Shown piece by piece: positions 1 through 64,000 of a DNA stretch of 64,000 nucleotides; positions within the stretch are counted from its first letter, which is position 1, and each line of letters opens with the position of its first letter. The DNA is taken from assembly GCA_023268155.1 (NCBI GenBank), contig JALNKM010000003.1, forward strand, positions 62,001-126,000, given 5' to 3'. The notes beneath the pieces are model-generated. The model was not told the DNA's origin. It saw only the letters and a program-made list of their open reading frames with translations, and did not search any database. The translations under genes and the position numbers were made by a program. The stretch is from Candidatus Geocrenenecus huangii (GTDB taxonomy: Archaea > Thermoproteota > Nitrososphaeria_A > Caldarchaeales > Wolframiiraptoraceae).

Positions 1-711
1 GACGCTGAAGGTATGGTTTCTGCTTTGCTTAAAAAAACGTTAAAGAAAACTACCGAGAGGAAGATGTGGATCCCTATAATACAGGTATGGGTAGAGAATC
101 ATTCACTAGACCCGAGATACGTTTATCTATTTTTCGAAGAATATCTTCCAGAATTCTTTGCCTACATAATCCCAGTAGATGATGAAGTAGGAAAACTTGG
201 AGTAGCATCGAGAACTTGTTTGAAAATGAAATTAGAGAAATTTATCACAAGGAGGACTCCAGGTTTAAAGATCATTCGAAGTGTCTCACACGCAGTTTAC
301 ACGGGTAGACCGTTGAGACCCGACTCAAGCTCTATGATTATTCCTGTTGGAGATGTAGCTGGACACGTTAAGGCTAGTACGGGTGGAGGAGTAGTAATGG
401 GTGGCCTAATAGCAAGGAGCATCTGTAGGATCATCGCCTCTCAGCTTGCAGGAGTATCGGAGACAGCTAGCCAGGATAAGAGAACAATAGGTTATCTCAT
501 AAGAGAATTAAACAAGATCGCAAGCTTTATGAAATTATTCAGAAGCTTGCCCATTCATATTATTGAGAGATTATTCGAAATCATCGATAAAAGTAACCTC
601 GTTGAAGAGTTATCTAGGAAGGCAGACATGGATTTCCAATTTACGTCGATCTCAAGAATACTTATGAGTCCAGGTATTTTGGCCAGACTTCTATTCGCTT
701 CTTTAACCTAA
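1..711 (+). CDS. Geranylgeranyl reductase family flavoprotein, 3' part
   Basis: The frame is open from the first base, so the 5' end lies outside the window. About 236 C-terminal residues are visible. They carry the family hallmark GDVAGHVKASTGGGVVMGG, which contacts FAD and the isoprenoid in geranylgeranyl reductases, followed by a helical C-terminal region. In archaea these enzymes saturate the double bonds of geranylgeranyl chains in ether lipids; other members act on different polyprenoids. The N-terminal Rossmann dinucleotide-binding motif cannot be checked here. The exact substrate is not decidable. A GGGP synthase at 48.1-48.9 kb and a second reductase-like protein at 31.0 kb belong to related chemistry. 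Confidence 0.8.
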   Translation, partial: DAEGMVSALLKKTLKKTTERKMWIPIIQVWVENHSLDPRYVYLFFEEYLPEFFAYIIPVDDEVGKLGVASRTCLKMKLEKFITRRTPGLKIIRSVSHAVYTGRPLRPDSSSMIIPVGDVAGHVKASTGGGVVMGGLIARSICRIIASQLAGVSETASQDKRTIGYLIRELNKIASFMKLFRSLPIHIIERLFEIIDKSNLVEELSRKADMDFQFTSISRILMSPGILARLLFASLT

Positions 712-741
712 ATTAGAGACCTTGCTTTAATCTCTTCTACT

Positions 742-993
742 TTATTCTAGCAGTGAAACAGACTTCAACTTACTAATAAGATTGATTATTGGTTCTCTTA
801 CTTCTTCCGCAGGCATATTGCTAACTTCTGAGAAGTGATTAACAACCTCATCGGTTGTTTTTCCATCACTAATACTCCAGATATATGCAACTACTTCATC
901 TACCCCGAAAGCTTTGTCTTCCTCGTTTACCAATACTATCGAATCACCCTCTCTTACTAATGCACCTTTACGTTTTAATCTAGCTTCTTCCAT
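742..993 (-). CDS. PqqD-like small protein (RiPP-recognition-element fold)
   Basis: This 83-residue protein matches the PqqD pattern: a short beta-rich N-terminus (LVNEEDKAFGVDEVVAYIW) followed by a winged-helix-like half with a hydrophobic helix pattern ending near KLKSVSLLE. PqqD-type domains bind leader peptides for partner radical-SAM or other RiPP-modifying enzymes; archaeal stand-alone copies are mostly uncharacterised. No radical-SAM gene or precursor peptide is seen nearby. The downstream neighbour is unrelated and the upstream HAD gene ends 44 nt before it. A TATA-like CTTATATAC about 25 nt before the ATG supports this start and a leaderless transcript. Family assignment is by pattern only. 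Confidence 0.6.
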   Translation of the reverse strand: MEEARLKRKGALVREGDSIVLVNEEDKAFGVDEVVAYIWSISDGKTTDEVVNHFSEVSNMPAEEVREPIINLISKLKSVSLLE

Positions 994-1037
994 GACTTCT
1001 TTTCCATAACCTTGTATATAAGTATTCTTAAAGGATG

Positions 1038-2099
1038 TTAAACCCGTATATTCTCGATCAACGAAGGTAATTGATTGATATCTTCTATAATAGCATCCGC
1101 ACCCCTGACCTCGAACTCTCTCGATAAATCTTCATTATTTGATACTGCTACGAATCCAACTTCTAATCCTTCTCTACAAGCTGCCTGAGACATGAGGAGA
1201 TCTTCCATTGAGTTTCCAGCATATATCAATTTCTTGGTTCCAAGAGACTTTGCAGATTCTATCAGTGCTTTTGGACGGGGTTTCTCATACTCTAAGCCTT
1301 TGTCAGCTGTGAATATTGATGCTTCCATATTGAAGTACTTTAAGACCCGGCTAAGAGTCTTCTCAGTCTCCCATCTTCCTCTACCAGTAACTATTGCAAT
1401 TCCTTTAGGTAAATAGCGGGCAAGTCTTCTTATCGATTCTTCACTTATTAGAAGTATCTCGTTTTCCAGAGTACCCTTGTAAAGGACATATCGAGGTTTC
1501 CACGAATACTTTTTTTCCACGCCTTCGCTCCCCAAGAATATTTCATCAAACAATGTTGCGAAAAAGCTTTCTCCAAAATTTCCAGGATATCCTAACATGG
1601 ATCTTATTTTTGAAAGTCTATGATGAGTTTTGAGACTCGAAGCCTTAACATCTAGTAATTTCTCAACTTTATTTAAGTCGAAATATTCTTTCTTAGTCTT
1701 TAGCTCATTGCTTAACCATTTAAACGCTTCATGAACATATTCAGGATATGATTCAGATCCCTCTATTGGTTTGGTGTATTTATCGACATCCTTGACTGTA
1801 TCCCATTTTTTAAGCTTGATATCTAGTGTGGATGGTAGAAAGATGCAGATGGTCTGGATGAGAGCCGAAGCAGAATCTGAATCGTTGTTGAATCCGCCCG
1901 TCATCCTCAAACTAGCTAGAACGTCTTCGAAATCTTTGCCCAGCCTAACTTCGATATTGAAAAGCTTGTCAATCATGAGAGCTATGGATACCCTCATCGC
2001 TAGTTCATAGGAACCAGATGTATCAATTATCGTGCCATCACAATCGAATATGGCAGCTTCTGCATTCAGTATTCTCTCAATTCCGGCCAATATCCTCAT
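1038..2099 (-). CDS. HAD-superfamily hydrolase (phosphatase-like)
   Basis: The protein has the HAD nucleophile motif FDCDGTIID near its N-terminus, a large helical cap, the motif II region IAIVTGRGRWETEKTL and a motif III/IV region KPRPKALIE ... YAGNSMEDLL. It is therefore likely a phosphomonoesterase or phosphoglycolate-phosphatase-like enzyme with unknown substrate; the cap is longer than in simple phosphatases. I start it at the ATG at 2099, giving 353 residues and placing DxD in the usual N-terminal position. The frame continues upstream to 2189, but that longer version would overlap the divergent ridA start. Confidence 0.75.
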   Translation of the reverse strand: MRILAGIERILNAEAAIFDCDGTIIDTSGSYELAMRVSIALMIDKLFNIEVRLGKDFEDVLASLRMTGGFNNDSDSASALIQTICIFLPSTLDIKLKKWDTVKDVDKYTKPIEGSESYPEYVHEAFKWLSNELKTKKEYFDLNKVEKLLDVKASSLKTHHRLSKIRSMLGYPGNFGESFFATLFDEIFLGSEGVEKKYSWKPRYVLYKGTLENEILLISEESIRRLARYLPKGIAIVTGRGRWETEKTLSRVLKYFNMEASIFTADKGLEYEKPRPKALIESAKSLGTKKLIYAGNSMEDLLMSQAACREGLEVGFVAVSNNEDLSREFEVRGADAIIEDINQLPSLIENIRV

Positions 2100-2166
2100 T
2101 CTAAAATTTTCATCATTCCAAAGCTTGGTTAAAAGTTTATCTATTGATATGCAGTTCTTAAAAGAC
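2100..2166. promoter_or_regulatory. Shared divergent promoter of HAD hydrolase and ridA
   Basis: The 67-bp gap contains the near-symmetric AT-rich block TTAAAAGTTTAT at 2129-2140. It can be read as a TATA box on both strands, roughly 33-35 nt before each start codon. No strong Shine-Dalgarno site is seen for either gene. This is sequence-pattern inference only. Confidence 0.4.
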
Positions 2167-2550
2167 ATGGTTAAAGAGATAATATACACTGGGAAGGCTC
2201 CTAAACCTGTTGCATCCTATTCTCAAGCAATTAGATGTGATAAATTATTGTTTATCTCTGGACAGCTGGGGATAGATGTATCTACTGGAAAGCTGGCTGA
2301 AGGGTTCGAAGAACAAACAAGAAAGGCTTTCCAAAATATCAAGACAATACTTGAATCAGCTGGATACAAGATCGAAGATGTTGTCAGAGTCACGATCTAT
2401 CTGAAGAGTCAAGAATACTTTAAGTCAATGAATATTCTTTATGAAGAATTCTTCAGGAACCATAAACCTACTAGGACTACTATTATTGCATCTCCACCGC
2501 TTCAAGATGCTTTAATAGAAGTAGACGTGATCGCTTATAGGGAAGATTAG
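2167..2550 (+). CDS. ridA: RidA (YjgF/UK114) enamine/imine deaminase
   Basis: The 127 residues from the ATG at 2167 are a full-length RidA. Visible family features are PVASYSQAIRCDKLLFISGQ at the N-terminus, the F-Q-N-I helix, and the C-terminal signature TRTTIIASPPLQDALIEVDV containing the conserved arginine that binds the substrate carboxylate. RidA hydrolyses reactive 2-aminoacrylate and other enamines made by PLP enzymes. The open frame extends upstream to 2032, but that part is antisense to the HAD gene and lacks family similarity. The stop codon overlaps that of convergent reverse gyrase by two bases. Confidence 0.92.
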   Translation: MVKEIIYTGKAPKPVASYSQAIRCDKLLFISGQLGIDVSTGKLAEGFEEQTRKAFQNIKTILESAGYKIEDVVRVTIYLKSQEYFKSMNILYEEFFRNHKPTRTTIIASPPLQDALIEVDVIAYRED

Positions 2551-5500
2551 GCTTCAACTTTAATCATCTTGATCTCCTCAACCTGTTTCCTTAATTCTCT
2601 CAGTACATGTTGATAGTCTAGATCTCCCATCTCGATCTTATCCATGGTCAGCTCAAGCTGCCTAGTCACTTCTTCTGAAACGTATTCTCCAAAATATTCT
2701 TTCAAGTACGAATAAATTGATATCCCCTTGCTTGTAGGAATAAGCTTACCTTTCTTCTCGAAAACATAACCTCTATCAAACAAGACTTGCACAATCCTAC
2801 TATATGTACTAGGCCTACCTATCCCTCTTTCTTTCATTAAAGCTATTATGTCTCCTTCACTGTAGAGCCAAGCTGCCGGGATCTTCCTTACTTCAACATT
2901 TTTGACATTATATTCTCCCTCAACTATTTTTCTCCCTGTTCTTATTATTGGAAAAACCTTGTTGAAGCCGTGCTCAACTATCTCTACATTTTTATCGACT
3001 TCGACTTCCATCCCATCCAATTCCACCTTGTACCTCTGGATAACTAGTCTAGCAGCTGGGAGTTGGCTGGCTATGAATCTTCTAAAGATCAATTCGTAGA
3101 GTCTTAAGTGACTATTGGTTAGTTTGACTGATGGTTTTATCAACCCTATCCTGACGTAGTGGGATAGCTTGTTCACATCAATTGGTTTAACAGGTCTAAT
3201 GCATTCATGCGCTCCTTCTCTCCAATATGTTTTGGGAGTGAAAACTCCAATATTCATCATTTCTATGTATTCTTTGGCTACGTTCAAACCAGTCGTTGAG
3301 ACAGTAGTAGAATCTGTTCTATGATATGTTATGAGACCGCTCTCGAAGAGATCTTGGGCAAGTTTCATAACCTCGACTACTGGGAGACCTAGCTGAGTAA
3401 AAGCATCTTTTAAGAGAGAATCAGTAGTGTATGGGGGTAATGGTGGAACTTCCACTATTTCTTCTCTCAAGTCTTTTACTAGTGCTTTAAGCTCTCCACG
3501 CTTGTACTTCTCTAGGACGTACTCCAATCTAGACGGGTTCTCGAAAATTACTTCTACCCCATTCTCCAATAAGGCATATAGGAGAATCTTCTTGTTCCTA
3601 TGTTGTTTGTATCTTTCGATTATCCATCCCAGCACAGGTGTTTGAACCCTGCCAGCCGACAAGGTCTTTATCTTAAATCTGTCCCATAGCTTCCTACTTA
3701 GTTCAAATCCAAGCCATCTATCTTCTATCCTTCTAACTAGCTGGGATTCAACCAGCGGGATAGAGATTTTCGACTTATTGTTTAATGCATGGATTAACGC
3801 TCTTCTCGTGACCTCGTGGAATTCTAACCGATATATGTTTGGATTATAGGGGGCTATAGATGAATAAATATCGTATGCAATCTTCTCTCCCTCAGCATCG
3901 GGATCCGTTGCGATATATACTTCATTAACCTCCAGAGCAATTTTTCTCAAAGCATCTATGATGTCTTTTTTTGAACTAATATCATCTGAGTTGCATGAGG
4001 GGCAACTATCGCTTTCTACAAATTGGTATCCGCACTTATTGCATTTCTTGATCGGCGCGAATACCGGGATGTATTTATCATACTCTTCTAAGACTCCGTG
4101 AAATCCGGGCATTATAGATAATTCTGTTATATGACCCATACTTGCAGCGACCTGTATTACGAGGTTTGATGTACTTGTTTCATAGACAGGTATGCCTTCA
4201 ACCTCTCTTCTATATGGTCTACCAAAGAATCTTGCGAACGTTTTTGCCTTAGTAGGGGACTCAACAATCATCAAAGCCATCTTCATAATATCTTTAGATG
4301 GGGGAACTATCTTTCCAGCTATTATGTCCTTGATGAGCTGCCTATCCTTATCAACCTCCTTAAAGATTCTCTCGGCTTCTTCCTCACTGTATTTAACCCA
4401 TTCAAAATCATCTAAGAGTATTCGAAGCCTTCTAGTTAAAACCGTGAAGGTTTTCGAGTCGTCAACTAAAACGATGCTTACTCCCTTTGAGATTCCACCT
4501 GCATATAGCCTAGACGTTCTACCGGAAGCCTGGATATATCCTGAAGTATCCGGAATTATCAATGAGAAACCATCATCGTGGAGTTTGACCAGTATCTCCG
4601 TTTCTCTTACTATCTTTTCTACGAATTCTTGTGTCAAGATCTTCTTCAATGTTCTTCTAGATTGTTCAACTAATTGCTGTACGTACCCTGCGTAGCCTTC
4701 AAGTCTAGCTCCTTTCTCGAACGATTCCTGGATCTTCGTAACTATTTCTTTAGGGACTGGGACTATATTCTTCAGCTTCTGGATTATCTTCATAATCTCC
4801 ATCTTCAACGGCTCATCCAATATCTCTACAATATTCGTTAAGAGAGCGAAGATCTTGTTCGGGTTTTCTTCATCTTTTTTTATCTTTATCTCCCTCCTAG
4901 GTACACCTACGAAGACCGCGTATCTAATTCTTTCAGGTAAATCTATCCCTCTCGCCAGCGGGCTACGGCTGCTCGATATACCTACCAAGACATCATATTC
5001 TCCTCTAGTAAATTTTTCAAGAATATCTTCTTCCATAACTTCGTAAAAGTATGGCTTGATACCTGATATTCTGAGCTTCTCAGATAATTTCCTTGCGTAA
5101 TCTCTTCCTAACGCTGAAGGAACAAAAATGAGGGCTCCACCACCATGTTCTTTCACTAATTCTATAGTCTTCTCTTCAATGTCTCCCTCGACGTTCATGT
5201 AGAAATCCACTATATTCCTAATGAATTCTGGTTTTGTTCCAAGCTCGAATCCTAGGAGCTCTGAGAATATGTATATACGCTTCGTTTTTCTAGGGCGTAT
5301 AGTTGCGCCTGTGACTACAAGTATCCCATGCCTTTTCTGTCTTTCTCTAATGATTTCATTCCTCAATTCTTCATATTCAGCTATGAGATCACTACTGCTC
5401 TGATGGGCTAACCTCTTCTTAACCTCTACGAGTCTCATAACTGTGTCAATTATCTTGGGGTCGAACCCTAATAATGAAACAACCTTATCGATGTTTTTCG

Positions 5501-6170
5501 GAGACTTCAAGAAAGAGTCTACGTCATCTACAAAAATGTAGTCGAAGTTAGCGTCGTTGAGTAGGTCAATCCTGTCAACTAGGAATCTATCAGTTGTAAT
5601 AAGTAGCTTATAATCTTTTGACTCAATTTTTCTTAATGCTTCTTCTCTCTTATTCCTCGGCATACCTGCATGGTAGTAGACTATGTAGTCGGTTGGTATA
5701 TCCAGCTTCTCAGCCATGGCGATAGCTTTCTCTGATACTTGCTCAACCAGCATAGAGCTCGGCAGCATCAGGTAACATCTACTCTTCTCGTACTTTACAA
5801 GATGCAGAGCCATGACAGTGCAGAAGACTGTCTTACCTATTCCTGTGGGAGCCACGATAGTGAAATTTTCTTTTAGGAATACTCTCCTAGCCCAAACCTC
5901 CTGTAAAGCCCACGGCTTAAAGCCAGTAGCTTTTGTAAAAGTTTCCCTAAACTTCTCCGTTAAATCTTCAATCTCAGCTATGATTCTGTATTTACGTAGT
6001 TTCCTGGTTTTCCTAAGAGCTTCCACTACGTCTGATGGTGAAAAACTATCAAGATGGCTTGGTAGGCATTCTCTACATACTCCGACCGTCTTTAAACGAG
6101 CATCATCTATGCCTCCACCGCAGTTAGGACATAGATCTTGATAGATTATCCTAGTTTCTGATTCATCCAT
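2547..6170 (-). CDS. rgy: Reverse gyrase
   Basis: The 1207-residue protein has the full reverse-gyrase architecture. An N-terminal zinc finger (C14, C17, C32, C35) is followed by a two-RecA-fold helicase-like module with Walker A APTGIGKTVF and DDVD box, and a latch region. A type IA topoisomerase half starts near MIVESPTKAKTFARFFG, with a second zinc ribbon (CNKCGYQ...CPSC), TOPRIM residues DPDAEGEK and active-site Tyr in GLITYHRTDST. It introduces positive supercoils using ATP and is the gene most specific to hyperthermophiles. No intein or gene split is seen. A TATA-like element about 30 nt upstream supports the ATG at 6170. Confidence 0.97.
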   Translation of the reverse strand: MDESETRIIYQDLCPNCGGGIDDARLKTVGVCRECLPSHLDSFSPSDVVEALRKTRKLRKYRIIAEIEDLTEKFRETFTKATGFKPWALQEVWARRVFLKENFTIVAPTGIGKTVFCTVMALHLVKYEKSRCYLMLPSSMLVEQVSEKAIAMAEKLDIPTDYIVYYHAGMPRNKREEALRKIESKDYKLLITTDRFLVDRIDLLNDANFDYIFVDDVDSFLKSPKNIDKVVSLLGFDPKIIDTVMRLVEVKKRLAHQSSSDLIAEYEELRNEIIRERQKRHGILVVTGATIRPRKTKRIYIFSELLGFELGTKPEFIRNIVDFYMNVEGDIEEKTIELVKEHGGGALIFVPSALGRDYARKLSEKLRISGIKPYFYEVMEEDILEKFTRGEYDVLVGISSSRSPLARGIDLPERIRYAVFVGVPRREIKIKKDEENPNKIFALLTNIVEILDEPLKMEIMKIIQKLKNIVPVPKEIVTKIQESFEKGARLEGYAGYVQQLVEQSRRTLKKILTQEFVEKIVRETEILVKLHDDGFSLIIPDTSGYIQASGRTSRLYAGGISKGVSIVLVDDSKTFTVLTRRLRILLDDFEWVKYSEEEAERIFKEVDKDRQLIKDIIAGKIVPPSKDIMKMALMIVESPTKAKTFARFFGRPYRREVEGIPVYETSTSNLVIQVAASMGHITELSIMPGFHGVLEEYDKYIPVFAPIKKCNKCGYQFVESDSCPSCNSDDISSKKDIIDALRKIALEVNEVYIATDPDAEGEKIAYDIYSSIAPYNPNIYRLEFHEVTRRALIHALNNKSKISIPLVESQLVRRIEDRWLGFELSRKLWDRFKIKTLSAGRVQTPVLGWIIERYKQHRNKKILLYALLENGVEVIFENPSRLEYVLEKYKRGELKALVKDLREEIVEVPPLPPYTTDSLLKDAFTQLGLPVVEVMKLAQDLFESGLITYHRTDSTTVSTTGLNVAKEYIEMMNIGVFTPKTYWREGAHECIRPVKPIDVNKLSHYVRIGLIKPSVKLTNSHLRLYELIFRRFIASQLPAARLVIQRYKVELDGMEVEVDKNVEIVEHGFNKVFPIIRTGRKIVEGEYNVKNVEVRKIPAAWLYSEGDIIALMKERGIGRPSTYSRIVQVLFDRGYVFEKKGKLIPTSKGISIYSYLKEYFGEYVSEEVTRQLELTMDKIEMGDLDYQHVLRELRKQVEEIKMIKVEA

Positions 6171-6285
6171 TCCCTATCATGAAAGATAGAATTATGATTA
6201 AAACTTTCCTAGATCTTCCGAAACATTAAATGACTGCATATATTGAAGAGAAGCATTTATTTATTTCCTCAGACATATAAATTAC

Positions 6286-6525
6286 ATGCCTTCAGCGTTC
6301 GTATTGATAAATACTGAGATCGGGGCAGAAGAGGAAATACTTCAAGAATTGAAGAAGATACCTAGTGTAAAAGAGGCTTACGTTGTTTACGGAGTATACG
6401 ATATTATAGCGAGGGTTGAAGCAGAAAACATGGATAAACTTAAAGAAATAATATCATGGAAGATAAGAAGACTGGATAAAGTTCGAAGTACACTAACAAT
6501 GTTGGTAGTTACTGGAGAGAGCTAA
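6286..6525 (+). CDS. Stand-alone Lrp/AsnC ligand-binding (RAM) domain protein
   Basis: This 79-residue protein is a single RAM/SAM domain of the Lrp/AsnC family: IEEEILQEL-like helix, VKEAYVVYGVYDIIARVEAE and the terminal strand STLTMLVV. It lacks the DNA-binding helix-turn-helix. Stand-alone RAM proteins form ring-shaped oligomers, bind amino acids and may modulate full-length Lrp regulators. An AT-rich TATA-like stretch near 6251-6262 lies about 29 nt before the ATG. Its last 33 bases overlap the 3' end of convergent tiaS. Confidence 0.85.
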   Translation: MPSAFVLINTEIGAEEEILQELKKIPSVKEAYVVYGVYDIIARVEAENMDKLKEIISWKIRRLDKVRSTLTMLVVTGES

Positions 6526-7764
6526 AGGCTTCGATAAATGTCTTCTAGCTGAAGCAGGTACTTCATAGATGCCTGGAGAGATTTTCCTCCGTATCATAAT
6601 AACTTCCTGACTGCTTGAAAGAGTCTTACAAGCCTTACATACGTATCCTTGCTCATTAATCTTCTCCATCCTTTTTCTACATACAGGACATCTCGGCTGC
6701 CTAACGATACTTAACTCTACCAGAGACTTAACATGAATCTTCTCGAGATTTAATGTAAAAGCTTGAGTTTTCCTCTTCACTGCGCCGTAGACTGTTATTC
6801 TATCACCAGGCTCTAATTCCACAATCACGTGTCTGAAGCTCTTTGTCGGCTCGTAGGCAGCGCATGTTATCTCTCCCGTTTCATCTTCTAGGGTAAAGAA
6901 GACGTGGCCCCCCATTGTAAACCTTGGTTTAGTCTTCACAATCCCGTCGATGATGACTGAAATGTTTTCTCTGACGTCGGCTATCTTCATTGGTTGGAGA
7001 TGAGCGTCTGTTCCCTGGTTAGTTTCGAAGATTGTATAGAACTCGACAGGCTCGTATATTCTCAGCATCTTGTATGCTTCCTCCACGATGCTAGGTGTTA
7101 CCCCCCTAATGCCGAGAAGGACAGGGCACGGAGTATGAGGGGTGATTCTTATTTCTCCTGTCTCCTCATCAACATTATCGAATGTTAGAGGATATGTTTT
7201 CTCATTCATCAACCATACACTCTTCGGGTCTACGAGTCTAACCGTCCCCCAGTATTCCTTCTTTCTATGAGCAATCAGCTCGTACGTCTTCTCCATAGTT
7301 AGGTCAGCGCCTATAGCTGCAAGAGCACCTATAACTCCTCTACCCTTATTCCATCTAAGTAATCTAGTCTCATTATTCAAGGCAATCTTCTCCGCTTCTT
7401 CTATCGTAGAAAGATCTCTAACGACATGCCAGTAATATTTTCTAATCTCCTCACTTGGCTCACCGACCAAGATTATGACCCCCGGGTCTGTTCCCTCGAT
7501 ATCGAGGTCAGCGTATTCTTCGATTACCTTAAACACTAGGTCTTCAAGTAGTTCAATCTTGTCTGCCCGAACAGGTAACGCTACAGCCGCATTCCCTCTA
7601 GTCTTGTATGGACAGTTCGGGTTAAGCCTAATAAGCCTGGGATAACCATCCAACCCGTATCCTGCATCTTCTATCCTTCTGATAAGTACTGCTCCAACGT
7701 AGGTTGTACATCCACCTCTCCTGGAATCAGTATCATCTATCCCTATCCAGACCCTCTTCTCCAT
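6493..7764 (-). CDS. tiaS: tRNA(Ile2) 2-agmatinylcytidine synthetase
   Basis: TiaS ligates agmatine to C34 of the CAU-anticodon tRNA-Ile, letting it read AUA. The 423-residue length is normal. The N-terminus IGIDDTDSRRGGCTTYVGAV is the family signature; GADLTMEKTYELIAHR and TNQGTDAHL follow in the catalytic part. An OB-fold nucleic-acid-binding domain comes next (IDGIVKTKPRFTMGGHVFF), then a C-terminal zinc ribbon (CPVC...CKAC). One CAU tRNA of the elongator-Met/Ile2 type is at 30.8 kb and could be its substrate. Confidence 0.95.
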   Translation of the reverse strand: MEKRVWIGIDDTDSRRGGCTTYVGAVLIRRIEDAGYGLDGYPRLIRLNPNCPYKTRGNAAVALPVRADKIELLEDLVFKVIEEYADLDIEGTDPGVIILVGEPSEEIRKYYWHVVRDLSTIEEAEKIALNNETRLLRWNKGRGVIGALAAIGADLTMEKTYELIAHRKKEYWGTVRLVDPKSVWLMNEKTYPLTFDNVDEETGEIRITPHTPCPVLLGIRGVTPSIVEEAYKMLRIYEPVEFYTIFETNQGTDAHLQPMKIADVRENISVIIDGIVKTKPRFTMGGHVFFTLEDETGEITCAAYEPTKSFRHVIVELEPGDRITVYGAVKRKTQAFTLNLEKIHVKSLVELSIVRQPRCPVCRKRMEKINEQGYVCKACKTLSSSQEVIMIRRKISPGIYEVPASARRHLSKPLALSSNYQHC

Positions 7765-7908
7765 CCTAGTCTTTCATCATTATCACCTCTAAGGAAATTA
7801 ATTAAGATAGAATATCAGTGGCCCAGCCCTCCTACTTAAACAGTAGAGTTTCGAGAACATTAATATCATTCTCATGAAAACATTTTAATGGATTGTAGAT
7901 GAAGCTTC

Positions 7909-8802
7909 ATGAAGGTTAAGATCGCCTTTTTAGCTCATAGAATAGAGTTCCTAGACCTTCTCGAAAAAGAGATCGGTGAATGTGATTCCATAATTCTAGA
8001 GGAGCCGAGTGATCTCTATCTGGAGAGATTTCTAAATGGAGATATAAGCGTAGAGGAATACGTAACATACTCTGATGCAAACTTTCCCCGCTACATGTTT
8101 CACCAAGCACAACTTTTAAAGAATCTCTACATTAAGGGTTTAAAGATATTGCAGGTCGAGCCTTATCTAGAGATAATAGAGAGAATACATATGTCGATAA
8201 AAGTGGGAAAATTCAAAGAATATACTAGCGACCCAGAGGTCGGGAGAGTTCTAAGAACTGAGAAGGAAGCAGTTGGAAAACTCATCGAGTTTCAAGAAGA
8301 ATTGATGAGGGGAAAATTTGATCATGTAGTAGAAAAGGTGATACAATTCGTTATCAAAGATTCTGAGAGATTTAAGTTAAGAGATTACATGAGAGCAGCC
8401 GCGATCTCTAAGCTTGAGGAAGATGGAAGAGTCCTTGTTGAGGCTGGATATCTACACGTACTCTTACCAGTATTCCTGGAAAAATTAAACATAGAAGTAG
8501 AGACTGTAAACTTGGTTGAGAAGGCGTGCAGAATAATAAATCAAGAGTACTGTGAGAATCCGGGCGATAGTCTTACTAAAGCATTTATTTTAAACCAGAC
8601 GATAAGCGGAGATGCAAGACTACTGGCTGCTCAATCACTAGTATACACATCTCTTGTAAGTAAAGATGAAAAACTTCCAACACCTGAAAACCTCTTTCCT
8701 CATCTGGTAGAAGAGATCAATCTAGCAAAAAAGATAAGGAAGATGAATTATGATGAGTGCAAAAGAGAATTCCAAAAATTATTTAGAAGAAATCAATCTT
8801 AA
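7909..8802 (+). CDS. Unknown protein, possibly TraB/ChaN/EreA-like fold
   Basis: I do not recognise this 297-residue soluble protein with certainty. Several spaced elements resemble the TraB/TIKI/EreA-ChaN group: an N-terminal strand with histidine (IAFLAHRIEF), an acidic strand (ILEEPSD), a helix with an Arg-Ala-Ala pattern (DYMRAAAISKL) and a late strand-turn with histidine (RVLVEAGYLHVLL). A conserved FPRYMFHQ lies between them. In that group such residues form the active site of hydrolases of mixed function. The C-terminal 90 residues are helical. A TATA-like box about 27 nt upstream (ACATTTTAATG) supports the start. Function is unknown. Confidence 0.55.
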   Translation: MKVKIAFLAHRIEFLDLLEKEIGECDSIILEEPSDLYLERFLNGDISVEEYVTYSDANFPRYMFHQAQLLKNLYIKGLKILQVEPYLEIIERIHMSIKVGKFKEYTSDPEVGRVLRTEKEAVGKLIEFQEELMRGKFDHVVEKVIQFVIKDSERFKLRDYMRAAAISKLEEDGRVLVEAGYLHVLLPVFLEKLNIEVETVNLVEKACRIINQEYCENPGDSLTKAFILNQTISGDARLLAAQSLVYTSLVSKDEKLPTPENLFPHLVEEINLAKKIRKMNYDECKREFQKLFRRNQS

Positions 8803-8860
8803 GCATCGAAGATGTAACCTATATTAAGACCCCCACAATAATATATTTACTGGAGGAAAA

Positions 8861-8936
8861 AGCGGGGTAGGGTAGCCAGGGCGAACCCGCCGGGCTCATA
8901 ACCCGGAGAACGCTGGTTCAAATCCAGCCCCCGCTA
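8861..8936 (+). tRNA. Initiator tRNA-Met (CAU)
   Basis: A full cloverleaf folds: acceptor AGCGGGG/CCCCGCT, D arm with GGG/CCC, anticodon stem CCGGG/CCCGG around loop CTCATAA with CAT at 8897-8899, variable AGAAC, T arm GCTGG/CCAGC, discriminator A, no encoded CCA. The A1-U72 pair and the three G-C pairs flanking the anticodon loop are the archaeal initiator identity elements. No intron. A TATA-like TATATTAAGA near 8819-8828 is a plausible promoter. Confidence 0.95.
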
Positions 8937-9080
8937 ACTACTTCATGTTAACTAATGCCGCCATGTAAAAATTATGAGTTGTCCTTTCTTAAGATATTTA
9001 ACTTTCTGAGTCATCCTCTTGATAAAGAGGTTGGAGAACTCGGTTGACTTATAATTTTAAATTCAGTCTATCCATTATCT

Positions 9081-9608
9081 ATGAGTGTGGTAATGAGTGT
9101 TGAGCCATTACATGCACAAGCATTTTTCAGAGTAGATACTTCGGGACTTTTCTCAGAGATACTAATCTTTGACTATTATGATAATGCGCATTACTACTAT
9201 AGTCTAATTGAAGATGAAGATGGATATGGAAGGGAGATGGAAAGACTCCTAAACGTTATGAATGAGTTTTTAAGAGAAGAGAAAGTGCTGGTGAATGACG
9301 AGGAGGTAGGAGTCGAGGCATTATTGGTAGACCTAGATTTTAGAGGCTCTCCCGAACTCCCAACTATAACCTACCTGATAGAATTCTACACCAAGTTGTG
9401 CAGTGGGTTAAACAAGTATGAGTGCCATTATGAAATGGGATTAGCCGAATATGATTATGAAGTTTACTGGATCCTACCTTCTGAGGCGAGAATAGTGGAA
9501 GTAGAAATATCTGGAGAATATGAGATATTAGATGATAGGATAATGGTCGCGAAGATGAGGAGGGGAGAACCCTACAACGGATATGAAAAGATAGTATTCA
9601 AGCTTTAG
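9081..9608 (+). CDS. Unknown acidic protein
   Basis: This is a 175-residue acidic protein of no family I recognise. It has alternating strands and helices, a tyrosine-rich stretch (YYDNAHYYYSLI near residue 30), an ELPTITYLIEFYTKL helix in the middle and a C-terminal beta region (VEVEISGEYEILDDRIMVAKM). There is no signal peptide or membrane segment. A TATA-like TTATAATTTTAAA about 30 nt upstream supports expression from the ATG at 9081; an in-frame ATG at 9093 is an alternative. It lies between the initiator tRNA and the ABC transporter genes, on the opposite strand from the latter. Confidence 0.6.
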   Translation: MSVVMSVEPLHAQAFFRVDTSGLFSEILIFDYYDNAHYYYSLIEDEDGYGREMERLLNVMNEFLREEKVLVNDEEVGVEALLVDLDFRGSPELPTITYLIEFYTKLCSGLNKYECHYEMGLAEYDYEVYWILPSEARIVEVEISGEYEILDDRIMVAKMRRGEPYNGYEKIVFKL

Positions 9609-9639
9609 AAAATCATATACATTATTAGTAAAGAAGTAT

Positions 9640-10713
9640 TTATCGTTTTTCAGCTTCTTTTATTCTCTTCATGATCTCCTCGATCCTATTCTTTGGAAGA
9701 GTTAATGCAGGCTTCTCTGGTAGAAGTCCCTGAGGTCTAAATAACACCATCACTATAATTACCAACCCTACTAAGATGTACTCAAACCATTGAGGGCTGA
9801 TAGGTATGAAGGCCGTCATCTCCGTCTTGTATGAATATATCATTGTTCTCAATACTGAGAAGGCGAATACTCCAACCAGCATGCCTAAGTTGTTCCCTGT
9901 GCCTCCAAGCATCATGTAGGCCCATGGCCAGAAAGTCCATGTAAGCCTAGTGTACGTTACTGCTTTGAAGCTACCAGTATATAGAGCCCATAGAGCTCCG
10001 CCGATAGCGGCGAGAGCTCCACCAACAATTAATGCTTGCGCTCTTAATCTAACAATATCCTTACCGTATACTGCTGCTGCAATCTCGGAATCTCTCATTG
10101 CTTTTAATGCTCTCCCAAAAGGAGACCTTATCAGTCTTTCAACAAATATGAACGCTAATAATCCGAATCCGATTAGGATTAGGATTACTCCAAAGTATCT
10201 TTCTGGGCCTACACCAATCCATCTGAAAACGTCTGGTACGTTTACTCCCTGTGTCCCTCCTGCTATCGATTCAACATTCCATGCTATAGTATTCAGCACG
10301 TCTCCAAAAGCGAGCAAAGTTATTCCTAGATATGCTTCTTTCAATCTTAGAGCAGGGTAAGAGCATATGTATCCTATTATACCACCTAAGATAGCTGCAA
10401 CAACTAATGTTAAGAATAGCAGACCGATAGAGAGTGATAAGTTCACCGCTAAAATTCTATTTATCTGGTCAACTATCTTGTAGTTTATCATGTGGTCTGC
10501 ATACTCGGCTCCAGCAGGTAACCCGAACATTGAGGCGAGTATCCTTCCGGGAATAGCTGCAGCGACTATTGCACCAGTAATTACTGCAAGAACTCTTCCA
10601 AACTGAGATATCCCAGCTATTCCAACTTCTAAGTTTAAGCTAACTGTAATTATCAATCCTATCGCAAAGTTTACTAAGATGTTGAGTATTATAGGATGAA
10701 TCTCTAATACCAT
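9640..10713 (-). CDS. livM: Branched-chain amino acid ABC transporter permease (LivM type)
   Basis: The 357-residue hydrophobic protein has about ten membrane segments and the LivM-type inner-membrane permease pattern: LRLKEAYLGITLLAFGDVL, RSPFGRALKAMRDSEIAAAVYG (the coupling loop contacting the ATPases) and MLLGGTGNNLGMLVGVFAF-like text near the C-terminus. It pairs with the LivH-type permease located 4 bp upstream on the same strand. Together with the divergent binding protein and two ATPases it forms a full importer for branched-chain or other amino acids, or related carboxylates or amides. Substrate is not decidable from sequence. Confidence 0.92.
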   Translation of the reverse strand: MVLEIHPIILNILVNFAIGLIITVSLNLEVGIAGISQFGRVLAVITGAIVAAAIPGRILASMFGLPAGAEYADHMINYKIVDQINRILAVNLSLSIGLLFLTLVVAAILGGIIGYICSYPALRLKEAYLGITLLAFGDVLNTIAWNVESIAGGTQGVNVPDVFRWIGVGPERYFGVILILIGFGLLAFIFVERLIRSPFGRALKAMRDSEIAAAVYGKDIVRLRAQALIVGGALAAIGGALWALYTGSFKAVTYTRLTWTFWPWAYMMLGGTGNNLGMLVGVFAFSVLRTMIYSYKTEMTAFIPISPQWFEYILVGLVIIVMVLFRPQGLLPEKPALTLPKNRIEEIMKRIKEAEKR

Positions 10714-10717
10714 TCTT

Positions 10718-11686
10718 TCACACCTCCTCTTTCATTATACCTTGAGGGGGCTTAACCCTAGTAGATTGTGAAGAGAGCCTCTTAATCTTTATACCAGCTA
10801 GACCTTGAGGATAAAGAAGAAGAGTCAGAACCATTGCGGCTAAGGGTATAACCATTCTGTAGGCCAGAATCCATCCTCCAAGAGTTAATGAAAGCCCCGT
10901 GATCCCGAGATACTCGCTTAACCCCACTAGGAACCCTCCGAAAAGGCTTCCGAAAACACTTGTTAATCCACCGACTATTGATCCCGCGAACATCGTTACA
11001 ATGATGGTCATGCCGATTACAGGGTAACCGCTTATCGTAATGGATAACAATCCTCCCCCTAATCCTGCAAGTGCTCCTCCTAGAAACCATGAGAGAACAT
11101 AAACCTTCTCTGGATTAATTCCTAGGATAGTAGCTAATGATGTATTCTCAATCGTTGCCCTAACAGCGATACCGAACTTCGTCCTCGTCAAAAACAGATG
11201 TAATCCCACAATCGTCAAGACAACAACAATTATAGTTATGAACGGGATAGCACGAATACTTGTGCCGTTTACCTCTCCTAGCGAGATGTCTTTTAACTCT
11301 AGAACAAAATACCTTGCAGCAAGTTTATGAACTTCGGTCAAGTAATCTGCAAAGATGTTTATGGATGCAAGTAGTATCAGGTCTACGCCTAGAGTAGACA
11401 TCATGAGTGTAATCGGCGATGCACCTACCTTTAGTAAATACCTGTTAACTCCAAAGTAGATTATAACACCTATAAGTCCAGAGAATAATGCAGCAAGTGG
11501 AACATAGAAGTAGGGTGTACCTCCAAGTAGAGAGTAACCAGCAAACACTATGTAGAATCCCCATCCAACCATTGATGCATGCGCGAAATTAAATGTTCTC
11601 GTCGCCATATAGATTAAAGTAATGCCTGCCGCTGTAAGAGCTATCCCTCCAGAATATGCAAAAGCTTTAAGAACTAAGTCAAGCAT
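10718..11686 (-). CDS. livH: Branched-chain amino acid ABC transporter permease (LivH type)
   Basis: The 322-residue protein shows the LivH pattern: ALTAAGITLIYMATRTFNFAHASM at the N-terminus (the 'N-F-A-H-G' region), the coupling helix RTKFGIAVRATIENTSLATILGIN, and GGALAGLGGGLLS. It forms the other half of the transmembrane channel with LivM, whose gene follows 4 bp downstream, so the two are cotranscribed. The 171-bp gap to the divergent binding-protein gene must hold the promoters of both transcription units. Confidence 0.92.
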   Translation of the reverse strand: MLDLVLKAFAYSGGIALTAAGITLIYMATRTFNFAHASMVGWGFYIVFAGYSLLGGTPYFYVPLAALFSGLIGVIIYFGVNRYLLKVGASPITLMMSTLGVDLILLASINIFADYLTEVHKLAARYFVLELKDISLGEVNGTSIRAIPFITIIVVVLTIVGLHLFLTRTKFGIAVRATIENTSLATILGINPEKVYVLSWFLGGALAGLGGGLLSITISGYPVIGMTIIVTMFAGSIVGGLTSVFGSLFGGFLVGLSEYLGITGLSLTLGGWILAYRMVIPLAAMVLTLLLYPQGLAGIKIKRLSSQSTRVKPPQGIMKEEV

Positions 11687-11804
11687 TTCGGGATTACCTC
11701 AACTTTCATTAGGATTAGATATTTCATCTAAGCTATAAGAATAGCGTTGACCCTTTGCGTGCACAGATTTCAATCTCTAAGTTCAAGAGGTCAAAAGAAG
11801 AAAA

Positions 11805-11857
11805 ATTTTTAAGCGACGCTTATGTCTCATATCACAAGAAAAGATTGGTGATGAATT
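11805..11857 (+). promoter_or_regulatory. Promoter and ribosome binding site of the binding-protein gene
   Basis: A TATA-like ATTTTTAAG at 11805-11813 predicts initiation near 11835. A strong Shine-Dalgarno GGTGAT at 11847-11852 is spaced 5 nt from the ATG at 11858. The stretch just upstream (AAAAGAAGAAAA) is purine rich, as in an archaeal BRE-TATA context. No operator palindrome is evident. Confidence 0.6.
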
Positions 11858-13177
11858 ATGAATATAGCGGGAGTATCTAAAGCGATGGCTATCGTTCTCC
11901 TAGTAATAGGGTTGATAATAGGAGTTGCTGTAGGATACGTAGTAGCCGGACTTACTGCTGCACCGACTCAGGCAACAGCCGTAGCTCCAGCCTTAAAAGG
12001 TGAGGTTGCTGTAGGTGCTCTTCTTCCGCTTACGGGGGTATTGTCAAGCTACGGAGAAAATGATAAAGCTGCTTTGGAGCTTGCTGAAAAAGAAATAAAC
12101 GATTGGCTGAAAGCGAGAGGTGAAGAATGGTATATTAAGCTCTATGTAGAAGATACTGCAACAGACCCTAAGACGGCACTTGATAAATTGATGACCCTAC
12201 ATGGGAAGGGCATCAAGTTCATAATTGGACCGATGAGTAGCGCTGAAGTCAGTGAAATCAAATCTTATGCAGACACTAACAAGATATTGGTTATTTCTCA
12301 ATCTTCAACTAGTCCTGCACTGGCAATCGAAGGCGACTGGGTGTATAGATACATTACGACCGACCTAATACAAGGCCCCGCTGCTGCTAGAGTAGCTTAC
12401 GATCAAGGAGTTAGATACTTAGTACAAGTATGGAGAGGAGATACATGGGGAGACGGTCTGGCACGCGCTACTCGTGAAGCCTTCCTGAATATCTTGAAGA
12501 AGACAGGAGAAGCGGGCGATGTTATAGAAGGTGTAAGATACGACCCAGCTGCGAAAGAATTCTCCGCAGAAGTCGCAAAGCTTTCAAGCCTAATAACTGA
12601 TCTTGCTGGAAAGTATGGGAAAGATAAGATAGGTATAGATGCTGTGGGATTCGAAGAGATGGTTGCGTTCATAGCTGCAGCGAAAGCATATCCAATACTT
12701 TCAGAGGTTAAATGGGTTGGGTCCGATGGGACCGCGGGCGTTAGCGGTCTAGTTAAAGAAAGAGAACTGGCAGAATTCTGTATCAAGGTCCAGTTCCTCA
12801 GCCCTATTGGCACACCAGGCGTCTCACCGCATACGGAGAAAGTGAAAAAATATGTTAGGGATAAGCTTGGCAGAGATCCAGAACCTTATGCGTACAATTC
12901 GTACGATGCATTGTGGACTATAGCTTTAGCGATAGATCTTGTAGATAAATACGATTCAGAAGCGGTAAAAGCAATACTCCCCGAAGTCGTAAAGAGGTAT
13001 ATAGGTGCTTCAGGGTCATTCGAACTCGACAAAGCGGGTGATAGAGCTTATGCAGACTACGAGTTATGGATTCCTTGGACGACCGATACAGGATACGATT
13101 GGAAGATAGCGGGCGTATGGCGGGGAGCAACGGATAAGATAGAATGGGCTGACTGGTGGCTGGCGGCCGTAAAGTAG
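11858..13177 (+). CDS. livK: Branched-chain amino acid ABC transporter substrate-binding protein
   Basis: This 439-residue protein starts with one hydrophobic segment (AIVLLVIGLIIGVAVGYVVAG) that acts as a signal anchor. An Ala/Thr/Pro linker and a type I periplasmic-binding fold follow: VAVGALLPLTGVLSSYGENDKA, FIIGPMSSAEV, ISQSSTSPAL and DALWTIALAID. No lipobox cysteine is visible, so it is probably tethered by its N-terminal helix outside the membrane. It delivers a small ligand to LivH/LivM. It is transcribed divergently from the permeases and ahead of the two ATPase genes. Confidence 0.92.
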   Translation: MNIAGVSKAMAIVLLVIGLIIGVAVGYVVAGLTAAPTQATAVAPALKGEVAVGALLPLTGVLSSYGENDKAALELAEKEINDWLKARGEEWYIKLYVEDTATDPKTALDKLMTLHGKGIKFIIGPMSSAEVSEIKSYADTNKILVISQSSTSPALAIEGDWVYRYITTDLIQGPAAARVAYDQGVRYLVQVWRGDTWGDGLARATREAFLNILKKTGEAGDVIEGVRYDPAAKEFSAEVAKLSSLITDLAGKYGKDKIGIDAVGFEEMVAFIAAAKAYPILSEVKWVGSDGTAGVSGLVKERELAEFCIKVQFLSPIGTPGVSPHTEKVKKYVRDKLGRDPEPYAYNSYDALWTIALAIDLVDKYDSEAVKAILPEVVKRYIGASGSFELDKAGDRAYADYELWIPWTTDTGYDWKIAGVWRGATDKIEWADWWLAAVK

Positions 13178-13248
13178 CATGCGTGGAAGGTACTATCAAT
13201 AAAAAGATACTTTTAAATCCCAATTTTTTTAATTGATGGTTGAGATTT

Positions 13249-14010
13249 ATGGATGCAAGTAAACGAGTTTTGTGGACAGAAGGTCTAACAAAATCATTCG
13301 GTGGGCTGTTAGCTGTAAATAATGTTGACATAAACGTATTAGAGAAAACAATAACTATGCTTATTGGACCTAATGGTGCAGGTAAGACAACATTAGTAAA
13401 CCTGTGTACGGGTGTTCTTAAACCAGACTCGGGTAAGATATACTTCCTCGGTAAAGATATTACGGGATGGCCTTCCCATAAGATATATAGAGAGGGGTTT
13501 GTTAGAACTTTCCAGATACCTCAACCTTTCCTAAAGCTTACAGTATTAGAGAATGTGTTGGCTTCTCTAAAAAGTGATGCTGAATCACCTATCAAAGCTC
13601 CGTTGAGAATGACATGGCTAAGCCGAGAAGAAGAGAGTATTGAGAGAGCCTTCAAGATACTCGCCAAGGTTGGTCTAGACGATTTGTGGTATTATGAAGC
13701 TTTCAAGCTCGGAGGCGCTCAACTCAAGATGCTTGAAGTTGCTAGAGCATTAGCTACCGGGGCTAAGCTTATCGCTTTAGATGAACCCATCGGAGGTGTA
13801 GATCCTGCATATGCTGGAGACATACTTGGATACGTTAGGAACATTAAGGAAACATGGAATGTAACCTTCCTGCTCATAGAGCATAGAATTGATATTGCTT
13901 TACCCTTTGCAGACTACGTGTATGTTATGGATCGTGGTAGCGTGATATTTGAAGGCTCGCCGAGCGAGGTCGAGAAGAATCCGAGAGTGATAGAAGTGTA
14001 TCTGGGGTGA
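13249..14010 (+). CDS. livG: Branched-chain amino acid ABC transporter ATP-binding protein (LivG type)
   Basis: The protein has Walker A GPNGAGKTT, a Q-loop region FQIPQPFLKLTVLENV typical of LivG, Walker B LIALDEPIGGVDP and a late switch histidine (LLIEHRID). The ABC signature is the divergent LGGAQLKMLE rather than LSGGQ, in keeping with the variability of LivG. I choose the ATG at 13249 (254 aa-class length) rather than the upstream TTG at 13240. A TATA-like CTTTTAAAT lies at 13210-13218. It is followed 12 bp later by livF. It energises import with LivF. Confidence 0.9.
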   Translation: MDASKRVLWTEGLTKSFGGLLAVNNVDINVLEKTITMLIGPNGAGKTTLVNLCTGVLKPDSGKIYFLGKDITGWPSHKIYREGFVRTFQIPQPFLKLTVLENVLASLKSDAESPIKAPLRMTWLSREEESIERAFKILAKVGLDDLWYYEAFKLGGAQLKMLEVARALATGAKLIALDEPIGGVDPAYAGDILGYVRNIKETWNVTFLLIEHRIDIALPFADYVYVMDRGSVIFEGSPSEVEKNPRVIEVYLG

Positions 14011-14022
14011 AGGAGTACGGCA

Positions 14023-14730
14023 ATGCTTGAGACTTCTTCACTCTATTCTGGATATGGAAAGATAAAGGTTTTATTCGATATAAATTTCAAGGCTGAAGAA
14101 AAGAAGATAACGGTTGTGGTTGGTCCGAATGGTGCTGGTAAGACAACTCTCCTAAACAGTATAATGGGTTTGGCTACGATACATGATGGCAGCATTTTTT
14201 TCGAAGGAAAGAAATTGAATGGACTACCAACTTATAAGATCGCAAAGATGGGATTAGCTTATCTACCTCAGATGGGTAACGTTCTCTCAGAACTAACGGT
14301 TGAAGAGAATTTGAAAATTGCTGGATATCTCCTGCCCTCAAATGAAGTAAAAAACAGAATGATGGAGATACTCGATATGTTTCCCGTTTTGAGAGATTTT
14401 ATTCAAAGGAAGGCGGGCACCTTGAGTGGTGGAGAAAGACGGATGCTTGCAATAGGTATGGCGTTGATGAAGAGACCAAAGATCCTGCTACTCGACGAAA
14501 TGTCTACAGATCTAGCGCCGATAATGGTCAAAAAAGTAATGGAGAAAGTCACACAACTTAGAGACGAGCTCGGATTGACCATAGTCATGGTTGAGCAAGT
14601 AGCTAGAAAGGCATTGGAAATAGGTGATAAGGCATATCTGCTTGTAAGTGGCACCATGAGGTTCGAAGGTTCGGCACAAGAATTACTACATCATCCTGAA
14701 TTAGCCAAGATGTATCTTGGAATAGCTTAA
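14023..14730 (+). CDS. livF: Branched-chain amino acid ABC transporter ATP-binding protein (LivF type)
   Basis: This 235-residue ATPase has Walker A GPNGAGKTT, Q-loop LPQMGNVLSELTVEENL, a canonical signature TLSGGERRMLAIGMAL, Walker B ILLLDEMSTDLAP and a switch region in which histidine is replaced (IVMVEQVARKAL, as in many LivF proteins). It is the partner of LivG, in the same operon as the binding protein. Its length and order are those of a typical liv cluster. Confidence 0.92.
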   Translation: MLETSSLYSGYGKIKVLFDINFKAEEKKITVVVGPNGAGKTTLLNSIMGLATIHDGSIFFEGKKLNGLPTYKIAKMGLAYLPQMGNVLSELTVEENLKIAGYLLPSNEVKNRMMEILDMFPVLRDFIQRKAGTLSGGERRMLAIGMALMKRPKILLLDEMSTDLAPIMVKKVMEKVTQLRDELGLTIVMVEQVARKALEIGDKAYLLVSGTMRFEGSAQELLHHPELAKMYLGIA

Positions 14731-14831
14731 AGAATAGATCTAAAATGTTTATGACTTTGCCGCCAGCAGGTATTCTCCAAGACATTTGTAGAGTGACTGA
14801 CATCGTGTTTAGGAGTTGGCTTTAGTGTTAA

Positions 14832-15671
14832 CTTTACGGTTTCAATCTCTGTTATGATTTACCCTTCTTCAGGCATGATAGCTGCTTCACATTATATCGA
14901 GGATTCCAGGTACTAGCAGACACAGAGTTTCAGAAAACCGGTAAACCAGCTAGAATAATCCCGCAGCCATATGCAGAATCTATTTACTCAACGGAGATAC
15001 CTGACCTAGACGAGACAATAGGAGGATACGGTAAAGGCTCCACTGTCCTTCTGGAGATACAGCCCAAAGTAAGTAGAGAACAATATAGGCTGATAGTATG
15101 GCCTTGTCCTGCTAGCTTTATTTCAAAGGGTAGGCCGGTGATAACTCTTCCAGGAATGGGTAGCACACTGAGAGATCTAGATGTATTTAATGAGAACTTC
15201 TTAATCGCAGAAGAAGAAAGAACCAGGCTTACTAGATGTTTCTTACAGAAAGATGCGTTGGAGGAACCCTATAAGAAATATGTAGTAGCTTATGATCCAC
15301 TAGAAGGCATAGGATACTTGGTGGATAAGCTTAAAGAGACCGCTGAATCCCTTTACGAGGCTCCCGGTAATCCTCCCAACATTCTTCTAAGTATAGATTC
15401 TTTATGCTTTAATTATATGTGTGAGGACGCCCTGAAGTTACTCTCTAGAATATCTGCGTGGACAAGGAGGAGGAACGGACTTCTATTATTTCTCGATAAA
15501 TCTTCCCATCCTAGAGTTACTGTTAAACTCTCCTCTATAGCTTATGTACACCTGAAACTCTTAAGGATGCATGGATGTCTGATGCTTTTCGGGGTCAATC
15601 CTAGAACCCACCTCTACGCATTACAAACCAAGAAAGAAACTCTGATGCCTCAACTAATACCAATAGTCTAA
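14832..15671 (+). pseudogene. KaiC/GvpD-like RecA-fold protein lacking a start and a P-loop
   Basis: The frame is open for 280 codons from 14832, but its first GTG, ATG or TTG is at 15138. Homology-like text begins well before that: IPDLDETIGGYGKGSTVLLE resembles the KaiC/RAD55 entry (x-G-I-x-x-LD-x-x-x-GG), but the following Walker A position reads IQPKVSREQY, with no GKT. Later elements GRPVITLPGMGST and NILLSIDSLCFNYM match strand positions of the fold. Either it is a decayed gene, or a small indel near 14900 separates it from the ATG at 14875, which reads 13 codons before a stop in another frame. The 3' part from 15138 could still be expressed (177 aa). Confidence 0.55.
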
Positions 15672-15825
15672 GAAGTCAGCAGAATAGACCATCTGGTTAA
15701 TGATTGTTGTTCATACTCTACGCCGTATCATAGCAGAATGAAGATGTTGACGATGCTCACCTAGAAAGCGTCAGATTCTCAGAACTAATACTTATTAATA
15801 CATTTCTTCCTATTTCTCTTCCACG

Positions 15826-16566
15826 ATGACTCAGGATTTCATCATTGTTACTATTGGTTTACTCATTCTTGCTACGATCTCAGGGATGCTAGGGCTTGGC
15901 GTTGCTTTTGCAGCGGTGCCATTCCTTGGACTATTTCTTCCCGACCTTATTCATCAAGTACAGCCCCTCAGCCTTCTGTTGAATGGTGTAACTGCAATGT
16001 TTTCTGCATACGGTTTTGCGAGCAGCGGCTTTGTAGACTGGAGGAAGGCTGTCACACTGGCGATCGTAACAACTCTATCCGCGCCTATCGGAGCTTATCT
16101 CGTACAGTTTATAGACCAGATCTACGTGTGGCTTGTCTATTTTGTCTCAGTTATGTACCTTGCATATAGATTGTTCAAGCCTGTTAAAGAACGCATGGGT
16201 AAAGAGAATTTCAGAGTAGCAATTATACTCGCCATCCCCATCTCAATACTCTCTGGATTTCTCGGCGTCGGCCCTGGATTTCTACTTATGCCCACTCTTA
16301 TCCTAGTTGGATTTGACCCGAAGAGGGCTGCCGGCATAAACGCGTTTGCGGTAACTCCTCCTTCATTTTCATCTCTCATACCGCATTTACCGGCTGCCCA
16401 ATGGAATATCACGTTAACATTGCCACTCCTCATAGTAGGAGCACTTGGGTCTTTTGCTGGTGCAAGAATTACGAGTCTTTATATTCCGAGTAAAAGAGTT
16501 AAACAAATCTTCGGGATCCTCATAGTGGTCATGACGCTCTACAAGATATATACTCTAATCAGATAA
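15826..16566 (+). CDS. TauE/SafE family membrane transporter
   Basis: The 246-residue protein has about eight membrane segments in two repeats, each with the family's Gly-rich entry helix: ISGMLGLGVAFAAVPFLGLF near residue 18 and SGFLGVGPGFLLMPTLI near residue 145. TauE/SafE (DUF81) proteins export sulfite, sulfoacetate or related organosulfur anions in characterised cases; the substrate here is unknown. The neighbours give no sulfur-metabolism context. It appears monocistronic. Confidence 0.88.
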   Translation: MTQDFIIVTIGLLILATISGMLGLGVAFAAVPFLGLFLPDLIHQVQPLSLLLNGVTAMFSAYGFASSGFVDWRKAVTLAIVTTLSAPIGAYLVQFIDQIYVWLVYFVSVMYLAYRLFKPVKERMGKENFRVAIILAIPISILSGFLGVGPGFLLMPTLILVGFDPKRAAGINAFAVTPPSFSSLIPHLPAAQWNITLTLPLLIVGALGSFAGARITSLYIPSKRVKQIFGILIVVMTLYKIYTLIR

Positions 16567-16669
16567 CACTCCTCAACCATAAGGCATGTATGAAATCTTC
16601 AAATCATCTAGCGTCTTCTTAACCTAGTTGCTTATCTTGATAACCGAAGGCATACCACTAACGGTGTAG

Positions 16670-16727
16670 ATCAGCGCTCAAGATCTCAATCATCCCTTAA
16701 TGGTCAGCCTGGTCAGACACATCATCT
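16670..16727 (-). ncRNA. Candidate C/D box sRNA
   Basis: On the minus strand this intergenic segment reads, in order: C-box-like ATGATGT (16725-16719), 11 nt, CTGA (D', 16707-16704), about 8 nt, a C'-like GATGATT, 13 nt, and CTGA (D, 16674-16671). Two guide-length spacers in this order are characteristic of archaeal box C/D methylation guides. The C box has one and C' two departures from RTGATGA. The terminal stem is weak and targets are not assigned. Confidence 0.35.
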
Positions 16728-16836
16728 AATTTAGTTTCTTGCTTCTTCATTTATTAAGATTTTCTATGTCAGCCCTACTTGAGGTATTCATGGTTTTTTG
16801 TACATTAAGTATTTTTATTCTCCCTTCATATATGTT

Positions 16837-17232
16837 ATGACCGGCGGTATGAAGATTAGGATTGAGGCCGAGGTTTACCCTACTGAAAGTAGTGAAAAAG
16901 TCATCCAGGCGGCGAAGAACTTGTTCCCAACCATTAATTTCTATCTAGAGGATAGGGGAGGTGTACAGATCGTAGTCGGCGAGGGAGCCGGTCTAGAATC
17001 TCTAGAGAATTTAAAGAACATGTTTAGGAACAGGAGGATTAGAGCTGCTGCGAGAAGTATTCTGAGACAGTCTAACCTTAATGGCAGAATGGTATTCCAT
17101 ATGAATAAGCAGGCAGCCTATGCTAGGCAGGCATCTTTCACTGAACCTTTTACGGAATCTCCTCTACCTCCGATAAAAGTAGAAGTAGAAGCCGACGACA
17201 TAGATAAGTTGATTGAATGGTTAACCGAGTAG
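16837..17232 (+). CDS. UPF0201 archaeal protein (RNA-binding-like fold)
   Basis: The sequence MKIRIEAEVYPTESSEKV at its start and the late MVFHMNKQAAYARQASFTE are hallmarks of the UPF0201 family, small archaeal proteins with a ribosomal-L5-like fold suspected to bind RNA. The length (about 130 aa) is normal. The reading frame is open from 16798, but the extra N-terminus is not part of the family. I use the ATG at 16837 (MTGG...); the ATG at 16849 is equally possible. TATA-like sequence (TAAGTATTTTTAT) lies just upstream. Confidence 0.8.
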   Translation: MTGGMKIRIEAEVYPTESSEKVIQAAKNLFPTINFYLEDRGGVQIVVGEGAGLESLENLKNMFRNRRIRAAARSILRQSNLNGRMVFHMNKQAAYARQASFTEPFTESPLPPIKVEVEADDIDKLIEWLTE

Positions 17233-17254
17233 GATAAGAGCGGGTTCCGACGAT

Positions 17255-18175
17255 CTAATCAGTGTATGGGACCTCATATACATGGAAGTCTTCTGCAAGA
17301 AACGTCTCGGGGAATATCCTTAAAGCTTCTAGAAGTAGCTTCTCTGAATTGTTTTCGTATCGAGGGCTTATATGGAATAAATATAGCCTTTTCACTCTTG
17401 CTTTTCTAGCAATCTCAGCCGCTTGTCTTGAAGTTGAATGTCCCTGTTCTGCAGCTTCTCTCTCATAACTTGAATCAAACGTTGAGTCATGAATCAATAC
17501 TTCCGCTTCTCTCGCAAATTCAGCAATCCTCTCATCAGGAGAAGTATCTCCTGTATAGACTATCTTTCTACCGGGACGTGGCGGTCCGACAGCTTCTTCA
17601 GGCATAATAGTCTTTCCACCCCATTCAACCGGTTCTCCTCTCTGAAGCCTCCCCCACAAAGGTCCTCGAGGTAGCCCGACGCTTTCAAGAAAACCTACAT
17701 TCATTCTTCCAACCCTACTCTTCTCTCTAAACATGTAGCAGAAGGCCTCGATCGTGTGATTAGACCTAATGGCCTCAACTTCATACTCTTTCGATTGATG
17801 TATTAATCCCTCACTACATCTTTTAACTTCTACTTCAAACTGTATTTTTCCATATCTAGTTTCCTCAAACATTTCTATGAGGTCTTCTATCCCTCTAGGT
17901 CCATAGACTGTGATGGGTTCTTTCCTATTCAGCATAGAGAGAGTATAAAGTAGGCCTGGCAGGCCTAATACGTGATCTCCATGAAGATGTGTTATGAATA
18001 TGGTGAATCTGCTCTTGAATCCTACGCCTGCTTTCATCATCTGCCTCTGGGTTGATTCTCCACAATCGAATAGTATAAGCTCCCCACCATAGTTTACAGC
18101 GATTGATGGGAGACTCCTGCTAACGCTTGGAGTACCCCCGCTTGTACCGAGGAAAGTAAGCCTCAACGTACTCAT
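17255..18175 (-). CDS. rnz: Ribonuclease Z (tRNA 3' endonuclease)
   Basis: The 306-residue metallo-beta-lactamase-fold protein has FLGTSGGTPSVSRSLPS at the start and the metal site ITHLHGDHVLGLPGLL. It also has the exosite and loop region typical of short-form RNase Z, YTGDTSPDERI with the metal aspartate, and SRQAAEIARKA with HISPRY near the end. It removes 3' trailers from pre-tRNAs, needed here because the tRNA genes lack encoded CCA. Its start overlaps the end of trmG10 by 4 bp (ATGA-type), so the two are translationally coupled. Confidence 0.95.
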   Translation of the reverse strand: MSTLRLTFLGTSGGTPSVSRSLPSIAVNYGGELILFDCGESTQRQMMKAGVGFKSRFTIFITHLHGDHVLGLPGLLYTLSMLNRKEPITVYGPRGIEDLIEMFEETRYGKIQFEVEVKRCSEGLIHQSKEYEVEAIRSNHTIEAFCYMFREKSRVGRMNVGFLESVGLPRGPLWGRLQRGEPVEWGGKTIMPEEAVGPPRPGRKIVYTGDTSPDERIAEFAREAEVLIHDSTFDSSYEREAAEQGHSTSRQAAEIARKARVKRLYLFHISPRYENNSEKLLLEALRIFPETFLAEDFHVYEVPYTD

Positions 18176-19203
18176 ACATACACCATTATTTTTCTTATCA
18201 GACTTCTATGTATTCTTATCTTATAATATTCTTGTAACCTGTATCCTGCGTCCGTTGCAATGTCCTCAATGCTTATTTCCTCAGGTGTCACCAAGGCTAT
18301 TGTGCTTTCATCCTTAAGGTGTTCTTTTGCTTCGAAGAAAAATGCTTCTAGTAAGTTGGTTAAAGAATAACCTAGTACCGTTGTTGACCTTCCATAGGGC
18401 GGGTCTGTAACCACACTATCAAAGAATCTCCTAAACATTAGTTTCCTAGCGTCTCCTACAATTATGTTTTCTAGACCCGGAGTGTAGTATCTTAGATTTC
18501 TTAAAGATCCCAAAGCTATCCACTTCTTCAGTTCTACGCCGTAGACTTCGTATCCGAGAAGTATCGCTTCGACCATTATTCCTCCTGTCCCAGAGAATGG
18601 ATCTAGTATCCTACCACCGATCTTCGTTCGACTTAGATTGACTAAACATCTTGAAAGGTCGGGTTGCATAGCAGAGGGTAGTGTGAATGGCCTTCTCCCC
18701 GCAACCCTATAGTAGAAGAATCTTTTAGGTTTAGTCTTTCTTATTACTCCTATGTATGTTTTTTCAGGAGATGAAATGAACGTTACTGTGTAATCCGGAT
18801 TTCTTAGATCTACTTTTAGATCAGGTATGCTATCGATTATTAGGCTTCCAATCTCTTTCTCAAGCTCTGTTTTTCTAAGGCTTACACCATCTATGGTTAC
18901 CCCCCTCACGAGTATGGTCGAATCGGATTGGACAATATCTTTAATTGTGGAAATATCAACTGCAGATAAGATGTCTTTTTCAGTAGTCTCCGTCTCGAAT
19001 AGTAGCTGAGCCGACATCTTCGTATACGCAGTTCTATCCACGACCTCTCCTGCAACGCTGCCTAATGTTTCCGCGATGAGTATTCTTCCTTCTCTCTTGA
19101 GTATCTTATGCTGTGGGTGGAGTAGAGATAATACTGCTTTAATCTCTCCGAAAGGTAATTCTTTATCAACACCTGATAACAAGAAAAGATATCTTTCATC
19201 CAT
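18172..19203 (-). CDS. trmG10: tRNA (guanine-10-N2)-methyltransferase, Trm-G10 type
   Basis: The protein has an N-terminal THUMP-type tRNA-binding half followed by a Rossmann methyltransferase: AdoMet motif I RILDPFSGTGGIMVEA and the catalytic N6/N2-amine motif TDPPYGRS. The 343-residue length fits the archaeal G10 dimethyltransferase, which modifies G10 in the D-stem junction. It overlaps prs upstream by 8 bp and rnz downstream by 4 bp, placing it in the middle of a tightly packed tRNA-maturation operon. Confidence 0.9.
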   Translation of the reverse strand: MDERYLFLLSGVDKELPFGEIKAVLSLLHPQHKILKREGRILIAETLGSVAGEVVDRTAYTKMSAQLLFETETTEKDILSAVDISTIKDIVQSDSTILVRGVTIDGVSLRKTELEKEIGSLIIDSIPDLKVDLRNPDYTVTFISSPEKTYIGVIRKTKPKRFFYYRVAGRRPFTLPSAMQPDLSRCLVNLSRTKIGGRILDPFSGTGGIMVEAILLGYEVYGVELKKWIALGSLRNLRYYTPGLENIIVGDARKLMFRRFFDSVVTDPPYGRSTTVLGYSLTNLLEAFFFEAKEHLKDESTIALVTPEEISIEDIATDAGYRLQEYYKIRIHRSLIRKIMVYV

Positions 19204-20071
19204 ACTTTTTCTTTAGTTCCTCGGAGATTATGCCTGCAACCGTGTATTCCGTAAACCTGTTCGGGACGGTGTCCGATGCTATTATCCTATCAGCGCCTGC
19301 GTTAAAGATTCTCTCGACTGCGTTACCAACTAACAGAGCATGAATACATGTTGCATAAATCTTCTTGAAGCCTCGCCTTTTCAGGAGCTTGATTAATTCA
19401 ACCATCGTCCCACCCGTACTTATTATGTCGTCGACCACTATTGCTTCTATTCCTGGAAGACCGTCAAGTTCTACTTTTACCTGACCTGTGACCCTATCCC
19501 TTTCGGATTGAGCTGAAGCATATTCTACTCCTAGTTGTTCTGCTACCATCTTGGCCATATCTAGACCTTTCTTCCCGACGGAGATTACGACTGGCTTACT
19601 AAACCTGTGCTCCTTAATATGAGCCGCCAGAGGTTTCTCCCCTCTCAGGTCTATGATAGGGGTCGGCGATTCCTGGATTATCCAAGGACAATGAATGTTT
19701 ACCGTGTATGTTTTCTTTAATCCTAGCTTGTGCAGTATCTTCAACAATGTCTTGAAGCTAACTGCTTCGCCATCTAGGAATCTCTTATCCTGCCTGGTAT
19801 AAGCGAGATAAGGTGAAACTAGCTCAACTGAACTCGCCCCCAAGTCTAGTAAGGTATCAATAAGCAGAAATGTCTGGATTATGTGTGTATCCTGCGGTGG
19901 ATGCATGCCTTGTATTATGACTACGTCCTCATTTTTCACAGATTTTTTTATCCTAATATAACTTTCAGAGTCTGGGAAGAATTTCTGTTCAACTTCTATA
20001 AGGTCTGCTTTCAAGATATTTGATATCTTGTAAGCGATTTCAAGAGATGATGGGCCAGCAACTAGCTCCAT
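19196..20071 (-). CDS. prs: Ribose-phosphate pyrophosphokinase
   Basis: PRPP synthetase makes phosphoribosyl pyrophosphate for nucleotide, histidine and cofactor synthesis. Seen are the N-terminal half with VIIQGMHPPQDTHIIQTFL and SPYLAYTRQDKRF, and the PRPP-binding loop VVDDIISTGGTMVELI. I choose the ATG at 20071 (291 aa), with GGAGAG 8 nt upstream, over the in-frame GTG at 20086. It sits between alaX (about 19 bp gap) and trmG10 (8 bp overlap). A PRPP enzyme inside a tRNA-processing operon is a packing arrangement rather than an obvious functional link. Confidence 0.95.
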   Translation of the reverse strand: MELVAGPSSLEIAYKISNILKADLIEVEQKFFPDSESYIRIKKSVKNEDVVIIQGMHPPQDTHIIQTFLLIDTLLDLGASSVELVSPYLAYTRQDKRFLDGEAVSFKTLLKILHKLGLKKTYTVNIHCPWIIQESPTPIIDLRGEKPLAAHIKEHRFSKPVVISVGKKGLDMAKMVAEQLGVEYASAQSERDRVTGQVKVELDGLPGIEAIVVDDIISTGGTMVELIKLLKRRGFKKIYATCIHALLVGNAVERIFNAGADRIIASDTVPNRFTEYTVAGIISEELKKKYG

Positions 20072-20090
20072 ACAATATCTCTCCACGGAT

Positions 20091-20795
20091 TTACATTAAA
20101 ACTATTTCTAATCTCTTATTGAACTTTCCTTTGTTGACGGTTTTTAATATCTTTATTCTCCCCACTTCTCTGGTATTCGATACGTGTGTTCCACCATCTA
20201 GTTGAGCGTCGAATCCTTCTATCTCAACTACTCTCAAGACAGGCAGATTCGGTATAAGCTCAGGTCTTATCCGAATCAGCTGGAGATTATTCACTAATTC
20301 TTCCCTCGGTATAAACTTAATCTTGACATCTCTACCTTCATCTACAATCTTGTTCGCCTCAAACTCTATCCTCTCAACTTTTTCTTTACCTAGATCTTCT
20401 AAAGTGAAGTCTATTCTAGCTTTATCTTCACTGATCTGGCTTCCCGTTATGGTGGAATTGTATAAATGGTATACGACTCCTGCAAGAATATGTAACGCTG
20501 TATGATAACGCATGTGCTTGTATCTTTTCTCCCAATCTATTATGCCTCTCACTAACGTACCCTTACTAGGCATCAGCCCTTCTACTACGTGATATACATG
20601 CTCGTCTTTCTTTAAGACATTCTTGACCTGCGACCGATGCATCCCCCATTTTATCCAGCCTGAATCACTCGGTTGACCACCGCCTTCAGGATAAAATGCC
20701 GTCTTATCAAGTACGATACCTTCATCCTTCACGTTTATTACTATTGCTTCGAACTCACGAAGATAGCAATCTCTCAAGTAAAGAAGGTCGGTCAT
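20091..20795 (-). CDS. alaX: Alanyl-tRNA editing protein AlaX
   Basis: A free-standing editing domain that hydrolyses Ser- or Gly-tRNA(Ala). Features are TAFYPEGGGQPSD, the zinc motif HTALHILAG and the second motif DGGTHVSNTREVG, where the first cysteine ligand of AlaRS-type domains is aspartate. The length (234 aa) fits the medium AlaX group. The ATG at 20795 (MTDLLYLRD) matches the family N-terminus; the frame extends to 20837 without similarity. It is the first gene of the minus-strand operon with prs, trmG10 and rnz. Confidence 0.92.
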   Translation of the reverse strand: MTDLLYLRDCYLREFEAIVINVKDEGIVLDKTAFYPEGGGQPSDSGWIKWGMHRSQVKNVLKKDEHVYHVVEGLMPSKGTLVRGIIDWEKRYKHMRYHTALHILAGVVYHLYNSTITGSQISEDKARIDFTLEDLGKEKVERIEFEANKIVDEGRDVKIKFIPREELVNNLQLIRIRPELIPNLPVLRVVEIEGFDAQLDGGTHVSNTREVGRIKILKTVNKGKFNKRLEIVLM

Positions 20796-20899
20796 TCCAG
20801 AAAATGTTGTTAAAGCTGGATGAAAAATATTTCCCACACATAGTCACTACAGCATGGAAAGAGATATTATATTTTAGTACCTTCTCTAAAAGATAATCT

Positions 20900-21400
20900 A
20901 TGAGCTTGGCGGGAGACGTATATAGAAGGATAAGATCCATCTTTGAAGATACGCCACACCGTTTCGGCTGGATAGATGAATATGTTGCAGGCTCAGGTAG
21001 ACCCATAAACTTCGACCAAGTTAAATGGGTGAGGGAAAAGGGAATCACCATGATAATATCATTAACTGAGTCGCCTTTACCGGATGAATGGACGAGAACT
21101 CTTAGCATAAAGTATATGCATTTTCCGATAAAAGATCACTCGGCTCCTTCCGTAGAGGTCTTGGAGAGGATAGTCAATGAAGTAATAAAGGAGGTTGAGG
21201 CTGGGGGCAGAGTGCTAGTTCATTGTGCAGCCGGTCTAGGTAGAACAGGGACGGCTCTTGCATCATACTTGATAGCTAAGAAGAAGATCCCGCCTGAAGA
21301 AGCTATAAGCATTATTAGAAAGATTAGACCTGGTTCAATTGAACAGAATCAAGAGAAATCGGTATACGAGTTCTATAGGAGATTGAATGAGCTTAGATAA
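20900..21400 (+). CDS. Dual-specificity/tyrosine protein phosphatase
   Basis: The 166-residue protein carries the CX5R active-site loop HCAAGLGRTGTA, with the general-acid aspartate likely in the PIKDHSAPS loop, and the N-terminal FGWIDEYVAGSGRP typical of small archaeal PTPs. It removes phosphate from phosphotyrosine (and possibly Ser/Thr). A TATA-like TATTATATTTTA about 31 nt before the ATG is embedded in the leader of the divergent alaX operon. It is convergent with hel308, ending 14 bp away. Confidence 0.92.
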   Translation: MSLAGDVYRRIRSIFEDTPHRFGWIDEYVAGSGRPINFDQVKWVREKGITMIISLTESPLPDEWTRTLSIKYMHFPIKDHSAPSVEVLERIVNEVIKEVEAGGRVLVHCAAGLGRTGTALASYLIAKKKIPPEEAISIIRKIRPGSIEQNQEKSVYEFYRRLNELR

Positions 21401-21414
21401 TCTATCGATCTTGT

Positions 21415-23550
21415 CTAGACCTGTTCAAGTATCTTCTCAGCTATCCTTCTACCTATTCCCAAGACTCTCGTTAAGTCTTCGACTGTTACAGCTCTAAGCT
21501 TTTCTATAGATGTGTATCCAGCTCTGTATAATGCTCTCGCTCTAACTCTTCCTATGCCCTTCAATCTAGTAAGAGGTAAGAGTTCTTCTCTAACACCGTG
21601 CTTGATCCTCTCCGACAGCTTCTCGAAAGGTATGACGAACCTTGTATTTCCAGAAACCTTAGCTATCTGAGATGCTGAGTATGCAATCCATTCAGCGGTT
21701 TCTCTTAAAGCGGCCATGTCTCCAGGCTGTACACCGAATCTATCGTATAGCTCCGCTTCCGGAAGTTCTTCTATCCATCCTTCTAGCACCATTGATAGCC
21801 TTACGGCATCGAGGTATTCATCATAATTGGGGTCATCGGCATCTGCTGGAGGAATAATCATCCCATCTCTATATTTCTCTACATACTCTTCTAGAATTGA
21901 GGTGCTTAATTTCTTCATGGGTATTCTTGGGACCTCAGGAGTAAAAGCAATTAGATGCAGCATCCCGAACGTGTTCACTATGGAGCCGGCTTTCTCAAAA
22001 TTTTCAAGCAATATCTTAGCTGTTAGAGGATCAATGTACAGTTGGGAGACCCTAACTCCAAGCTTCGTAGCTCTTAAGCGATTTCCATCTATCTCAATAA
22101 ATCTATATGACTTCAGAAACTCTAGAGTTGACTCTATCTTGCTCCTTACAACCCTTGAACCGTATAGGTAACCTAGGTAGGTTTCTTCAAAGAATCTCAG
22201 CAGGTTGGAGATACTTTCAACCTCAGCCGAAGATATTATCGCCAGAACATGTGTTCTCAAATGCTTTTCTGAAGATAATCTAGAAACGATCTTCTCAAGC
22301 TCGCCGTTGACGTATTCTTGGATAATGTAGTTCTTTTCCTCTTCCGTCCTAGATATTGTTACAGCGTATCCTATCTCATCGTATCTAGGTCTACCAGCTC
22401 TACCGCAGAATTGTTTATACTCTATCACGGGGATCTTCTGGTATCCATATCCGGGAACATACCTCTTAACCTCAGTTATCAAGACCATTCTAGCAGGGAG
22501 GTTTACTCCCGCAGCCAGAGTTGGCGTGGCTACGACGGTTTTCAAAACCCTGTTTCTGAAAGCTTCTTCAATTATCTTTCTATGATAAGAGGCCAACCCA
22601 GCGTGATGGAATGCTGCACCCGCTTCTACAAGCCTAGCTAGATTTTCAGTAAAGCCGCTTCTCTCTTCCGATATTAGTTCAGTTGAATATTCTCTAAGCA
22701 TCTCTCTTTCCTCCCATGAAATTATGTCTAGTCTTTCATTAAATGCTTGAGCTATCTTGTATGCGTAGTCTTCAGCTTTCTTTCTCGTGGAAGCGAAGAC
22801 TAAGACTTGACCACCCTCCTCGACTATGTTTAGGATAGCATTTACAACCACATTCTTGTGGAGGACATTCAATTCCTTGATTTCTCCATCTTCGAATTCG
22901 ATCGTAGAATCAGTCAATACTCCTTCCTTCAACGGGACAGGCCTCCAATCTGACTTGATAACCTTTGCGTTTAACCATTCACCTAAGTCCTCTGCATTGC
23001 TTATCGTTGCGCTTAACCCAATATACTGAGCTTTAGGCAGTATTCTTCTAAGTCTCGTTATTACGATCTCTAATGTGGGGCCACGTTCACTATCATTTAC
23101 TAGGTGGAGTTCATCTAATATAACAAGTGATATATCTTTGATCCATTGAGCTCCATGCCTTAAGAGGCTGTCAGCTTTCTCGTTCGTTGATACAATAATA
23201 TCGAATGTTTGAAGCCATGGATCTGAAGAATCATAATCACCTGTAGAGATGGCTGACTTAAAACTTGAGCCAGTACATAAGATATCGTTAATCTCTACGA
23301 TTTTCTCAGATGCTAGAGCTCTTAGAGGGACTAGATATAGGACTTTACCCCCTCTAGATAGATGGGTCGATGCAGCGAGGAGAGCGGCTAAAGTCTTACC
23401 TGAAGCGGTTGGAGTAGAAAGTATGATATTCTCTCCTTCAAGTATTCCTGCTTTAATAGCTTCTTCCTGAGGGGGATAAAGTTCGGTAACGTTTTTCTTA
23501 GCGAGATTGTCCAATACGTATTTCGGGACAGGCAGTTCTCTTAGGTTCAA
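21415..23550 (-). CDS. hel308: ATP-dependent DNA helicase Hel308
   Basis: The 711-residue superfamily 2 helicase has motif I TPTASGKTLAAL, a DELH box (VILDELHLV), motif VI QFCGRAGRPRYDEIGYA, a winged-helix and ratchet region, and a C-terminal helix-hairpin-helix end (LKGIGRVRARALYRAGYT...VLGIGRRIAEKI). Hel308 unwinds lagging strands at stalled forks. It starts at a TTG directly after the stop of an open frame that fills the mcm-hel308 spacer. It lies downstream of gins23 and mcm on the same strand. Confidence 0.95.
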   Translation of the reverse strand: MNLRELPVPKYVLDNLAKKNVTELYPPQEEAIKAGILEGENIILSTPTASGKTLAALLAASTHLSRGGKVLYLVPLRALASEKIVEINDILCTGSSFKSAISTGDYDSSDPWLQTFDIIVSTNEKADSLLRHGAQWIKDISLVILDELHLVNDSERGPTLEIVITRLRRILPKAQYIGLSATISNAEDLGEWLNAKVIKSDWRPVPLKEGVLTDSTIEFEDGEIKELNVLHKNVVVNAILNIVEEGGQVLVFASTRKKAEDYAYKIAQAFNERLDIISWEEREMLREYSTELISEERSGFTENLARLVEAGAAFHHAGLASYHRKIIEEAFRNRVLKTVVATPTLAAGVNLPARMVLITEVKRYVPGYGYQKIPVIEYKQFCGRAGRPRYDEIGYAVTISRTEEEKNYIIQEYVNGELEKIVSRLSSEKHLRTHVLAIISSAEVESISNLLRFFEETYLGYLYGSRVVRSKIESTLEFLKSYRFIEIDGNRLRATKLGVRVSQLYIDPLTAKILLENFEKAGSIVNTFGMLHLIAFTPEVPRIPMKKLSTSILEEYVEKYRDGMIIPPADADDPNYDEYLDAVRLSMVLEGWIEELPEAELYDRFGVQPGDMAALRETAEWIAYSASQIAKVSGNTRFVIPFEKLSERIKHGVREELLPLTRLKGIGRVRARALYRAGYTSIEKLRAVTVEDLTRVLGIGRRIAEKILEQV

Positions 23551-23691
23551 TTAAGTCTTCCTCCAAATATTTTCTGAGTTGCTATGAGTAGATAAAGTAT
23601 TTCCATCGTTTCTCATATAGTCTTCTACCGGAAGTTCCTCATGCTCTCTCGGTAAGTAATCTGAGAAGACGCTGGCCAGAGTTTTATCCAA
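23551..23691 (-). CDS. Candidate short ORF between mcm and hel308
   Basis: After the mcm stop the same frame stays open through the whole spacer of about 190 nt and ends with TAA immediately before the TTG of hel308. The first usable start in frame is the TTG at 23691, giving 46 residues (hydrophilic, acidic: DYLPREHEELPVEDY in the middle). Exact abutment to the hel308 start suggests translational coupling. No family is recognised and an ATG is lacking, so this may be chance. Confidence 0.3.
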   Translation of the reverse strand: MDKTLASVFSDYLPREHEELPVEDYMRNDGNTLSTHSNSENIWRKT

Positions 23692-23742
23692 ACTATTAAG
23701 AACATGGATGTCTCCATTCTCAGAGAATCCCAGTATTTTTGT

Positions 23743-25764
23743 TTATGTCAATCTGTATATTCCAGGTTTAGGAGTGAATAGTTTTCCGTCGCTAAGCAAC
23801 CTGTTTAAGATCATCTTGATCTCTTGATCATCTATTCCGTACTCTTTTAGAGCTTCTCTAAGTTCGGCATCTTCCACGTATCCTTTCTTTTCCTGGATCT
23901 CTCCTATGATCTTCAGGACAGTGCTAAACTTGTCTCTAATGCTCTTCGGCTTCCCGGTCAATATAACATCTATATCTGGTTTTCCCGTCTCGACATCTAT
24001 GCCAACCTCTGACAAGCTTTTCTTCATTAGGTCAATAACGTCTAGTGCATCTTCTTCGGTAACGTAATCTCTTAGAGCGGCTCTAGCTCTTGCTTCAGCT
24101 AACCGGATCAAGGATTCGAGTTGACGAGCTGTAATAGCTATGGTTGAAGTCTGCTGGTATATGCTTCTCATCTGAAGATAGAAGTTTTCTATGAGTTTAG
24201 CTGCACGTGGAGATAACTCAGGCTGAATCCTCTTAGCGTATGCAATATATTTTTTCAAGACTTCAGGTTCTATCGGAGGCTCCGAGGATGGCGTAGACCT
24301 ACTCTGTAAGCTGAGAATATGTGTAGCGATTTTCTGATCCTGCTCTGGGATAGGCTCATCCCTAAGCACGAATATCAAATCGAATCTTGACAGTATCGTG
24401 ATTGGTAGATTGACGTTGACGGTGAAGGATTCGTAGGGGTTGTATCTTCCAAGCTCTGGATTCGCTGCTGCAAGTATGGAGGTTCTAGCATTTAAGGTGG
24501 CCACGATTCCTCCTTTCGCGATGCTGATCGTCTGCTGTGCCATCGCTTCATGTATAGCGACTCTATCTTCAGGCCTCATCTTGTCGATTTCATCTACGCA
24601 GCAGACACCCATGTCGGCTAAGACCAGAGCGCCAGCCTCCAAGATCATGTTTCCTCCCTTGTCTTTTACAACAGCTGCTGTTAATCCGGCTGCTGTAGAC
24701 CCTCTACCTGATGTGTAGACTCCTCTGGGCGCTATCTGTGCTGCGTATCTTAATAGCTGGCTCTTACCTGTTCCAGGATCTCCGACTAGTAGAACATGTA
24801 TATCTCCTCTTACTTTTACACCATCTGGGAATTGTTTCGTCCTTCCACCGAAGAGTGCTAGCATTATTGCCTTCTTGATGTGTTCTAAACCATATATGGA
24901 TGGAGCTATGCTTTCTATAAGTTTTTGATGTATGTCTGGAGAACGGGACATTTCTCTAAACATTTTTTCTTCTTCGGGAGTTATCTGGAGTGCCTCAGGT
25001 TCCTTGCTTGCTGTCTCTATACTTACTGCTTCAAGATACATTTTCGAGGTCCTTAATGGTGCTTCGACCGCCCTCTCTTGTATTGCATAAAGTATTCCCG
25101 TTACTATTACTCTGTCGCCTGGTCTAGCTTTATCTACTAAGTCCCCCCTTAACCCTATGTCCAAACTTCTAGGCAGCTGGCCAGGCGGCAGGTCTTCCGG
25201 CTTCTCCTGAACACCAATTATTTGGTAGTCATAGTATTCACTCTTATCTTCTAGTAACTCGAATTTCTGCTTTCTTCCTCTACACTTTATACTATTACAT
25301 GATTCGGGTAGGATTAGTCTCTGACCATCTTGTGAGATAGTCTGTTCAGTGCCGCATGCTCTACATTTGAAGACGGCGGTCTTTATGATAGGCTTAACTG
25401 AGCTGGCTCTCACAACCAGTCCATCGACAGCGATGAGTTTTCTCAAATGTGATGTTCTTATATCTCTAATCAACATAACCTCCGGGATATTGTATATTCT
25501 TACTTTGAATTCCTTGACCTGACTAGCGTACTCGGGATCTTCTATTCTCAGTTGATTCCATGCGGCCTTCTCGAGTAGAGGCAGGTACTTCAATGGTTCG
25601 TTCACGACTAGGTGACTTAATTCTTCATCGAAGATTATTAAGTCGTTGAAGTCTAGAGCTATACTCGTCGCTCTCTGAGCTGCAGACCTCGCTATTATTG
25701 AACGGTATTTCTCCTGCTTGAAGAACTCATTAATCCTGTCTTCAATACGTGCGATGCTACTCAT
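23743..25764 (-). CDS. mcm: Replicative helicase MCM
   Basis: The MCM hexamer unwinds DNA at forks. The sequence has an N-terminal domain with a zinc site (CRACG ... C-x4-C), the AAA+ core with Walker A GDPGTGKSQLL, Walker B CCVDEIDKM, arginine finger SRFDLIF, and a C-terminal winged helix (DAELREALKEYG...). The ATG at 25764 (673 aa) lies 2 nt after the gins23 stop and is preceded by GGGGTGAAG in that gene. The reading frame extends upstream inside gins23 but without MCM similarity. The operon gins23-mcm is the usual arrangement in Sulfolobus-like archaea. No intein. Confidence 0.96.
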   Translation of the reverse strand: MSSIARIEDRINEFFKQEKYRSIIARSAAQRATSIALDFNDLIIFDEELSHLVVNEPLKYLPLLEKAAWNQLRIEDPEYASQVKEFKVRIYNIPEVMLIRDIRTSHLRKLIAVDGLVVRASSVKPIIKTAVFKCRACGTEQTISQDGQRLILPESCNSIKCRGRKQKFELLEDKSEYYDYQIIGVQEKPEDLPPGQLPRSLDIGLRGDLVDKARPGDRVIVTGILYAIQERAVEAPLRTSKMYLEAVSIETASKEPEALQITPEEEKMFREMSRSPDIHQKLIESIAPSIYGLEHIKKAIMLALFGGRTKQFPDGVKVRGDIHVLLVGDPGTGKSQLLRYAAQIAPRGVYTSGRGSTAAGLTAAVVKDKGGNMILEAGALVLADMGVCCVDEIDKMRPEDRVAIHEAMAQQTISIAKGGIVATLNARTSILAAANPELGRYNPYESFTVNVNLPITILSRFDLIFVLRDEPIPEQDQKIATHILSLQSRSTPSSEPPIEPEVLKKYIAYAKRIQPELSPRAAKLIENFYLQMRSIYQQTSTIAITARQLESLIRLAEARARAALRDYVTEEDALDVIDLMKKSLSEVGIDVETGKPDIDVILTGKPKSIRDKFSTVLKIIGEIQEKKGYVEDAELREALKEYGIDDQEIKMILNRLLSDGKLFTPKPGIYRLT

Positions 25765-25766
25765 TT

Positions 25767-26297
25767 CTACTTCACCCCTACAGGCGAGGCCGACTTCAAC
25801 CATTCGTCGATTATATTCCTTAAAGTATCATAGAGCAGCTCTTCTTCTCTCGTAAGATTTTCAACCAAGCTTACGTCAATCCTCTTAGATGCGAATCCAA
25901 GTATCTTGTTAAGCCTTAAAGAGATTATATCAACTATTATGTTCTTTGTATTCTGGTCTAGCCTATCCATGTCTTCTCTGGACATTAGATAGAAATATCT
26001 GGGTAGTTCTTGTAATTCTCCAGGATTGTTTTTCTCCTTCCATTCTAACTGTATCAGGGTCTTCAAATCCATGATCTTGTCTCCACACTCTACTATCCCT
26101 GCTTCCTCGAGTTTAGATGCCGCCCACTTGCTAATCGTCAAAGTGGCCCCCTTCCTCAGGTTCTCGAAGACTTTTCCAGGTAGAACGAGCCGCTGAACAT
26201 CCTTCAGTAACGTAACCTTCTTTTCAGAATTATCGTATTCCAGTTTTACTAACTCGAGCTGTTTCCTGAATTCTTGTATAATGGCTTCGACCCCCAT
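25767..26297 (-). CDS. gins23: GINS complex subunit Gins23
   Basis: The 176-residue protein has the GINS pattern: a beta-rich small domain (ATLTISKWAASKLEEAGIVE) and helical segments (KTLIQLEWKEKN, PRYFYLMSREDMDRL). Its place directly before mcm identifies it as the 23-type subunit. GINS with MCM and the Cdc45/RecJ homologue forms the CMG-like helicase. I start it at the ATG at 26297 (MGVEAIIQEF); the frame runs to a TTG at 26366 with no expected domain. A second GINS gene is at 51.4 kb. Confidence 0.8.
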   Translation of the reverse strand: MGVEAIIQEFRKQLELVKLEYDNSEKKVTLLKDVQRLVLPGKVFENLRKGATLTISKWAASKLEEAGIVECGDKIMDLKTLIQLEWKEKNNPGELQELPRYFYLMSREDMDRLDQNTKNIIVDIISLRLNKILGFASKRIDVSLVENLTREEELLYDTLRNIIDEWLKSASPVGVK

Positions 26298-26459
26298 CTT
26301 CCCTGTAAAAAGTTGTAGGCAGTAGGATTTATCTAAGAGAGAGTACGCTGAAAATGAATTAGACAACAGTATTCGCTAAGAAATACTTTGAAATGACTTG
26401 GAATCCCAGATAGAATAAAGTTAAACAAAAATACAGGCTTTACATAGAATATTCGTAGT

Positions 26460-26909
<450 letters not shown>

Positions 26910-27025
26910 CGGGCCCGGCGGGCTTTGAACCCGCGACCCCCGGGTTTCTTCAACTCTAGGTTAAAAGCTTCACCAGAAGCTTCCCAGCTTCTTCCGGTGC
27001 TCTATCCTGGCTGAGCTACGGGCCC
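26910..27025 (-). tRNA. tRNA-Lys (UUU) with two introns
   Basis: The 116-nt gene has acceptor GGGCCCG/CGGGCCC, D arm GCTC/GAGC and T arm GCGGG/CCCGC, but no normal anticodon arm unless two inserts are removed. Deleting 26969-26993 (25 nt, between positions 30 and 31, containing the hairpin AGAAGC/GCTTCT) and 26946-26961 (16 nt, canonical 37/38) restores CCGGG-CTTTTAA-CCCGG with anticodon TTT at 26963-26965 and a 75-nt mature tRNA. Splicing would need sequential action of an endonuclease tolerant of relaxed bulge-helix-bulge motifs. Confidence 0.85.
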
Positions 27026-27092
27026 CATCTACAATGCTAGATATAATGATTCAAATAAATATTTCTCTACATGGATCTGTTATGAATCTGAG

Positions 27093-27657
27093 ATGTCAAG
27101 AATCTTAGGATTATCTGGTTGAGGCTATTCGAAAAAATAGGGACTATAGTAAGTGTTTAGGGATGAACGTTATATCGTATAGCCCTCGAGCTAGACCTGA
27201 AGATGCTGCGAAAATAGGTGTCAAGCTCGTGTCACTGGAGGAACTCCTAAAAAACTCCGATATCATAGTGTTAACTACATCATACTCTCCTGAAAAGTAT
27301 CATTTAATAAACGAAGAAAGACTAAGAATCATGAAGAAGAATAGCTATTTAATAAATGTAGCACGAGGCGAGCTAATTGATGAAGAAGCATTAGCTAAAG
27401 CATTGCAGGAGAATTGGATAGCTGGAGCTGCATTAGATGTCATGGAGAAAGAACCTCCTTCACCCGATAATAAGCTATTACAGCTTGACAATATCGTCAT
27501 CACGCATCATACAGCATCTCATACACTAGAAGCTCTTAAGAATATGGGAGACATAGTTACTGAGAATATCCTTCTAGCCCTGGAAGGGAAAACACCAAAG
27601 AATATCGCTAACCCAGAAGTTCTCGAAAAGCCTAATCTTAGAATAAAAATAAGGTAG
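27093..27657 (+). pseudogene. Decaying D-2-hydroxyacid dehydrogenase
   Basis: From 27163 the frame encodes the NAD-binding half of a D-isomer-specific 2-hydroxyacid dehydrogenase: NVISYSPRA, SDIIVLTTSYSP, LINVARGELIDEEAL with the catalytic Arg, AALDVMEKEPP and the ITHHTASHT region with the active-site His. The N-terminal catalytic domain is gone. Just upstream, pieces of the Rossmann entry (ATG at 27093: RILGLSG, stop, GYSKK; then IGTIV; then SKCLGMNV) occur in three frames with stops, showing at least two indels. It is therefore a broken gene; expression of a 164-aa remnant is possible but unlikely to be active. Confidence 0.8.
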
Positions 27658-28125
27658 AACATCTTCTCTCATTGCTTTACTGGGAGAGAACATGCGCTCC
27701 GGATAAATGTCTAAGTTAACAGTTTAGAAGAAATTTGGAGAAGACCACAGCCTGATGAAATTTAATTGTAGTTACGCATGAATCAAACAACTACAACACA
27801 TGCGTGAAAAATACTGTTATCAACACTGTGGAAAATGCTGATGATGCAATCTACTTGTATACCCTGGAATATTCAGGCCTATAGTATTCCACCGTCATTA
27901 CCAGACAAGGATGAAAAGGGCTAAGAAGGTGGCCTACATATACTCCTAGGAATGGGTAGATGAATAGTTGGGCTGGTAAAGAAGTCCCTAATATCGAGAA
28001 AGATAAAGCCATGCTAACCAACTCTATTCCTATTACAAACTGGGTTTGAATATATCCTTATTATCGGATTTCTATAGCATGTCATTGAATTTTGAATCTG
28101 TGTCAATTATGTGAGGGTTAGAATT
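27658..28125. other. Gene-free stretch after the broken dehydrogenase
   Basis: No credible gene is seen in these 468 bases. The longest plus-strand fragments are about 30 codons and broken by stops. A 7-bp inverted repeat (ACGCATG at 27774-27780, CATGCGT at 27799-27805) is present. The region may hold further decayed sequence next to the dehydrogenase remnant, but I cannot name a parent. Confidence 0.4.
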
Positions 28126-28419
28126 TTATGCTTTCTGAATCATTTTCGAGATATCTATCATGATCTCATCTAAGGTCTTTGAGAACTCTTCCTCATCTGC
28201 CAGCACTAGGCTTCTGGCTTTTTCTATCTTTTTTCTTATTTCAGAGAGTTCTTGTATCTCCCCGAATTTTCTTATGATTATGTTGATTGTCTTCTCGGCT
28301 GCATCGATCAATCTGAGAGAACCATATATTGGAGGTTCATCTAGGCATCCTCTAGCAGACGCTAACAGGAAGGCTAGTAGCTGGAAATTTTCATCTTCCA
28401 GGATGTTTTCCGTAGCCAT
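28126..28419 (-). CDS. Small helical protein, DUF6092-like
   Basis: This 97-residue all-helical protein has LLAFLLASARGCLDEPPIYGSLRLIDAA near its N-terminus, a pattern I associate with the DUF6092 family; the rest is charged helix. Function is unknown. Its start overlaps the end of the nitroreductase gene by 29 bp on the same strand, so the two are very likely cotranscribed and coupled, hinting at a related role. The family name is from memory and needs a profile search. Confidence 0.55.
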   Translation of the reverse strand: MATENILEDENFQLLAFLLASARGCLDEPPIYGSLRLIDAAEKTINIIIRKFGEIQELSEIRKKIEKARSLVLADEEEFSKTLDEIMIDISKMIQKA

Positions 28420-28918
28420 TTAGATGCACCACTTCTTCTAATGGTCTCCTAGCGGGAGGACTTGGCCATTCACTTGGGTAGCCTAAACTGATCATTAAAA
28501 CTGGGTCGACTTCTTCAGATATATTGAGTAGATGTTTTAAGCCCAGCTTATTAAAAGATGCGATTGGGCAAGACCCTAAACCTAGAGAATAAGCCATCAA
28601 CATCATGTTTTGCGCAGCCATCGAGATATCCATAACGGCTAAGCTTTCACCCTGCCTCCCAGCTTTCTCTGATTTCTTCTTGTTGACACATAAGATCACT
28701 AAAGCCTTCGGGAAACCATACAGTCCAGGAGATAAAAGCTTAATCTTCTTAATTAGTGTAGCATCATCAATTAATATGAATTCCCAAGGCTGAATATTGC
28801 TTCCTGAAGGCGCCCATATCCCTGCTTCGAGAATAGTTATCAAATGTTCACGGCTTACCTCCTTATCTAGGAAGCTTCTAACAGATCTTCTACCCTTTAT
28901 AATATTCATCAAGTCCAT
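28391..28918 (-). CDS. Nitroreductase-family FMN oxidoreductase
   Basis: The 175-residue protein starts with the FMN-binding signature IKGRRSVRSFLDKEV, followed by APSGSNIQPWEFILI and, later, NMMLMAYSLGLGSCPI and MISLGYPSEWP. These are family residues for FMN and nicotinamide binding. Members reduce nitro-compounds, quinones or flavins, or act in cofactor salvage; the substrate cannot be read from sequence. It forms a two-gene operon with the DUF6092-like protein. Confidence 0.9.
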   Translation of the reverse strand: MDLMNIIKGRRSVRSFLDKEVSREHLITILEAGIWAPSGSNIQPWEFILIDDATLIKKIKLLSPGLYGFPKALVILCVNKKKSEKAGRQGESLAVMDISMAAQNMMLMAYSLGLGSCPIASFNKLGLKHLLNISEEVDPVLMISLGYPSEWPSPPARRPLEEVVHLNGYGKHPGR

Positions 28919-29123
28919 ACCGTAAACCTCATCGAGTTACTTTATTTCTGACAAGATAAACATTTCCAATATTCTGATTTCGACGAAGCTGGAATATCCT
29001 ATTCTAGTACGACTAAATACTAAAATGTCCTAAATGTTTCTTCTCAAAAAGACTTATTAGAAGCAGAGAAACATCTTAAGAGTGTTGAGAGGTAAGGATA
29101 AGGAGTGTAGTCGAGGTTCCAGT

Positions 29124-29375
29124 ATGAGTAGCTCGGCTTTACCTAGTAGGGAACAAGCAAAGACCATTCGTGATTTAAGGGAGAGCCTTGAATTGATAGT
29201 TTCTGGAACGGGCTTGGTTCATACTGAGTATGGAGGATTCATGATTGAAGTCATAGATTTCGCACGTTTCCCCTACGGTGATGTTATTACAACCTTGATA
29301 AAACATGGTTTCGAGATTTGGATCACTCTAAGAGATGACAGGCCACAAATAATTGCTTGTGTCAAAGGAGATTAA
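29124..29375 (+). CDS. Unknown small alpha/beta protein
   Basis: I do not recognise this protein. From the ATG at 29124 it has 83 residues: a charged helix (REQAKTIRDLRESLELIV), then strands and a helix (GGFMIEVIDFARF, DVITTLIKHGFEIWITLRDD, PQIIACV). An upstream in-frame GTG at 29082 would add 14 residues. There is no membrane segment. It ends with a 4-bp overlap with the convergent permease gene. Confidence 0.55.
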   Translation: MSSSALPSREQAKTIRDLRESLELIVSGTGLVHTEYGGFMIEVIDFARFPYGDVITTLIKHGFEIWITLRDDRPQIIACVKGD

Positions 29376-30769
29376 GCAGACATTAAAGGAAGCTGGATCA
29401 ACACGATTAACATAGCAAGTAAGACTGTAGGTATTGTGACCGCGACCCCGTAGGGTATCCAGTATCTTAAAGTAAGATGTACACCTATTCTTTTCTCCAA
29501 TGTACCGATCGCGACGATGTTAGCCGTACTACCAATGAGCGTTAAATTACCCCAGAATGTTCCCGTAAATAGAAGCGACCACCAAAGTGGATAATTGTTT
29601 ACGCCTAGCTCTCCTATTGTTTGGATAATCGGTATCCATGTAGCAACTGCTAGAACATTATCCATGAAAGCTGTCATTATCCCCCCAGCAAGAAAAACAC
29701 TCAATATAATGTTTTCGAGCACCCCGTTTGTCGAATTATATATTATCTCTGCTAATACTTTTACGGTTCCAACATGCTTCAATGTGCCTACACTTGCAAA
29801 GAATATCAAGAAAAAGATTAGCGTCCACCAATCAATCCTTCTCTCTACGATCTCCCTCGCATGCTCCTTCTCTAAGAAGAGTACTATTCCAGCAAAGAAG
29901 AAAGGTATTCCTAGTAGCATGGAATTCTTAGTAAGTCCAAGTAATTCTTCTAATGGTGTATGGAATACTAGACCTAGGATGGTGGCAAGAAATATTAAAG
30001 CAGGTATACGTATATCAGGCGCCTCTTTAACAACCTCTTCCATTTCCTCAATTTTGGCTCTTTCATTTCTTACCGCCTTCTCCAGTTCCGTTATCTCTTT
30101 CTTGAACACTATACGGCATATGACTAAAACCAGGAATAAAGAGATTATAGCTGTCGGCGTAGCCCATCTGAGAAACTCCGTGAAGCTTAATTTTGCATTG
30201 AAAGCTATCATTACTCCTACAGGGTTTCCGACGACTGTCGCAGAACTTCCTATGTTTGTTGCAAATATAGACATGACAATGAAGGGGACGGGATTAATCT
30301 TATACCTTGAAGTATAGTCTAGGATCACTGCAACCATTATTAATATAGAAGTAACCTCATCTACTAGCGCAGCGAGAAGAGCTGACATCACCAAGAAAAA
30401 GATCATGACTATGTTAGGTCTATCTCCAGTAAACCTCACGACCCTATCAATTAGCACTTCGAAGAATCTTTTTTCCTCAAGGTATCCGACTATAACCATC
30501 ATAGAGGCAAGGAAAAGAATTGTATCGAGTTGCGCGAAATCCTTAATCGATCTTACATCTATCAAATTTACACCTAACATGAAAGATAAGGCAATAAACG
30601 CGAAGAGAACTCTATATCTCCAAAACATCAAAGTTGCACCGACCATACTTCCTAACACTAGGAGAGAGAACATCTGTAGATTATTCAAGCCTAAAAGATT
30701 CGAAAGTAAGATTAGACTTATAAGCAGGCCTACAAACTTAACCACCTGACCAGGGAACTTCATGCTCAT
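29372..30769 (-). CDS. ArsB/NhaD (ion transporter superfamily) permease
   Basis: The protein of about 465 residues has 11-12 membrane segments and the ion-transporter superfamily pattern of NhaD, ArsB and the P protein: LDTILFLASMMVIVGYLEEK, LLAALVDEVTSILIMVAVIL, TNIGSSATVVGNPVGVMIA in the first half and FMDNVLAVATWIPII, TGTFWGNLTLIGSTANIVAIG in the second. The paired T-x-x-G-x-x-x-x-x-x-G-N/A motifs form the ion-binding clamshell. Substrate may be Na+/H+, arsenite or dicarboxylate; no arsenic genes are nearby. I use the ATG at 30769 over a GTG at 30772. Confidence 0.88.
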   Translation of the reverse strand: MSMKFPGQVVKFVGLLISLILLSNLLGLNNLQMFSLLVLGSMVGATLMFWRYRVLFAFIALSFMLGVNLIDVRSIKDFAQLDTILFLASMMVIVGYLEEKRFFEVLIDRVVRFTGDRPNIVMIFFLVMSALLAALVDEVTSILIMVAVILDYTSRYKINPVPFIVMSIFATNIGSSATVVGNPVGVMIAFNAKLSFTEFLRWATPTAIISLFLVLVICRIVFKKEITELEKAVRNERAKIEEMEEVVKEAPDIRIPALIFLATILGLVFHTPLEELLGLTKNSMLLGIPFFFAGIVLFLEKEHAREIVERRIDWWTLIFFLIFFASVGTLKHVGTVKVLAEIIYNSTNGVLENIILSVFLAGGIMTAFMDNVLAVATWIPIIQTIGELGVNNYPLWWSLLFTGTFWGNLTLIGSTANIVAIGTLEKRIGVHLTLRYWIPYGVAVTIPTVLLAMLIVLIQLPLMSA

Positions 30770-30823
30770 CACTTAGTAACTATAATCATTCAGACACCTT
30801 ATCTCTTAATTTTACTTATGAGA

Positions 30824-30897
30824 TGGGCCCGGTGGGATTCGAACCCACGACCAACGGGTTATGAGCCCGCTGCTCTACCAGGCTGAGCTACGGGCCC
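30824..30897 (-). tRNA. tRNA with CAU anticodon (elongator Met or Ile2)
   Basis: Acceptor GGGCCCG/CGGGCCC, D arm GCTC/GAGC, anticodon stem GCGGG/CCCGT with loop CTCATAA, variable TGGTC, T arm GTGGG/CCCAC, discriminator A. The anticodon CAT is at 30861-30863 (complement). No intron and no encoded CCA. G1-C72 rules out the initiator. Elongator Met and the TiaS substrate tRNA-Ile2 are both possible. Confidence 0.93.
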
Positions 30898-30994
30898 TAT
30901 TCTCTACATGTTTACTGGTTGAATTTAATTGTTATCCGTATCCTACCGAGGTAGCGTCCCTATTTTACTTTTCCATCGTTTTAGCTTGTTGAAG

Positions 30995-31003
30995 TTTAAA
31001 TTT
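30995..31003 (+). promoter_or_regulatory. TATA-like box supporting a TTG start
   Basis: TTTAAATTT is centred about 30 nt before the TTG at 31029. The frame has a stop (TAA) a few codons upstream of that TTG and the Rossmann motif begins immediately after it, so a leaderless mRNA beginning at or next to the TTG is the best reading. Confidence 0.55.
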
Positions 31004-31028
31004 GGATGTTTCAACATAATTTTCAAAG

Positions 31029-32078
31029 TTGAGAATCGCTGTAGTAGGGGTTGGTGTAGCAGGTTCATATCTTCTATCCAGGCTTAGAGACCAGTATAGA
31101 GTTGATGGATACGAGATGCTTGCCCGTTCCAGGTACTTCCCTATCTGCGCCTGGGGTACTTCAAGAAACATGATGAAGAATTTCGCGAACAAAGTTGGTT
31201 TAAACTTTGAAGAATATATACTACATACCGGTAAAGAGTTGATAGTTGATCTCGGTAGAGAACTCCACCACATAAAGTTGAGAGGACTTTGTACATTTGA
31301 TAAGAAGAGATTCGAGGAAGACTTGTTAGAAGACTGTGAAGTAAGATTTGGGAGTAGAATAACATCTATGCCAGACGGATATGACTTAGTAATCGATTCA
31401 ACTGGATTCAATAGATCTCTTTTACCAAAAGTGAAGAATGATTATTTTATCCCAACAGTAGAATATCGTGTTAAATTCAGTAATCCACCTTTCGACGATT
31501 TCTACATCAAGCCATTTAGAGAACTTTCTGGATATCTTTGGTACTTCCCTCTAGGTGGAAACCTGTATCATGTCGGCGCAGGCGACTACTTCAAAAGACA
31601 TTCCAGAACTGTTGATGAATTCGTTAAGAAGTATGGTGGAGAAGTTCTAATGAAGATCGGTAGACCAGTAAGGATTACTCCTCCTTTGTATTGTCAGCCA
31701 ATATATATGGAAAAGATAGTAGGAGTAGGTGAATCGATCGGAACAGTATTTCCAATGTTGGGAGAGGGAATAATTCCAAGCCTATATTCTGCGGAGGCCT
31801 TGGTCGAGAACCTTTACAATATTGAAAGATACAGGAAAACCATTCTACGGATGTTTAAGCCATTTGGCACAGTCTTCGAGTTCATCCATAGAGCATTGAC
31901 TCGAAACATAGACCTTAAGAGGGATTGGTTCATCCTATTCAAGATATATCTACATATGCGGTTTAGAGAGGAAAGATATGGCGTTCAAGCAAGGATAAGA
32001 GACTTCCTAAAAGTAGTTGGCGCTGCACGTCAAAGTAATATAATGTTTTGTGAGAAGCGTTCATCAGTAGAAGTGTAA
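31029..32078 (+). CDS. FAD-dependent oxidoreductase, geranylgeranyl-reductase-like
   Basis: The 349-residue protein begins with the dinucleotide-binding fold MRIAVVGVGVAGSYLLSRL; later elements are YDLVIDSTGFNRSLLP (the T-G of the second FAD contact), YLWYFPLGGNLYHVGAG, and VGVGESIGTVFPMLGEGIIPSLYSAEALVE, matching the end of the FAD domain in the geranylgeranyl reductase / digeranylgeranylglycerophospholipid reductase group. It is shorter and more divergent than usual reductases, so the substrate is open: isoprenoid lipid or another hydrophobic molecule. The start is TTG. Confidence 0.75.
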   Translation: MRIAVVGVGVAGSYLLSRLRDQYRVDGYEMLARSRYFPICAWGTSRNMMKNFANKVGLNFEEYILHTGKELIVDLGRELHHIKLRGLCTFDKKRFEEDLLEDCEVRFGSRITSMPDGYDLVIDSTGFNRSLLPKVKNDYFIPTVEYRVKFSNPPFDDFYIKPFRELSGYLWYFPLGGNLYHVGAGDYFKRHSRTVDEFVKKYGGEVLMKIGRPVRITPPLYCQPIYMEKIVGVGESIGTVFPMLGEGIIPSLYSAEALVENLYNIERYRKTILRMFKPFGTVFEFIHRALTRNIDLKRDWFILFKIYLHMRFREERYGVQARIRDFLKVVGAARQSNIMFCEKRSSVEV

Positions 32079-32087
32079 GAGTGATAT

Positions 32088-33224
32088 TCATCCTGACAAG
32101 ATCCTCTCTAATATCCTGGAATATATCTTTGAGGCTCTATCTAGCTCACATATTTCGATAGATTCATCAATAGTGTGTGCTTGTTCTATTCTTCCTGGAC
32201 CTAGAATAATTGTAGGTATTCTTGCTTGATTGACTATGAAGCTCATATCACATGTAGCTTTGAAACCTTTCACATTTCTTCTCATTCCTAATATTTCTAA
32301 TATCGATTGCTGCGCTACTTTTACTAAGAAGTTCCTTCTCGGAGTTTCCGCTGATGGAATATAATTCACCACTCTGATATGATAGTTATCTCTAGGTACG
32401 TCTCTCCTTACTATCTTCTCCAAACTTCTAATTGTTTTGTCGAGCTTCATCGATGGAGGCATCCTCACGTCTAGGGTTATCGTACATTTATCTGGGATAA
32501 CGTTATCCTTAATCCCGCCTCTAATCATGGTGACAGTATAAGTTGGATATCCTAAGAGAACGTGTTTCTCTCCAAGTTTTACTGTTTGAATTCTTTCTAT
32601 AAATCTAGACGCATAATATATTGCATTTACGCCCTTAGAAGGTGTACTCGCATGCGTTGAACGTCCATGAAAATCTACTTCAATCACCAGTCTACCTTTG
32701 TGAGCTGTACAAACATTCAATGAAGTTGGTTCTCCAACTATTGCGTAGTCTGTTCTTAAACCGCTTGCAATCAGCTTCTTAGTACCCTTACCTTCGATTT
32801 CTTCATCTGCTACAGCAGCAAGGATTATCCTACCTTTAATCGGCCAGCCTTTATCAGCGAGCTCTCTTAATGCCCCGAGAAAAGCGGCCAAGATACCTTT
32901 AGCGTCTACGGCTCCTCTACCATATATTCTGCCTCCTCTTATTTCTCCACTAAATGGGGGGAAACTCCATTTTTCTCTATCTCCGGCTGGAACAGTATCT
33001 AGATGGGTATTCAGCATTATGGAGGGGTGCTGATATTCTTCTCCATATACTCCAATAACATTGGCCCTAGACTCTTCAAATCTATCGATCGTAGTCTTCA
33101 TGCCTATTTTTGCTAATTCATCTGCTATGAAGCTAGCTGTTTCAAATTCTCTTCCGGGAGGATTCTCACTATTAATCCTAATCAATTTAGATGCGATGTT
33201 TACGACGTAATTAAGTGCAGCCAT
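32088..33224 (-). CDS. M20-family peptidase (ArgE/DapE/LysK-like)
   Basis: The 378-residue enzyme has the two-zinc M20 pattern: MLNTHLDTVPAG, GRGAVDAKGILAAFLGAL with the bridging Asp, ADEEIEGKGTKKL with the catalytic Glu, GEPTSLNVCTAHKG, and a dimerisation domain. Candidate roles are acetylornithine or succinyl-diaminopimelate deacylation, or the LysW-dependent step of lysine/arginine synthesis. No other amino-acid-biosynthesis gene sits beside it, so the substrate is undecided. It is convergent with the FAD oxidoreductase, 9 bp apart. Confidence 0.85.
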   Translation of the reverse strand: MAALNYVVNIASKLIRINSENPPGREFETASFIADELAKIGMKTTIDRFEESRANVIGVYGEEYQHPSIMLNTHLDTVPAGDREKWSFPPFSGEIRGGRIYGRGAVDAKGILAAFLGALRELADKGWPIKGRIILAAVADEEIEGKGTKKLIASGLRTDYAIVGEPTSLNVCTAHKGRLVIEVDFHGRSTHASTPSKGVNAIYYASRFIERIQTVKLGEKHVLLGYPTYTVTMIRGGIKDNVIPDKCTITLDVRMPPSMKLDKTIRSLEKIVRRDVPRDNYHIRVVNYIPSAETPRRNFLVKVAQQSILEILGMRRNVKGFKATCDMSFIVNQARIPTIILGPGRIEQAHTIDESIEICELDRASKIYSRILERILSG

Positions 33225-33326
33225 ACCCTTATTCGCATATAATATAAAGAATTATTCGTAGAAATATATTGTTCCCTGGTAATACTGATGTTCTCCGACC
33301 TTTTCTGAATTTGTCGATAAAGTCCT

Positions 33327-33569
33327 TTACTCTCGTCTTGTCTCTACGGTTACTTCTAATTTACTAGCTTCTTTCTCGATCTCCGGTGGAACCCTCACAA
33401 CTTTCGTATTTCTTAGAGATTTCTTCTTTCTAGGCGAATTTCTCAATAATATTCCACAGTAAGGACATCGTACACTTTCTGTCAAATAGTAGACTCTACA
33501 TCTTGAACAGTACTTGTAGCCGTTGGCGTAGCTCCTTCTTAAAGACATTTTCGGTTGCTCCAACAACAT
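33327..33569 (-). CDS. Small zinc-ribbon protein
   Basis: The 80-residue basic protein carries one zinc ribbon, KYCSRCRVYYLTESVRCPYCG (ligands C21, C24, C36, C39 by count), followed by an Arg/Lys-rich stretch (SPRKKKSLRNTK) and an acidic C-terminal tail. A ribbon plus basic tail suggests nucleic-acid or ribosome binding; no family is recognised. GGGAG lies about 6 nt before the ATG at 33569. It is divergent from the PhoU-like regulator 58 bp away. Confidence 0.6.
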   Translation of the reverse strand: MLLEQPKMSLRRSYANGYKYCSRCRVYYLTESVRCPYCGILLRNSPRKKKSLRNTKVVRVPPEIEKEASKLEVTVETRRE

Positions 33570-33627
33570 TCTTCTCCCGCCTCCGCTATATGAGTGTAAC
33601 TACACTCTCATAAATCTTATCTAATAG

Positions 33628-34695
33628 ATGTATATAGGTCTATATAGGCGAAGGAGCTTGGAGGCCAGTAAACAATATAGGAGAATCCAGCAAGTAGGTG
33701 AGGGAACATACAGTATAACGCTCCCTAAGCATTGGATTGTCGAGAAGGGATTAAAGAAAGGTGATCTACTGACTGTTATTGAAGAATCTGATGGTTCTTT
33801 GAAGATCCAGCCGCCGGTCAAATTTCAGAAAGAGTTATCGGCGACCATTAACGCTGAGCTATGTACTTCATCTGTACAGCTTACCAGGATGATAATTGGA
33901 TGCTACGTCCAAGGATACGATGTTGTTAAGATACAATCGATGAAAGGTTTTACAGGGGAGCAGCTAGAAGAGATATCGAAGACTATTGATAGATTGCCAG
34001 CTTTCGAGATAGTTGAACATAACCCTCAGAGAATAGTGATCCAGAGCTTCATAGATCCTGGGAGATTCCCGATAGAAGGATTGTTGAAGAGGTTCCAAGT
34101 TATGGTTTCATCGATGTTGAGCCAACTTGCAGACTTGCTAAGCATGGGTGATGAAAACATTATAAAGAGTATCGAGAAACAGGAAGAAAGGGTAGATGAA
34201 TTATACTTCCTTATAGTAAGACTGCTCTTTACTTATCTGAGGAGGAGGGAACTGGGGAAGGTTCTCGGCATAGATAGCCCAATCTACGTAGTCGGAGCGA
34301 GATTGGTGACCAAGTCTCTTGAAGAGATCGCAGATTATGTCTATGATGTTTCAATGGAATGCTTAAACTTGAGGAGAAGAGGGTTATGGCTTGATAAGAA
34401 CACTACTGTGGAGCTTTCCAAGAATGCAGAGAGAATTCAAGATATATTTGATAAGTGTATGACGGCTTTCTTCAGCTTAGAGATCAATGTTGCTGATGAG
34501 GTGCTCAACGAGATCAGTGAAAGTATTACCTTAAGTAAGGCTGGTCAAGTACTGGCAGGAGATCCAAGAATTCTCCCATCGGCCAGATATATCTCATGGG
34601 CTCTTGGATACATAGCTAATGAATGCAAAGTTATCGCTGAAATAGTCTTTAACAGATTTGTTAGAGAAGATACACCTATATGCAGTACTAGCTAA
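33628..34695 (+). CDS. PhoU-type regulator with N-terminal AbrB domain
   Basis: The 355-residue protein has an N-terminal SpoVT/AbrB DNA-binding domain (RRIQQVGEGTYSITLPKHWI, KKGDLLTVIEE) and two PhoU helical-bundle repeats (MLSQLADLLSMGDE...EERVDELYFLIVRLL; ISWALGYIANECKVIAEI). Archaeal proteins of this type are annotated as phosphate-uptake regulators. No pst phosphate transporter is adjacent, so it may act at a distance. The gene ends with a 4-bp overlap with the convergent MFS carrier. Confidence 0.88.
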   Translation: MYIGLYRRRSLEASKQYRRIQQVGEGTYSITLPKHWIVEKGLKKGDLLTVIEESDGSLKIQPPVKFQKELSATINAELCTSSVQLTRMIIGCYVQGYDVVKIQSMKGFTGEQLEEISKTIDRLPAFEIVEHNPQRIVIQSFIDPGRFPIEGLLKRFQVMVSSMLSQLADLLSMGDENIIKSIEKQEERVDELYFLIVRLLFTYLRRRELGKVLGIDSPIYVVGARLVTKSLEEIADYVYDVSMECLNLRRRGLWLDKNTTVELSKNAERIQDIFDKCMTAFFSLEINVADEVLNEISESITLSKAGQVLAGDPRILPSARYISWALGYIANECKVIAEIVFNRFVREDTPICSTS

Positions 34696-35819
34696 TGAGG
34701 CCTGTTAGAGATCTTCATTAGGAATATTAACGGTGAAGCTGACAAGATTATGAGAGAGGTAATGGTGAAAGCAATCGAGACATTGAGATGATCTAATAGT
34801 AAGCCGATGAAAGGTGGTACAACGATAAAACTTAGACCTATTATACTCTCGAGAAAACCAATCGATATACTTCTATATCCTGATTCTACTTTTTTACTTA
34901 TTAAGCTGAAGGATGCTACAAAATAAGCTCCATTAATGAGTCCCGCAATCGTTAAAGTGGGGAAAATTATCTCTGGTAGAGCATATACGTGGAGGAATAT
35001 CACAAGAGACTGCAAAACTAGTGATAGAATCAGGATTTTAGCTTCATCTATTATTTCAAGCCTGCTCACCAGCATGTATGCAGCCGTCCTCGCTACCCCG
35101 AATACCGTGAATAATGCTCCAACCATGAAGTTACTCCATCCAGATTCATATAAGTATGAAGGAGAGATGAGAATATAGCAAGCCATACCTATCGTAAAGA
35201 AGAAGACCATAACATATAGAGGCCAGATACTAGTTAATCCTCCTGCTTTAAAGCTGATCTTGATACTTTCCCTCAAACGTAGCTCCCCCATCAAATAGAT
35301 AAATGGGATAGCCAGAGCACATACTATTCCCGAAATAGCGAATAACATTCTAAGGCTAGTTAATTCAGCGATTACTCCTCCTAGAATAGGGCCTACAAAG
35401 TAGGCGGTAGACCATGAAGTCGAAAAACTGGAGTATACTTTCCACCTCGAGTTCTCTGGGAAGAATTCAGCTATGATAGATTCTGCAATAGGCCAGTAGA
35501 ACACTAACGATACTCCGAGCAGAAAGTTTGCTATTCCTATCTCTATGTAGTTATGCGAAAAAGCTAGAGATAGGAGCCCTATGAAGGATAGAAATGAGCT
35601 GAAAAGATACAATTTCCTCATATCATGTTTACCCATGACCAGTCCTATCAGTATTGGCAGAACTGCGTAGGGAGTTGACCTAACACTTCCAATAACTCCG
35701 ACTATAGTATAGCCGGCTCCGAGTCCCTGAAGAAATATTGGTATGAAGTAAGCTGGGCTGGATAATCCAAGCCCTATTATAAAAGCGGAGATATGTAATT
35801 TTAATTCAAGAGAAGACAT
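34692..35819 (-). CDS. Major facilitator superfamily transporter
   Basis: A 375-residue, twelve-segment membrane protein. The first half has the loop 2-3 region LIGLVMGKHDMRKLYLFSSFLSF, close to the MFS G-x-x-x-D-R/K-x-G-R/K pattern, and the helix 5 motif YFVGPILGGVIAELTSLRMLFAIS. The substrate is unknown; small-molecule efflux is common for the group. The ATG at 35819 is preferred to the TTG at 35828. Confidence 0.82.
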   Translation of the reverse strand: MSSLELKLHISAFIIGLGLSSPAYFIPIFLQGLGAGYTIVGVIGSVRSTPYAVLPILIGLVMGKHDMRKLYLFSSFLSFIGLLSLAFSHNYIEIGIANFLLGVSLVFYWPIAESIIAEFFPENSRWKVYSSFSTSWSTAYFVGPILGGVIAELTSLRMLFAISGIVCALAIPFIYLMGELRLRESIKISFKAGGLTSIWPLYVMVFFFTIGMACYILISPSYLYESGWSNFMVGALFTVFGVARTAAYMLVSRLEIIDEAKILILSLVLQSLVIFLHVYALPEIIFPTLTIAGLINGAYFVASFSLISKKVESGYRSISIGFLESIIGLSFIVVPPFIGLLLDHLNVSIAFTITSLIILSASPLIFLMKISNRPH

Positions 35820-35868
35820 CTTTCTCAAGGACGATCTCTCCCTGACATGTCTCCGTCAGACCTACCAA

Positions 35869-36012
35869 CTAGTACAATTCACATAATATGTATGCTAGGA
35901 AAGCAGCGATAATCATTGCTGAATAATCAGATAAGGTACTCCAGTTAACTAATACTCCTACACTTATTATGGTGACTGCGATTAACCTCTTCAACAACTT
36001 TGAAATATTCAT
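35869..36012 (-). CDS. Small two-helix membrane protein (candidate)
   Basis: A 47-residue frame with a short basic N-terminus (MNISKLLKRL), a first hydrophobic helix (IAVTIISVGVLV), a loop (NWSTLSDYS) and a second hydrophobic helix (AMIIAAFLAYILC). A TATA-like TTTATAAG on the coding strand lies about 34 nt upstream. The composition and the positive-inside charge are what a real membrane peptide shows, but conservation is untested. It occupies an otherwise empty gap. Confidence 0.45.
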   Translation of the reverse strand: MNISKLLKRLIAVTIISVGVLVNWSTLSDYSAMIIAAFLAYILCELY

Positions 36013-36102
36013 GAATTATCTCAGATTTCTTCATCATATAAACTTATAAAGGAAAAACCTCTATTAACTCGAGGATAATGAAGAGATTTATAAATAGTCG
36101 AT

Positions 36103-36759
36103 CTACATCTTCTCGCTCTCTCTATACAATCCCCTATCACCGACAAATGGGTTATAGATTTTCTCTACACCTATAGTTGTTGATGGGCCATGACCTGGAT
36201 ATACCGAGTAATCTTCTGGCAGACTTAGCAGTTTATTTAATGAGTTGAGAAGCTGCCTTAGATTTCCTCCAGGTAGATCATGTCTACCGACTGCGCCGGC
36301 AAATAGTGTATCTCCCGTAAACACTGCGCCATCTAAGACGTAAGACACGCTTCCAGGAGTATGTCCTGGAGTATGCAAAACCTTTATCTCGCTACCGCCT
36401 ATTTTCACTATATCTCCATCCTTTATGTATTCATCAGGAGCAGGGGGTTCAAGGCATCTTTCTCCAGTGATCTCTTTACAGGCTATCGTGGCCTTCATGA
36501 GTATGTCTAAGTCTTCTCTATGGATATAGAACTTGCATTCCAGGTATTCTTTGAGTTCTCTAACCGCTAATACATGGTCGAAGTGCCCATGTGTAGCATA
36601 TATCGCTTTTACCTCAACCCTGTTCCTTTCAATATTCTTGAAGATCTTTTCTGCTTCATCTCCAGCATCTATCAAGATACCTTCTCTTATTACTGGATCA
36701 AAGACCAAGTAGGAATTACTCATCAATAGCCCAACTATTATCCTGTCGACCATCAACAT
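36103..36759 (-). CDS. Metallo-beta-lactamase-fold hydrolase (glyoxalase II-like)
   Basis: The 218-residue protein has IYATHGHFDHVLAVRE (H-x-H-x-D-H), VLHTPGHTPGSVSYVLDGAVFTGDTLFAG with the third His and the bridging Asp, and YPGHGPSTTIGVEK near the end: the complete dinuclear metal site of the glyoxalase II group. It may be a hydroxyacylglutathione-hydrolase-like thioesterase or a persulfide dioxygenase-like enzyme. It is divergent from a hemerythrin-like protein. ATG 36759 or 36753 are both possible starts. Confidence 0.85.
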   Translation of the reverse strand: MLMVDRIIVGLLMSNSYLVFDPVIREGILIDAGDEAEKIFKNIERNRVEVKAIYATHGHFDHVLAVRELKEYLECKFYIHREDLDILMKATIACKEITGERCLEPPAPDEYIKDGDIVKIGGSEIKVLHTPGHTPGSVSYVLDGAVFTGDTLFAGAVGRHDLPGGNLRQLLNSLNKLLSLPEDYSVYPGHGPSTTIGVEKIYNPFVGDRGLYRESEKM

Positions 36760-36842
36760 CAATTGGCGCCCCCTAATGACTACGTTATCATCGAGATTTA
36801 TTCATTTACCTTGATTAAAACGTGTGTGGGTAGTTCGACAAA

Positions 36843-36850
36843 GCTTAAAT
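36843..36850 (+). promoter_or_regulatory. TATA-like box fixing the hemerythrin start
   Basis: GCTTAAAT is centred about 25 nt before the GTG at 36871. This favours a leaderless transcript starting at or beside that GTG, instead of the long upstream extension of the same frame to 36763, which shows no domain and would run into the divergent gene. Confidence 0.5.
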
Positions 36851-36870
36851 TCCGAGTAGAGATATCGTTG

Positions 36871-37434
36871 GTGGATGTTTTGAAGCCTACTGATATTTTG
36901 AAGAATGAGCATGTCGAGATAAAGAAGGCACTCTCAATATTGAACGTCATAGTAGAGAAGATAGAATCATCGGAAAAAGTCTCTATAGAGGACCTAGAGA
37001 AGATCATCAATTTCATCAGAATATTCGCTGATAAGTGTCATCATGGAAAAGAAGAGAAGATTCTTTTTCCAAAGCTAGAGGAGGCCGGCATTCCCAGATA
37101 TGGCGGTCCGATCGGCGTGATGTTGATGGAGCATGAAGAAGGTAGGAGATACGTTAAGAATATGGTTGAAAACATTGAGAATCTCAAGAAAGGAGTGGAG
37201 ACGGCTCTGGACATTTTTAAGGATAATGCAGTAAATTACGTGGCCTTACTAGAGAATCACATCTGGAAAGAAGACAACATACTGTTCCATTTAGCTGACC
37301 AACATATTTCTCCAAGCAAGCAAGAAGAGTTACTCCTCATATTTGAAGAGTTTGAAGAAAAAATCATTGGGGAAGAACACGAGAAGCAGCTCGAAGCACT
37401 CAGGAAGCTCGAGGAAACATATCTGAAAAAATAG
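36871..37434 (+). CDS. Hemerythrin-like (HHE) iron protein
   Basis: The 187 residues from the GTG at 36871 form a four-helix HHE bundle. The spaced ligands are visible: NEHVEIKKAL, KCHHGKEEKILFP, MEHEEGRRYV and ENHIWKEDNILFHLAD, all standard di-iron positions (His, His, Glu, His, Glu, His). Such proteins sense or bind O2, NO or iron. A charged C-terminal helix follows (KQLEALRKLEETYLKK). The divergent metallo-beta-lactamase gene suggests a shared redox or detoxification role, by inference only. Confidence 0.85.
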   Translation: MDVLKPTDILKNEHVEIKKALSILNVIVEKIESSEKVSIEDLEKIINFIRIFADKCHHGKEEKILFPKLEEAGIPRYGGPIGVMLMEHEEGRRYVKNMVENIENLKKGVETALDIFKDNAVNYVALLENHIWKEDNILFHLADQHISPSKQEELLLIFEEFEEKIIGEEHEKQLEALRKLEETYLKK

Positions 37435-37594
37435 TTATCAAATTCTGATAATCAAATTCTACGATTACGTTCATAAAATATTGCTGAGAACATGTTGAAG
37501 ACTTTATCCCAGCTGGTAAAGGTATTATCCAGCATCGCATGTTTCTCACTAAATAGAGAAACTTAATAATCACTGAGTATGTGATATTTCCAGT

Positions 37595-37873
37595 ATGAAG
37601 GTCCCAGAGTCCATTAATACTTATTGTCCGAGATGCCGTAAATATACTGAGCATAAGGTAACATTATATAAGAAGGGTAAAGATAGAGCTTTAGCTGAGG
37701 GTGCGCGAAGACATGAGAGAGAACTGCACGGGTATGGTGGTCAGAAGTATCCTCTACAAAGGAAGAAGTCGAAGACTACTCAGAAGCAGACTCTTAAGCT
37801 AATCTGTAAAGAATGCAATTACACTATCCACAGGGAAGGCGTGAGATTGAAGAAACTAGAGATAACACGTTAG
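37595..37873 (+). CDS. rpl44e: 50S ribosomal protein L44e
   Basis: The 92-residue basic protein starts MKVPESINTYCPRCRKYTEH, has KKGKDRALAEGARRHERE and RRKKSKTTQKQTLKL-like basic stretches, and ends with the second half of the zinc ribbon (LICKECNYTIHREGVRLKK). This is the full archaeal/eukaryal L44e, which lies near the E site. Unlike in many archaea, S27e does not follow; the convergent aminotransferase homologue overlaps its end by 4 bp. A TATA-like CTTAATAA is about 29 nt before the ATG. Confidence 0.97.
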   Translation: MKVPESINTYCPRCRKYTEHKVTLYKKGKDRALAEGARRHERELHGYGGQKYPLQRKKSKTTQKQTLKLICKECNYTIHREGVRLKKLEITR

Positions 37874-39195
37874 AGTTTCTCCCTAGCCTTATACAATTCG
37901 TCCAGCTTAGCTTCTAGAATCTCCAAGCCTCTCTCTAACAATTCCTCTCTCATATTTAGAGGTGGGGAGAGAACTATGATAGATTCTCTTTCTAGTCTCA
38001 GCAGCAAGCCACTCCTAAAACATTCATTGATAAATTCCTTGGCAAGAGCTCTTGAAGACCTATATTTATCGACAAACTCGAAGCCTACATACATCCCCTT
38101 CCCATTCACTTTAGTTATGAATTCAAGTTCCTCGGCAATTTCTTCGATCTTCTTCTTTATGTTTCTACCAATCCTTTCTGCTCGTTCAATCAAACCCTCA
38201 TCTTTCAATATCTCTAGGACTGTAGATGCCATGGTTATTGTAAGAATATTTCCACCTATCTCAGGGTCAATATATTTTGGCTCGAGGTCAAGTAGTCTAC
38301 TTCTAGCTACTAGGAGACCCAGAGGCTGTCCTTGAGAAATCTGCGAACCGAGAATTACGATATCTGCGTCAACGTCATAATAATCGAGGATAAACCATCT
38401 ACCAGTCCTAGCCGGAGCAGATATAGATTCATCGATGATTAACAATATTTTATTCTGTTTACAGAATTTCTTTAAGTCCTTTAGATATTCTTCAGGAGGT
38501 GATACACCATCACTCCTCAATGGTTGCATGATTATGGCCCCGGCATTCTCTAGGATGCCTTGGGATAGCATGTCCTCTAGGTAGCCAAGGCAATCTACTT
38601 CACATCTACTTCTTCCATGTTTTAGGAGACATCTTGAACATTCAGGGTAAGGAACACGTACGAAGCCGGAAGCTTCTTCAAATCTTCTCCACTTAGTAGC
38701 TATATCAGTCGATATAGATTGGGCTCCAAGAGTTAAACCATGGTAAGATCCTGTGAAGCCTACTATTATTCTCCTGCCAGTATTTAGTCTAGCTATCCTT
38801 ATAGCTGATTCTACGGCCTCGGACCTTGAATCAAGCATCAGTATACGACCTTCATCTCTTATAGGGGAAATTCCAAGCAATCTTTCTGCGAACTCTATGA
38901 ATTCTTCACTATATGATTTCTGGAAAGTAAAGAATCTTCCATCCTCTATTAATCTTGAAATAGCTTCGGAAATTCTTGGATGACTCCCACCTAGTAGTAG
39001 GCTTCCTCCCCCTGATGTGAAGTCTAGGTAAGTGTTCTCATTCGGGTCTGTTACAACTCCTTCATCTATCTTCTTAACAATTAGAGGATATGGAGGTTGA
39101 AAAGAACGAGAAAAGAGCTTACATGTTTTCTCAATAATTTTAGATGAATCATTCGAGGAAAACTTTTTAAATCCTTCATTGTTTTCCCGAGTCAT
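37870..39195 (-). CDS. Class III aminotransferase homologue lacking the PLP lysine
   Basis: The 441-residue protein aligns with the class III (4-aminobutyrate/acetylornithine type) aminotransferases along its length: DFTSGGGSLLLGGSHPRI, GFTGSYHGLTLGAQSIS, ILLIIDESISAPARTGRW (Asp that contacts the PLP nitrogen) and a cysteine-bearing loop (PECSRC...CEVDCLGYLE) found in archaeal members. At the lysine position, where relatives read LGKGxxxG, this one reads VILGSQISQGQPLG: the lysine (residue 284 from the ATG) is serine. It cannot form the internal aldimine, so transamination is unlikely. The ATG at 39195 is used over a TTG at 39204. Confidence 0.8.
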   Translation of the reverse strand: MTRENNEGFKKFSSNDSSKIIEKTCKLFSRSFQPPYPLIVKKIDEGVVTDPNENTYLDFTSGGGSLLLGGSHPRISEAISRLIEDGRFFTFQKSYSEEFIEFAERLLGISPIRDEGRILMLDSRSEAVESAIRIARLNTGRRIIVGFTGSYHGLTLGAQSISTDIATKWRRFEEASGFVRVPYPECSRCLLKHGRSRCEVDCLGYLEDMLSQGILENAGAIIMQPLRSDGVSPPEEYLKDLKKFCKQNKILLIIDESISAPARTGRWFILDYYDVDADIVILGSQISQGQPLGLLVARSRLLDLEPKYIDPEIGGNILTITMASTVLEILKDEGLIERAERIGRNIKKKIEEIAEELEFITKVNGKGMYVGFEFVDKYRSSRALAKEFINECFRSGLLLRLERESIIVLSPPLNMREELLERGLEILEAKLDELYKAREKL

Positions 39196-39270
39196 TTCAC
39201 TCAACTAGTAAGCCTCTTCTAAATCTATAACCATTTGCCTATATGATGTAAGAAACTTAAATGTTCCAGG

Positions 39271-39540
39271 CTATTTTGTTATAAGTATTTCGATGAAGCT
39301 TACATATCTTTTCTTATTCTCGTCTAACTCTGCTTCATCATATCCTATGGCGATATCCTTTATTTTCAGGTTTGAATAGAAACTTTTTTTGAGAAGGAAT
39401 GCAACGTCTACACAATTACTGATACTTCTCCCCCGGGCTCTGAGGAGAATTTCCTTCTCACCTCTATTAAATAAGGTTATGCATGCCGTAACATATCTCA
39501 TCTTAGGCTTTTTCCCAACTATGACCATGGCTCTACCCAA
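39271..39540 (-). CDS. albA: Alba chromatin/RNA-binding protein
   Basis: The 89-residue protein has the Alba core: VIVGKKPKMRYVTACITLFNR with the DNA-contacting lysines, then ILLRARGRSISNCVDVAFLL and a C-terminal hairpin. Alba dimers coat DNA and RNA in most archaea outside haloarchaea. The frame opens at a TTG (39540) after GAGGTTAGGAAG; an ATG at 39528 would give MVIVGKK. It is a divergent copy (usual text VLAVLTQF is changed), possibly a second paralogue of a genome-wide family. Confidence 0.85.
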   Translation of the reverse strand: MGRAMVIVGKKPKMRYVTACITLFNRGEKEILLRARGRSISNCVDVAFLLKKSFYSNLKIKDIAIGYDEAELDENKKRYVSFIEILITK

Positions 39541-39625
39541 GACTTCCTAACCTCTTCTAACAAATCCGAATTGAGCGAAATAAAATTTATCCTTTATCCA
39601 GAAACTCCTGACTCAAAGACTCAAG

Positions 39626-41395
39626 CTATAATAATAGAAGAGTAATTATCCCTGAAAAGATTAAAGAAGCCAGTATTGCTAATAAGAACAGTCTAAGAGA
39701 TTTGAAAGATTTTTCTGCTGCTTCTGCTAGAAAATCATTCGACATAACCTTAACGTTCTCGAATCTCATCGAAACTCTTGAGACCTCCATATTCTTCAAA
39801 TTTGATAAAGCTTTCTTCAATGCCTCGATTGCAGAAGATGATATAACTTCAACTGGTATCACCTCGCCGAGAGGATGATAGCCTCTACCTCCAAGCTTTA
39901 ATCCATTCACTATATGAGTATCAGTCGTCAAGACTTCGCAGTAATCGAAGCCTAGCTTTCTAGCTTCTTCACTTATCATGCCTCTAACCTCGGGCACAGC
40001 GTTATTACTATCAATAACGATAAGGGCCGTCGATAGACCATCCTCGTTCCTGAATGTTAAGACTCTTATTCCTAGCGGACCTATTCCATCTTCTAGACCA
40101 TAGTCTTCTATCATGTTTTCACCGTACCCGACCAGTAGCAGAGACCTTCCATGAATAGTCATCTTCAAAGCTTGAGCTACTACGTTTTTTATATCTCTAA
40201 AACCATCTCCATCAAGTTCTTTGACGTCTTCCGAGAAACTGTTATGCGCATCCACTATGATTACGTCATCCCTCTCTATCCCATCCATTACACTCGGAGG
40301 TATATCTTCCATACCTTTAGGATGGAGAGTTACTACTACCAGTGTGGAGCTGCCTACTTGGATAACGGAAGCTGTGGCAGACCCATACTTTAAGATCTTC
40401 GTGGAACCAATTAACTCAGAATAGCTAGAGTCGTGGGTTAATATTTTTCTCGAGATCTCTTCAGCTATAAATTCACAATCTCTCCTGGATATAATATTCT
40501 TTGAATGATCTGAGAGCCCTCTGGCGATGACCACTTTTACCCCTTTCCGTGAAAGCCTTTCTTCAATCAAATATGGTAGTATACTGCTACCGAAATCTCT
40601 GAACGGTCCAGGATGAAAACCTGGAATTATAAATGCTATCTCTACATTCTTCCTTCCTGCTTCTCTGAATATTAGACAGTCAACTTTAATTTCGGAGGTG
40701 TTATTTAGCTTCTCAGCTAATTTTTCTAGAGAGTCTTTTCTACCATCAAGGAATATCGCTAACATTGCTGATAAGAGTTTTAGAGGCTTCAATCCATGAA
40801 TTTTGTAAAAATAATTTATGTAGGAAGAGTAGAGGAGGTGTAGAGCATTTCCGATCACTTGCCCAATGATCATCGGGGTTAGAAGATAGTTTAAGGCAGG
40901 ATCGAGAAGAGGGGATGTCATGAGCGTTGAGATGATGCACGTATACTTTAACGTGTAGGATAGATCATCTTCTGTGAGGACCCTTATTATTAAGCCTCTA
41001 AGTAGTGTAGCTAATGCTATAAGTGATGAGAAGAATACCAGGCCGATTACTCGGGAGTTCGCAAGCGCGTCCGCCATATACATGATTGATAGCCCGATGC
41101 TATTCAGTAGCATTTCTACTATTGTTAATCCATTAAGTCTCCTAAAATTTACTAAGCCTACTCTAATACTAGAGAATAGAAAGTTAACGATGATTATCGA
41201 GTAGAAAGATAAGGCAGGTATCCATATTCTCGACAAGTCGGTCAACGATAAAAGAACTACCGAAAGAGCGATAAACAGTGTAAGTAAATGTAACAGATTC
41301 CCTCTACCCGGCAGTCCTTTTATATACGGGTAGAGCGAGGCCAACCTCGATGTATGATTTAACTTCTTCAAACTTTTCATGATTCCTCTAGGCAT
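39626..41395 (-). CDS. DUF2070 family membrane protein
   Basis: The 589-residue protein has an N-terminal half of six to seven membrane segments (to about residue 200) and a soluble half with FIIPGFHPGPFRDFGSS, ARGLSDHSKN, DAHNSFSEDVKELDGDGF and VLTTDTHIVNGLKLGGRGYHPLG, rich in conserved His, Asp and Gly like a metal-dependent phosphohydrolase-type site; one more helix closes the protein. This matches the archaeal DUF2070 family. Function is not known; a membrane-lipid or cell-surface hydrolase is my guess. Confidence 0.82.
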   Translation of the reverse strand: MPRGIMKSLKKLNHTSRLASLYPYIKGLPGRGNLLHLLTLFIALSVVLLSLTDLSRIWIPALSFYSIIIVNFLFSSIRVGLVNFRRLNGLTIVEMLLNSIGLSIMYMADALANSRVIGLVFFSSLIALATLLRGLIIRVLTEDDLSYTLKYTCIISTLMTSPLLDPALNYLLTPMIIGQVIGNALHLLYSSYINYFYKIHGLKPLKLLSAMLAIFLDGRKDSLEKLAEKLNNTSEIKVDCLIFREAGRKNVEIAFIIPGFHPGPFRDFGSSILPYLIEERLSRKGVKVVIARGLSDHSKNIISRRDCEFIAEEISRKILTHDSSYSELIGSTKILKYGSATASVIQVGSSTLVVVTLHPKGMEDIPPSVMDGIERDDVIIVDAHNSFSEDVKELDGDGFRDIKNVVAQALKMTIHGRSLLLVGYGENMIEDYGLEDGIGPLGIRVLTFRNEDGLSTALIVIDSNNAVPEVRGMISEEARKLGFDYCEVLTTDTHIVNGLKLGGRGYHPLGEVIPVEVISSSAIEALKKALSNLKNMEVSRVSMRFENVKVMSNDFLAEAAEKSFKSLRLFLLAILASLIFSGIITLLLL

Positions 41396-41482
41396 GGGGA
41401 TTTATTAATTGTTCGTTATCTCTACTAAATAAATTGTTAGAAGAAAATATTAAGAACATCCACTAAATTAATAGAGCATAGA

Positions 41483-42472
41483 TTGAATGCATTAAGGATA
41501 CGCGGAGGTAGCGGTCTCACTCTGGAAACCAAGAATTCAAGACTAGTCTTCGATACTAAGCCACTCGGCAACAGTATCCAGTTTATCTCCCACGCACATC
41601 TCGACCACGTCTACAATCTGTCTATGAAGGACGTAGTAATGAGTGAAGAAACCGCCTCTATACTGAAAGCTGTGCATAGGAGAGGTGAATGGACTAAACT
41701 AAAGTACAAAGAAAAATTTAGAATTGGAGACTGCCTGGAAATATCGATGGAGCCGGCTGGACACGTTCTAGGCTCAACCCAATACATAATCGACGTTAAT
41801 GGTTTAAGGACAGTCTATACAGGAGACTTCAACATCTATGATAGCTTGATACATCAAGGAGCTAAACCAGTGGAATCCGATATACTCATAATAGAATCAA
41901 CATATGGGATTCCCTACTATAGATTCCCAGCTAGGGAGAAAACATATGCTGATATTGTTAGATGGGTTCTTAAGACTATTTCTTCAAACGAGATACCCGC
42001 ATTCAAAGTCTACTCACTTGGGAAGAGTCAAGAAATTATACGGGTTATAAATACCTACCTAGATATTCCAGTGGTTGTAAGCAAGCCGGTTTCGAAGATA
42101 TCTGATAAATACAACGAACATGGCATACCTCTCGAATACGTCCCGATAGATAAAGTTGAAGGCTTAGAAGTTTTAAAACAAGGGGAATGCGTATACGTTT
42201 CAAGCTATAGAGAAAATGTACCGACGAATAAGAAGGTTCGATGGGCTGTGGCCACTGGATGGGCCTTAAGATACCGTCACTCAAATTATGACATCTCTTT
42301 TCCCCTTAGTGGACACTCCGACTATTATGGATTAGTAAAGTATATCTTGGAGAGCCGGCCGAAACAAGTATACACGATTTACGGCTATGCTAAAGAGTTC
42401 TCCACTAATCTTAGAAGAATAGGGATCAACGCTAAACCCGTTTATGAAGCAAGCCAATCCACTCTTGACTAA
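41483..42472 (+). CDS. Beta-CASP metallo-beta-lactamase-fold protein
   Basis: The 329-residue protein has the HxHxDH site ISHAHLDHVYN, MEPAGHVLGSTQYI and YTGDFNIYDSLI, and late SGHSDYYGLVKYIL, as in the beta-CASP group of RNA/DNA-processing nucleases (CPSF73/SNM1 related). It is short compared with the archaeal aCPSF1-type proteins and has no KH domains. It is probably an exonuclease-like member. The start is TTG at 41483; TATA-like ATATTAAG lies near 41447. It is divergent from the DUF2070 gene. Confidence 0.82.
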   Translation: MNALRIRGGSGLTLETKNSRLVFDTKPLGNSIQFISHAHLDHVYNLSMKDVVMSEETASILKAVHRRGEWTKLKYKEKFRIGDCLEISMEPAGHVLGSTQYIIDVNGLRTVYTGDFNIYDSLIHQGAKPVESDILIIESTYGIPYYRFPAREKTYADIVRWVLKTISSNEIPAFKVYSLGKSQEIIRVINTYLDIPVVVSKPVSKISDKYNEHGIPLEYVPIDKVEGLEVLKQGECVYVSSYRENVPTNKKVRWAVATGWALRYRHSNYDISFPLSGHSDYYGLVKYILESRPKQVYTIYGYAKEFSTNLRRIGINAKPVYEASQSTLD

Positions 42473-42552
42473 CGTCGAATCTCCCATTATGTTAAAGGTG
42501 AATGAAAGTATTTATTAGCGAGTTGTCAATTCTAGTAAGTGGTGTAGAGTAG

Positions 42553-42720
42553 ATGAGTGTTAGGAGGAGGCGGAGAGAAGCACCAATGCCTCAATCGGCT
42601 GCAGGGCTCTTAAGATTCTTTGAAGAAGAAATTAAAGGTATAAAGATTAGAGCCGAGCTTGTCCTAATACTTGCAGCTTTGATGGTCGCTATTGTAATCA
42701 TTGCGAACATCTTCTTCTAG
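42553..42720 (+). CDS. secG: Preprotein translocase subunit Sec61-beta
   Basis: A 55-residue frame, below common length cut-offs. It starts MSVRRRRREAPMPQSAAG, continues LLRFFEEEIKGIKIRAELVL, and ends in one membrane helix (ILAALMVAIVIIANIFF). This is the archaeal Sec61-beta pattern: basic cytosolic tail, AAGLLRFFEEE signature and a C-terminal tail anchor. It is part of the SecYEbeta channel. It is a single gene between a beta-CASP protein and a convergent wHTH gene. Confidence 0.92.
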   Translation: MSVRRRRREAPMPQSAAGLLRFFEEEIKGIKIRAELVLILAALMVAIVIIANIFF

Positions 42721-42727
42721 TACTTAA

Positions 42728-42994
42728 CTATGCTTCTTCAATAGCTTTTTGACCTATACCCGTAACCATCCACAAGAGTCTCCCCTTGTATTTCTGCGAT
42801 CTAACTATTCCTTCAGCCTCCATATTCTTTAAATGTCTCCTTATCGATGAAGCACTTCTACCAACTCCTTCCGATATTTTCCTGATCGTTAATGGTTTCG
42901 ATTTTATCAAGTGGAGGATTCTTGAACGAGTATCCAGTCCCTTCTTGACATTCCTTATTCTGTATAGATACGCTCTTGGATTAACCTCTGACAT
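42728..42994 (-). CDS. Winged-helix transcriptional regulator
   Basis: The 88-residue protein has a DNA-binding winged helix: TRSRILHLIKSKPLTIRKISEGVGRSASSIRRHLKNMEAEG (residues 21-61, with the recognition helix SSIRRHLKNM) and a wing GIVRSQKYKGRLLWMVT. ArsR/MarR-like, no ligand-binding domain. Its targets are unknown. It is on its own, 8 bp from the end of secG and 53 bp from the DP2 gene on the same strand. Confidence 0.82.
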   Translation of the reverse strand: MSEVNPRAYLYRIRNVKKGLDTRSRILHLIKSKPLTIRKISEGVGRSASSIRRHLKNMEAEGIVRSQKYKGRLLWMVTGIGQKAIEEA

Positions 42995-43046
42995 CCAAAC
43001 TAGAATGCGTTAATCCTCTAGATAATCGTTATCTGGTTTGGCCATA

Positions 43047-46000
43047 CTACATGAACTTTTCAAGCGAGACTTGTCTTCCAGCTACTTCACCATCTTCTTC
43101 TTTTGTAAACATTTTCTTTACACCATCTATAGCTAGGAGAGCTTGTTCTCTTAGATACTGGTTTCTAACATACTTTCCCAAGAGTTCTTCAGCGAGCTCA
43201 ACATATTTTTCTATAGCTCCTCTGAAGACTGTTTGTTTTAGGTCGGCTCCACAGTTATGACATCTCCTAGTTAATGGAGGCCTACGGTATTTTGACCCGC
43301 ACTTCTTACATCTAAACTCTTGTGTAAAGAATGCTCTAGCATTCCCAACTATATCTGGGAGTAGATGAGTCTCCATAATCTTCTCCACCATATGGGTTAC
43401 ATCTACTCCGGTCAATTTTTCAACAATATCTATCTGCCCAGCAATCTTGCTCAGCATAGATGAATGTTTCTTGTAAGACGATTCCTTCACAGTGGATATC
43501 AACGAATTCAACGGGTGGGTGAATTTACATCCAGCAAACGCTTCAGGTCTCCCCAAGTAGTTCTTAATAGTTGGGATTATACTGGCGATGGTAGATATGT
43601 GTTCACCATTCTTCGCTTTTCTATAGAATTCTAGAGGATACCTATCTATTACATCTAGGTTATGTGCTTGTTCATCAACTTCTTCTGGGTATACTATAGA
43701 GGTTATCAGGAGGGGGGAATCCATCTTACCGCCAACTCTATTCGGCAAATAGAGTCTTGAAAAATTGATCAGAGGGTCTAGTAATAACATAATACTATCT
43801 TCGTCTCCATCGCAATCTCTTCTCTTCGCTGCATGGAGGACTGGATGAGCAAAGCATACGAGCCCATCGATTATACCTATCACTCTCGTAACCGACCCGA
43901 CGTACGTGTGTGGAGAAAGCACCAGCACGAGTTCTCCTATAATGTCCTCAGGTTTCTCGAAGTTGTAATAGGTGTCCATGCCTGCAAGCTTCTTAAGTTC
44001 ATCATCTATGAACTTAGATACTCTAAGTAAGTGTTCTGCGGCTCTACGGGGGATAATTATGTCTTGGATTCTAAGTTCTAGAATTTGGTTGGGAGATGTA
44101 AGAGGCTCCCCAAATATATCGTGAGTATAGCCTAGTTCTCTTAACTTATCTATAGGTGTTCCTATCTGGCTTGGTTTGAAATGTGTTAGTGGAGCATTAG
44201 TCGCATCAAATCTTATAGTTCCATCTTTATATACATAGAGTTCGTATCGAGCTCTTAGGATACCTTTAGCTAAATCTTCAGGGGTTTTTGTCAAACTATT
44301 CAATCCCTTAACGCCTTTGATCCTTCCTGGAAGAGGCATATTGATCTCCCTAGACACTTCGTATAGTTTCTCTGCGACATTTATCACGAATTTCTCATAG
44401 TAGCTAACGTTGCCACCACATTTTTCACATATCGTTTCTTCATCGTATTTCTTCTCGGACCCACATGAATCACATTCTCCAATTATATCTGTAGGTATTC
44501 TACATTCAGGGCATTTATGAATCCACGTCTTCTTACCACAGTTCGGACACCTTCTCCTCACAAGCTCGACTACAATCTTCTCATCTTCATTCAATACGTT
44601 TATCAAGTCTCTCGAGGGGCCACCGCTCGATCCTGCTGGGAACAGGATATTGACCGGCGGGCTCATCTCTCTCATAGCAGCTTTTTCCGGCCTACCCATC
44701 CTAGCACCTATAAATGTTCCAGCTTTGTCTTCGATGATTATTCCTGAAAGCTTGCTCAAAATATCTAGAATATCTCCTCTTGCTGGTTCAACATGATCGA
44801 ACGGTCTAAGTATTGCCATTAGGGTCTTGAGCCAGTCAATCGATAGAACTACCTTGTCTAATTCAACTCTATGCTCTATGAGTAACCTTGTTAGTATGTC
44901 TTTGGCTTTTTCCGACTTCGGCAGATACACTTCTCCATTCTTATGTATTAGATTCTTTACGGAATTCTTTAACCATTCTCTCAGGATGAACGCTTCCTCT
45001 ATCACGATATTTCTCCAGAATGGCGTATATTTTGGATGAAGTGGAACGCCGAGCTTTAAGCTAATCAATAATGCCTCTCTCACTGTCGGCGTGCTATTGA
45101 AGGGATCGCTCAACACTCTCTCAATCTTTTCATACAGTTCTTTACCGATATTTGATGAGGCGTTCCTAGATATCCTTAGTCGGAGCTCTTCACACCACCA
45201 TTCTTCGCAAAATCCAGGTCTATGAATTTTCACATTGTTTTCGATTAAATCTCCTACAGATACTAGTATATCTCCTAGAAAGAGTATTTTCTCTATCTTA
45301 TCCTTGATTTTTTCATATTTCGTATGATTTTCTAATCTGGCTACTTCACCATCTACAGTCAATACGACAGGTGGCTCAATATATTCCACTACGGATACTA
45401 TCCCTCCCTTCCCCGGGTAGTCGAGCTTCAGCTGAGTTCCAGAAACGATATACCAATTGAGGATCTCAAGTGTCACGGGGTGAAGTCCAACTGAGGCTAA
45501 CCCGGTAGATGCAGTTCTCCCATATCTAATCCTCAATCCCCCAAATCTGTCTTGCACAGATATTACTGGTCTTCCACCAACTACTTCATCAAGGTATCCT
45601 TCATCTTCATTCTTGACGGAATCCATTATTTCTATTACCCTTCCAATCCATTCCCATCCATCTAGGCCTATCTTCTCTACGAATTTTAGAACCTTCTTGG
45701 CTCTCCCTGCAATCCCGTCATTTATAACTCTGAGGGCTCCACCTCTTAGATAATTTGTCTCGATCCTCGGTAGATTGCGGAAAGATGAAACAAGTATTTT
45801 GTCTGTGGGAATACCTGTAACTTCTACGGGCAGGTTCTTCAAAACATACTCTATTACATCGTCTGGGACATTATACTGGAATCTTGAGACCTTCCGTTTA
45901 TACAATCTTAATTCTTCTATGAATCTCATCACTTCTTCATAGGTAGGCTTGTATCTATCTAGGCCTACAAGCCTTCTAACATAATCCGCTAAGACTACTA

Positions 46001-46472
46001 CTGCTGCAAGCTCGGTTCCTCCTGCAGATCTTATCGGTCCAGCGAAATATATTGCTAGATACCTTGAGCCATCGAAGTTCTTCTTTATCTTTACATCTAC
46101 AACCCCCTCGGTTGGAGCAGCAGTTATACATGGTGGAGTCAATATAGCCAAGGACGTCCTAATGGCTTGTAGCAGTATCCGATTATCGATTTTCTCTTTT
46201 CCATGTTCTTCAATTATGTCTTTCGCGAGTTTTAATGCTAGCTTCTCTAACGACATTTTACCGAGTGAACTTCTTATCTTATCAGCCACCCCCCTCGGTC
46301 CAACTAGGAGTTCGACTCTCTCCGCTAAATCCCTAGCGAAGAATACCTCGATGTAGGGTGTTGGAGAAGCTATTCTCTTCCTAGCTTCGATAGCTATCTT
46401 CTTCTGATGAATTATCTTATCCGACAATTCTTTATAGTATTTAGCTAATTCTTTAGAGCCCCTTTCACTCAT
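43047..46472 (-). CDS. polC: DNA polymerase D large subunit DP2
   Basis: The 1141-residue catalytic subunit of the archaeal family-D replicative polymerase. It has KNFDGSRYLAIYFAGPIRSAGGT-like N-terminal text, a central zinc segment (CPNCGKKTWIHKCPEC...CDSC...CEKC), the two-barrel active site with RDCDGDEDSIMLLL and a C-terminal zinc finger (CKKCGSKYRRPPLTRRCHNCG). No intein is inserted, as length is standard. The small subunit DP1 is not in the window. PolD is absent from Crenarchaeota in the strict sense, so its presence narrows the lineage. It is monocistronic here. Confidence 0.97.
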   Translation of the reverse strand: MSERGSKELAKYYKELSDKIIHQKKIAIEARKRIASPTPYIEVFFARDLAERVELLVGPRGVADKIRSSLGKMSLEKLALKLAKDIIEEHGKEKIDNRILLQAIRTSLAILTPPCITAAPTEGVVDVKIKKNFDGSRYLAIYFAGPIRSAGGTELAAVVVLADYVRRLVGLDRYKPTYEEVMRFIEELRLYKRKVSRFQYNVPDDVIEYVLKNLPVEVTGIPTDKILVSSFRNLPRIETNYLRGGALRVINDGIAGRAKKVLKFVEKIGLDGWEWIGRVIEIMDSVKNEDEGYLDEVVGGRPVISVQDRFGGLRIRYGRTASTGLASVGLHPVTLEILNWYIVSGTQLKLDYPGKGGIVSVVEYIEPPVVLTVDGEVARLENHTKYEKIKDKIEKILFLGDILVSVGDLIENNVKIHRPGFCEEWWCEELRLRISRNASSNIGKELYEKIERVLSDPFNSTPTVREALLISLKLGVPLHPKYTPFWRNIVIEEAFILREWLKNSVKNLIHKNGEVYLPKSEKAKDILTRLLIEHRVELDKVVLSIDWLKTLMAILRPFDHVEPARGDILDILSKLSGIIIEDKAGTFIGARMGRPEKAAMREMSPPVNILFPAGSSGGPSRDLINVLNEDEKIVVELVRRRCPNCGKKTWIHKCPECRIPTDIIGECDSCGSEKKYDEETICEKCGGNVSYYEKFVINVAEKLYEVSREINMPLPGRIKGVKGLNSLTKTPEDLAKGILRARYELYVYKDGTIRFDATNAPLTHFKPSQIGTPIDKLRELGYTHDIFGEPLTSPNQILELRIQDIIIPRRAAEHLLRVSKFIDDELKKLAGMDTYYNFEKPEDIIGELVLVLSPHTYVGSVTRVIGIIDGLVCFAHPVLHAAKRRDCDGDEDSIMLLLDPLINFSRLYLPNRVGGKMDSPLLITSIVYPEEVDEQAHNLDVIDRYPLEFYRKAKNGEHISTIASIIPTIKNYLGRPEAFAGCKFTHPLNSLISTVKESSYKKHSSMLSKIAGQIDIVEKLTGVDVTHMVEKIMETHLLPDIVGNARAFFTQEFRCKKCGSKYRRPPLTRRCHNCGADLKQTVFRGAIEKYVELAEELLGKYVRNQYLREQALLAIDGVKKMFTKEEDGEVAGRQVSLEKFM

Positions 46473-46659
46473 CTACCGACCTTTACTTCATCTTCCACAT
46501 TATTATATCTGATTACTGACAGATGGTAAAATATTATCTTAATACTTTTAATGACGTTTAGGTAGACTTATTTGGCCATGTCAAGCCTAACCAGCATGGA
46601 TATTGCTCGATAATCTAAATCTCCTTGGGTCTAAACAAGATAGTAACACCATCGTGAAA

Positions 46660-47040
46660 TCAACGGCTTGGAGAAGTAGCTTTCATCCATTCTTCTACTA
46701 AATCGTAGCCGAGTAGCTTCTTTAATGCTTCGCGACCTTCCGGCGTTATTCTTAGAGGCGTCCATGGAGGATCCCACACAAGACCTACATGGACTTCTCT
46801 TGCCTCAGGCATGTTTTCCTTGATAGCTAATTCAGCGGATGCTAGTACCATTCCAGCTATGGGGCATCCGGGAGCTGTCAACGTCATTTGAATATTTACT
46901 CTACCTTCTTCATCTACATCTACATCGTAGATTAGACCCAGATCATACACGTTTACCGGAATTTCAGGATCATACACTGTCTTCAAAACTTCTATAACCT
47001 TGTTTCTTATAGCTTCTCTTTCTGAATCTGTTAAACCCAT
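46660..47040 (-). CDS. MIP18/DUF59 family Fe-S assembly factor
   Basis: The protein of 126 residues has KVIEVLKTVYDPEIPVNVYDLGLIY and TLTAPGCPIAGMVLASAE, the DUF59 hallmarks of SufT/PaaD/MIP18 proteins. It acts in iron-sulfur or metal cluster delivery. The C-terminal extension (WDPPWTPLRITPEGREALKKL) with a conserved W-D-P-P-W is usual for archaeal members. The ATG at 47040 preceded by GAGAGGAG is preferred to an upstream in-frame TTG at 47055. Confidence 0.88.
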   Translation of the reverse strand: MGLTDSEREAIRNKVIEVLKTVYDPEIPVNVYDLGLIYDVDVDEEGRVNIQMTLTAPGCPIAGMVLASAELAIKENMPEAREVHVGLVWDPPWTPLRITPEGREALKKLLGYDLVEEWMKATSPSR

Positions 47041-47242
47041 TTTCTCCTCTCTCAAAGATAATCAAGCAAATACCCCCTTTTATCTATATCCAACTTACAA
47101 AAGGATCAAACTAGAAGCAGTTAAATGAGTATCATCTATATCAAATTTTATCTTCTCATCGAGGGGCTTCTCGAGTATTAAATCACGTGGTTGGATTCAA
47201 TATAGAAGTATTCACGGATATCTATGCTATAGGATAGGGAGT

Positions 47243-48040
47243 CTATAATTCGAGAGATGCTGTATCTATGTATTCGGAGAGTGGCTCTTTTATGACTATT
47301 CCTTCTTCAGGTCTTATCTCGAAGGTATAAATCGCGGAATCAGCTAGAGACCACCGCATCTTTCTCACATAGATCGTTTTCAAGAGTTTGCCTCTAAACC
47401 TTACCACACCTAAGACTATTACTCCAGACGATAGAAATTCTTCAAAACCGAATCTGCTTAGTTTCTTAGAGGCTGTCGGTATATCACATGTTAAAAGTGT
47501 TGTTGCACCCATTTTTTCCTCTAGCATATTTATGATCTCTCTTAGATATTCTCTGACGATGAATTCTTCTTTTGCCCCTAGAGCTAATGCGGATATAGGG
47601 TCTAGAACGATTCTGCTTATAGGCCTTCCTTGTGCAATCTTCTGTATCGCCTCTACGAAGGCTCTACTCTCTTTCCCGAATCTCTTTAAATCTGATGTAA
47701 ATAATCTAAATTCAAATGGATGGAATAGCCCCATCTGTATGTACTCCCATAAATCCCATCCAAGAGATAGTGCTCCATTAAGGACGCCGTCAATTCTCTC
47801 ATCTAGAGATACGTAGATAGCAAACTCATTCTGCCTTAAACCTTCTAGTATGAATTGTAGGCTTAGTATAGTCTTGCCTACTCCCGTCTCACCTGTAACC
47901 AAATAAGTTCTGCCTTTAATCAATCCGCCTCCAAGCATCTGGTCAAGCTTCACTATCCCCGTAGAGACCCTATCAAAGTATCTAGACAAATCTCCTCTAC
48001 CCGATATAGAAGTTAAAGTCTTCAATATATTTTTTACCAT
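47243..48040 (-). CDS. Single-domain KaiC/RAD55-like ATPase
   Basis: The 265-residue RecA-fold protein shows the KaiC entry VSTGIVKLDQMLGGGLIKG, an intact Walker A TGETGVGKTILSLQF, the glutamate pair position YVSLDERIDG, and Walker B SRIVLDPISALA. It resembles the archaeal KaiC-like regulators that bind and hydrolyse ATP and sense signals; no partner kinase is adjacent. Function is unknown. The ATG at 48040 is used; a TTG at 48049 is in frame. It may be cotranscribed with the GGGP synthase gene upstream. Confidence 0.82.
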   Translation of the reverse strand: MVKNILKTLTSISGRGDLSRYFDRVSTGIVKLDQMLGGGLIKGRTYLVTGETGVGKTILSLQFILEGLRQNEFAIYVSLDERIDGVLNGALSLGWDLWEYIQMGLFHPFEFRLFTSDLKRFGKESRAFVEAIQKIAQGRPISRIVLDPISALALGAKEEFIVREYLREIINMLEEKMGATTLLTCDIPTASKKLSRFGFEEFLSSGVIVLGVVRFRGKLLKTIYVRKMRWSLADSAIYTFEIRPEEGIVIKEPLSEYIDTASLEL

Positions 48041-48081
48041 TATCAACAATATTCGAGAAGATCGATGATCTCCCTAAGATC

Positions 48082-48852
48082 CTACTCTCTTCTAAAACTC
48101 TTCACCGTGGCAATAATCTTCTCTAATTTTTCGGGATCTTCCTCTGCAATCGTGCCTGTCACTATGATATCCGCACCTGACTCTAACGTCTGGCGAACAT
48201 GTTCTACTGTTCTTATTCCTCCCCCAACGATTAGCGGTATGTTTATAGAAGATTTTACAGTTTTGATTACGTTTGGAGGGATTGGTTCAGCTGCTCCCGA
48301 CCCTGCTTCTAGGTAGACAAATCTAAATCCGAGAAATTGTGCTGCTAAGGCATATGCTACGACTACTTCTGGATGGTTGGTGGGGATAGGTAGGACTCTA
48401 CCTATAGCTGAGACGGCGGTATCTCCTCTGAAAACAATATACGCTAAAGGTATCGCTTCGATCTGGTATTTCTTGATAAATGGTGCAGCCTGCATCTGTG
48501 CTCCAATAATATAGTACCATTCCACAGAGTTTAGTAGAGACATATACCATACAGCATCAGCATGTTTAGTTAACGCTTGAACGTTATTCGGGAAAATTAT
48601 TACAGGTATGCTTATACTCTTCTTCAGAGTTGCTATGAATTCATCCATCTCGTTTTGAGAAGCGATAGTTGAACCTCCAACCATGATTGCCGAGCTCCCA
48701 CAAGATTCAACCTTCTTAGCAACTTCAACAGCTTCCTCTATTACCATATTTTGAGGATCTAACAACGTCATATGTATTGGTCCTTTTTCAAGCCTCTCCA
48801 ATAGGTAACTCTCTGTTTTCCCTACTCTGAGAGTCTTAACCGATGAAGGCAT
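48082..48852 (-). CDS. Geranylgeranylglyceryl phosphate synthase
   Basis: This 256-residue TIM-barrel prenyltransferase makes the first ether bond of archaeal lipids, joining sn-glycerol-1-phosphate to geranylgeranyl diphosphate. It has HMTLLDPQN, IMVGGSTIAS, FPNNVQALTKHADAVWYMSLLNS, YLEAGSGAAEPIP and LIVGGGIRTVEHVRQTLESGAD, the family phosphate and Mg sites. Length is typical of the group II enzymes. An Elf1-like gene lies upstream, and a KaiC-like gene follows on the same strand. Confidence 0.95.
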   Translation of the reverse strand: MPSSVKTLRVGKTESYLLERLEKGPIHMTLLDPQNMVIEEAVEVAKKVESCGSSAIMVGGSTIASQNEMDEFIATLKKSISIPVIIFPNNVQALTKHADAVWYMSLLNSVEWYYIIGAQMQAAPFIKKYQIEAIPLAYIVFRGDTAVSAIGRVLPIPTNHPEVVVAYALAAQFLGFRFVYLEAGSGAAEPIPPNVIKTVKSSINIPLIVGGGIRTVEHVRQTLESGADIIVTGTIAEEDPEKLEKIIATVKSFRRE

Positions 48853-48909
48853 TATCGATCACTATTATATCCATCCATAAATATATTGCCCATCCTTGAA
48901 AGTGACAAC

Positions 48910-49296
48910 TCAAATTTCATCTGTCCTGCCATCTTCATCGGATTTTCCCAACTGCTCAACATCGACACTCCCTGAGTCAACACTGTTTTCATTAGTACCT
49001 TGCAAATCTTCTTGTCGTGTACTCTGAGTTTCTGCAACTACCTCGAGTTTCTTCCTACCGGTAACTGTATCATAGAACTCAGAGTATGCATCAACTTCAC
49101 TATACGCAGGACACCATTTAACTTTTACTTTTGTCTTACAGTTTGTGCATACCACTTCGGCATGCTCATCTCCTTTCTGATGAAGAACCGTGACTGCTTC
49201 AACATTACATACTGGGCATAGGAAGATCTTTGGAGGGGGCTTCACAACTTTCTTTTTAACAATCTTCCTCCGTCGACGACCCACTTTAACCACCAT
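48910..49296 (-). CDS. Elf1-like transcription elongation factor
   Basis: The protein of 128 residues opens with a basic GRRRRKIVKKKVVKPPP stretch and a zinc ribbon (LCPVCNVEAV...VCTNCKTK) followed by CPAYSEVDAYSEFYD, the pattern of eukaryotic Elf1 and its archaeal homologues seen in TACK archaea. The last 45 residues are acidic, low-complexity and probably disordered. By homology it associates with RNA polymerase. It is upstream of GGGP synthase on the same strand. Confidence 0.85.
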   Translation of the reverse strand: MVVKVGRRRRKIVKKKVVKPPPKIFLCPVCNVEAVTVLHQKGDEHAEVVCTNCKTKVKVKWCPAYSEVDAYSEFYDTVTGRKKLEVVAETQSTRQEDLQGTNENSVDSGSVDVEQLGKSDEDGRTDEI

Positions 49297-49535
49297 ATCT
49301 AAGTTGGAACAGAACCTATTAAGTTATTAATTCAAGACAGCGTCAAGCATCTTAGGTATAGACTAATCTTTCTTGAAGGAATTTCTAGAAGAGGGGCGAA
49401 CAAAACATCACATATAGAAACTTTGAATGAAGTCCGGGGATAAGCAGGGAAGAATTATGATAATGATCTGATTGAGAAAAAATAGAATAAGACGGCGAGA
49501 GGTTCGGGAATCTTTTAAAGAAGGCTTTTGAATTT

Positions 49536-50237
49536 ATGAAGTTGAGGGTTATTAAAGGCTTATCCCATGAGTTTGATAGAATGAAGAGGGTTGTCGGGCT
49601 TGTAACGATGGACATGAAGTTTGCAAGCTTATTTAGAGAGTCAATGTCTAAAATGGGTGTAAAGACGATCCATACGCTAAGTACAGACGAGTTACCGTTC
49701 TCCGTGGATGTCGTGGTCACTAAGAAGGGAGAGCTTCGTGGAGAAATATCAAACCGAAAGATACTTTACTTAGAAGATTATCGAGACCTAGATGAACTTG
49801 CCGAGAAAGTCTTAGAGATATTGAAGGGCGTTGAATCGTATCGAAGCATATTGATAGGAATAGACCCTGGTAAGACTATTGGTGTAGCATTCTCTGTCAA
49901 CTATAAAATTATAAGGACTCTGAAATATTTTCATGAAGAGAAGATGATTGAAGATGTAAAAGCATTTATTGAAAGACATAGAGAGGCAGAAGAAAAAATC
50001 ATCGTGGTGGGCTCGACGACAACCGAGGGAGAATCATCGAGATTACAAAAAATCTTGACAAAACGACTTGGAGATATTGAGAGGTTGAAGATCGAATTTA
50101 TAGATGAATCTAGAACCACTAGAGGATTAGTTCCCAGAGAGAAAAATTTAAGCAAAGACGAATATTCAGCGATATTGTTATCGCTTAGGAGGTCTAGATT
50201 CAAGAAAGGTGGGAGTTTATGCCGGTACATCAATTAA
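49536..50237 (+). CDS. RuvX/YqgF-like RNase H-fold protein
   Basis: The 233-residue protein has about 100 N-terminal residues of unknown type, then a domain resembling YqgF/RuvX: IGIDPGKTIGVAFS (first catalytic Asp at residue 110), IEFIDESRTTRG (compare the family's D-E-R-x-T-T) and SKDEYSAILLSLRR (Asp/Glu before an A-x-x-L-L helix). YqgF proteins resolve junctions or process rRNA ends in bacteria. The gene overlaps the following Clp1-type kinase by 19 bp, pointing to RNA processing as a shared role. The ATG at 49536 follows a TATA-like CTTTTAAAG. The fold assignment is inference. Confidence 0.65.
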   Translation: MKLRVIKGLSHEFDRMKRVVGLVTMDMKFASLFRESMSKMGVKTIHTLSTDELPFSVDVVVTKKGELRGEISNRKILYLEDYRDLDELAEKVLEILKGVESYRSILIGIDPGKTIGVAFSVNYKIIRTLKYFHEEKMIEDVKAFIERHREAEEKIIVVGSTTTEGESSRLQKILTKRLGDIERLKIEFIDESRTTRGLVPREKNLSKDEYSAILLSLRRSRFKKGGSLCRYIN

Positions 50238-51421
50238 GAGCTGAGAAAACACTGGTTGTTAATGGTCCAGCATCGATAAAGCTTCTAGAAGGTAAAGCAT
50301 CAATCCTCGGATGCATCCTTCCTGCGAAGAAGCAGATAGTGGTTAAGAACTGGAGATCTAGACCTGTGTACGCAATCGAAGATTCTATAATAGAGTATAC
50401 GTTCGGCGAAGGCGGATCGATTGAAGAGGTCGATGGTAACACTATACCGGACCAGTGGTCTAAAGCTGTTCAAGAAATCTCCGAATCAGATTACTCCATC
50501 GTAATGTTCATGGGCTCATCAGATTCAGGCAAGACCTCTCTAGCTACTTTGGGTGCAAACACTTTTCTAAATGCGAAGAAAACATGCGTCTACGTGGACC
50601 TAGATGTAGGTCAATCAAGTATCTGCCCGCCTACGACCATAGGATACGTATACTTGAAAAATCCTCTTCCCGACATTTCATACGTTAAGGCTGAAACCAT
50701 GGAGGCTGTAGGATATACATCCCCTATGCCTGTGATGGCTAAGCACATAGAGTCTTCGCAGAAACTACACAGTAGCTTATCATCTAAGTATGTTGTCCAG
50801 AATCTCGTAATAGATGTTGATGGATGGATAAACGGTGAAGGAGCAATCAACCACAAGAAAGAATTAATGAAAGTGTTCAAGCCAACTCATCTACTCATCA
50901 TAGGTGATACCAACCGTGAAATAGAAGATATCTGTAAGGAATTCTCAATAGACGTTCGTAGATTGCCTCCTCCAATAATGGTTAGAAAGAGAAGTCTAGA
51001 AGCTAGGAAGAAGCTTAGAGAAATGATGTATGAAAAATTCTTGAGGAAATCTGTTACTAGAACTATACCGATATCCTGGCTTGAGTTAAAATATGTTACG
51101 GGCGAAAACAGAATTCACCGGATTGCGTCAATGATAAACAAGCTCATAACGGCTTTCGCTGAAGATAAGGGGGTCGTAATCGAAGAAGGATTAGAAGAAC
51201 TCTGTAGAACATATAGGGCAGGGATACTATGCCACCTGTATGACGTCAACTATACGTTTACGGGTATTGGGTTGCTTACGATGTTTAGTCTTAAGAAGAA
51301 TCTACTAAAAATCTATACGCCTTTCCAATCTCAGATCAAGCAATTAGTCCTAACGAGCTTGATAATCACGGCCGAAGGCTCAGAGCTATTCTCTACCTCT
51401 CCCCAAGTTCTGGAGTCATGA
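50219..51421 (+). CDS. Clp1/Grc3-type polynucleotide 5' kinase
   Basis: The 400-residue P-loop protein has an N-terminal beta domain (VNGPASIKLLEGKASILG), Walker A GSSDSGKTSLATLGANTFL, the Walker B / lid text YVDLDVGQSSICPPTTIGYV, and LVIDVDGWINGEG, all characteristic of the Clp1/Grc3/Nol9 kinases. These phosphorylate RNA 5' ends, and archaeal members do so on RNA or DNA. The C-terminal domain is present (to EGSELFSTSPQ). It overlaps the preceding gene by 19 bp, and the next gene is convergent (29-bp overlap). Confidence 0.88.
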   Translation: MPVHQLRAEKTLVVNGPASIKLLEGKASILGCILPAKKQIVVKNWRSRPVYAIEDSIIEYTFGEGGSIEEVDGNTIPDQWSKAVQEISESDYSIVMFMGSSDSGKTSLATLGANTFLNAKKTCVYVDLDVGQSSICPPTTIGYVYLKNPLPDISYVKAETMEAVGYTSPMPVMAKHIESSQKLHSSLSSKYVVQNLVIDVDGWINGEGAINHKKELMKVFKPTHLLIIGDTNREIEDICKEFSIDVRRLPPPIMVRKRSLEARKKLREMMYEKFLRKSVTRTIPISWLELKYVTGENRIHRIASMINKLITAFAEDKGVVIEEGLEELCRTYRAGILCHLYDVNYTFTGIGLLTMFSLKKNLLKIYTPFQSQIKQLVLTSLIITAEGSELFSTSPQVLES

Positions 51422-51974
51422 TAGTTATCCTGTACGCCAACCCTCTAACTATAAGTGTTTGAGCATTCGCTCTTGGTAGAACAGCTATATCCCCTTTCTT
51501 GAAGGGGCCATAGGTTTTCAAATCTTCTCCAACAATCTGGGGGAAGTCCTGCTGGAAGCATACTACATCATAGTTGGATTCTATGATCCTCCAACCACTA
51601 TATGCTGTCGCCATAATGATTGATTCAACATATTTCCTGTAGTCTGTTATGATTCTATGCAGAGACATGTAGATGTTTTTCTCGAACGCAGACATCGTTT
51701 CAGGATATTGACCTAACTCCACTGCTCTAATAATCTTCCCAAGCCTAGTATCGAATAATGATCTGAGAAGTTTAGCTACTGCATCTACCTCTGCTTCCCG
51801 CAAGCTCGTTGAAAGCATCATTTTATCGGAGACTCTGAGATAGCTTTTCAATCTTGAGAAATATTCCCTTAATTTATCCTCGAACCCTTCTGGAAGCTTT
51901 CCTAACTGTTCTGTAGAATTCTCCAATCTCCAAAGCTCGTATACCAGCTCATATATCGATACTTCGCCTGACAT
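51393..51974 (-). CDS. gins15: GINS complex subunit Gins51 (Gins15)
   Basis: The 193-residue protein has a helical A domain (MSGEVSIYELVYELWRLE ... SLREAEVDAVAKLLRS) and the C-terminal B domain QIVGEDLKTYGPFKKGDIAVLP, the best-known mark of archaeal Gins51. The gene lies directly after priS on the same strand, with a 62-bp gap. This is the usual priS-gins51 arrangement in TACK archaea and Euryarchaeota. It is complemented by gins23 next to mcm at 25.8 kb. Confidence 0.92.
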   Translation of the reverse strand: MSGEVSIYELVYELWRLENSTEQLGKLPEGFEDKLREYFSRLKSYLRVSDKMMLSTSLREAEVDAVAKLLRSLFDTRLGKIIRAVELGQYPETMSAFEKNIYMSLHRIITDYRKYVESIIMATAYSGWRIIESNYDVVCFQQDFPQIVGEDLKTYGPFKKGDIAVLPRANAQTLIVRGLAYRITIMTPELGER

Positions 51975-52036
51975 CTCCTACAATTAAATATACAGTTCAT
52001 GTAATAAAATTGTTTCCACCATCTTACCCTATAAGG

Positions 52037-53281
52037 CTACAATGCATACGGCTTCGATACAGTGGCTAAGTTCTTTAATATTAAGAATATGGCCACAGCC
52101 ATGGGAAGCTTAGCCATAGTATTCTCTAGGGGGCCATATTCTTCTCCCAGCATTCTGAATTTCGGGGCTTTGAGAACACGTACTTCAACCATCTTGTCGT
52201 AGGGCAGTACGACGGTCTGAAGAAATGGATCGAAATCTTCAAGTTCATCAATATCGATTACTCTCGCTAGTAATCCAGACTTTCCGTTAATAGTATTACC
52301 AAGTCTGATCAATCTGTGAATATCAGAAGTGACGACGACATCGATCTTCGCTGAAGCATGGTTAACCGCTGCCTTCGCCAACAGTTTCACGACGTTTCTT
52401 GGGAGTAAATCCCATGCGCAACGCTCACTCCACTCTTCCGAGAATTGCCTCAGTATAGCAGCACACTTATCGGCTAACTTGTAGGATGTAGATGTTAATT
52501 CAGAAAATTCAATAGGATCCGCTCTTAAAGCCAATTGAATTGAGGCTCTTGCGATCCTACCTCTCCACCCAGGGTCGGAGATATCTGGCCCTCTAATCTT
52601 TAAAGCTTTTCCCTTAACGGTATCTTCAACTAACCCCATAAGCCTCATCGAAATACCTGTCCCAGTGATGTAGTCTACTATTTCTTTTCTTTCTATCTGT
52701 CCGAGCTCCGAGATCTCTTCATCCTTGACTACTACGTGGTAGCCTCTATTGCCTGAGAAAGCAACCTTGAGATTCTTGAAGCCTAGGTCCTCTTCTAAGA
52801 AATCTAGCAGTTTAAGAGTTTCCTGCTTTGCCGATTCTAGACATAGTTCGCAGATCCATTCTGAATCGATTAATGCCCCACCACAATTACTACATACTTC
52901 TTTTTGGGTAGAATAAGCGGTGAAGCATTTCGGGCATACCTTGAAGTCATGTTTCCCCTTGCATGGTGTTTTAAGATGATCTGCATCTATATCAAAAGCA
53001 AGCTCTGCACCCATCCATTCCTTCTCCTCCATTGGAGCACTAGGATACTTGTAAAATGCCAATGAATGATATACGTGGAGAGGGTTATTCTTTACGAGGA
53101 ATTCTCTTAGCTTTTCAGGGGAATCTATATAGAGATGCCTAACCATTATCCTCTCTTGAAATGTGAAATACCCGAATTCTCTCTCACTTATTCTTTCGGG
53201 AACATAGACGGTGTCAGCTTTCTCTAAATAGTATTTCTTAAAAGACGATTCAACAAGTCTCGAGTCGGCTTGAGTCAACAA
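52037..53281 (-). CDS. priS: DNA primase small (catalytic) subunit PriS
   Basis: The 414-residue primase has EWMGAELAFDIDADHL with the catalytic D-x-D, the zinc-knuckle segment CPKCFTAYSTQKEVCSNCGG...CELC, AFSGNRGYHVVVKD with the S-G-x-R-G nucleotide motif, and HASAKIDVVVTSDIHRLIRLG. Priming of replication is done with PriL (not in the window). It begins at TTG (53281 or 53278); no ATG is in the required position. Gins51 follows. Confidence 0.95.
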   Translation of the reverse strand: MLTQADSRLVESSFKKYYLEKADTVYVPERISEREFGYFTFQERIMVRHLYIDSPEKLREFLVKNNPLHVYHSLAFYKYPSAPMEEKEWMGAELAFDIDADHLKTPCKGKHDFKVCPKCFTAYSTQKEVCSNCGGALIDSEWICELCLESAKQETLKLLDFLEEDLGFKNLKVAFSGNRGYHVVVKDEEISELGQIERKEIVDYITGTGISMRLMGLVEDTVKGKALKIRGPDISDPGWRGRIARASIQLALRADPIEFSELTSTSYKLADKCAAILRQFSEEWSERCAWDLLPRNVVKLLAKAAVNHASAKIDVVVTSDIHRLIRLGNTINGKSGLLARVIDIDELEDFDPFLQTVVLPYDKMVEVRVLKAPKFRMLGEEYGPLENTMAKLPMAVAIFLILKNLATVSKPYAL

Positions 53282-53323
53282 AGCTTATTCTAGAACCTTG
53301 CTCGTCAACCTTATTGTTAAATC

Positions 53324-53437
53324 TTATTTCTTTGATACTTCCTTATAAAGAATATAAGCTACGATGAGTAAGAAGGTTAAAACAGAAAGCCAGAATAATG
53401 AACCGTAAAGTAAATCTATGAAGCCCTCAATACTCAT
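53324..53437 (-). CDS. Single-pass small membrane protein (candidate)
   Basis: A 37-residue frame: an acidic-aromatic start (MSIEGFIDLLYGSLF), one long hydrophobic helix (WLSVLTFLLIVAYILY), and a basic end (KEVSKK). A TATA-like CTTTTATAAG is about 28 nt upstream and GGTGAGGT is 8-10 nt before the ATG. It lies in the gap between priS and the divergent herA-nurA. Signals look right for a translated microprotein, but function is unknown and conservation untested. Confidence 0.55.
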   Translation of the reverse strand: MSIEGFIDLLYGSLFWLSVLTFLLIVAYILYKEVSKK

Positions 53438-53566
53438 GTCTTCTTAGACCTCACCCTTAACTTATAAAAGCTATTTTTAAGGTTATCCCGTATATTCGGC
53501 TGTCTCGTGCTTGGCCAGGAAGAGATAGAAATCGTTTTATGAAGCTCTAATATAATCTAAATCGGG

Positions 53567-54988
53567 ATGCCTACACCGATCGGCATTGTATGTAGTGGTG
53601 CAAGTGAATCCAGTGCTACAGTCGTCCTGTATGATGGAATGGAGAAAGAGGTAAAGAATGAGAGCCTAGTCTTGATTAGGAACAGGAATGGGGGAAATGT
53701 TTTAGCAGTATGTAGGGGAGGTCTAGGTATAAATGAGAGCCTAAGAACTGGAGCGTTCACGCCGGGTGTAGCATATGCGAAGAGTAGGAGAGTACCGAGT
53801 AGTGTAAAAGAATATTTCCTATTCAAGCTACAGGTTATTGGAGAAATAAACGATAATGGGATCTCCCAGAATAAGATTATTATTGCTCCAACATCTACCG
53901 TTGAATTATTCACAGATGAAGACAGCCCTATGCAATATCTTAGCAAAAGCGATCTATACATAGGACACTACTGGGGGAAGCCGAGCTGGAGGGTTCCAGT
54001 CTTGAAAGAATACATAAACTATCACATAGGAGTATTCGGTATAACAGGTTCAGGCAAAAGCTATCTAACAAGATACGAGATAATTCCTCTACTCCGGAGA
54101 GCTGGATATGACGTGATAGTCATGGACTGGAAAGGGAGCGACTACGCTACATACTTTGAGTATGTCTTAGCTCTCAACGAGATAAAGGTAGATAACCAGA
54201 CTGTTGTAAAATACTTTAGCAGTATAACTAGAAACTTCGGATACATCGATAGAGAAGAAAACCCTGTGGCCGCAGCAGTTGAAACGTCTTTAAGGCAAGT
54301 CGATTGGAGAGGCAGAAACCCTGAACAAAGCCGTCAACTAGTTCTACAAAGAGCCAAAGCAATCTTAAACGAGTCATCTGGTGTAAAAGAGGAAACTAGG
54401 AAGCTCCAAGTGAGTAGGCTTGAATCGTCTTTCGAAATAATAACCGAGGAAGAATTCGAGAAATTTTTAGGAACAATAGAGCCTTGGGAGATCTTTGCAA
54501 AAGCGAAAGACAAAGGGATACTCGTTATAGATATGAGTAGGGGGATCAAAGAGCAGAAGCTTGCAGTCTTTCTTGCTATAACGAAGTATTTGAAGCGATT
54601 AATGGAGAATAAACAAGTCTTGAATATCGCCATAGTTATAGATGAGGGACCACAGTATGCTCCATGGCAACCTAGAGGTATGGAAAGGGATACAACGGAC
54701 ATGATCATGGAGCTATGTGCTCTAGGTAGAAGTTATGGTCTATCCATAGTAATTTTATCTCAAGGAATGGCTGGAGAGATAGGGTTGAATGCAGCTGTAA
54801 GAAGAAATCTGAATACACAGTTTATTGGGAGGATACATCCATTAGACGTAGAAGAAGCTCAGAAGCTTGCAGCATCATACTATATCTCTCCGGAGACCAT
54901 GTTGACTCTCCCCGAAGGACATTTCTACTTCTTGGGTAGAATGAATCCATCTCCAATACCTTTATTGATAAGCTTCCAGATAAGGTAG
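53567..54988 (+). CDS. herA: HerA-family bipolar DNA helicase
   Basis: The 473-residue hexameric ATPase shows the N-terminal HAS-barrel (GIVCSGASESSATVVLYDG), Walker A GITGSGKSYLTRYEI, Walker B IAIVIDEGPQYAPW, arginine region VRRNLNTQFIGRI and the C-terminal brace. HerA couples ATP use to DNA translocation and, with NurA, resects double-strand-break ends. The nurA gene follows 73 bp downstream. Mre11 and Rad50, often in the same operon, are not in the window. Confidence 0.95.
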   Translation: MPTPIGIVCSGASESSATVVLYDGMEKEVKNESLVLIRNRNGGNVLAVCRGGLGINESLRTGAFTPGVAYAKSRRVPSSVKEYFLFKLQVIGEINDNGISQNKIIIAPTSTVELFTDEDSPMQYLSKSDLYIGHYWGKPSWRVPVLKEYINYHIGVFGITGSGKSYLTRYEIIPLLRRAGYDVIVMDWKGSDYATYFEYVLALNEIKVDNQTVVKYFSSITRNFGYIDREENPVAAAVETSLRQVDWRGRNPEQSRQLVLQRAKAILNESSGVKEETRKLQVSRLESSFEIITEEEFEKFLGTIEPWEIFAKAKDKGILVIDMSRGIKEQKLAVFLAITKYLKRLMENKQVLNIAIVIDEGPQYAPWQPRGMERDTTDMIMELCALGRSYGLSIVILSQGMAGEIGLNAAVRRNLNTQFIGRIHPLDVEEAQKLAASYYISPETMLTLPEGHFYFLGRMNPSPIPLLISFQIR

Positions 54989-55061
54989 AACGATTAGAAG
55001 AATAATTTCTAAGAACTTTAATAAGTACGTCTACCTTTCTTAGTATCAGTGAAGTATAGAT

Positions 55062-56348
55062 ATGTTCGAAGAAGAAAAGCCTTCTGCGATGAGTAAGCTT
55101 CCCTTCAAACTACAAGTTGACCTATACGAGCATGCCAGACAAGCTGCTAGCAGGGTTTTCAAGGAGATCGAAATTGAGAGGGAGAAACTTTCTAGAGTCA
55201 ACAACTTATTAAAGTTTAGAGATATACCTGAAGTTTTAAGTAGTAAGGATCTAAGGGTCGGAGCCGTAGATGGGTCTTCATCACCTACGTTCAGCGATAG
55301 ATTAGGCTACAGAATAGGGGTTTATGCAGCATGCTACATTGTCTTTGATGGAAACGAGATAATATCTGACAAGGATGATGAAACGATGGAGGCAGGATAC
55401 ATGATGGTTAACCAGGTGGGCGATATAGAGCAGACTAGAAAGATACTTACACTCTTGATGACTGTTAAGGAAAGGGAGAAAGCTCTAAGATGTATTGAAA
55501 AATATGATGTTGACATACTTCTTATCGACGGCTCATTCTACGGTTTCAGGACAAGATGTAGTGAGATAAAGAAGTTAGACTTAGCGGAAATAGGGATAAG
55601 CGAGTATAAGACTGGGTGGGAATTGATAAATCATGTCTTAAAATCCACTAGGAAGCTCGTCAAGTCAGGTAAAGCCGTAGGTGTAATAAAAAGACTTAGA
55701 TCATGTGCGATAGACGGATGGATCTTATCCAAAACATGGAGTAAAAAATCCATCGTAAATCGTAACGATAGATCTGTACTCCGATCTCTCATGCCCTGTG
55801 GGAAATACTTTGACTATAGAGACATCCATGAAGATGAATGGACCTATCTACACTACAGTAACTTAGTAACATGGTATAAGGAATTAGTCAGGAATCATAT
55901 AATCAGAGAAGATTGTACACCAGAAGACAATGTAAAACGTGCTTTCGAGTATGTTCACAGTAAGCTCAAAACTCAGATCGCTACAGATCTCACTCCCCCA
56001 AATTCCCACAATGAACCGAAGAGCAAGGTAGGCGAAGACCTTGTCAAAGAAATAACTAGTAGACCTAGAATACATGCTAGGCTATCAAGATATGCAGCAC
56101 CGATCTGCCTAGAACTAGGTGAGGGGGTAGACCTCGACATAGTATTATCATATAGTTTGAAGAATGTAAACGTAGTGACTGGAATACCTTTCCCGATAGA
56201 CCTAGTTGATGAACAGGTTTCCCTGGAAAAAGAGATAGCGAGAGAGTTCGCGGAAGAGATAGAGACAAGACTGCTACTAGAATCAGAGATATCCTCTGAA
56301 GAAGTAGAAGCTAGACTTGAACCTTTAAATCCCCAGAAAGGAGGATAA
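55062..56348 (+). CDS. nurA: NurA 5'-3' nuclease
   Basis: The 428-residue protein has a first catalytic motif VGAVDGSSSPTFSDRLG with Asp, VDILLIDGSFYGFR with the second Asp, and a later GKAVGVIKRLRSC segment, consistent with the RNase H-like NurA core. NurA is the partner nuclease of HerA for end resection. The C-terminal region is helical, and the end (RLEPLNPQKGG) is close to the metG promoter. It is cotranscribed with herA. Confidence 0.9.
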   Translation: MFEEEKPSAMSKLPFKLQVDLYEHARQAASRVFKEIEIEREKLSRVNNLLKFRDIPEVLSSKDLRVGAVDGSSSPTFSDRLGYRIGVYAACYIVFDGNEIISDKDDETMEAGYMMVNQVGDIEQTRKILTLLMTVKEREKALRCIEKYDVDILLIDGSFYGFRTRCSEIKKLDLAEIGISEYKTGWELINHVLKSTRKLVKSGKAVGVIKRLRSCAIDGWILSKTWSKKSIVNRNDRSVLRSLMPCGKYFDYRDIHEDEWTYLHYSNLVTWYKELVRNHIIREDCTPEDNVKRAFEYVHSKLKTQIATDLTPPNSHNEPKSKVGEDLVKEITSRPRIHARLSRYAAPICLELGEGVDLDIVLSYSLKNVNVVTGIPFPIDLVDEQVSLEKEIAREFAEEIETRLLLESEISSEEVEARLEPLNPQKGG

Positions 56349-56393
56349 ACATAGATTAAATATTTGCTCTCTACGTAAGTAGAGATAGGGGTG

Positions 56394-58080
56394 ATGCGCT
56401 CTCGGAAAATATCTAATTACAGCAGCTCTTCCATATTCTTACGCTCCTAGACACTTTGGACATTTAGCTGGGGCGTACCTACCAGCCGACATATTTGCAA
56501 GATTCCGTAGACTCGTGGGAGATCAGACCGTATTCGTATGTGGTACAGATGAGAACGCAAGCAGCATCGTATTGGAAGCTATTAAACAGAATATGACGCC
56601 TAAAGAATTATGTGACAAATACTATCCAATACAGAAAGAAGTTTTCGAAAGGCTTGGAATAAGCTTCGACATTTTTTCACGTACTAGTAAGCCTATACAT
56701 TATGAAGTGGTTAGAGAATTTTACAAGAAGCTCTGGGACAAAGGGTATATCTATCCCAAAGAGATTAAACAATGGTGGTGCCCTAAAGATAGAATGGTTT
56801 TACCCGATAGATTTGTGAAGGGAACATGTCCGAGATGCGGCGCAGAAGACCAGTATGGAGATGTATGCGAAGTATGCGGTTCATGGTATGAGTCTTTTGA
56901 GCTACTAAATCCGAAATGTACATTATGTGGAGGCAAGCCCGAGATAATAGGTAAGACGCACTTCTTCCTAAAGCTCAGCGAATTAACATCTAGGGTACTA
57001 GAATATGTTCGAGATAAGAAACACTGGAGGAAGGCAACATATAATAAGACGATCTCATGGTTAGAGAAAGAAGGATTAAGAGACAAAGATATTACAAGAG
57101 ATTATGAATGGGGTCCTCCAGCTCCTTTCCCTAATGCGGAAAACCAGGTTATATACAATTGGGCTGAAAATCTTCTCGGATACGTATCTGCTACAAGGGA
57201 TTGGGCTGAAAACGTCTCAAACCGTCCGGATGCATGGAAAGAGTTCTGGATGGATAAAGAGACGAGACTATACTGCTTCATCGGTAAGGATAACCTCTTC
57301 TTCCACACTATTCTATTCCCAGCTCTACTGATAGCCCATGGAGAATACATTCTACCATACCACGTAGTAGTAAACGAGTTTGTAAACCTAGAAGGTGAGA
57401 AACTCTCAACAAGCAGAGGATGGGTCATATGGTTACATGACCTACTAGCTGAATATGATCCAGACATTATACGATACTACGCAGCCGCAATCGCTCCTGA
57501 AACAAGAGATACAGATTTCAAGTGGCAGGACTTCGCAGAAAAAGTAAATGGAGAATTGATAGGAACCTTAGGCAACTTTATACATCGTGTATTAACATTC
57601 CTGCATGAGAAGATGGGTGGAGTCGTTCCAGACCCGGGAGAACTCGATGAAAGAAGTAAAGAGATGATCAATACATGTTATAGAATAGTTGAAAAATTCA
57701 GGAATCATGTTGAGGCATGCGAATTCAAGGATGGTTTGAAGGAGATACTCCATCTTGCACAGCAAGGAAATAGGTACTTTAATGAAAAATCTCCTTGGAA
57801 GAATCTCGATGAGGCTCCTAGAACACTATACGTGTTGATACAGATTGTTCACGCTCTGGCTTTAATAATGTCTCCGTACCTTCCATTTACGTCTCAAAGA
57901 TTACTAGAATACCTTAACATAGACAAGAAAGTTGAAGAACTTAGATGGGGCGATGTCGAGAAGACGATTCCACCGGGCCACAAGATAAGGGAACCAAAAC
58001 CATTGTTCAAGAAGGTTGATGAAAAAGATATACGTGAAAAAACAAAAAAGTTGGAAGAAATAAGGAAGAGCTTCAGCTGA
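56394..58080 (+). CDS. metG: Methionyl-tRNA synthetase with apparent frameshift near the start
   Basis: The main frame runs to 58080 and encodes MetRS: TAALPYSYAPRHFGHLAGAY (HIGH-type site), the zinc-knuckle insertion CPRCGAEDQYGDVCEVCGSWY...CTLCGG, VGTDENASS-type text, and EGEKLSTSRGWVIW (KMSKS-type site), with a C-terminal anticodon domain. The in-frame start at 56515 would lose the HIGH region. The upstream ATG at 56394, preceded by AGGGGTG, is in frame only if one A of the run at 56406-56409 is dropped; then it reads MRSRKYLITAALPY, matching the family. So the whole gene is 56394-58080 with a +1 difference, a real mutation, a programmed shift or a base-calling error. Confidence 0.88.
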
Positions 58081-59131
58081 GATTCTTTATACCCAGTTCT
58101 TCCATTATCTTTTCTAAGTCTTCTTCATTGAAAGCTTCCTCTTTCTTCTGGGGTAGTTGGACTTCAGATTCTCTCCGATTTACGCCCGTCAGTATTAACG
58201 ATACTTGAAGTCTAGAATCTAGAGAACTATCTATTCTTGCACCCCATATTACTAATGCTTCTTCTCCCATAAGCTCTGAGACTATCTCAGCCGGTCTAGC
58301 TGCTTCGCTGATCTTCATGTCTTCTCCTCCAGTTACATGTATTATCGCTCCAGTTAAACCATCATACGTTACGTCTAGTAAGGGGCATTCTAATGCATTA
58401 AAGGTTGCTTCTTCTGCTCTATTCGGTGTTGAAGAGACCCCTATGCCGAGCGCCGCTAGGTTTCCTCTCATCATTATTGTTTTGAAATCTGCATAGTCGA
58501 TGTTGATCAAGCTTGGCTTAAGTATTGACTCCGTGATACTGAAGATCATGTTGCTTATTACTTCATCGGCTATTGCGAAAGCATTTTTCAAACTATACTG
58601 TGGATAGAGTTCAAGAAGTTTATTATTGTCGATCGCGACGACAGTATGACAGTTACGTTTCATTTCTTCTAAACCTTGTAAAGCTATCCTCTTTCTAACA
58701 TTCCCTTCGAATTTAAATGGGAGAGTTACGAAACCTATAACTACAGCGCCTTCTTCTTTAGCTACTTCAGCCACCAGAGGCGCAGCACCTGTCCCCGTTC
58801 CACCTCCTAAACCAGCTGAGATGAACACTATATCTGACCCTTCAAGTACTTCTCTAATCTCGTCTATGGATTCTTCAGCCGCTTCCCTTCCTCTTGCGGG
58901 GTCTCCACCTGCACCTCTGAACTTCGTTACGGTTTTTCCAAGGATTAATTTTCGTGGAGCTTTAATTATTTCCAGATGTTGCGCATCTGTATTTGCTGCG
59001 ATTAGGTTTATCCTAGCTAGCTCTAAGCTTGATAACCTATTGACTGTATTACATCCTGCTCCTCCTACGCCTATCAACGTTATCTTTACATCGTTTAAAA
59101 ACCCTGCATCAATTAAGATTTCGTCATTCAC
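58073..59131 (-). CDS. ftsZ: Cell division GTPase FtsZ
   Basis: The 352-residue tubulin homologue has IGVGGAGCNTVNRL, the GTP signature GGGTGTGAAPLVA, the T7 region and a normal-length C-terminal tail with a short conserved end (DLEKIMEELGIKNLS). FtsZ forms the Z ring at mid-cell. It begins with GTG at 59131, overlapping the 3' end of the upstream RHH gene by 8 bp; its stop overlaps metG by 8 bp. Its presence excludes Crenarchaeota that divide with CdvABC only. Confidence 0.95.
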   Translation of the reverse strand: MNDEILIDAGFLNDVKITLIGVGGAGCNTVNRLSSLELARINLIAANTDAQHLEIIKAPRKLILGKTVTKFRGAGGDPARGREAAEESIDEIREVLEGSDIVFISAGLGGGTGTGAAPLVAEVAKEEGAVVIGFVTLPFKFEGNVRKRIALQGLEEMKRNCHTVVAIDNNKLLELYPQYSLKNAFAIADEVISNMIFSITESILKPSLINIDYADFKTIMMRGNLAALGIGVSSTPNRAEEATFNALECPLLDVTYDGLTGAIIHVTGGEDMKISEAARPAEIVSELMGEEALVIWGARIDSSLDSRLQVSLILTGVNRRESEVQLPQKKEEAFNEEDLEKIMEELGIKNLS

Positions 59132-59270
59132 TTATGTTTGCCTCCGACTGTATAAAATCTCTTACAGCCATTCTGATTGCTTCAGCTCTATTCGGGTAGA
59201 TTTTTCTTCTAACCAACTCGTCTATTGCTTCTAAATACGCTTCAGGAAGATGAACTGTAACTACTTTCAT
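59124..59270 (-). CDS. CdrS-like ribbon-helix-helix protein
   Basis: A 48-residue frame below usual length limits: MKVVTVHLPEAYLEAIDELV, then RRKIYPNRAEAIRMAVRDFI and a short end (QSEANISE). This is a complete RHH (MetJ/Arc) domain: N-terminal beta-strand, helix, turn, YPNRAEAIR second helix. A perfect GGAGGTGA lies 7 nt upstream of the ATG. It overlaps the ftsZ GTG by 8 bp and must be cotranslated with it. Haloarchaeal CdrS, an RHH protein encoded just upstream of ftsZ2 that regulates division genes, is its closest known counterpart. Homology is by pattern. Confidence 0.88.
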   Translation of the reverse strand: MKVVTVHLPEAYLEAIDELVRRKIYPNRAEAIRMAVRDFIQSEANISE

Positions 59271-59277
59271 TTATTTC

Positions 59278-59285
59278 TCACCTCC
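59278..59285 (-). promoter_or_regulatory. Shine-Dalgarno site of the cdrS-like gene
   Basis: Minus-strand GGAGGTGA is the complement of the archaeal 16S rRNA 3' end and stands 7 nt before the ATG at 59270. It shows that the short RHH gene is translated and that this start is right. The overlapping ftsZ start has no site of such strength, consistent with coupled translation. Confidence 0.75.
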
Positions 59286-59523
59286 AATCCTGAGACCTAG
59301 TTGAAATTGTGATTGTAAAAAGGATTTGTAATACGAGCGTATTGACAATCGATGTACGAGATCCAGTTTCCACTCGAAAAAGCCGTCAAAAAATGATAAA
59401 AGCAGTACCGACGATACTCATTTATCCTTAAACTATGGGAGAAGCATTATTACGCTGAATCTTTCAGAATTTTCGAAAATTCACTTAACAAACAAGTATA
59501 CCGATGAATGATGATTAGTCATC

Positions 59524-59533
59524 TTTTATATAC
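59524..59533 (+). promoter_or_regulatory. TATA-like box deciding the TOPRIM gene start
   Basis: TTTTATATAC-type sequence lies about 27 nt before the GTG at 59556. It makes that GTG the likely first codon of a leaderless mRNA, instead of the in-frame ATG at 59508, whose first 16 codons would span the box itself. Confidence 0.6.
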
Positions 59534-59555
59534 TATAGTTGTAGTAATATGTGAG

Positions 59556-59957
59556 GTGACAACTACGAAGAAGCATAAACATGCTCAAGAATACGAAGAA
59601 ATCGTCGAGATAGTTAAGAGGATGGTCAGGGAATCGGAGGAGGGTTCTCTTATAATTGTTGAAGGTGAAAGAGACCTAAAAGCATTAAGGTCTCTGGGCA
59701 TAAATGGAGATATCCTAATCTACAGGTCACGTAGAGACCTTCTAGATAAGATCAATATGTTGAGACCCGCCCACATAATACTTTTGCTTGATATGGATCA
59801 TGAAGGGGAAGAAAAGGCATTGTATCTTAAAAAGTTCCTAGAAGGGTCGGCGGAGAAGATTGATTTAACATACTGGAATACGTTGAGGAAATTTAGGAGA
59901 TTAGGACTTACTACTATTGAGTCGCTACCGAAGATATTAGACAACATGGTGAAGTAA
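59556..59957 (+). CDS. Small TOPRIM-domain protein (UPF0292-like)
   Basis: The 133-residue protein is a single TOPRIM domain: LIIVEGERDLKALRSLGI with the catalytic Glu, and HIILLLDMDHEGEEKAL with the D-x-D motif. The N-terminus is a charged helix (KKHKHAQEYEEIVEIVKRM). It resembles the archaeal UPF0292 group of stand-alone TOPRIMs, which may act in RNA or DNA cleavage or ligation. The next gene begins 3 bp after the stop, so they are cotranscribed, but no functional tie is obvious. Confidence 0.82.
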   Translation: MTTTKKHKHAQEYEEIVEIVKRMVRESEEGSLIIVEGERDLKALRSLGINGDILIYRSRRDLLDKINMLRPAHIILLLDMDHEGEEKALYLKKFLEGSAEKIDLTYWNTLRKFRRLGLTTIESLPKILDNMVK

Positions 59958-59960
59958 GTA

Positions 59961-60872
59961 GTGATCGAGAACGACTTAGACTGGGTAGCTTCTAGATGTG
60001 TTTCAGCTCTTCTCCTAGAGGTCTCCACTACGCCTAAGCCGGGGTTGGTCGATATGTACCACGATTTCAGAGAGACATTATTCGAACATTTTTTGATATC
60101 TTCTTCAACATTGTATTCTTGTTTCAATAAGTCTGCAGAGATTGGATATACGAAACATGGCAAAGGTTTAGGGAAAGTAATCTATGAAGGAGTTGAAAAC
60201 ATGCTATCGTGCCAGAAGGGAGGAAACACCCATCTAGGAGCACTACTGTTAATCTCCCCTATTGCAGCTGCAACTCCATTATCGAGATCTAAGCCTGTCG
60301 ACCCCGTGGTCCTCAGGAAGCATTTGAAGACAATACTATCTAGGATGGATTGGAGGGATACCATTTACATATTTAATGCAATAAAGCTCGTTTCTCCTCG
60401 AGGTCTCGGTAGGATATCTTTCATGGATGTTTTTAGAGAGGAAACCTATACGGAGATAAAGGAAAAAAAGCTAAAACCGATAGATGCACTTAAACCCTTC
60501 ATAGATAGAGAGACCGTAGCTTGTGAATGGGTTAAAATATACCCTAGGACGATGTATGGGGCTACGAGATTATTAAGAAACCTTAAAAGAATGCCGATGC
60601 GTCAAGCACTTGCTCAAACATTTCTTGAACTCCTCTCAAAGTATCCAGATACGCATATTGCTAGAAGAGGGGGGAAGGCATTAGCTTATCAGGTGTCATA
60701 CATGGTATCCGAGATTCTAAGACTAGGAGGAGTAAGCAGTAGAGAGGGGTTGAAAGCGTTGAATGAGCTGGATGAAAGAATGAGGAGAAGTTGGAGGATG
60801 AGACCCGGAGCAACAGCAGATCTGCTTGCTTCCTCCATCGCTGTTGTACTCTTATCAGGATGGAATCCATAA
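59961..60872 (+). CDS. CitG-like triphosphoribosyl-dephospho-CoA synthase family protein
   Basis: The 303-residue helical protein has LLLEVSTTPKPGLVDMYHD and CQKGGNTHLGALLLISPIAAA, the P-G-L-V-D and G-x-N-T-H-x-G motifs of the CitG/MdcB family, and a later PDTHIARRGG segment. Bacterial CitG builds the citrate-lyase prosthetic group, but archaea have no citrate lyase genes of that kind, so another pyrophosphorylation role is likely. It starts at GTG 59961, with GGTGAAG about 9 nt upstream in the TOPRIM gene. DUF447 follows. Confidence 0.88.
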   Translation: MIENDLDWVASRCVSALLLEVSTTPKPGLVDMYHDFRETLFEHFLISSSTLYSCFNKSAEIGYTKHGKGLGKVIYEGVENMLSCQKGGNTHLGALLLISPIAAATPLSRSKPVDPVVLRKHLKTILSRMDWRDTIYIFNAIKLVSPRGLGRISFMDVFREETYTEIKEKKLKPIDALKPFIDRETVACEWVKIYPRTMYGATRLLRNLKRMPMRQALAQTFLELLSKYPDTHIARRGGKALAYQVSYMVSEILRLGGVSSREGLKALNELDERMRRSWRMRPGATADLLASSIAVVLLSGWNP

Positions 60873-60928
60873 TAATGTATTTATAAGTTATCTTAAAACA
60901 TATCTTGCGGAACGATGAACCTTCATGT

Positions 60929-61621
60929 ATGGAGAAGAAAACCGTATCCGTTAAGAAGGTGCTCCCTCATGCATCTCCGAACATAACCTATGAAACTGTT
61001 TTAACAACAAAGTCTAGCAATGGTGTAGTAAATGCTGCACCTATAGGGGTTAAGTTTCTAGATGAGGAGCTTTCATGTTTTCTTTTAAGAATCTATAAGA
61101 AGAGTAGAACGTACAACAACCTCTTAGAAACACGTGTTGGCGTAGTAAATATCACCCGTAACCCGATTGTCTTTATCAAGTATCTCCTAAGAGATAAGAA
61201 GAGATACTTGGAGAGGGAAATCGAGGATGCGTTAAATGTAGATGCTCCTAAATTGAAGGATGCCGAAGCATATATCGAGTTTACTGTGGAGAGCGTTCAT
61301 CATAGGATAAATCTGGGAGAATTCTATTGCCTAGCTGTAAATGCGTATGAGGGGGTAAAGACAGCCCAACCATATAGTAGGGCCGAGTATGCATTGGTCG
61401 AGTTATCCGTGAACATCAGTAGGGTGGAACCGTATCTTGAGCAGGGTCTCGACTTATCTGAGCTACTTAATTCTATAGCTTATTGCTTGAAGGTTATTGA
61501 TAAGACCGCCGCCAAAACCGTGATAGAAGACTATTCTAGGCTTCTACTGTCTTCTCTCTCCGACCACTCTTCTTTACTCTTGAAAAGACATCTTTCACGA
61601 TTAGGAATACATTTACAATAA
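60929..61621 (+). CDS. DUF447 family protein
   Basis: The 230-residue protein has NITYETVLTTKSSNGVVNAAPIG and RTYNNLLETRVGVVNIT, with a split-barrel FMN-binding-like fold as in DUF447. Function is not established. Gene order CitG-like then DUF447 recalls tetrahydromethanopterin-linked clusters in methylotrophs and methanogens, where both families occur (from memory). I use the ATG at 60929; the in-frame TTG at 60905 is an alternative. TATA-like TTTATAAG is at about 60879. Its last 86 bp overlap the convergent signal peptidase gene. Confidence 0.78.
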   Translation: MEKKTVSVKKVLPHASPNITYETVLTTKSSNGVVNAAPIGVKFLDEELSCFLLRIYKKSRTYNNLLETRVGVVNITRNPIVFIKYLLRDKKRYLEREIEDALNVDAPKLKDAEAYIEFTVESVHHRINLGEFYCLAVNAYEGVKTAQPYSRAEYALVELSVNISRVEPYLEQGLDLSELLNSIAYCLKVIDKTAAKTVIEDYSRLLLSSLSDHSSLLLKRHLSRLGIHLQ

Positions 61622-62096
61622 TTAAGATCACCAATACAATTCTTCCATACGGAGGGTATATTTCTCCTCTGAGGAATAATGAGAGATAGCCGAGGCCTGT
61701 CCAGTAAGGGATCTTTACTCCGGTCCATCTACCAACAATATATTCTGGTGGGACTGGTGAAAAATAGTCGGAGCCCGTATTTGCATCTCCCTTCGTAATG
61801 AAGCCTGCGTCAACTTCACGGATAGCCCTATGAACGATCAATATGCTTGTCCCAGGTTTGTAGAAGACTATAACATCACCGTTAACTGGGTCAGCTCTAA
61901 TCTCTTCTGGTGTGACCTTCTCTATGATTATTACGTCGCCCCTATACAGGACCGGCTCCATGCTTCCACTCTTAACGACAAGTATTGGGAAGACCTCTCC
62001 TTTAACACTGTATACTGCTGCGAGAATGAGGAGCCCGAATAGGAGTATCAACAAAACAATAACGAACGTATCTAGTATTCTACCGAGTCTTTTCAA
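61536..62096 (-). CDS. Signal peptidase I, archaeal/ER (Sec11) type
   Basis: The 186-residue membrane protein has a membrane segment near the N-terminus, VVKSGSMEPVLYRGDVIII with the catalytic Ser, SILIVHRAIREVDAGFITKGDAN with the His of the eukaryote-like Ser-His mechanism, and a second membrane segment near the C-terminus (IVLVILIIVNVFLIV). It cleaves signal peptides on the outer face of the membrane. It lies 12 bp downstream of a large surface protein gene on the same strand, a likely operon. Confidence 0.92.
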   Translation of the reverse strand: MKRLGRILDTFVIVLLILLFGLLILAAVYSVKGEVFPILVVKSGSMEPVLYRGDVIIIEKVTPEEIRADPVNGDVIVFYKPGTSILIVHRAIREVDAGFITKGDANTGSDYFSPVPPEYIVGRWTGVKIPYWTGLGYLSLFLRGEIYPPYGRIVLVILIIVNVFLIVKDVFSRVKKSGRREKTVEA

Positions 62097-62108
62097 TTAT
62101 TCCACCTT

Positions 62109-64000
62109 CTATATCTTCGGTATCTTCATAATTCTTTTCACTGTTTTCTTTTTCCGATGAGTACTTTTAAGTTTGATCTTTCTAGCAAGATGCGAGAAAA
62201 TCATTACGATATTGACTAACGGGAGTAGCATTAGGATGACCGGGTTGACAAATTGGACCGGAAGCATGAAACTTAACTTGGTTTCATCTATTATCTGGAT
62301 TGATGAAAAGTATTCTTCGCCGTCGTAGAGTATGCCGACCTTGTAGGCTCCGCCAGGCATATACGATTCTACTACCCCATTCTCATCCGTCTCCAGTTCT
62401 TCTATTAGAATATTATCACGCTCCATTCTCAATCTTAATCCTTTCAACTTCTCGCCTAAAGTGTTGTAGAATGTGCTCACAAATTTATATACATCGACTT
62501 GCATCGTCAAACTCTTAGGAGAATCTAAGGTAAAGGTCTTAGACCCTACCTTCACATTCTTGAATACTACTTCTATGGTTAATTCGCCTCCCGGAAGCTT
62601 CTCAGTAAATGGGTTGTTTTCAGAGATAGAGATCTCTGACGTTTTCTTCCCGCTCACGTATATGTTGACTTTCCCGAATTTCATTGTTTCCCCATTCTTC
62701 AGTTTTACAGATGCTTCCAATGTGTAGATGCTCGCACTAATTGTTACGGGCATCTCGTCTGTTACCAGATTTATTTCACGTGTATCCGTCTTTACCTTAA
62801 CGTCCTTGTAATATACTCCTACAATATAGAGGGTTATATTCGGAAGGTTAGGGATCCTCGCTTGTCCATTCTGGTTTAAGTCTACTAAGACCTCTTTATC
62901 TCCAACCGAAATAATGACTCTTCCACCATCTATCGCTTGTTTCTCTGCATCTACTACGTTTAGTCTTAAATCTAGAATTCCAGGCGCGACTACTTCTAGA
63001 AGATTTCTATCTATTTCGATAGGTGCTTCTCCTTCTCCAACTTTAAACCCGTAAAGATATACCTTGTAAGAATATGTTGTGAATGGTATATTCCTGAGAA
63101 AAGCAATACCTGAAGTATTTGTCATACTGTTTGTCTTCGACGCTCCCACCAGTAATTCTATCAACGCATCTGGGATGACTGATTCCTTATCTTTATCATA
63201 AAGTTTTATGTAGGCGTCTCCGACTCTTAGATTAATCGTGTAGGATGTCGACGACTGAGGCTGGACGACGACTTGACCAGATTCTACACCCATAACATAA
63301 GCTACAAAATTATATTTTATGGGTAGAAACTCTCCTACCTCAGCTAGACCAGAGTTATCAGTTTTGAATATAAAGTATCTTGCACCATTCTCTAGATAGG
63401 CTACGACGTCTGCTGACAAAGGCTCATCATAGATATTCAGCGTGGCCACAGTAATGTTCTTTCCTCTAATCTTTATAGATAGTTCTTGCTCGTCTCTCGT
63501 AATGCCTACCTTTGTTTCTGCAACCTCTTGCTCCCCTATGTAGAGTTTTACCAAGTATTCTTCGTATGCTGGAATATTTTCTAGAGAAACGTATCCAGCT
63601 GAGAAGTCTAGAGGTATTTCTAGAACTTCTTTCTTTAATATTCCTTTCAGATATCTGGTTATAGATGAGTTTGCGAGAGATGATCCATCAATAGTTAATC
63701 TTGAATCAAAGAAGTTTGCCCTGATGCTTCCTTTAGCTGTCTGCGGAGTTATTTCATACTCTTTAGAGTAGACAGTTATCCCCGCCACAGAAACGGTTAA
63801 CTTGAACTCTCCGAGGGGAACGTGACCGAATCTCAATTCTCCCTCTAACGTTGAAGTTCTTGATACAAGCCTATTCATGTTGTCTCTTATCTCTCCATTA
63901 ATCTCTGTTCCCAGATTTGAAACGATACTTTCACCATCGAAATCGTACACTGTAATGTTAAGTCTCACGGCCCGAGTAGTTACAGAGGCCGTTTCATCTC
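62109..64000 (-). CDS. Large beta-sandwich repeat surface protein, 5' end missing
   Basis: The frame stays open to the window end, so the protein is at least 630 residues. It consists of repeated units of about 90 residues built of beta strands, each with a D/N-x-x-G turn and a 'L-x-x-I/L-P' end, resembling carboxypeptidase-regulatory-like or Cna-B-type domains: GSASPVI-type strand, DNSGLAEVG, NTSGIAFLRN, DLNQNGQARIPNL, DENGVVESYMPG. A C-terminal membrane anchor (PVILMLLPLVNIVMIFSHLA) with a basic tail ends it. It is thus a stalk-like protein exposed outside the cell. No catalytic domain is seen in this part. The start and signal peptide lie beyond 64000. Confidence 0.7.
   Translation of the reverse strand, partial: DETASVTTRAVRLNITVYDFDGESIVSNLGTEINGEIRDNMNRLVSRTSTLEGELRFGHVPLGEFKLTVSVAGITVYSKEYEITPQTAKGSIRANFFDSRLTIDGSSLANSSITRYLKGILKKEVLEIPLDFSAGYVSLENIPAYEEYLVKLYIGEQEVAETKVGITRDEQELSIKIRGKNITVATLNIYDEPLSADVVAYLENGARYFIFKTDNSGLAEVGEFLPIKYNFVAYVMGVESGQVVVQPQSSTSYTINLRVGDAYIKLYDKDKESVIPDALIELLVGASKTNSMTNTSGIAFLRNIPFTTYSYKVYLYGFKVGEGEAPIEIDRNLLEVVAPGILDLRLNVVDAEKQAIDGGRVIISVGDKEVLVDLNQNGQARIPNLPNITLYIVGVYYKDVKVKTDTREINLVTDEMPVTISASIYTLEASVKLKNGETMKFGKVNIYVSGKKTSEISISENNPFTEKLPGGELTIEVVFKNVKVGSKTFTLDSPKSLTMQVDVYKFVSTFYNTLGEKLKGLRLRMERDNILIEELETDENGVVESYMPGGAYKVGILYDGEEYFSSIQIIDETKLSFMLPVQFVNPVILMLLPLVNIVMIFSHLARKIKLKSTHRKKKTVKRIMKIPKI

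Follow-up and report, generated by a model that had tools for sequence, protein, structure and literature searches.

A predicted tRNA-Lys(UUU) gene with two introns, one of them in the anticodon stem, in a genome of the Caldarchaeales

We analyzed a stretch of 64,000 nt (hereafter, the window) from Candidatus Geocrenenecus huangii, an archaeon of the hot-spring type. On the minus strand, at positions 26910–27025, the window carries a gene for tRNA-Lys(UUU) that is interrupted by two introns. The location coincides exactly with that of the original prediction, which had given no strand. The gene, delimited using RF00005 and intron enumeration, corresponds to a precursor of 116 nt and a mature tRNA of 75 nt. 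The unspliced gene matched RF00005 with 44.3 bits (cmscan, Rfam; gathering threshold 29), and ARAGORN did not report a tRNA-Lys(UUU) at 26910–27025. Exon 1 (26994–27025, minus strand; tRNA positions 1–30) is identical in two genomes of the same genus (G001 and G003). Exon 2 (26962–26968, minus strand; positions 31–37, GCUUUUA), identified by intron enumeration, contains the anticodon UUU at 26963–26965, and exon 3 (26910–26945, minus strand; positions 38–73) ends without an encoded CCA. Enumeration and folding placed an insert of 25 nt at site 30/31 and one of 16 nt at site 37/38, in agreement with the positions and lengths originally proposed. When both introns were removed, the remaining 75 nt, GGGCCCGUAGCUCAGCCAGGAUAGAGCACCGGGCUUUUAACCCGGGGGUCGCGGGUUCAAAGCCCGCCGGGCCCG, formed a perfect cloverleaf in which all stems were paired and which showed the conserved T, D and anticodon features of a functional archaeal tRNA. 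Its score of 52 in the intron-enumeration script was the joint best among the tRNAs of the genome. No intron-free cloverleaf was found for the locus under the rules of the script, with the tRNA class rules on.

The 5′ end of the gene adjoins an ORF of a D-2-hydroxyacid dehydrogenase (27163–27657, plus strand) that lacks the N-terminal part and is probably a remnant. At 26459–26554 of the plus strand (L036), ARAGORN reported a tRNA-Ser(CGA), which reads as tRNA-Gly(UCC) once a canonical intron of 20 nt is removed; a tRNA at this position, beside the GINS and MCM genes, is kept in three relatives. The Lys(UUU) gene of G001 lies in the same neighbourhood, with homologues of the transporter and the nitroreductase, and the spot is not identical. 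We considered a mobile-element attachment site at tRNA-Lys(UUU) and rejected it, as a search of the window found no duplicate of the 3′ end of the tRNA. The upstream regions of 42 tRNA genes of the genome showed no clear TATA or other archaeal promoter pattern relative to the gene start.

Intron 1 (AAGAAGCUGGGAAGCUUCUGGUGAA; 25 nt, 26969–26993, minus strand) lies at the non-canonical site 30/31, where it was placed by enumeration, folding and shuffling and where introns also occur in other genomes. Its bulge-helix-bulge motif has two bulges of 3 nt each, GG/A and AA/G, around a central helix of 4 bp, in which the exon nucleotides C25, A26, C27 and C28 (26996–26999, minus strand) pair with GGUG of the intron (26971–26974). 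The flanking helices are an outer one of 4 bp (21–24/32–35) and an inner one of 7 bp (26975–26992, minus strand; AGAAGCU/AGCUUCU with the loop GGGA), so that every element of the strict motif is present. None of 200,000 shuffles of the intron-1 bases equalled this motif. The first insert had been described as carrying its own hairpin of 6 bp; the hairpin is there, and its length is 7 bp.

The first four pairs of the inner helix covary in relatives. We compared 11 distinct sequences, anchored at the splice site and each read as a Lys tRNA, and counted 22 cells of the helix that were changed on both sides, compared with a shuffled mean of 5.9 (0 of 500 shuffles reached 22) and with 2–6 such cells in slid controls. 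Across these sequences 95.9% of the cells were paired, and the covariation score was 0.456, compared with 0.036–0.111 in the slid controls. The intron sequences are widely divergent between genomes and the helix is kept. The central helix of the motif is invariant because the exon is invariant.

Intron 2 (ACCUAGAGUUGAAGAA; 16 nt, 26946–26961, minus strand) was placed by enumeration and folding at the canonical site 37/38, which is also occupied in G001, G002, G003 and others; an A repeat leaves the edge of intron 2 uncertain by 1 nt. The motif consists of a central helix CUUU/GAAG, 4 bp including one G-U pair, without an inner helix at 37/38. It departs from the strict bulge-helix-bulge, in which a central helix of 4 bp between bulges is accompanied by an inner helix, and intron 2 is of the relaxed motif type. 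The assignment of intron 2 rests on the mature fold and the relatives, the motif by itself being weak (shuffle p = 0.066, not significant). Relaxed bulge-helix-bulge motifs require a splicing endonuclease of broad specificity (PMC6379350). The original prediction had taken the non-canonical site as the sign of relaxed specificity; the relation turned out to be reversed, since intron 1 has the textbook motif and the canonical intron 2 has the relaxed one.

We gathered Lys(UUU) genes from the order, which comprised 44 genomes, using a pattern search and BLAST. Both introns were present in the genome of the window (G000), G001 and G003, all of one genus. Five genomes had the 30/31 intron alone (G007, G010, G013, G019 and G037), and seven had the 37/38 intron alone (G002, G005, G006, G012, G014, G015 and G021). 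Neither was found in eight (G008, G009, G020, G024, G027, G029, G033 and G039), several of which belong to other genera (for example, G008, G009, G024, G029 and G033). As there are relatives with one intron or none, either intron can occur separately, with no change to the mature tRNA. The fold, the relatives and the covariation thus bear out the proposal of two introns, one of which lies within the anticodon stem. Further, a Lys tRNA was found with an intron in the D arm in G031 and G034. When 398 genomes sampled from the phylum were searched with the Lys-tRNA 30/31-intron pattern, 17 matched, and the reversed control gave single matches in two genomes; the matches in G100, G189, G206, G245 and G330 are unconfirmed as Lys tRNAs, and some may lie outside tRNAs. 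In G378, the Lys(UUU) and Lys(CUU) genes (L175 and L176) share nearly identical introns of 20 nt at 30/31, which is what the copying of an intron from one tRNA to a related one would be expected to produce. G016 has an odd tRNA-Lys(UUU)-like sequence (L100), in which the 3′ region of the anticodon stem is partly duplicated and an extra intron near 43/44 is possible.

The genome is a draft of 1.70 Mb in 21 contigs, with a completeness of 96.5%, and its MCM protein is 85–91% identical to those of Ca. Geocrenenecus arthurdayi, Aigarchaeota archaeon SKYB24 and 'Nitrososphaerales' archaeon KUA_Bin06; this assigns the genome to Caldarchaeales (Aigarchaeota), within or near the family Wolframiiraptoraceae. 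A second intact tRNA-Lys(UUU) gene, which would have suggested that the one in the window is a pseudogene, was not found; there is only one among the 42 tRNA genes that scored above the RF00005 cut-off. Given the draft state of the genome, a second could sit in a gap or, if heavily interrupted, evade RF00005. The AAA codon, which this tRNA reads, is common: six genes of the window use AAA 71 times and AAG 97 times. According to the intron-enumeration script, 25 of the 42 tRNA genes have introns (17 with none, 21 with one and four with two). The two-intron tRNAs are Lys(UUU), Gly(GCC), Leu(CAG) and Ser(CGA), the second introns of Leu(CAG) and Ser(CGA) being less certain. The tRNA-Lys(CUU) of the genome (L032) has an intron of 16–17 nt in the D arm near 24/25, a site known from the tRNA-Thr of Caldiarchaeum, and tRNA-Arg(UCU) is present as two identical genes on separate contigs. 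The tRNA-Trp, tRNA-Gln, Leu(UAA) and Leu(CAA) are absent from the 42 RF00005 matches; these tRNAs are probably too interrupted or lie within assembly gaps.

A search of the genome for a heteromeric splicing endonuclease, as the original prediction had advised, revealed two different EndA-family subunits, the only genes of this family, located outside the window on contigs C20 and C15. The alpha subunit (180 aa) matched the Aeropyrum pernix protein 3P1Z over nearly its full length (E = 7e-51). It retains GSDFAVY, EHAP and VRK, the conserved active-site blocks that contain the tyrosine, the histidine and the lysine, residues that we take to be the catalytic ones of the EndA family. The beta subunit (185 aa) lacks the histidine and lysine blocks. 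In alpha, K36-P37-K38 aligns with K44-P45-R46 of A. pernix, the crenarchaeal specificity loop, and keeps its order of Lys, then Pro or Val, then Lys or Arg; the role of K44-P45-R46 in the A. pernix enzyme has been described (PMC12397907), and the specificity loop is also treated in PMC6379350. With two different EndA subunits, one of them without the catalytic His and Lys, the genome is predicted to encode an (alpha-beta)2 arrangement, a type that cuts strict and relaxed motifs, in which alpha would assemble with beta. Compared with the (alpha-beta)2 endonuclease of A. pernix (PDB 3P1Z/3AJV), the alpha subunit, known here from its sequence, is alike including the lysine of the specificity loop, whereas the beta subunit is strongly diverged from its counterpart.

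From the sequence, fold, conservation, covariation and enzyme genes, we regard it as highly probable that the locus encodes a functional tRNA-Lys(UUU) with two bulge-helix-bulge introns that would be cut by the (alpha-beta)2-type endonuclease of the genome, after which the exons would be ligated. In the proposed pathway, the gene would be transcribed and the precursor cleaved by this enzyme, encoded elsewhere in the genome. The intron-1 motif would be built from exon nucleotides C25–C28 and GGUG of the intron; it would thereby occupy nucleotides 25–28, which are required to build the D and anticodon stems of the mature tRNA. The intron-2 motif would form around the anticodon stem 27–31/39–43 as the outer helix. 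Because both motifs compete for nucleotides 27–28, intron 1 probably leaves before intron 2, and once intron 1 is gone the anticodon stem and the intron-2 motif can form. In some archaeal tRNA genes, one intron must leave before the next motif forms (tRNAscan-SE 2.0; PMC8450103). The folding energies at 37°C (−37.3 vs −40.3 kcal/mol) are near equal and do not decide the order, and at 75°C the intron-1 motif is favoured, which is only suggestive of it.

We weighed this reading against the possibility that the locus is a decayed copy of a tRNA-Lys that has received two random insertions and that the real gene is located elsewhere. In its favour, the truncated 2-hydroxyacid dehydrogenase ORF beside the locus indicates a rearranged neighbourhood. 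However, the stems of the mature tRNA are all perfectly paired, the exons match those of G001 and G003, the intron-1 helix covaries and the genome yielded no further Lys(UUU) gene; we consider a pseudogene very improbable. Scarcely any credence is left for a gene in which one insert is an intron and the remainder is an unusual tRNA, for example one with a long variable arm. A near-equal one-intron alternative did appear (44.0 vs 46.5) when the scoring permitted long variable arms, but it demands a class-II variable arm in a tRNA-Lys. With the class rules on, the best single-intron fold that we could find was far worse (38.4 vs 52.0) and had the anticodon UAG in place of that for Lys. Further, the relatives that carry just one intron show that each is separately dispensable.

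An RNA role for intron 1, stable once excised, for example as a circular RNA, would fit its tight hairpin, in which a GNRA loop closes a stem of 7 bp. It is hardly to be expected, however, of an intron whose sequence diverges freely beyond the needs of the splice motif and which is missing from many relatives. The tRNA-Lys(UUU) gene of the window is thus best read as a genuine double-intron tRNA, neither a pseudogene nor a misfold, because its spliced form is a perfect cloverleaf, it is the only copy found, some relatives carry one or both of its introns and the intron-1 hairpin shows compensatory changes. As judged from these sequence data, it is very probably working in the cell.

Some Lys tRNAs outside the window are interrupted even more often. 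In G023, of the same order, the tRNA-Lys(UUU) in the region around 49569–49724 of G023:C4 (L183) is split by four introns, located at about 15/16, 30/31, 37/38 and 43/44 (22, 17, 15 and 27 nt, respectively), all of which carry a bulge-helix-bulge motif (shuffle p ≤ 0.0053 each). The spliced product of 75 nt differs from the mature tRNA of the window in the T arm only. A Lys(UUU) of G229 (L181), from another family of the phylum, also fits four introns. The Lys(UUU) of G026 (L184) and the Lys(CUU) of G023 (L186) and of G026 (L187) were each found to have three, located at 30/31, 37/38 and 43/44. RF00005 yielded only 28 matches in G023 and 28 in G026, several without an acceptor stem, and did not report the four-intron Lys(UUU) genes of G023 and G229. 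Such genes are therefore easily missed, and standard tRNA finders overlook them; the low counts suggest that numerous other tRNAs of G023 and G026 are highly interrupted. The literature puts the maximum at three introns per archaeal tRNA gene (PMC4033280, PMC8450103), and a literature search for a four-intron archaeal tRNA gave no case among the papers that it listed. Compared with that maximum, the predicted four-intron tRNA-Lys(UUU) in two related genomes is the most notable by-product of this analysis. It is likely that in this order and its relatives the Lys tRNAs form a hotspot for introns, with up to four per gene (G023; G229). Overlapping motifs, such as those of 30/31 and 37/38 in the window, would impose a set sequence in which the introns leave.

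Multi-intron tRNA genes are established in Thermoproteales (Sugahara 2007, 2008; reviewed in PMC4090602 and PMC4033280), and 30/31 is among the listed known intron sites (PMC4090602). The statement that they are known mainly from Thermoproteales is dated, since a two-intron tRNA of Caldiarchaeum was published in 2012 (PMC3293823) and Caldarchaeales are rich in them. The gene of the window resembles those of Thermoproteales in having several bulge-helix-bulge introns, with a non-canonical site beside the canonical 37/38. Unlike them, it comes from a different archaeal class (Caldarchaeales), and multi-intron genes are fewer here (4 of 42 found). The tRNA-Thr(GGU) of Caldiarchaeum subterraneum (PMC3293823) is alike in its two introns and belongs to the same order-level group (Aigarchaeota/Caldarchaeales); it is of another isotype, its introns are at 24/25 and 45/46, and a mobile element is present at its locus, whereas in the window the 3′ end of the tRNA was found only once. 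The tRNA-Trp(CCA) of A. pernix, again of another isotype, resembles the gene of the window in having an intron in the anticodon stem, at a distance of 31 bases from the 5′ end; its splicing was confirmed by cDNA (PMC4307357). In contrast, both Lys tRNAs of A. pernix have introns in the variable arm (PMC4307357). As multi-intron tRNAs are recorded in Aigarchaeota and Thermoproteales and site 30/31 is known, the gene of the window belongs to a type already described; it is one more well-supported double-intron tRNA in Caldarchaeales, and its value is comparative. The same tRNA occurs with no, either or both introns inside one genus and its family, and with three and four in related genomes; this series is a natural test set for the gain of archaeal tRNA introns, their copying between isoacceptors and their ordered removal.
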